Source: Synergistaceae bacterium
GTDB lineage: Bacteria > Synergistota > Synergistia > Synergistales > Aminobacteriaceae
Length of the DNA: 10,498 bases
NCBI GenBank assembly: GCA_012523155.1
Contig: JAAYJB010000070.1
Coordinates: forward strand, 1 to 10,498
Direction: 5' to 3'
This document shows positions 1 through 10,498 of this stretch, piece by piece. Position numbers and translations under genes: made by a program. The first letter of the stretch is position 1, and the number at the start of each line of letters is the position of its first letter. The notes beneath the pieces are model-generated. The model saw nothing but the letters and a program-made list of their open reading frames with translations. It did not search any database and had not been told where the DNA came from.

Positions 1-72
1 CTTGGCCTGAAGGTCGGGTCAAAGGCATATGCGGTTGTAAAAGCCGACAGCGTAATGATCGCGGTGGACTAA
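1..72 (+). CDS. C-terminal end of a TOBE/Mop-type (molybdate-binding-like) protein, partial
   Basis: Frame 1 is open from the window edge and gives 23 residues ending ...KADSVMIAVD before a TAA at 70-72. The pattern LGLKVG..AYAVVKA.SVMIAVD is typical of the last strand pair of a TOBE/Mop domain, the small beta-barrel that binds molybdate in molbindins, in ModE and at the C-terminus of ModC-type ABC ATPases. Which of these contexts applies cannot be told, because everything upstream is missing. A strong terminator 30 bases downstream says this is the last gene of its transcript. The family call rests on a short stretch only. Confidence 0.7.
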   Translation, partial: LGLKVGSKAYAVVKADSVMIAVD

Positions 73-102
73 GATACTTTCGCTCTGCCGCCCGTAATAA
101 AG

Positions 103-147
103 AAAAAACACTCAGGTCCTGCGGAAAAAGGGCCTGAGTGTTTTTTT
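103..147. terminator. Bidirectional intrinsic terminator between convergent genes
   Basis: CACTCAGGTCC (109-119) pairs with GGGCCTGAGTG (130-140), an 11-bp stem with one G-U pair, around a 10-base loop. It is followed on the plus strand by seven T (141-147). On the minus strand the A-run at 103-108 supplies six T. It therefore ends both the TOBE-protein transcript coming from the left and the serine hydrolase transcript coming from the right, whose stop codon is at 163-165. Confidence 0.93.
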
Positions 148-162
148 CGATGAAGAAAACTG

Positions 163-2199
163 CTACGGCACAGTTATTTCAAAAATTTCGCCGGGATTCC
201 CTGCGAGGAACAGAAGCGCCCCTCCAGGCACGTTAATGTCTCCGCTGTCGGTAATGCTGTCGTATAATGGTTCCGGCTCCTCCTCGCCGCTGAACACAAT
301 GACCCTGCCCCCGACGGGTTTTTCAAAGGACAGCGTACATTCATCCGGAACTGCAGCCCATTCATTGTCACCTTCGGGGGCTATTGCTACCGTATTTTTC
401 CCCGGGGCAAGCGGAGTAAGGATTTCTTTTCCTGAATAGATGAACTGCATGGCCTTTGCCTGAACATTCCCGTTTTTCATGAAGAGCCGAAATTCACCTT
501 GATCCCGGAATCCTGTCGCTGCAATCGCTGCAAAGTCCGGCGTCTCAATTTTGTTCACTCCGAAAAATTGCACATACCCCGGGAGTTCCCTGTAGAGTGC
601 CGACCGCATCAAAAATACTTCCGAAAGCTGGTCGAAGGCAGACATATTGCGGATCAGCCATAATTTTCCGTCCACATTGACGGACATGCTTCCCGGGTCC
701 TCAACTGGCTCGATCTTTTGAAACACAGGTATGTCCGCTTCGAAACGGGGAATTTTTTCCACCACGAGAAATGTGCCGGAATCGCCGGTAATGAAGTAAT
801 AGGAATTTTTCTTCTCTCGATCGTGGAAAGAACCTCCCGTGTAGACCAGTGAAAGGAGGGGTTTTTCTTCTGCCGGATGTGCTTCCATGCCTTCCTCCGG
901 ACCCTCGGGGAGGGGATGAATATGTAACTCATGTTTCCCTGTATCGAAGGAGAAACGGAATGCTTTTTCCCCGTTCACGTAATAGCCTGCCTTCTGCAGC
1001 AATTCTTCCGGAACGGGCTGCGGCTCCCCTGATTTTTTTACAGGATCCGAAGCCGGCCGGGGAAGCCCTTTATCCTTTAAAAGAGCGTCCATAATGCGGT
1101 AGGTCGCCTCATCTGCGGAAACGTGGCCCGAAAAGATCGCCGCCACCGCCAGACGCTCCCCGGGAAGGATCTGGAGGTTAGTCGAATAGCACATAGTCCC
1201 TCCGCTTTTTCCCACAACCTGGTACCCGTTTGTCCTGTATGCCGGAAGAAGTGCATAATCCCATCCGAACGCTTCAAGAATAGCGTCTCCTTTCAGCAAT
1301 GCGGAAAAGGGTGTGGGCTGCTGTTTCATGATTTCAGCCAGCGAAGGCCCTGAAAGGATGTTTCTGCCCCCGGGGGTGAAGCTGTCACCGAAGCGGCACA
1401 GATCTTCAGGAGTGGATGACAGTCCCCCAGCCCCGAGCACCGTCACAACTTCGGGTGGGTATATTTTCCCTTCATTATCGTAGAATTCGGCTATTTTCCC
1501 CCCGGCAACGCCGATACTCTCCCCGGAATCGTTCATGTCCAGGGGCTTGAATATCCGCTCTGCCACAAAGTCAGCGAACTTTTTGCCGGAGAGACGCTCG
1601 ATGACCATCTCGGCCAGGGTAAAACCGTCGTTGCAGTAAATGCTCATTTCTCCGGGAGCGTGTTTGAGCCTGGCCTCACTTAAGGTTTCAAGAAGAAGGG
1701 CCTGGTGATCGCCGTCTGCCCTGTAGCCGAAACTGAACGTGGACCCGGGCAGGCCGGAGGAATGGTTGAAGAGCATGCGCACCGTTATGTCGCGATACCT
1801 GGGATCCTTCATGGTGAACTCGGGAATGTGCTTCACAACAGGATCATCTATCCGGAGTTTCCCCTCATCAGCGAGCAGCAGAACTCCAACCGCCGCAAAC
1901 ATTTTGCTCGTGGAGCCGATATTGAACCTCGTATCCGTGCCCACTGGAGTGTTTGATGCTCTTTCAGCCGGTCCGAAGCCCTCCGAATAGACAATTTTCC
2001 CTCCGTCCATTACCGCCACCGATGCGGCGTTGCCTCCGCCTGAGATTATCGTCTTCCATATAAACTCTCTCGCGGTTTTCACCGTATCCGGATATTTTGG
2101 CCCATCGCAAGTACCCCGGCTGACCGTGGAGAAAACAAATACAATGACCAAAAGACAAAAAATACACCAGCGCATATACAACGATTTCCTGCTTCCCAT
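163..2199 (-). CDS. Exported serine hydrolase of the class C beta-lactamase/DD-peptidase family with a long C-terminal extension
   Basis: 678 residues. A basic start (MGSRKS) and a hydrophobic stretch at about 11-27 indicate Sec export, either cleaved or kept as an N-terminal anchor. No lipobox is seen. The catalytic domain (about 40-375) has all three active-site motifs of the penicillin-binding-like serine hydrolases: S96-T-S-K99, Y188-C-N190 and K331-S-G333. It probably acts on a peptide, D-amino-acid or ester bond outside the cytoplasm. True beta-lactamase activity is not implied, as most members of this family with extensions are peptidases or esterases. Residues from about 390 to 678 are beta-rich and I do not recognise them. 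The start was set at 2199 because GGGGG (2209-2213) lies 9 bases upstream. An in-frame ATG at 2238 has GGAG only 3 bases away and adds 13 residues before the signal sequence. The gene is monocistronic, divergent from the GTPase-like gene and convergent with the TOBE gene. Confidence 0.87.
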   Translation of the reverse strand: MGSRKSLYMRWCIFCLLVIVFVFSTVSRGTCDGPKYPDTVKTAREFIWKTIISGGGNAASVAVMDGGKIVYSEGFGPAERASNTPVGTDTRFNIGSTSKMFAAVGVLLLADEGKLRIDDPVVKHIPEFTMKDPRYRDITVRMLFNHSSGLPGSTFSFGYRADGDHQALLLETLSEARLKHAPGEMSIYCNDGFTLAEMVIERLSGKKFADFVAERIFKPLDMNDSGESIGVAGGKIAEFYDNEGKIYPPEVVTVLGAGGLSSTPEDLCRFGDSFTPGGRNILSGPSLAEIMKQQPTPFSALLKGDAILEAFGWDYALLPAYRTNGYQVVGKSGGTMCYSTNLQILPGERLAVAAIFSGHVSADEATYRIMDALLKDKGLPRPASDPVKKSGEPQPVPEELLQKAGYYVNGEKAFRFSFDTGKHELHIHPLPEGPEEGMEAHPAEEKPLLSLVYTGGSFHDREKKNSYYFITGDSGTFLVVEKIPRFEADIPVFQKIEPVEDPGSMSVNVDGKLWLIRNMSAFDQLSEVFLMRSALYRELPGYVQFFGVNKIETPDFAAIAATGFRDQGEFRLFMKNGNVQAKAMQFIYSGKEILTPLAPGKNTVAIAPEGDNEWAAVPDECTLSFEKPVGGRVIVFSGEEEPEPLYDSITDSGDINVPGGALLFLAGNPGEIFEITVP

Positions 2200-2208
2200 T
2201 TTGCTGTA

Positions 2209-2213
2209 CCCCC
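2209..2213 (-). promoter_or_regulatory. Ribosome binding site fixing the serine hydrolase start
   Basis: On the minus strand GGGGG lies 9 bases before the ATG at 2197-2199. The alternative upstream ATG at 2236-2238 has GGAG at only 3 bases, so the shorter protein, which also puts the signal sequence near its N-terminus, is preferred. Confidence 0.55.
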
Positions 2214-2289
2214 ATTCCGCACATAATCTTAGGGACATTCGCTCCGAAGAAAAAAACGGAAAAAAAGAGCCACCCCTTTATTATTGGCA

Positions 2290-2318
2290 ATCTTACATGC
2301 TTTCAGTTTTATTCACAA
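2290..2318 (-). promoter_or_regulatory. Candidate promoter for the serine hydrolase gene
   Basis: Reading the minus strand, TTGTGA (2313-2318) and TAAGAT (2290-2295) are separated by exactly 17 bases. Each matches the sigma70 consensus at 4 of 6 positions. Transcription would begin near 2283, leaving a leader of about 80 bases that contains two runs of seven T (A-runs at 2252-2270 on the plus strand). The region is AT-rich, so a chance match is possible. Confidence 0.4.
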
Positions 2319-2489
2319 CGTGCAGTTCAATGAGCATTCTGAGGCATTTATACAAAAACTGCCGTATCACTGAATGATTTCTGAGATCATAAAAATTGTG
2401 GTATTCTTTTCAGATGGAAAGAGTATCATCTATGGTGAAAGGCTCTTTATTTCTTTCTTCTAAATATCATTTTCACGGAGGAGACCAGT

Positions 2490-5462
2490 ATGGAAAAACA
2501 AAAGTACCGGATTGCTGTAATGGGTGCATACGGTGTCGGAAAAACAACCTTTCTGGGATCATACTTCAATCTTGTGATCAACAAGGGAGAAGGAGTTCCC
2601 GTTTCATTGAACACACCTGAGATGGTGGACCAGGTCGCCAGGATCACGGGCACCCTCTTCAAGAAACAGGTGCCGGTGACGGAAAAGGCAATGATCGAAA
2701 ATATGGCCTATTCGATAGAAACCCTCGGCATGGACGTGGAATTCGTCGATGTCGCGTCAAGCGAAAACTTCAAGACTCTTCCCGACCTGAAGTCGGTCAA
2801 CGGCATTCTTTTCTTTCTTTCAGCTGAAGACCTCGTCAAAAATCCCGTAAAAGTAAAAAAGGACAACGAAGTCTTTCAGGAAGCAATAGACTACATCCTT
2901 CAGAACAGTGATTCGAAATGGTACGATTTTCAGAAGTTTCCCCTGTACTGCATTCTTACCAAGTGTGATGCGGTTCCCCAGGTTACTGAAGATGAACTTG
3001 CCGTAAAAACGGCAGATTTTCTGAATGCCGCCAAGGGCGCCTCGGATCTTGCCAGTGAAGAGGATGTCAAGCCTTTTCTTTTTGAAGCAGGAAAAAACCT
3101 CCGCTGCTTCAGGACTGTCTCACTCGGAAAATGGACCGATACGAAGGCGCTCCCGAAGAAGTATGAACCGGAAAATGTCCTGGAACCAATGGAAGATCTT
3201 TATGCGGCCATGGCACGTGTCCCACGGGCAAGAAAAAGGGTGAAACGCGCCGCCTGGGCTGTCGGGGGGCTTCTTATTCTCGCTGTCGGCAGCTCATGGG
3301 GCCTTGACATATACCAGTGGGAAAAAACAAAGGAAGAAGCGAGGAAGCTCGCCTCGGAAGCCAGGTATGAAGATGCTATCAACCATGTAAATCAAGTGGC
3401 GGACAGGAATGACAAGAACGAACTGATATCGGAGATTTACCGGCAGTACGAAAAGGCGAAGTTCGACGGGATCCTGCCGGTCATAAAGGACCTGGACGTA
3501 AATGTCCCACCCGAGGCGCCTCTGGAAGAGTTCCTCGAAGCCTCTAAAAAAGTGGATGAATACCTGAAAAACAACTCATTCAAGCAAGCCAGTGCCGCTA
3601 ATTATGAAAAGGTGAACTCCCTTGCATGGTATTTCGAGGCCGGGAAGAAACTCCTTTCCACGACCCCGGAAGAGACTGGACATGCGGCGGATGCGCTGAA
3701 CAAATGGCTTGAAACCCTGCCGCAGTTGCCTGAACAGTGGAAGGATGTTGCATCGAAGAAAACAAAAGAGATGCTCGAAGCGTGGTTCGATTCTGTCGGC
3801 CCCGAAGCGGAAATTGAAGAAGTAGAGCAGTCCGTTGCCCGTGCCGCAGCTTTTGCCGATCATCCGAACCTGTCAGATGACCTCAAAGCCCTTCTTTCGG
3901 AGAAGCAGGAGTCCTGGAAGAAAGCCATATCCTCAAAATGGATATCAGCAGGAGAAAAAGTGATCGCTGAAGCCTCCGCTCTTTCTCCTGAAGAAGGCCT
4001 GAAAAAACTTTTCGCTTTTTCCGCGGAAAAGGACATTCCGGAGAATATCCTGCAGATGGCTGCAGAAGCGGTGAAATCGGAGTACGCACGGCTTGCGGAT
4101 ACGTACGTAGCTGACAGGGACGCGGGGAAAGACAGGCTCTCGGCGTTGATGGCGGAATTTCCGGAGATGCCCGAAGAACAGAAGCAGAAACTCTTCGCCC
4201 GCATAAAGGAAATTGTTCAGGAGACGGTCGCTTCCATTTCAGATAAAATAACGGCGGCTGACAGCCTTGAAACCCTTGAAAAACACCTTCCCGACCTGGA
4301 ACTTTCATGGGAAGAAGTGCCTGACGGAAAAGCCGGGATCACGAAAAGCTTTGCCGCCTCGCTCACAAGACTCTGGGAAACGGAATCTCAAAAGATCCAT
4401 AAAGAAGCCTCTGCACTGGCATCAAAAAATGAGTTTACGTCGGCGATGGCAATGATCGCTCCTTCATTCAGGGAATTGGCTGCCAGGGTCAGCGATATCG
4501 CGACAAAGGCCGGAATTCCGATGGATCAGACTGACGTGTCGGCCCTTGTGAAGAACGCCGCTCATGAGGTAGTTTCAGCCCTTTCGAAGGAGATCGAAGG
4601 CAGTGAAAGCCTGGAAGCTCTTGCTTCCCATCTTCCTGTTCTTGATCTTTCATGGGAAGAAGTCGCCGAAGGGAAGGCCGGAATTACGAAAAGCTTTGCC
4701 TCCGCCCTTAACAGGCTTTTGCAGGCAGAGGGAGAAAAAATTAAAAAAGAGATCGCGGAACTGGCGGTGAAAAACGAGTTTTCAGCTGCCAGGGACACGA
4801 TAAGCACCGCCTTCGAAAAACTGTTCGCCGACACAGGGGAACTGACAATGAAATCCGGAACAGCCGATGTCGAAGCCGTGATCGCCAAAATGAAGGATCG
4901 GGAACTTCAAAACCTGCAAAACGTCCATTATGAGCAGTGCAGGAAAGATTTTGAGGCCGTCAGGGATACGAAAGACCCTGAAGCTATCGCCTCTGTAATA
5001 TCCAGGCTCAGGGATTTTGCCACTCTCTGGCCTTCCTCGGCAAAAAGCAAAGAAACTGAACAGGTTGCCGTATACATGGAAACAGTAAAGAACGGTGTAA
5101 AAGCAGAGCTTATGATCATCGGAGGGGATTTTTCAGCGGAAGATTCGTTCATGGACTCCCCTGATATGAAAATCCAGCTGAAAAAGGGGAACACCCTGCT
5201 GCTGGAAACGAAAACAGTTGATAACAACGCAAGGCCTTCATTCAATGAAAAATACCCATTCACCTGGGATCTGCAGACCGGGTTTTCATTTGTCGGAATC
5301 GAAACAGCCGGCATGTTCGGTTCCGATGAAGAAGTATTCAAAGTATCTGTAGATGCCGGAGGCCTCTTCGGTTACGAAAAACTGAACGGGACTTTGAAGG
5401 ACAGGGGCAACTCTATTGCAGTGAAACTCGACATTACAGTTCCGGAGTGCCCGTGGAAGTGA
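2490..5462 (+). CDS. GTPase-like P-loop protein with one membrane span, helical repeats and a C2-like C-terminal domain
   Basis: 990 residues; no named family recognised. Residues 6-240 read as a small-GTPase fold. Walker A is G12-AYGVG-K18-T19, and a T157-K-C-D160 sequence fits the guanine-specifying G4 motif. D87-V-A-S90 stands where DxxG is expected, so the G3 glycine is missing. A basic patch (RARKRVKR, 246-253) precedes one hydrophobic span (about 254-272), predicting the GTPase domain in the cytoplasm and the rest outside. Residues 275-868 are strongly helical and charged, with a 115-residue unit repeated in tandem at 576-690 and 691-805. A motif like EK...EA..LA recurs near 278, 489, 635 and 750. 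Residues 870-990 are beta-rich and C2-like. The layout suggests nucleotide-controlled signalling or scaffolding across the membrane; this is inference. The start has GGAGGAG 6 bases upstream. The gene stands alone, divergent from the serine hydrolase and convergent with garR. Confidence 0.88.
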   Translation: MEKQKYRIAVMGAYGVGKTTFLGSYFNLVINKGEGVPVSLNTPEMVDQVARITGTLFKKQVPVTEKAMIENMAYSIETLGMDVEFVDVASSENFKTLPDLKSVNGILFFLSAEDLVKNPVKVKKDNEVFQEAIDYILQNSDSKWYDFQKFPLYCILTKCDAVPQVTEDELAVKTADFLNAAKGASDLASEEDVKPFLFEAGKNLRCFRTVSLGKWTDTKALPKKYEPENVLEPMEDLYAAMARVPRARKRVKRAAWAVGGLLILAVGSSWGLDIYQWEKTKEEARKLASEARYEDAINHVNQVADRNDKNELISEIYRQYEKAKFDGILPVIKDLDVNVPPEAPLEEFLEASKKVDEYLKNNSFKQASAANYEKVNSLAWYFEAGKKLLSTTPEETGHAADALNKWLETLPQLPEQWKDVASKKTKEMLEAWFDSVGPEAEIEEVEQSVARAAAFADHPNLSDDLKALLSEKQESWKKAISSKWISAGEKVIAEASALSPEEGLKKLFAFSAEKDIPENILQMAAEAVKSEYARLADTYVADRDAGKDRLSALMAEFPEMPEEQKQKLFARIKEIVQETVASISDKITAADSLETLEKHLPDLELSWEEVPDGKAGITKSFAASLTRLWETESQKIHKEASALASKNEFTSAMAMIAPSFRELAARVSDIATKAGIPMDQTDVSALVKNAAHEVVSALSKEIEGSESLEALASHLPVLDLSWEEVAEGKAGITKSFASALNRLLQAEGEKIKKEIAELAVKNEFSAARDTISTAFEKLFADTGELTMKSGTADVEAVIAKMKDRELQNLQNVHYEQCRKDFEAVRDTKDPEAIASVISRLRDFATLWPSSAKSKETEQVAVYMETVKNGVKAELMIIGGDFSAEDSFMDSPDMKIQLKKGNTLLLETKTVDNNARPSFNEKYPFTWDLQTGFSFVGIETAGMFGSDEEVFKVSVDAGGLFGYEKLNGTLKDRGNSIAVKLDITVPECPWK
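4215..4904 (+). repeat. Intragenic tandem duplication, two 345-base units (115 residues each)
   Basis: Units 4215-4559 and 4560-4904 align in register with no shift in phase. The best conserved block begins at 4302 and again at 4647, exactly 345 bases apart. At protein level the shared core is LSWEEV..GKAGITKSFA, followed by EF, A and I positions in a predicted helix. The DNA has diverged mainly at third positions while the protein core is kept, which implies an old duplication under protein-level selection. Unit edges are approximate. Confidence 0.9.
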
Positions 5463-5464
5463 TC

Positions 5465-5489
5465 CTGTCCCGATAGGGATAGCTATTTT
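5465..5489 (+). terminator. Small hairpin just after the GTPase-like gene, weak terminator candidate
   Basis: CTGTCCC (5465-5471) pairs with GGGATAG (5476-5482) around a GATA loop, with one G-U pair. The following sequence is CTATTTTA, a poor T-run. It begins 2 bases after the stop codon. It may assist the stronger hairpin at 5508-5536. Confidence 0.35.
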
Positions 5490-5507
5490 AAAAAAGGTAT
5501 ATTACGG

Positions 5508-5538
5508 AGAGGCCGGGGAATTTTTCCCCGGCCTCTTT
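5508..5538. terminator. Strong GC-rich hairpin between convergent genes, running into the garR stop codon
   Basis: AGAGGCCGGGGAA (5508-5520) pairs perfectly with TTCCCCGGCCTCT (5524-5536) around a TTT loop. Three T follow on the plus strand if the last stem base is counted (5536-5538). The T-run is short in both directions, but the stem is very stable. It most likely terminates both the GTPase-like transcript and the garR transcript. The garR stop codon (5537-5539) sits directly beside the stem. Confidence 0.75.
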
Positions 5539-6433
5539 ACTCGCTAATCAGCGAAACATGGTTTTTCTTCTCATACCATTTTGCGATTCCCCCATGGTCA
5601 ATATCGGAAAAACCATCCTTGAGCAGTTCTTCCATCATCTCCATGACAAGGCTTGTCAGAGGCAGAGATGCATCGAATTCACTTCCGGCCTTCAGCACGT
5701 TTTTGAAGTCTTTTACGTGAAACACAAGTTTTCCTCCGGGAGTATAATCCCCGTTGAACATGCGTGGGGCCTTGTCCGTCATGCACTGGCTCCCTGCCAG
5801 CCCTCCGCTTATAGCCTCAAAAATTCTCCGGGGATCGACTCCGGCTTTTTTGCCGAGGCACATGGATTCCGCCACAACGGCTATATTTACCGCAACGATC
5901 ACCTGGTTGGCAAGCTTGGCGATCTGTCCCGCCCCGGAACCTCCTATGTAAGTGATTTGCCTGCCCATGGCACTGAAAATGGGGAGGCATCGTTCAAAGA
6001 CCTCCCTGTCGCCTCCGACCATGATGGAGAGTGTTCCGTTTTCCGCTTTTTCCTGCCCGCCGCTCACTGGTGCATCCAGCATGGATACCCCTTTTTCAGC
6101 CAGTTTTTCCGCAGCCTCCTTCGCAGATGCGGGATCGATGGAGCTCATATCGATATACACCTGGCCGGAACGGACGGCTCCGAATATGCCCTTTGTTCCG
6201 AAGACAACTTCTTTAACCTCCGGTGAATCGGGAAGCATAGTTATAATGATGTCACAAAGTCGGGCCACATCTTCAGGAGTCTGGACAACGGCAGCTTTCC
6301 TCGATGCGAAAAACTGCCTCGTCTCATCCCTGCTGCTGCGGACTACAAGAGGGTAGCCGGCGGCGAGCAGGTTTGCAGCCATTCGTTTTCCCATTATTCC
6401 AAGGCCTATGAACCCTATGCGCTCTTTCTCCAT
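5537..6433 (-). CDS. garR: 2-hydroxy-3-oxopropionate (tartronate semialdehyde) reductase, 3-hydroxyisobutyrate dehydrogenase family
   Basis: 298 residues, the usual length. It catalyses NAD(P)H-dependent reduction of tartronate semialdehyde to glycerate, or a related beta-hydroxyacid oxidation, in the cytoplasm. Visible motifs are the Rossmann dinucleotide site G7-FIG-L-G12-IM-G15, the substrate loop D120-APVSGG-126, and the helix with catalytic K173 and N176 in KLANQ. Many positions agree with enterobacterial GarR as I recall it (CDIIITMLP, GGLAGS, DHGG..KWYEK near the end), which favours GarR over 3-hydroxyisobutyrate dehydrogenase; substrate is not certain from sequence. AAGGCGG (6440-6446) is 6 bases before the ATG. 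It lies 95 bases downstream of porB on the same strand with a hairpin between and no clear promoter of its own. Readthrough from the por operon is therefore plausible. Confidence 0.88.
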   Translation of the reverse strand: MEKERIGFIGLGIMGKRMAANLLAAGYPLVVRSSRDETRQFFASRKAAVVQTPEDVARLCDIIITMLPDSPEVKEVVFGTKGIFGAVRSGQVYIDMSSIDPASAKEAAEKLAEKGVSMLDAPVSGGQEKAENGTLSIMVGGDREVFERCLPIFSAMGRQITYIGGSGAGQIAKLANQVIVAVNIAVVAESMCLGKKAGVDPRRIFEAISGGLAGSQCMTDKAPRMFNGDYTPGGKLVFHVKDFKNVLKAGSEFDASLPLTSLVMEMMEELLKDGFSDIDHGGIAKWYEKKNHVSLISE

Positions 6434-6465
6434 GAGATGCCGCCTTTCTTCCAGGAGTCAGGGAT

Positions 6466-6498
6466 AAAAGGAACCGCAGTCTGAATAACTGCGGTTCC
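6466..6498 (-). terminator. Hairpin between porB and garR, terminator or attenuator of the por operon
   Basis: GGAACCGCAGT (6470-6480) pairs perfectly over 11 bp with ACTGCGGTTCC (6488-6498) around a 7-base loop. Reading the minus strand it is followed by only four T (6466-6469) and then ATCCC. It lies 30 bases after the porB stop. The short T-run suggests incomplete termination, which would let some transcripts continue into garR. Confidence 0.7.
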
Positions 6499-6528
6499 CC
6501 TGAATACACTATTTTATCCTTTACCTGC

Positions 6529-7473
6529 CTAATCCGCCGGATCCCATGTTTCTCCGCACCTGTCCAGCAGTTCCTGCCATTCGAATTCGATATCCGCCTG
6601 CGCCTGCTCAAGCAGCGCTTTTGATGTATCCCCCTTGAAGAGATGTCGGTAACGTGCCTGGGGTTTCAAAAATTCCTCTATTGGCACCCGTTTCTTTGGC
6701 TTGTAGGTTATCTTCCATTTGCCGTTTTCCACTTCGTACACCGGCCAAAAACGCGTGTCGGCTGCCAGTCTGCAGATCTCGTGCTGCAGGGCCGGGTCAA
6801 TTCCCCAGAAAAGGACACAGGGGACGAGGATATTCACGAAAGCCGGTCCGGGGGTTTCCACTGCCTTCTTCACCTTCTCCGCTACGTCCGTGGCGTTGAA
6901 AAGTGTTGTCTGGGCAACATAGGGGATATGGTGGGCCTCGACGATGGCCGTGAGGTCTTTTGCCCTCTGAAGTTTCCCGGGGATCACGGTTCCCGCAGGG
7001 GAAGTGGTCGCGTTTGCCCTCCTGGGCGTCGCGCTGCTCCTCTGGGCGCCGGTATTCATATACCCCTGGTTGTTGTAGCAGATATAGGTAAAATCATGGC
7101 CCCGCTCGAGCGCTCCTGAAAGGGACTGAAGACCGATGTCATATGTTCCTCCGTCGCCGCCGAAGGTGACGAACTTGATATCCTTGTCGATCTTTCCGCG
7201 CTTCTTCAAGGCAATGTAAGCTGCTTCCACTCCTGAAACACCAGCTCCCGCGTTCTCGAAGGCGGTATGGATCCACGGCACCCTCCATGCGCTGAAGGGA
7301 TACACCGTAGTGGAAACTTCGAGGCACCCTGTCGCGTTCACCACAACAAGAGGGGAGTCGATTCCCATGAGTCCCTGGTGAACTGCCGTCGGCGCGCCGC
7401 ATCCAGGGCAGAGCCTGTGCCCGCCGCTCAGGGGGCTGATCTTTTCAGTATAATCTTTCAGTCTTATGGCCAT
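6529..7473 (-). CDS. porB: Pyruvate/2-ketoisovalerate:ferredoxin oxidoreductase, beta subunit
   Basis: 314 residues, normal for PorB/VorB. This subunit binds thiamine pyrophosphate and a [4Fe-4S] cluster and is the catalytic partner of PorA. The TPP motif runs from G106-D-G108 to N134-N135 (GDGGTYDIGLQ ... CYNNQGYMNTG). Four cysteines fit the cluster: C22 and C25 in CPGCG, C50 in ATGCLE and C219 in LVPCVLF. The start is set at the ATG of 7471-7473. It is preceded 6 bases upstream by AGGGGGTG (7480-7487), which matches the anti-Shine-Dalgarno sequence with one G-U pair. A GTG at 7480-7482 would extend the frame by three codons but is itself part of that binding site. The gap to porA is 12 bases. 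Sequence alone does not separate pyruvate from branched-chain specificity. Confidence 0.93.
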   Translation of the reverse strand: MAIRLKDYTEKISPLSGGHRLCPGCGAPTAVHQGLMGIDSPLVVVNATGCLEVSTTVYPFSAWRVPWIHTAFENAGAGVSGVEAAYIALKKRGKIDKDIKFVTFGGDGGTYDIGLQSLSGALERGHDFTYICYNNQGYMNTGAQRSSATPRRANATTSPAGTVIPGKLQRAKDLTAIVEAHHIPYVAQTTLFNATDVAEKVKKAVETPGPAFVNILVPCVLFWGIDPALQHEICRLAADTRFWPVYEVENGKWKITYKPKKRVPIEEFLKPQARYRHLFKGDTSKALLEQAQADIEFEWQELLDRCGETWDPAD

Positions 7474-7479
7474 TGAGTA

Positions 7480-7487
7480 CACCCCCT
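7480..7487 (-). promoter_or_regulatory. porB ribosome binding site overlapping the porA stop codon
   Basis: The minus strand reads TAGGGGGTG: the porA stop TAG (7486-7488) supplies the first bases of an extended Shine-Dalgarno element. It lies 6 bases before the porB ATG at 7473. This couples the end of porA to porB initiation and decides the porB start. Confidence 0.75.
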
Positions 7488-8652
7488 ATTCCAGAAGGCC
7501 GATGTAGCGTTCTTCGGCCCTGATATTTCCCTTTTGAAGATCGGCGAAGATTTCCATTGCGTGCTGCGGGAAAAAGTCCCGCCCGCCAAGCCCATAGACG
7601 CAGGACTGCAGGGGAACGTGCGCTCCGGCATCGTACAGTGCGCTCTTTACCTCTGCGGAAAGGGGCGCAGTCCCGCCTATGCTCAGCGCACGGTCAAGAA
7701 CGGCGACGGCTTTTGCTTTCCCGAGGACTTCAGCGACATCTGCCGCCGGGAAGGGACGGAACATGCGGATTCTCAGGCAGCCTGCTTTTACGCCTTTTTC
7801 ACGCAGCTCGTCCACGACGTCCTTCACTACACCTGAAGCCGATGACATAACGACCACGATAAAATCGGCATCGTCTGTACGGTATTTGTCGAGCTTCGGG
7901 TAAAACCGGCCGGAAACCGATTCGTAATCCCTGGCAACCGAATCATAATGCTTCAGCACGTTCCTGTGTGCCTCGACTTGCTGCCGCTTGATCTCGAAAT
8001 AATACTCGGACATGGCGAAGGACCCGTACGTGACTGGGTTGTCCACGTCAAGAAGCGGAAGGTCCGCGTCACGTTCGCCGACAAATGATTTCACTGTTTC
8101 ATCGTCGAGCATGGATACCGCCTCAAAGCTGTGGCTCGTTATGAAACCGTCCTGACAGACGAAAACAGGGGACAGGATATCCTTGTGTTCCGCAAGGCGA
8201 ACAGCCAGTATTGCGGAATCGTATGCCTCCTGTGCGTCCTCGCAGTACAGGTGGACCCATCCGGCATCCCGTTCTCCCATGCTGTCGCTGTGGTCGCAGT
8301 GGATATTGATTGGAGCCCCAAGGCTCCTGTTCACCAGGCCGAACACAATGGGATTCCGGAAGAACGCCGCGATAGGGAATATCTCGTGCATGAGCGCCAC
8401 GCCGTTTGCGCTCGACGCCGTCATCACCCGTGCTCCAGCCGCAGCTGCGGTAACGCATGCGGTTATGGCGGAATGTTCGCTTTCAACCGTTACAAAATTT
8501 GTGTCCACTTTCCCGTTTGCTACGAATTCTGCAAACTTCATGGGGATATCTGTTGACGGGGTTATGGGGTAGGCGGCAACGACATCGGGATTGATCTGCC
8601 TCATCGCCTCGGCAAACGCCCAGTTTCCGGAAATAATTTCTCTGCGGGGCAT
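7486..8652 (-). CDS. porA: Pyruvate/2-ketoisovalerate:ferredoxin oxidoreductase, alpha subunit
   Basis: 388 residues, the usual size. PorA carries the pyrimidine-binding half of the TPP site and the transketolase-C-like domain. Numbering from the chosen start, the family's YPITPST is at 28-34 and VESEHSA at 56-62, with a conserved acidic residue near the cofactor. A second domain begins near 263 (DFIVVVMSSA) and includes RMFRPFP (296-302), DRALS.GG..PL and the terminal YGLGGRD. The start at 8652 was chosen because AAGGAGG (8662-8668) lies 9 bases upstream. An ATG at 8661 would touch the binding site with no spacer. It begins 16 bases after porD and is followed by porB after 12 bases. No frameshift or missing motif is seen. 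Confidence 0.93.
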   Translation of the reverse strand: MPRREIISGNWAFAEAMRQINPDVVAAYPITPSTDIPMKFAEFVANGKVDTNFVTVESEHSAITACVTAAAAGARVMTASSANGVALMHEIFPIAAFFRNPIVFGLVNRSLGAPINIHCDHSDSMGERDAGWVHLYCEDAQEAYDSAILAVRLAEHKDILSPVFVCQDGFITSHSFEAVSMLDDETVKSFVGERDADLPLLDVDNPVTYGSFAMSEYYFEIKRQQVEAHRNVLKHYDSVARDYESVSGRFYPKLDKYRTDDADFIVVVMSSASGVVKDVVDELREKGVKAGCLRIRMFRPFPAADVAEVLGKAKAVAVLDRALSIGGTAPLSAEVKSALYDAGAHVPLQSCVYGLGGRDFFPQHAMEIFADLQKGNIRAEERYIGLLE

Positions 8653-8661
8653 AGTCTGCAT

Positions 8662-8668
8662 CCTCCTT
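8662..8668 (-). promoter_or_regulatory. porA ribosome binding site, decides the start
   Basis: The minus strand reads AAGGAGG directly before ATGCAGACTATG. The first ATG (8659-8661) has no spacer at all. The second, in-frame ATG (8650-8652) has the normal 9-base spacing and is the likely start. Confidence 0.75.
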
Positions 8669-9004
8669 CTACCGGCTGCCCGAGTCTGACGGGAAGTCAG
8701 CTTCCGGCTTCATCTCGATGGCATCCTTGGGGCAGACGTGAGCGCAGATACCGCACCCCTTACAGAAGAAGAGATCGATACCTGACACCTTTCCGTTTTC
8801 ATCCGTAAGTATCGCCCTGTCCGGGCACTGGTTCCAGCAGAGAAGACAGGAAATACATTTCTCGCTGTCCCATACAGGACGAATGCTCCGCCACTGGCCT
8901 GTCTCCACAGCTTCTGCAGAGGCGCCGAAGGCAACCCCCGCCATTGGAACATCCTGCCACTTTTTCGGCCGGGCCATCTCGGCACTGTTCATTTCCTTCT
9001 TCAT
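8669..9004 (-). CDS. porD: Pyruvate/2-ketoisovalerate:ferredoxin oxidoreductase, delta (2[4Fe-4S] ferredoxin) subunit
   Basis: 111 residues. It passes electrons from the beta-subunit cluster to soluble ferredoxin. Two complete cluster motifs are visible: C50-x2-C53-x2-C56-x3-C60-P and C81-x2-C84-x2-C87-x3-C91-P, each followed by a D.A-type turn. The roughly 45-residue lead-in containing TGQWRS.RPVWD before the first cysteine is the standard PorD/VorD N-terminus and separates it from a free ferredoxin. The ATG shares bases with the porG stop (ATGA, 4-base overlap), and GAGGAGGTG at 9013-9021 is 8 bases upstream inside porG, so translation should be coupled to porG. A second ATG four codons in is possible but less well placed. 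Confidence 0.95.
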   Translation of the reverse strand: MKKEMNSAEMARPKKWQDVPMAGVAFGASAEAVETGQWRSIRPVWDSEKCISCLLCWNQCPDRAILTDENGKVSGIDLFFCKGCGICAHVCPKDAIEMKPEADFPSDSGSR

Positions 9005-9582
9005 CCGATCAGCACCTCCTCGTAGCCCCGCTTGATTGCCCGCTTGTTTGCCTCGAGTATCTTTTCCGGAAGGTTTTTCATCTTGCGGGAAAAATGTTCC
9101 ACGAACGACTCGATGGGAACCTCGCTGAATACATGGGCAAACGTTCCGAGCATAGGAGCGTTCGGCCTGTTCTGCCCAAATTCCTCCAGGGTTATTTTTG
9201 TCGCGTCAATGGTTATCACCCTGGCTCCCTGTGGAAGGCCGAGTTTGGATTTCACTGCCTCGGGTGATTCGGGCGTGTTGATGAGATACACCGTATTTTC
9301 GGTGCATCCCTCCGATGGACGAACCGCCTCAAGGAGCGTCGGATCGATAATGGCCACCACATCAGGGTTCTGAACACCGCACCTCTTGCGTATCGGACCA
9401 TCGGATACGCGGTTGAAGGCCTTCATCGGCGCGCCCTGTCTCTCGGCCCCATACTCCGGGAACGACTGCACAAACTTCCCTGCCTCGAACATTACTTCCG
9501 CCAGAACGGCGGAACCTGTCTTTGCCCCCTGTCCGCCCCGGCCATGCCACCGTATTTCAGTTGTTCGGGAAATGATGCTCAT
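9001..9582 (-). CDS. porG: Pyruvate/2-ketoisovalerate:ferredoxin oxidoreductase, gamma subunit
   Basis: 193 residues, normal for PorG/VorC. The gamma subunit is the domain associated with CoA-dependent steps and assembly of the four-subunit enzyme. Clear family motifs are IRWHGRGGQGA (10-20), FPEYGAERQGAP (41-52), a parallel-sheet core with NPDVVAIIDPTLL (72-84), and PNAPMLG (140-146). It is the first gene of the operon and overlaps porD by 4 bases. The only ordinary start codon in frame is the ATG at 9580-9582, because an in-frame TGA lies 9 bases upstream. Its purine-rich AAAGGAG (9583-9589) abuts the ATG with no spacer, which is unusual. Confidence 0.94.
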   Translation of the reverse strand: MSIISRTTEIRWHGRGGQGAKTGSAVLAEVMFEAGKFVQSFPEYGAERQGAPMKAFNRVSDGPIRKRCGVQNPDVVAIIDPTLLEAVRPSEGCTENTVYLINTPESPEAVKSKLGLPQGARVITIDATKITLEEFGQNRPNAPMLGTFAHVFSEVPIESFVEHFSRKMKNLPEKILEANKRAIKRGYEEVLIG

Positions 9583-9745
9583 CTCCTTTCATAAGGATTG
9601 TATTGAGGAAAAAGCGAGTAAAACATGAACGTAAATATAATTTTCAAACCAATAATACTCTACAGTTCGCCGAATGAAAAGATGCAAAAGCAAAAAACAG
9701 CACGTCCGGCGGGAAAAAATCATTGTATTGAACTGAGAGCTGCCT

Positions 9746-9800
9746 TTATGCGCGTTAAGTTATGCAGTCGCAGGGAATCGCTATTGACCTTATGCGTTAA
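9746..9800 (+). repeat. TTATGC repeats in and upstream of the parA promoter, possible operator
   Basis: TTATGC occurs at 9746-9751, 9760-9765 and 9790-9795. The outer two are extended: TTATGCGCGTTAA (9746-9758) and TTATGCGTTAA (9790-9800), alike apart from a CG insertion. The last copy fills the start of the spacer between -35 and -10, where a bound protein would block RNA polymerase. An operator role is inference only. Confidence 0.4.
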
Positions 9801-9812
9801 TATTGATACAAT
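9784..9812 (+). promoter_or_regulatory. sigma70-type promoter of parA
   Basis: TTGACC (9784-9789, 5 of 6 consensus positions) and TACAAT (9807-9812, 5 of 6) are separated by exactly 17 bases. Transcription would start near 9819, giving a leader of about 24 bases that includes the ribosome binding site GGAGGT (9831-9836), 6 bases before the ATG. Confidence 0.82.
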
Positions 9813-9842
9813 TTTCTAACTCCAATGAACGGAGGTACGATC

Positions 9843-10498
9843 ATGCCCGCTGTAACGATCACCGTAGCGAACCAGAAGGGCGGCGTCGGAAAAACAACGG
9901 TCATCACTAATATTGCAGGAGTCATGGCTCACAAGGGGCATCGCGTGCTTGTAGTGGACGCTGACCCCCAGTGCAATGCAACTCTTTTCTTTACAGACCC
10001 CAATGAAACTATCCCCCCTTCAAAAACGATCGCGGCCATTTACGGAGAAAAAACCGATGTAAACGCCGAACTTATCATCCCTACGCGATTCAAAACCCTC
10101 GACCTGATACCCGGAGGCTTCACCCTTGCAGGCAATGTAGCCGACGTCGCACAGAGATTCGACGCCGGAAGAAGGCTCCAGGGATACCTAAGAAAAAAAA
10201 AGGAAGGCTATGACTTCATTTTCATTGACTGTCCGCCGGATATCGGCATCTACACACTGAATGCTTTTGTCGCTTCGGACTTTGTCATTGTGCCCATCCA
10301 GCCCGAGCGCCTGGCGCTCGAAGGATTCAGCCAGCTCCAGGAAAAAATCGAAATGATCCAGTCCTTCGGAGAAAAGATCCGGCTTTTCGGCGTTATTACT
10401 ACCATGCTCGACGAGCGGACGCTGTCGCAGCGTGACTGGTTTACCCAGATACAGACCGCTTTCGAGGACATTCACCTGGGTATTTTCCACAGGGCGAC
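9843..10498 (+). CDS. parA: ParA/Soj-family ATPase, 3' end outside the window
   Basis: The frame is open from ATG 9843 to the window edge, giving 218 residues without a stop. It is a deviant-Walker ATPase of the chromosome/plasmid partition family, which binds DNA nonspecifically as an ATP dimer and is released by a ParB partner. Motifs seen: deviant Walker A K12-GGVG-K17-T-T, the second box VVDADPQCN (37-45) and Walker B FIFIDCPP with D129. Residues begin with the family's TITVANQKGG and have no N-terminal helix-turn-helix extension, as in chromosomal Soj and the small plasmid type Ib ParA. GGAGGT is 6 bases upstream and a good promoter precedes it. Whether parB follows cannot be seen. Without it, a MinD-like or other positioning role for this orphan location stays possible. 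Confidence 0.93.
   Translation, partial: MPAVTITVANQKGGVGKTTVITNIAGVMAHKGHRVLVVDADPQCNATLFFTDPNETIPPSKTIAAIYGEKTDVNAELIIPTRFKTLDLIPGGFTLAGNVADVAQRFDAGRRLQGYLRKKKEGYDFIFIDCPPDIGIYTLNAFVASDFVIVPIQPERLALEGFSQLQEKIEMIQSFGEKIRLFGVITTMLDERTLSQRDWFTQIQTAFEDIHLGIFHRA

Follow-up and report, generated by a model that had tools for sequence, protein, structure and literature searches.

TssM/IcmF proteins combine a GTPase-like domain, a transmembrane (TM) segment, a periplasmic helical part and a beta C-terminal domain, and in TssM a TM hairpin precedes the GTPase-like part. The C2 fold is associated with lipid binding; acidic residues in its loops are the rule for calcium and phospholipid binding, and the C2 domains characterised so far act mostly in the cytoplasm. 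In the available text of published accounts, TssM carries Walker and GTP-binding motifs whose function is unknown (PMC8508121), and TagF represses type VI secretion (T6SS) through Fha (PMC5995506). The available text of Kaur et al. 2020 (PMC7159879) describes DO-GTPases, among them members that have TM segments and extracellular domains and members linked to HSP70, and a further account, available in part, links DO-GTPases to psp operons (PMC11237479).

Here we analyse a protein encoded in a window, the whole stretch of 10,498 nucleotides of Synergistaceae DNA under study. Its N-terminal domain family is common to the DO-GTPase systems (Kaur et al. 2020, PF19993/PF19975), which it also resembles in paired GTPases (one relative here fuses two), membrane association, extracellular domains after the TM segment in some members, and HSP70-linked variants. 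Unlike those systems, the family described here has no GAP1 by profile and carries a helical stalk with a C2 tip; the window copy lacks the G3 glycine, and all named matches of the family come from Synergistota. Compared with the available parts of the published DO-GTPase, TagF and TssM accounts, three things set the family apart: the C2 tip, the partner and the distribution. Membrane double-GTPases that carry extracellular domains appear in those parts, but a helical stalk ending in a C2 tip does not. Among the papers listed by searches on GTPases with C2 domains and the periplasm, and on Synergistetes combined with TRAFAC proteins, conflict systems or C2 domains, none concerns this family by title or abstract, and a search pairing TRAFAC, double GTPases or IcmF yielded none. 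The domain families in the window protein are known and their combination is a new variant. The initial annotation had called the protein unrecognised; this is partly wrong, since the N-terminal domain groups with Pfam DO-GTPase2 and NCBI already names one database relative ('TRAFAC clade GTPase domain-containing protein [Aminivibrio sp.]').

Layout, predicted membrane span and C2 tip

The features of the locus are as follows.

163..2238, minus strand: beta-lactamase-family serine hydrolase (PF00144), divergent, its N terminus signal-like by eye
2477..2483, plus strand: Shine-Dalgarno-like GGAGGAG upstream of the ATG at 2490, read directly
2490..5462, plus strand: whole GTPase gene, 990 residues, ordered as GTPase domain, TM span, helical stalk, C2 domain
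2490..3236, plus strand: Ras-like (TRAFAC) GTPase fold of DO-GTPase2 type, residues 1-249
2523..2546, plus strand: Walker A / G1, GAYGVGKT, residues 12-19
2748..2759, plus strand: degenerate G3, DVAS, residues 87-90
2958..2969, plus strand: G4, TKCD, residues 157-160
3249..3305, plus strand: predicted TM span, residues 254-272, preceded by RARKRVKR (hydrophobicity; low pLDDT)
3306..5093, plus strand: helical stalk, residues 273-868, predicted extracytoplasmic (AlphaFold2; membrane side inferred from the span)
4221..4550, plus strand: tandem duplication, first copy, residues 578-687 (direct alignment)
4566..4883, plus strand: tandem duplication, second copy, residues 693-798 (direct alignment)
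5094..5444, plus strand: C2 domain, residues 869-985

The 990-residue frame is real and its layout is beyond chance, as seen in its relatives, in invariant motif residues and in the constant position of the span. A protein database search returned full-length relatives at 87-88% identity (P0003, P0004) and more distant ones at 34-35% (P0005-P0007). AlphaFold2, run on a 15-row alignment, gave a model with mean pLDDT 77.3 and pTM 0.39, in which an alpha/beta domain reaches to about residue 249, helices fill 273-868 and a beta domain occupies 870-982. Values of pLDDT below 50 fall in the span (250-272) and in parts of the duplicated stretch (678-703, 715-740 and 778-791). Together with the hydrophobicity profile, the model supports the arrangement originally proposed for this protein, a GTPase-like domain joined by a single span to a long helical part and a beta tip, and the coordinates given for Walker A, TKCD and the span were all reproduced from sequence and hydrophobicity. 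Three features had been overlooked: the degenerate G3 (DVAS), the tandem duplication and the identity of the beta domain as a C2 domain. Promoter-like sites numbered 1 against 2.4 (sd 1.5) in shuffles and terminator-like sites 8 against 5.1 (sd 2.1), and Rfam gave 0 matches above gathering score.

The most hydrophobic 19-residue segment of the window protein is 254-272 (mean 1.59), with seven K/R in the 15 residues before it. Such a segment directly follows the GTPase domain in all 15 aligned rows as the strongest of its protein (mean 1.44 to 2.65), with a nearly equal second segment in one (L021, 1.96 vs 1.97), and the flanking 15 residues are richer in K/R on the N-terminal side in 13 rows, equal in one and poorer in one. 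From this span and K/R bias an N-in, C-out topology is therefore predicted. The helical and beta parts had been placed outside the cytoplasm at the outset; their layout is borne out, and their extracytoplasmic side is a prediction from sequence alone. It is improbable, in our view, that the segment does not cross the membrane, leaving the whole protein cytoplasmic or peripheral with its C2 domain on the inner leaflet. The moderate hydrophobicity of the window segment, its poor modelling and the cytoplasmic habit of known C2 domains would suit such an arrangement, but the constancy of the segment, its values of up to 2.65 and the K/R bias argue against it, as does a hydrophobic segment seen by eye after the N-terminal domain of the partner protein described below.

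Within the stalk, the two duplicated copies share 52 of 106 aligned residues and score 247, where 500 shuffles reached no more than 57. The duplication is strong in three of the 15 rows (P0001, P0003 and P0004); it was resolved by direct alignment, self-BLAST of the window protein having given the diagonal alone. The top-scoring Pfam family for the full-length protein was Anticodon_1 (E 8e-5, below cut-off, residues 346-410; E 7.4e-4 in P0003), a match that we take as helical likeness.

A C2 fold is present at the tip. The window domain scores 14.1 bits with PF00168, under the cut-off of 22, and nine of ten family members match this profile at E up to 1 (best 2.1e-7). A wider C2 survey matched 0 of 183 Synergistota genomes and its controls likewise, and so says nothing on frequency. 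The tip shares its fold with eukaryotic C2 proteins such as synaptotagmin, Munc13 and cPLA2, but is bacterial, predicted to be periplasmic and in one chain with a GTPase. Fretibacterium fastidiosum has an acidic loop 3 (DEDILMDD), whereas in the window copy these acidic residues are degenerate, a further difference from the eukaryotic proteins.

The GTPase domain and its changed G3 motif

The window protein has one GTPase domain, with Walker A, a (T/N)KxD motif and a TRAFAC/Ras-like fold. The TKxD motif and Ras-like fold rule out an ATPase reading of this domain, which the initial annotation had called GTPase-like. DO-GTPase2 (PF19993) matched ten of ten GTPase domains at E up to 0.1. The window copy (E 0.012, 15.8 bits) lies under the cut-off of 27, which the relatives P0005 (31.3 bits) and P0018 (41.2 bits) pass; at genome level, matches above cut-off occurred in only two of 59 genomes, the window's own not among them. 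In P0018 (L049:6445-9906), two tandem domains of DO-GTPase2 type are fused upstream of the same TM segment, stalk and C2 domain.

YcjX of the Psp response is weakly related to this domain, and the window protein could be a comparable membrane-stress GTPase whose stalk and C2 domain sense envelope damage. A full-length profile search of the PDB gave YcjX as the best sequence match for the N-terminal part (E 0.098), YcjX-like DUF463 (PF04317) matched two of the ten domains (best E 0.012; the window copy gave no match at E up to 0.1), and the psp operon link of DO-GTPases in the partial account cited above points the same way. We nevertheless consider this reading unlikely: its E-values are weak, and a PDB search with only the GTPase domain puts Ras proteins and a septin at the head of the best 60 rows, YcjX not among them. 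Pfam scans of part of the neighbouring genes gave no Psp match above cut-off; a 175-residue neighbour in one clade-B cluster (L026) matches PspA at E 0.02. The YcjX chain in the PDB has 485 residues and therefore no room for the stalk and tip seen here, and no YcjF-like partner was recognised, profile searches aside.

Residues G12, G17, K18, T19, T157 and D160 are invariant in all 13 aligned rows, the window included. The G3 motif separates two clades. Clade B has DxPGG or DVEGG, and the DxxGG pattern is kept in all seven of its rows in the tree but in none of the nine rows of clade A, to which the window protein belongs. The window copy has DVAS, with no intact G3 or Walker B, followed by a deletion of eight alignment columns in the switch II region, and its 87-88% identical relatives have the changed motif in common with it. 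Because clade A lacks the DxxG motif and, where checkable, an adjoining partner, the window copy is predicted to bind GTP and probably hydrolyses it poorly or not at all. The direction of this change would be loss rather than gain.

The missing G3 glycine, and the fact that no partner was found in the window's genome (93.61% complete, 492 contigs), might instead mark a decaying or non-functional relic. We regard this as very improbable: the 990-residue frame is open, Walker A and TKCD are intact, and the close relatives with the same changed motif are full-length.

The membrane partner and the gene neighbourhoods

In clade B, the gene after the GTPase encodes a membrane partner. A profile of the partner's N-terminal domain matches seven of 183 genomes, all of which carry the GTPase with the two genes adjoining; in one (G045), only a 52-residue fragment of the partner is present, beside an interrupted GTPase gene. 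No adjoining partner occurs in the five clade-A rows, of nine, with a checkable genome. The model of the partner's N-terminal domain weakly resembles TagF and longin folds, TagF being the best fold match. The TagF_N profile (PF09867) gave no match in five of five partner members, and matched no partner locus in six genomes, where no control passed its cut-off either; identification as TagF by sequence is unsupported in these searches. A likeness of the partner to GAP1, judged by eye, has no profile support: GAP1-N gave no match at E up to 10 in five of five members (most weak matches being lost to the HMMER filters), PF20013 was not above cut-off in eight of eight genomes, and no GAP1 gene lies among the window neighbours. 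With the partner profile, the best 60 of 2374 PDB matches (E up to 10) were antibody chains (best E 3.8e-5), which, with a similar match in another search, we take as spurious. A partner relative of 743 residues (P0029) has, by eye, a second stretch resembling the partner N-terminal domain.

A third protein of the clade-B clusters is membrane-bound or exported, with related forms in L025, L026, L049 and L086, and these clusters also encode exported-looking proteins of about 700 residues in L022 and L026, in two pieces in L025. In one genome (G023) the cluster continues with an HSP70 protein that has Sel1 repeats and, by eye, a TM segment between the two parts; next come genes for a HerA-like ATPase (DUF87), a non-specific nuclease (PF13930) and an immunity protein resembling YezG (PF04634). 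At this locus (L044:8365-21099) an HSP70-type protein lies on either side of the GTPase and partner, the two being 56% identical, with the other genes after them. Downstream of another GTPase cluster, L049:12213-12737 encodes short, glycine-rich, helical-looking repeats in a protein that runs off the contig end.

The likeness to TssM had been called only loose at the outset. The family might belong to a secretion or injection apparatus not yet recognised, serving as its TssM/IcmF-like membrane component and repressed by the TagF-like partner. The order of parts is similar to that in TssM, IcmF-related_N matches weakly (E 0.014-0.015), TagF is the best fold match for the partner of some relatives, and a nuclease, a YezG-like immunity protein and a HerA-like ATPase share one cluster. 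We consider such an apparatus improbable, since the TssC/VipB sheath gene (PF05943) is absent from 12 of 12 genomes (an E. coli control matched), IcmF-related_N matched two of ten domains against ten of ten for DO-GTPase2, and TagF_N is not matched by the partner. The window protein itself gave only IcmF-related_N (15.2 bits vs cut-off 25) and no IcmF C-terminal Pfam match, and unlike TssM it has one span with no preceding hairpin, a C2 tip and a GTPase closer to DO-GTPase2. Membership of TssM is ruled out by Pfam and the absence of TssC, and the likeness is indeed loose. TssM was not among the fold matches listed for the main model, which excludes nothing.

The window gene stands alone beside the divergent serine hydrolase, as first described, with a hydroxyisobutyrate-dehydrogenase-like gene and then a 2-oxoacid:ferredoxin oxidoreductase cluster downstream (6529-9582, minus strand; four genes for TPP-binding, POR_N, ferredoxin and POR gamma-type subunits). 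This isolation does not extend to clade B, where genes for membrane proteins and exported-looking proteins form a small cluster with it, and the hydrolase adjoins the GTPase in three of five same-genus genomes (G000, the window's own, G001 and G002), not in G003 and G004. In the latter two, the GTPase is preceded by a YbjQ-type gene and by a protein of about 690 residues that looks, by eye, exported and anchored at its C terminus. This P0016-type family occurs in all five genus members, near the GTPase in four; the window's genome has two copies, both on contigs other than that of the GTPase, so the link is unproven there. These copies (L040:2536-4611 on C138; L041:5939-8014 on C382) are 94% identical with like gene order, and about 6 kb of the two contigs is 85% identical in DNA, reflecting duplication or mixed strains in the assembly. 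Phage-defence genes adjoin two loci of the family: BrxF, BrxC and PglX in G003 (L020:11590-18833), and an SNF2-type helicase, best match DrmD, in G002 (L022:379-3219). PADLOC found no match of the window protein to a known defence family.

Distribution and a proposed trans-envelope switch

By a profile of 13 relatives, 12 of 185 Synergistota genomes and four of 62 genera carry the family, all within the window's taxonomic family; the five genomes listed for the window's genus are all among the 12. GTDB representative contigs held eight loci, all titled Synergistaceae, Synergistales or Fretibacterium, in a scan that could miss distant relatives because it used only two peptide patterns. The protein database held six family proteins, the window's own included (about 8,000 candidates scored each time). 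Clades A and B occur together in one genome, G002.

We give roughly even chances to the reading that the window protein is a trans-envelope GTP switch or tether of the double-GTPase type, with a C2 contact tip. A cytoplasmic Ras-like domain of the DO-GTPase2 kind would be coupled through one helix to a periplasmic helical stalk of about 600 residues ending in the C2 domain. Stalk conformation or clustering would follow from the nucleotide state inside, and the tip may contact a membrane surface or a protein in the periplasm. In clade B the membrane partner, whose cytoplasmic domain is possibly TagF/longin-like, would probably regulate the GTPase; the clade-A copy may be a constitutive or differently regulated scaffold. 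A role in stress or conflict is conceivable.

The two clades offer a natural comparison for the partner as a regulator of the GTPase, clade B having the partner and the intact motif, and clade A neither the motif nor, where checked, an adjoining partner. A more specific form of the switch is doubtful, and we put it forward tentatively: a TagF/longin-type regulator would tune a cytoplasmic Ras-like GTPase that controls a periplasmic C2 membrane contact, the window's clade being GTP-locked and having shed the regulator. No such switch is described in the literature searched. If true, this would connect double-GTPase conflict systems to the TssM/TagF pair known from type VI secretion.
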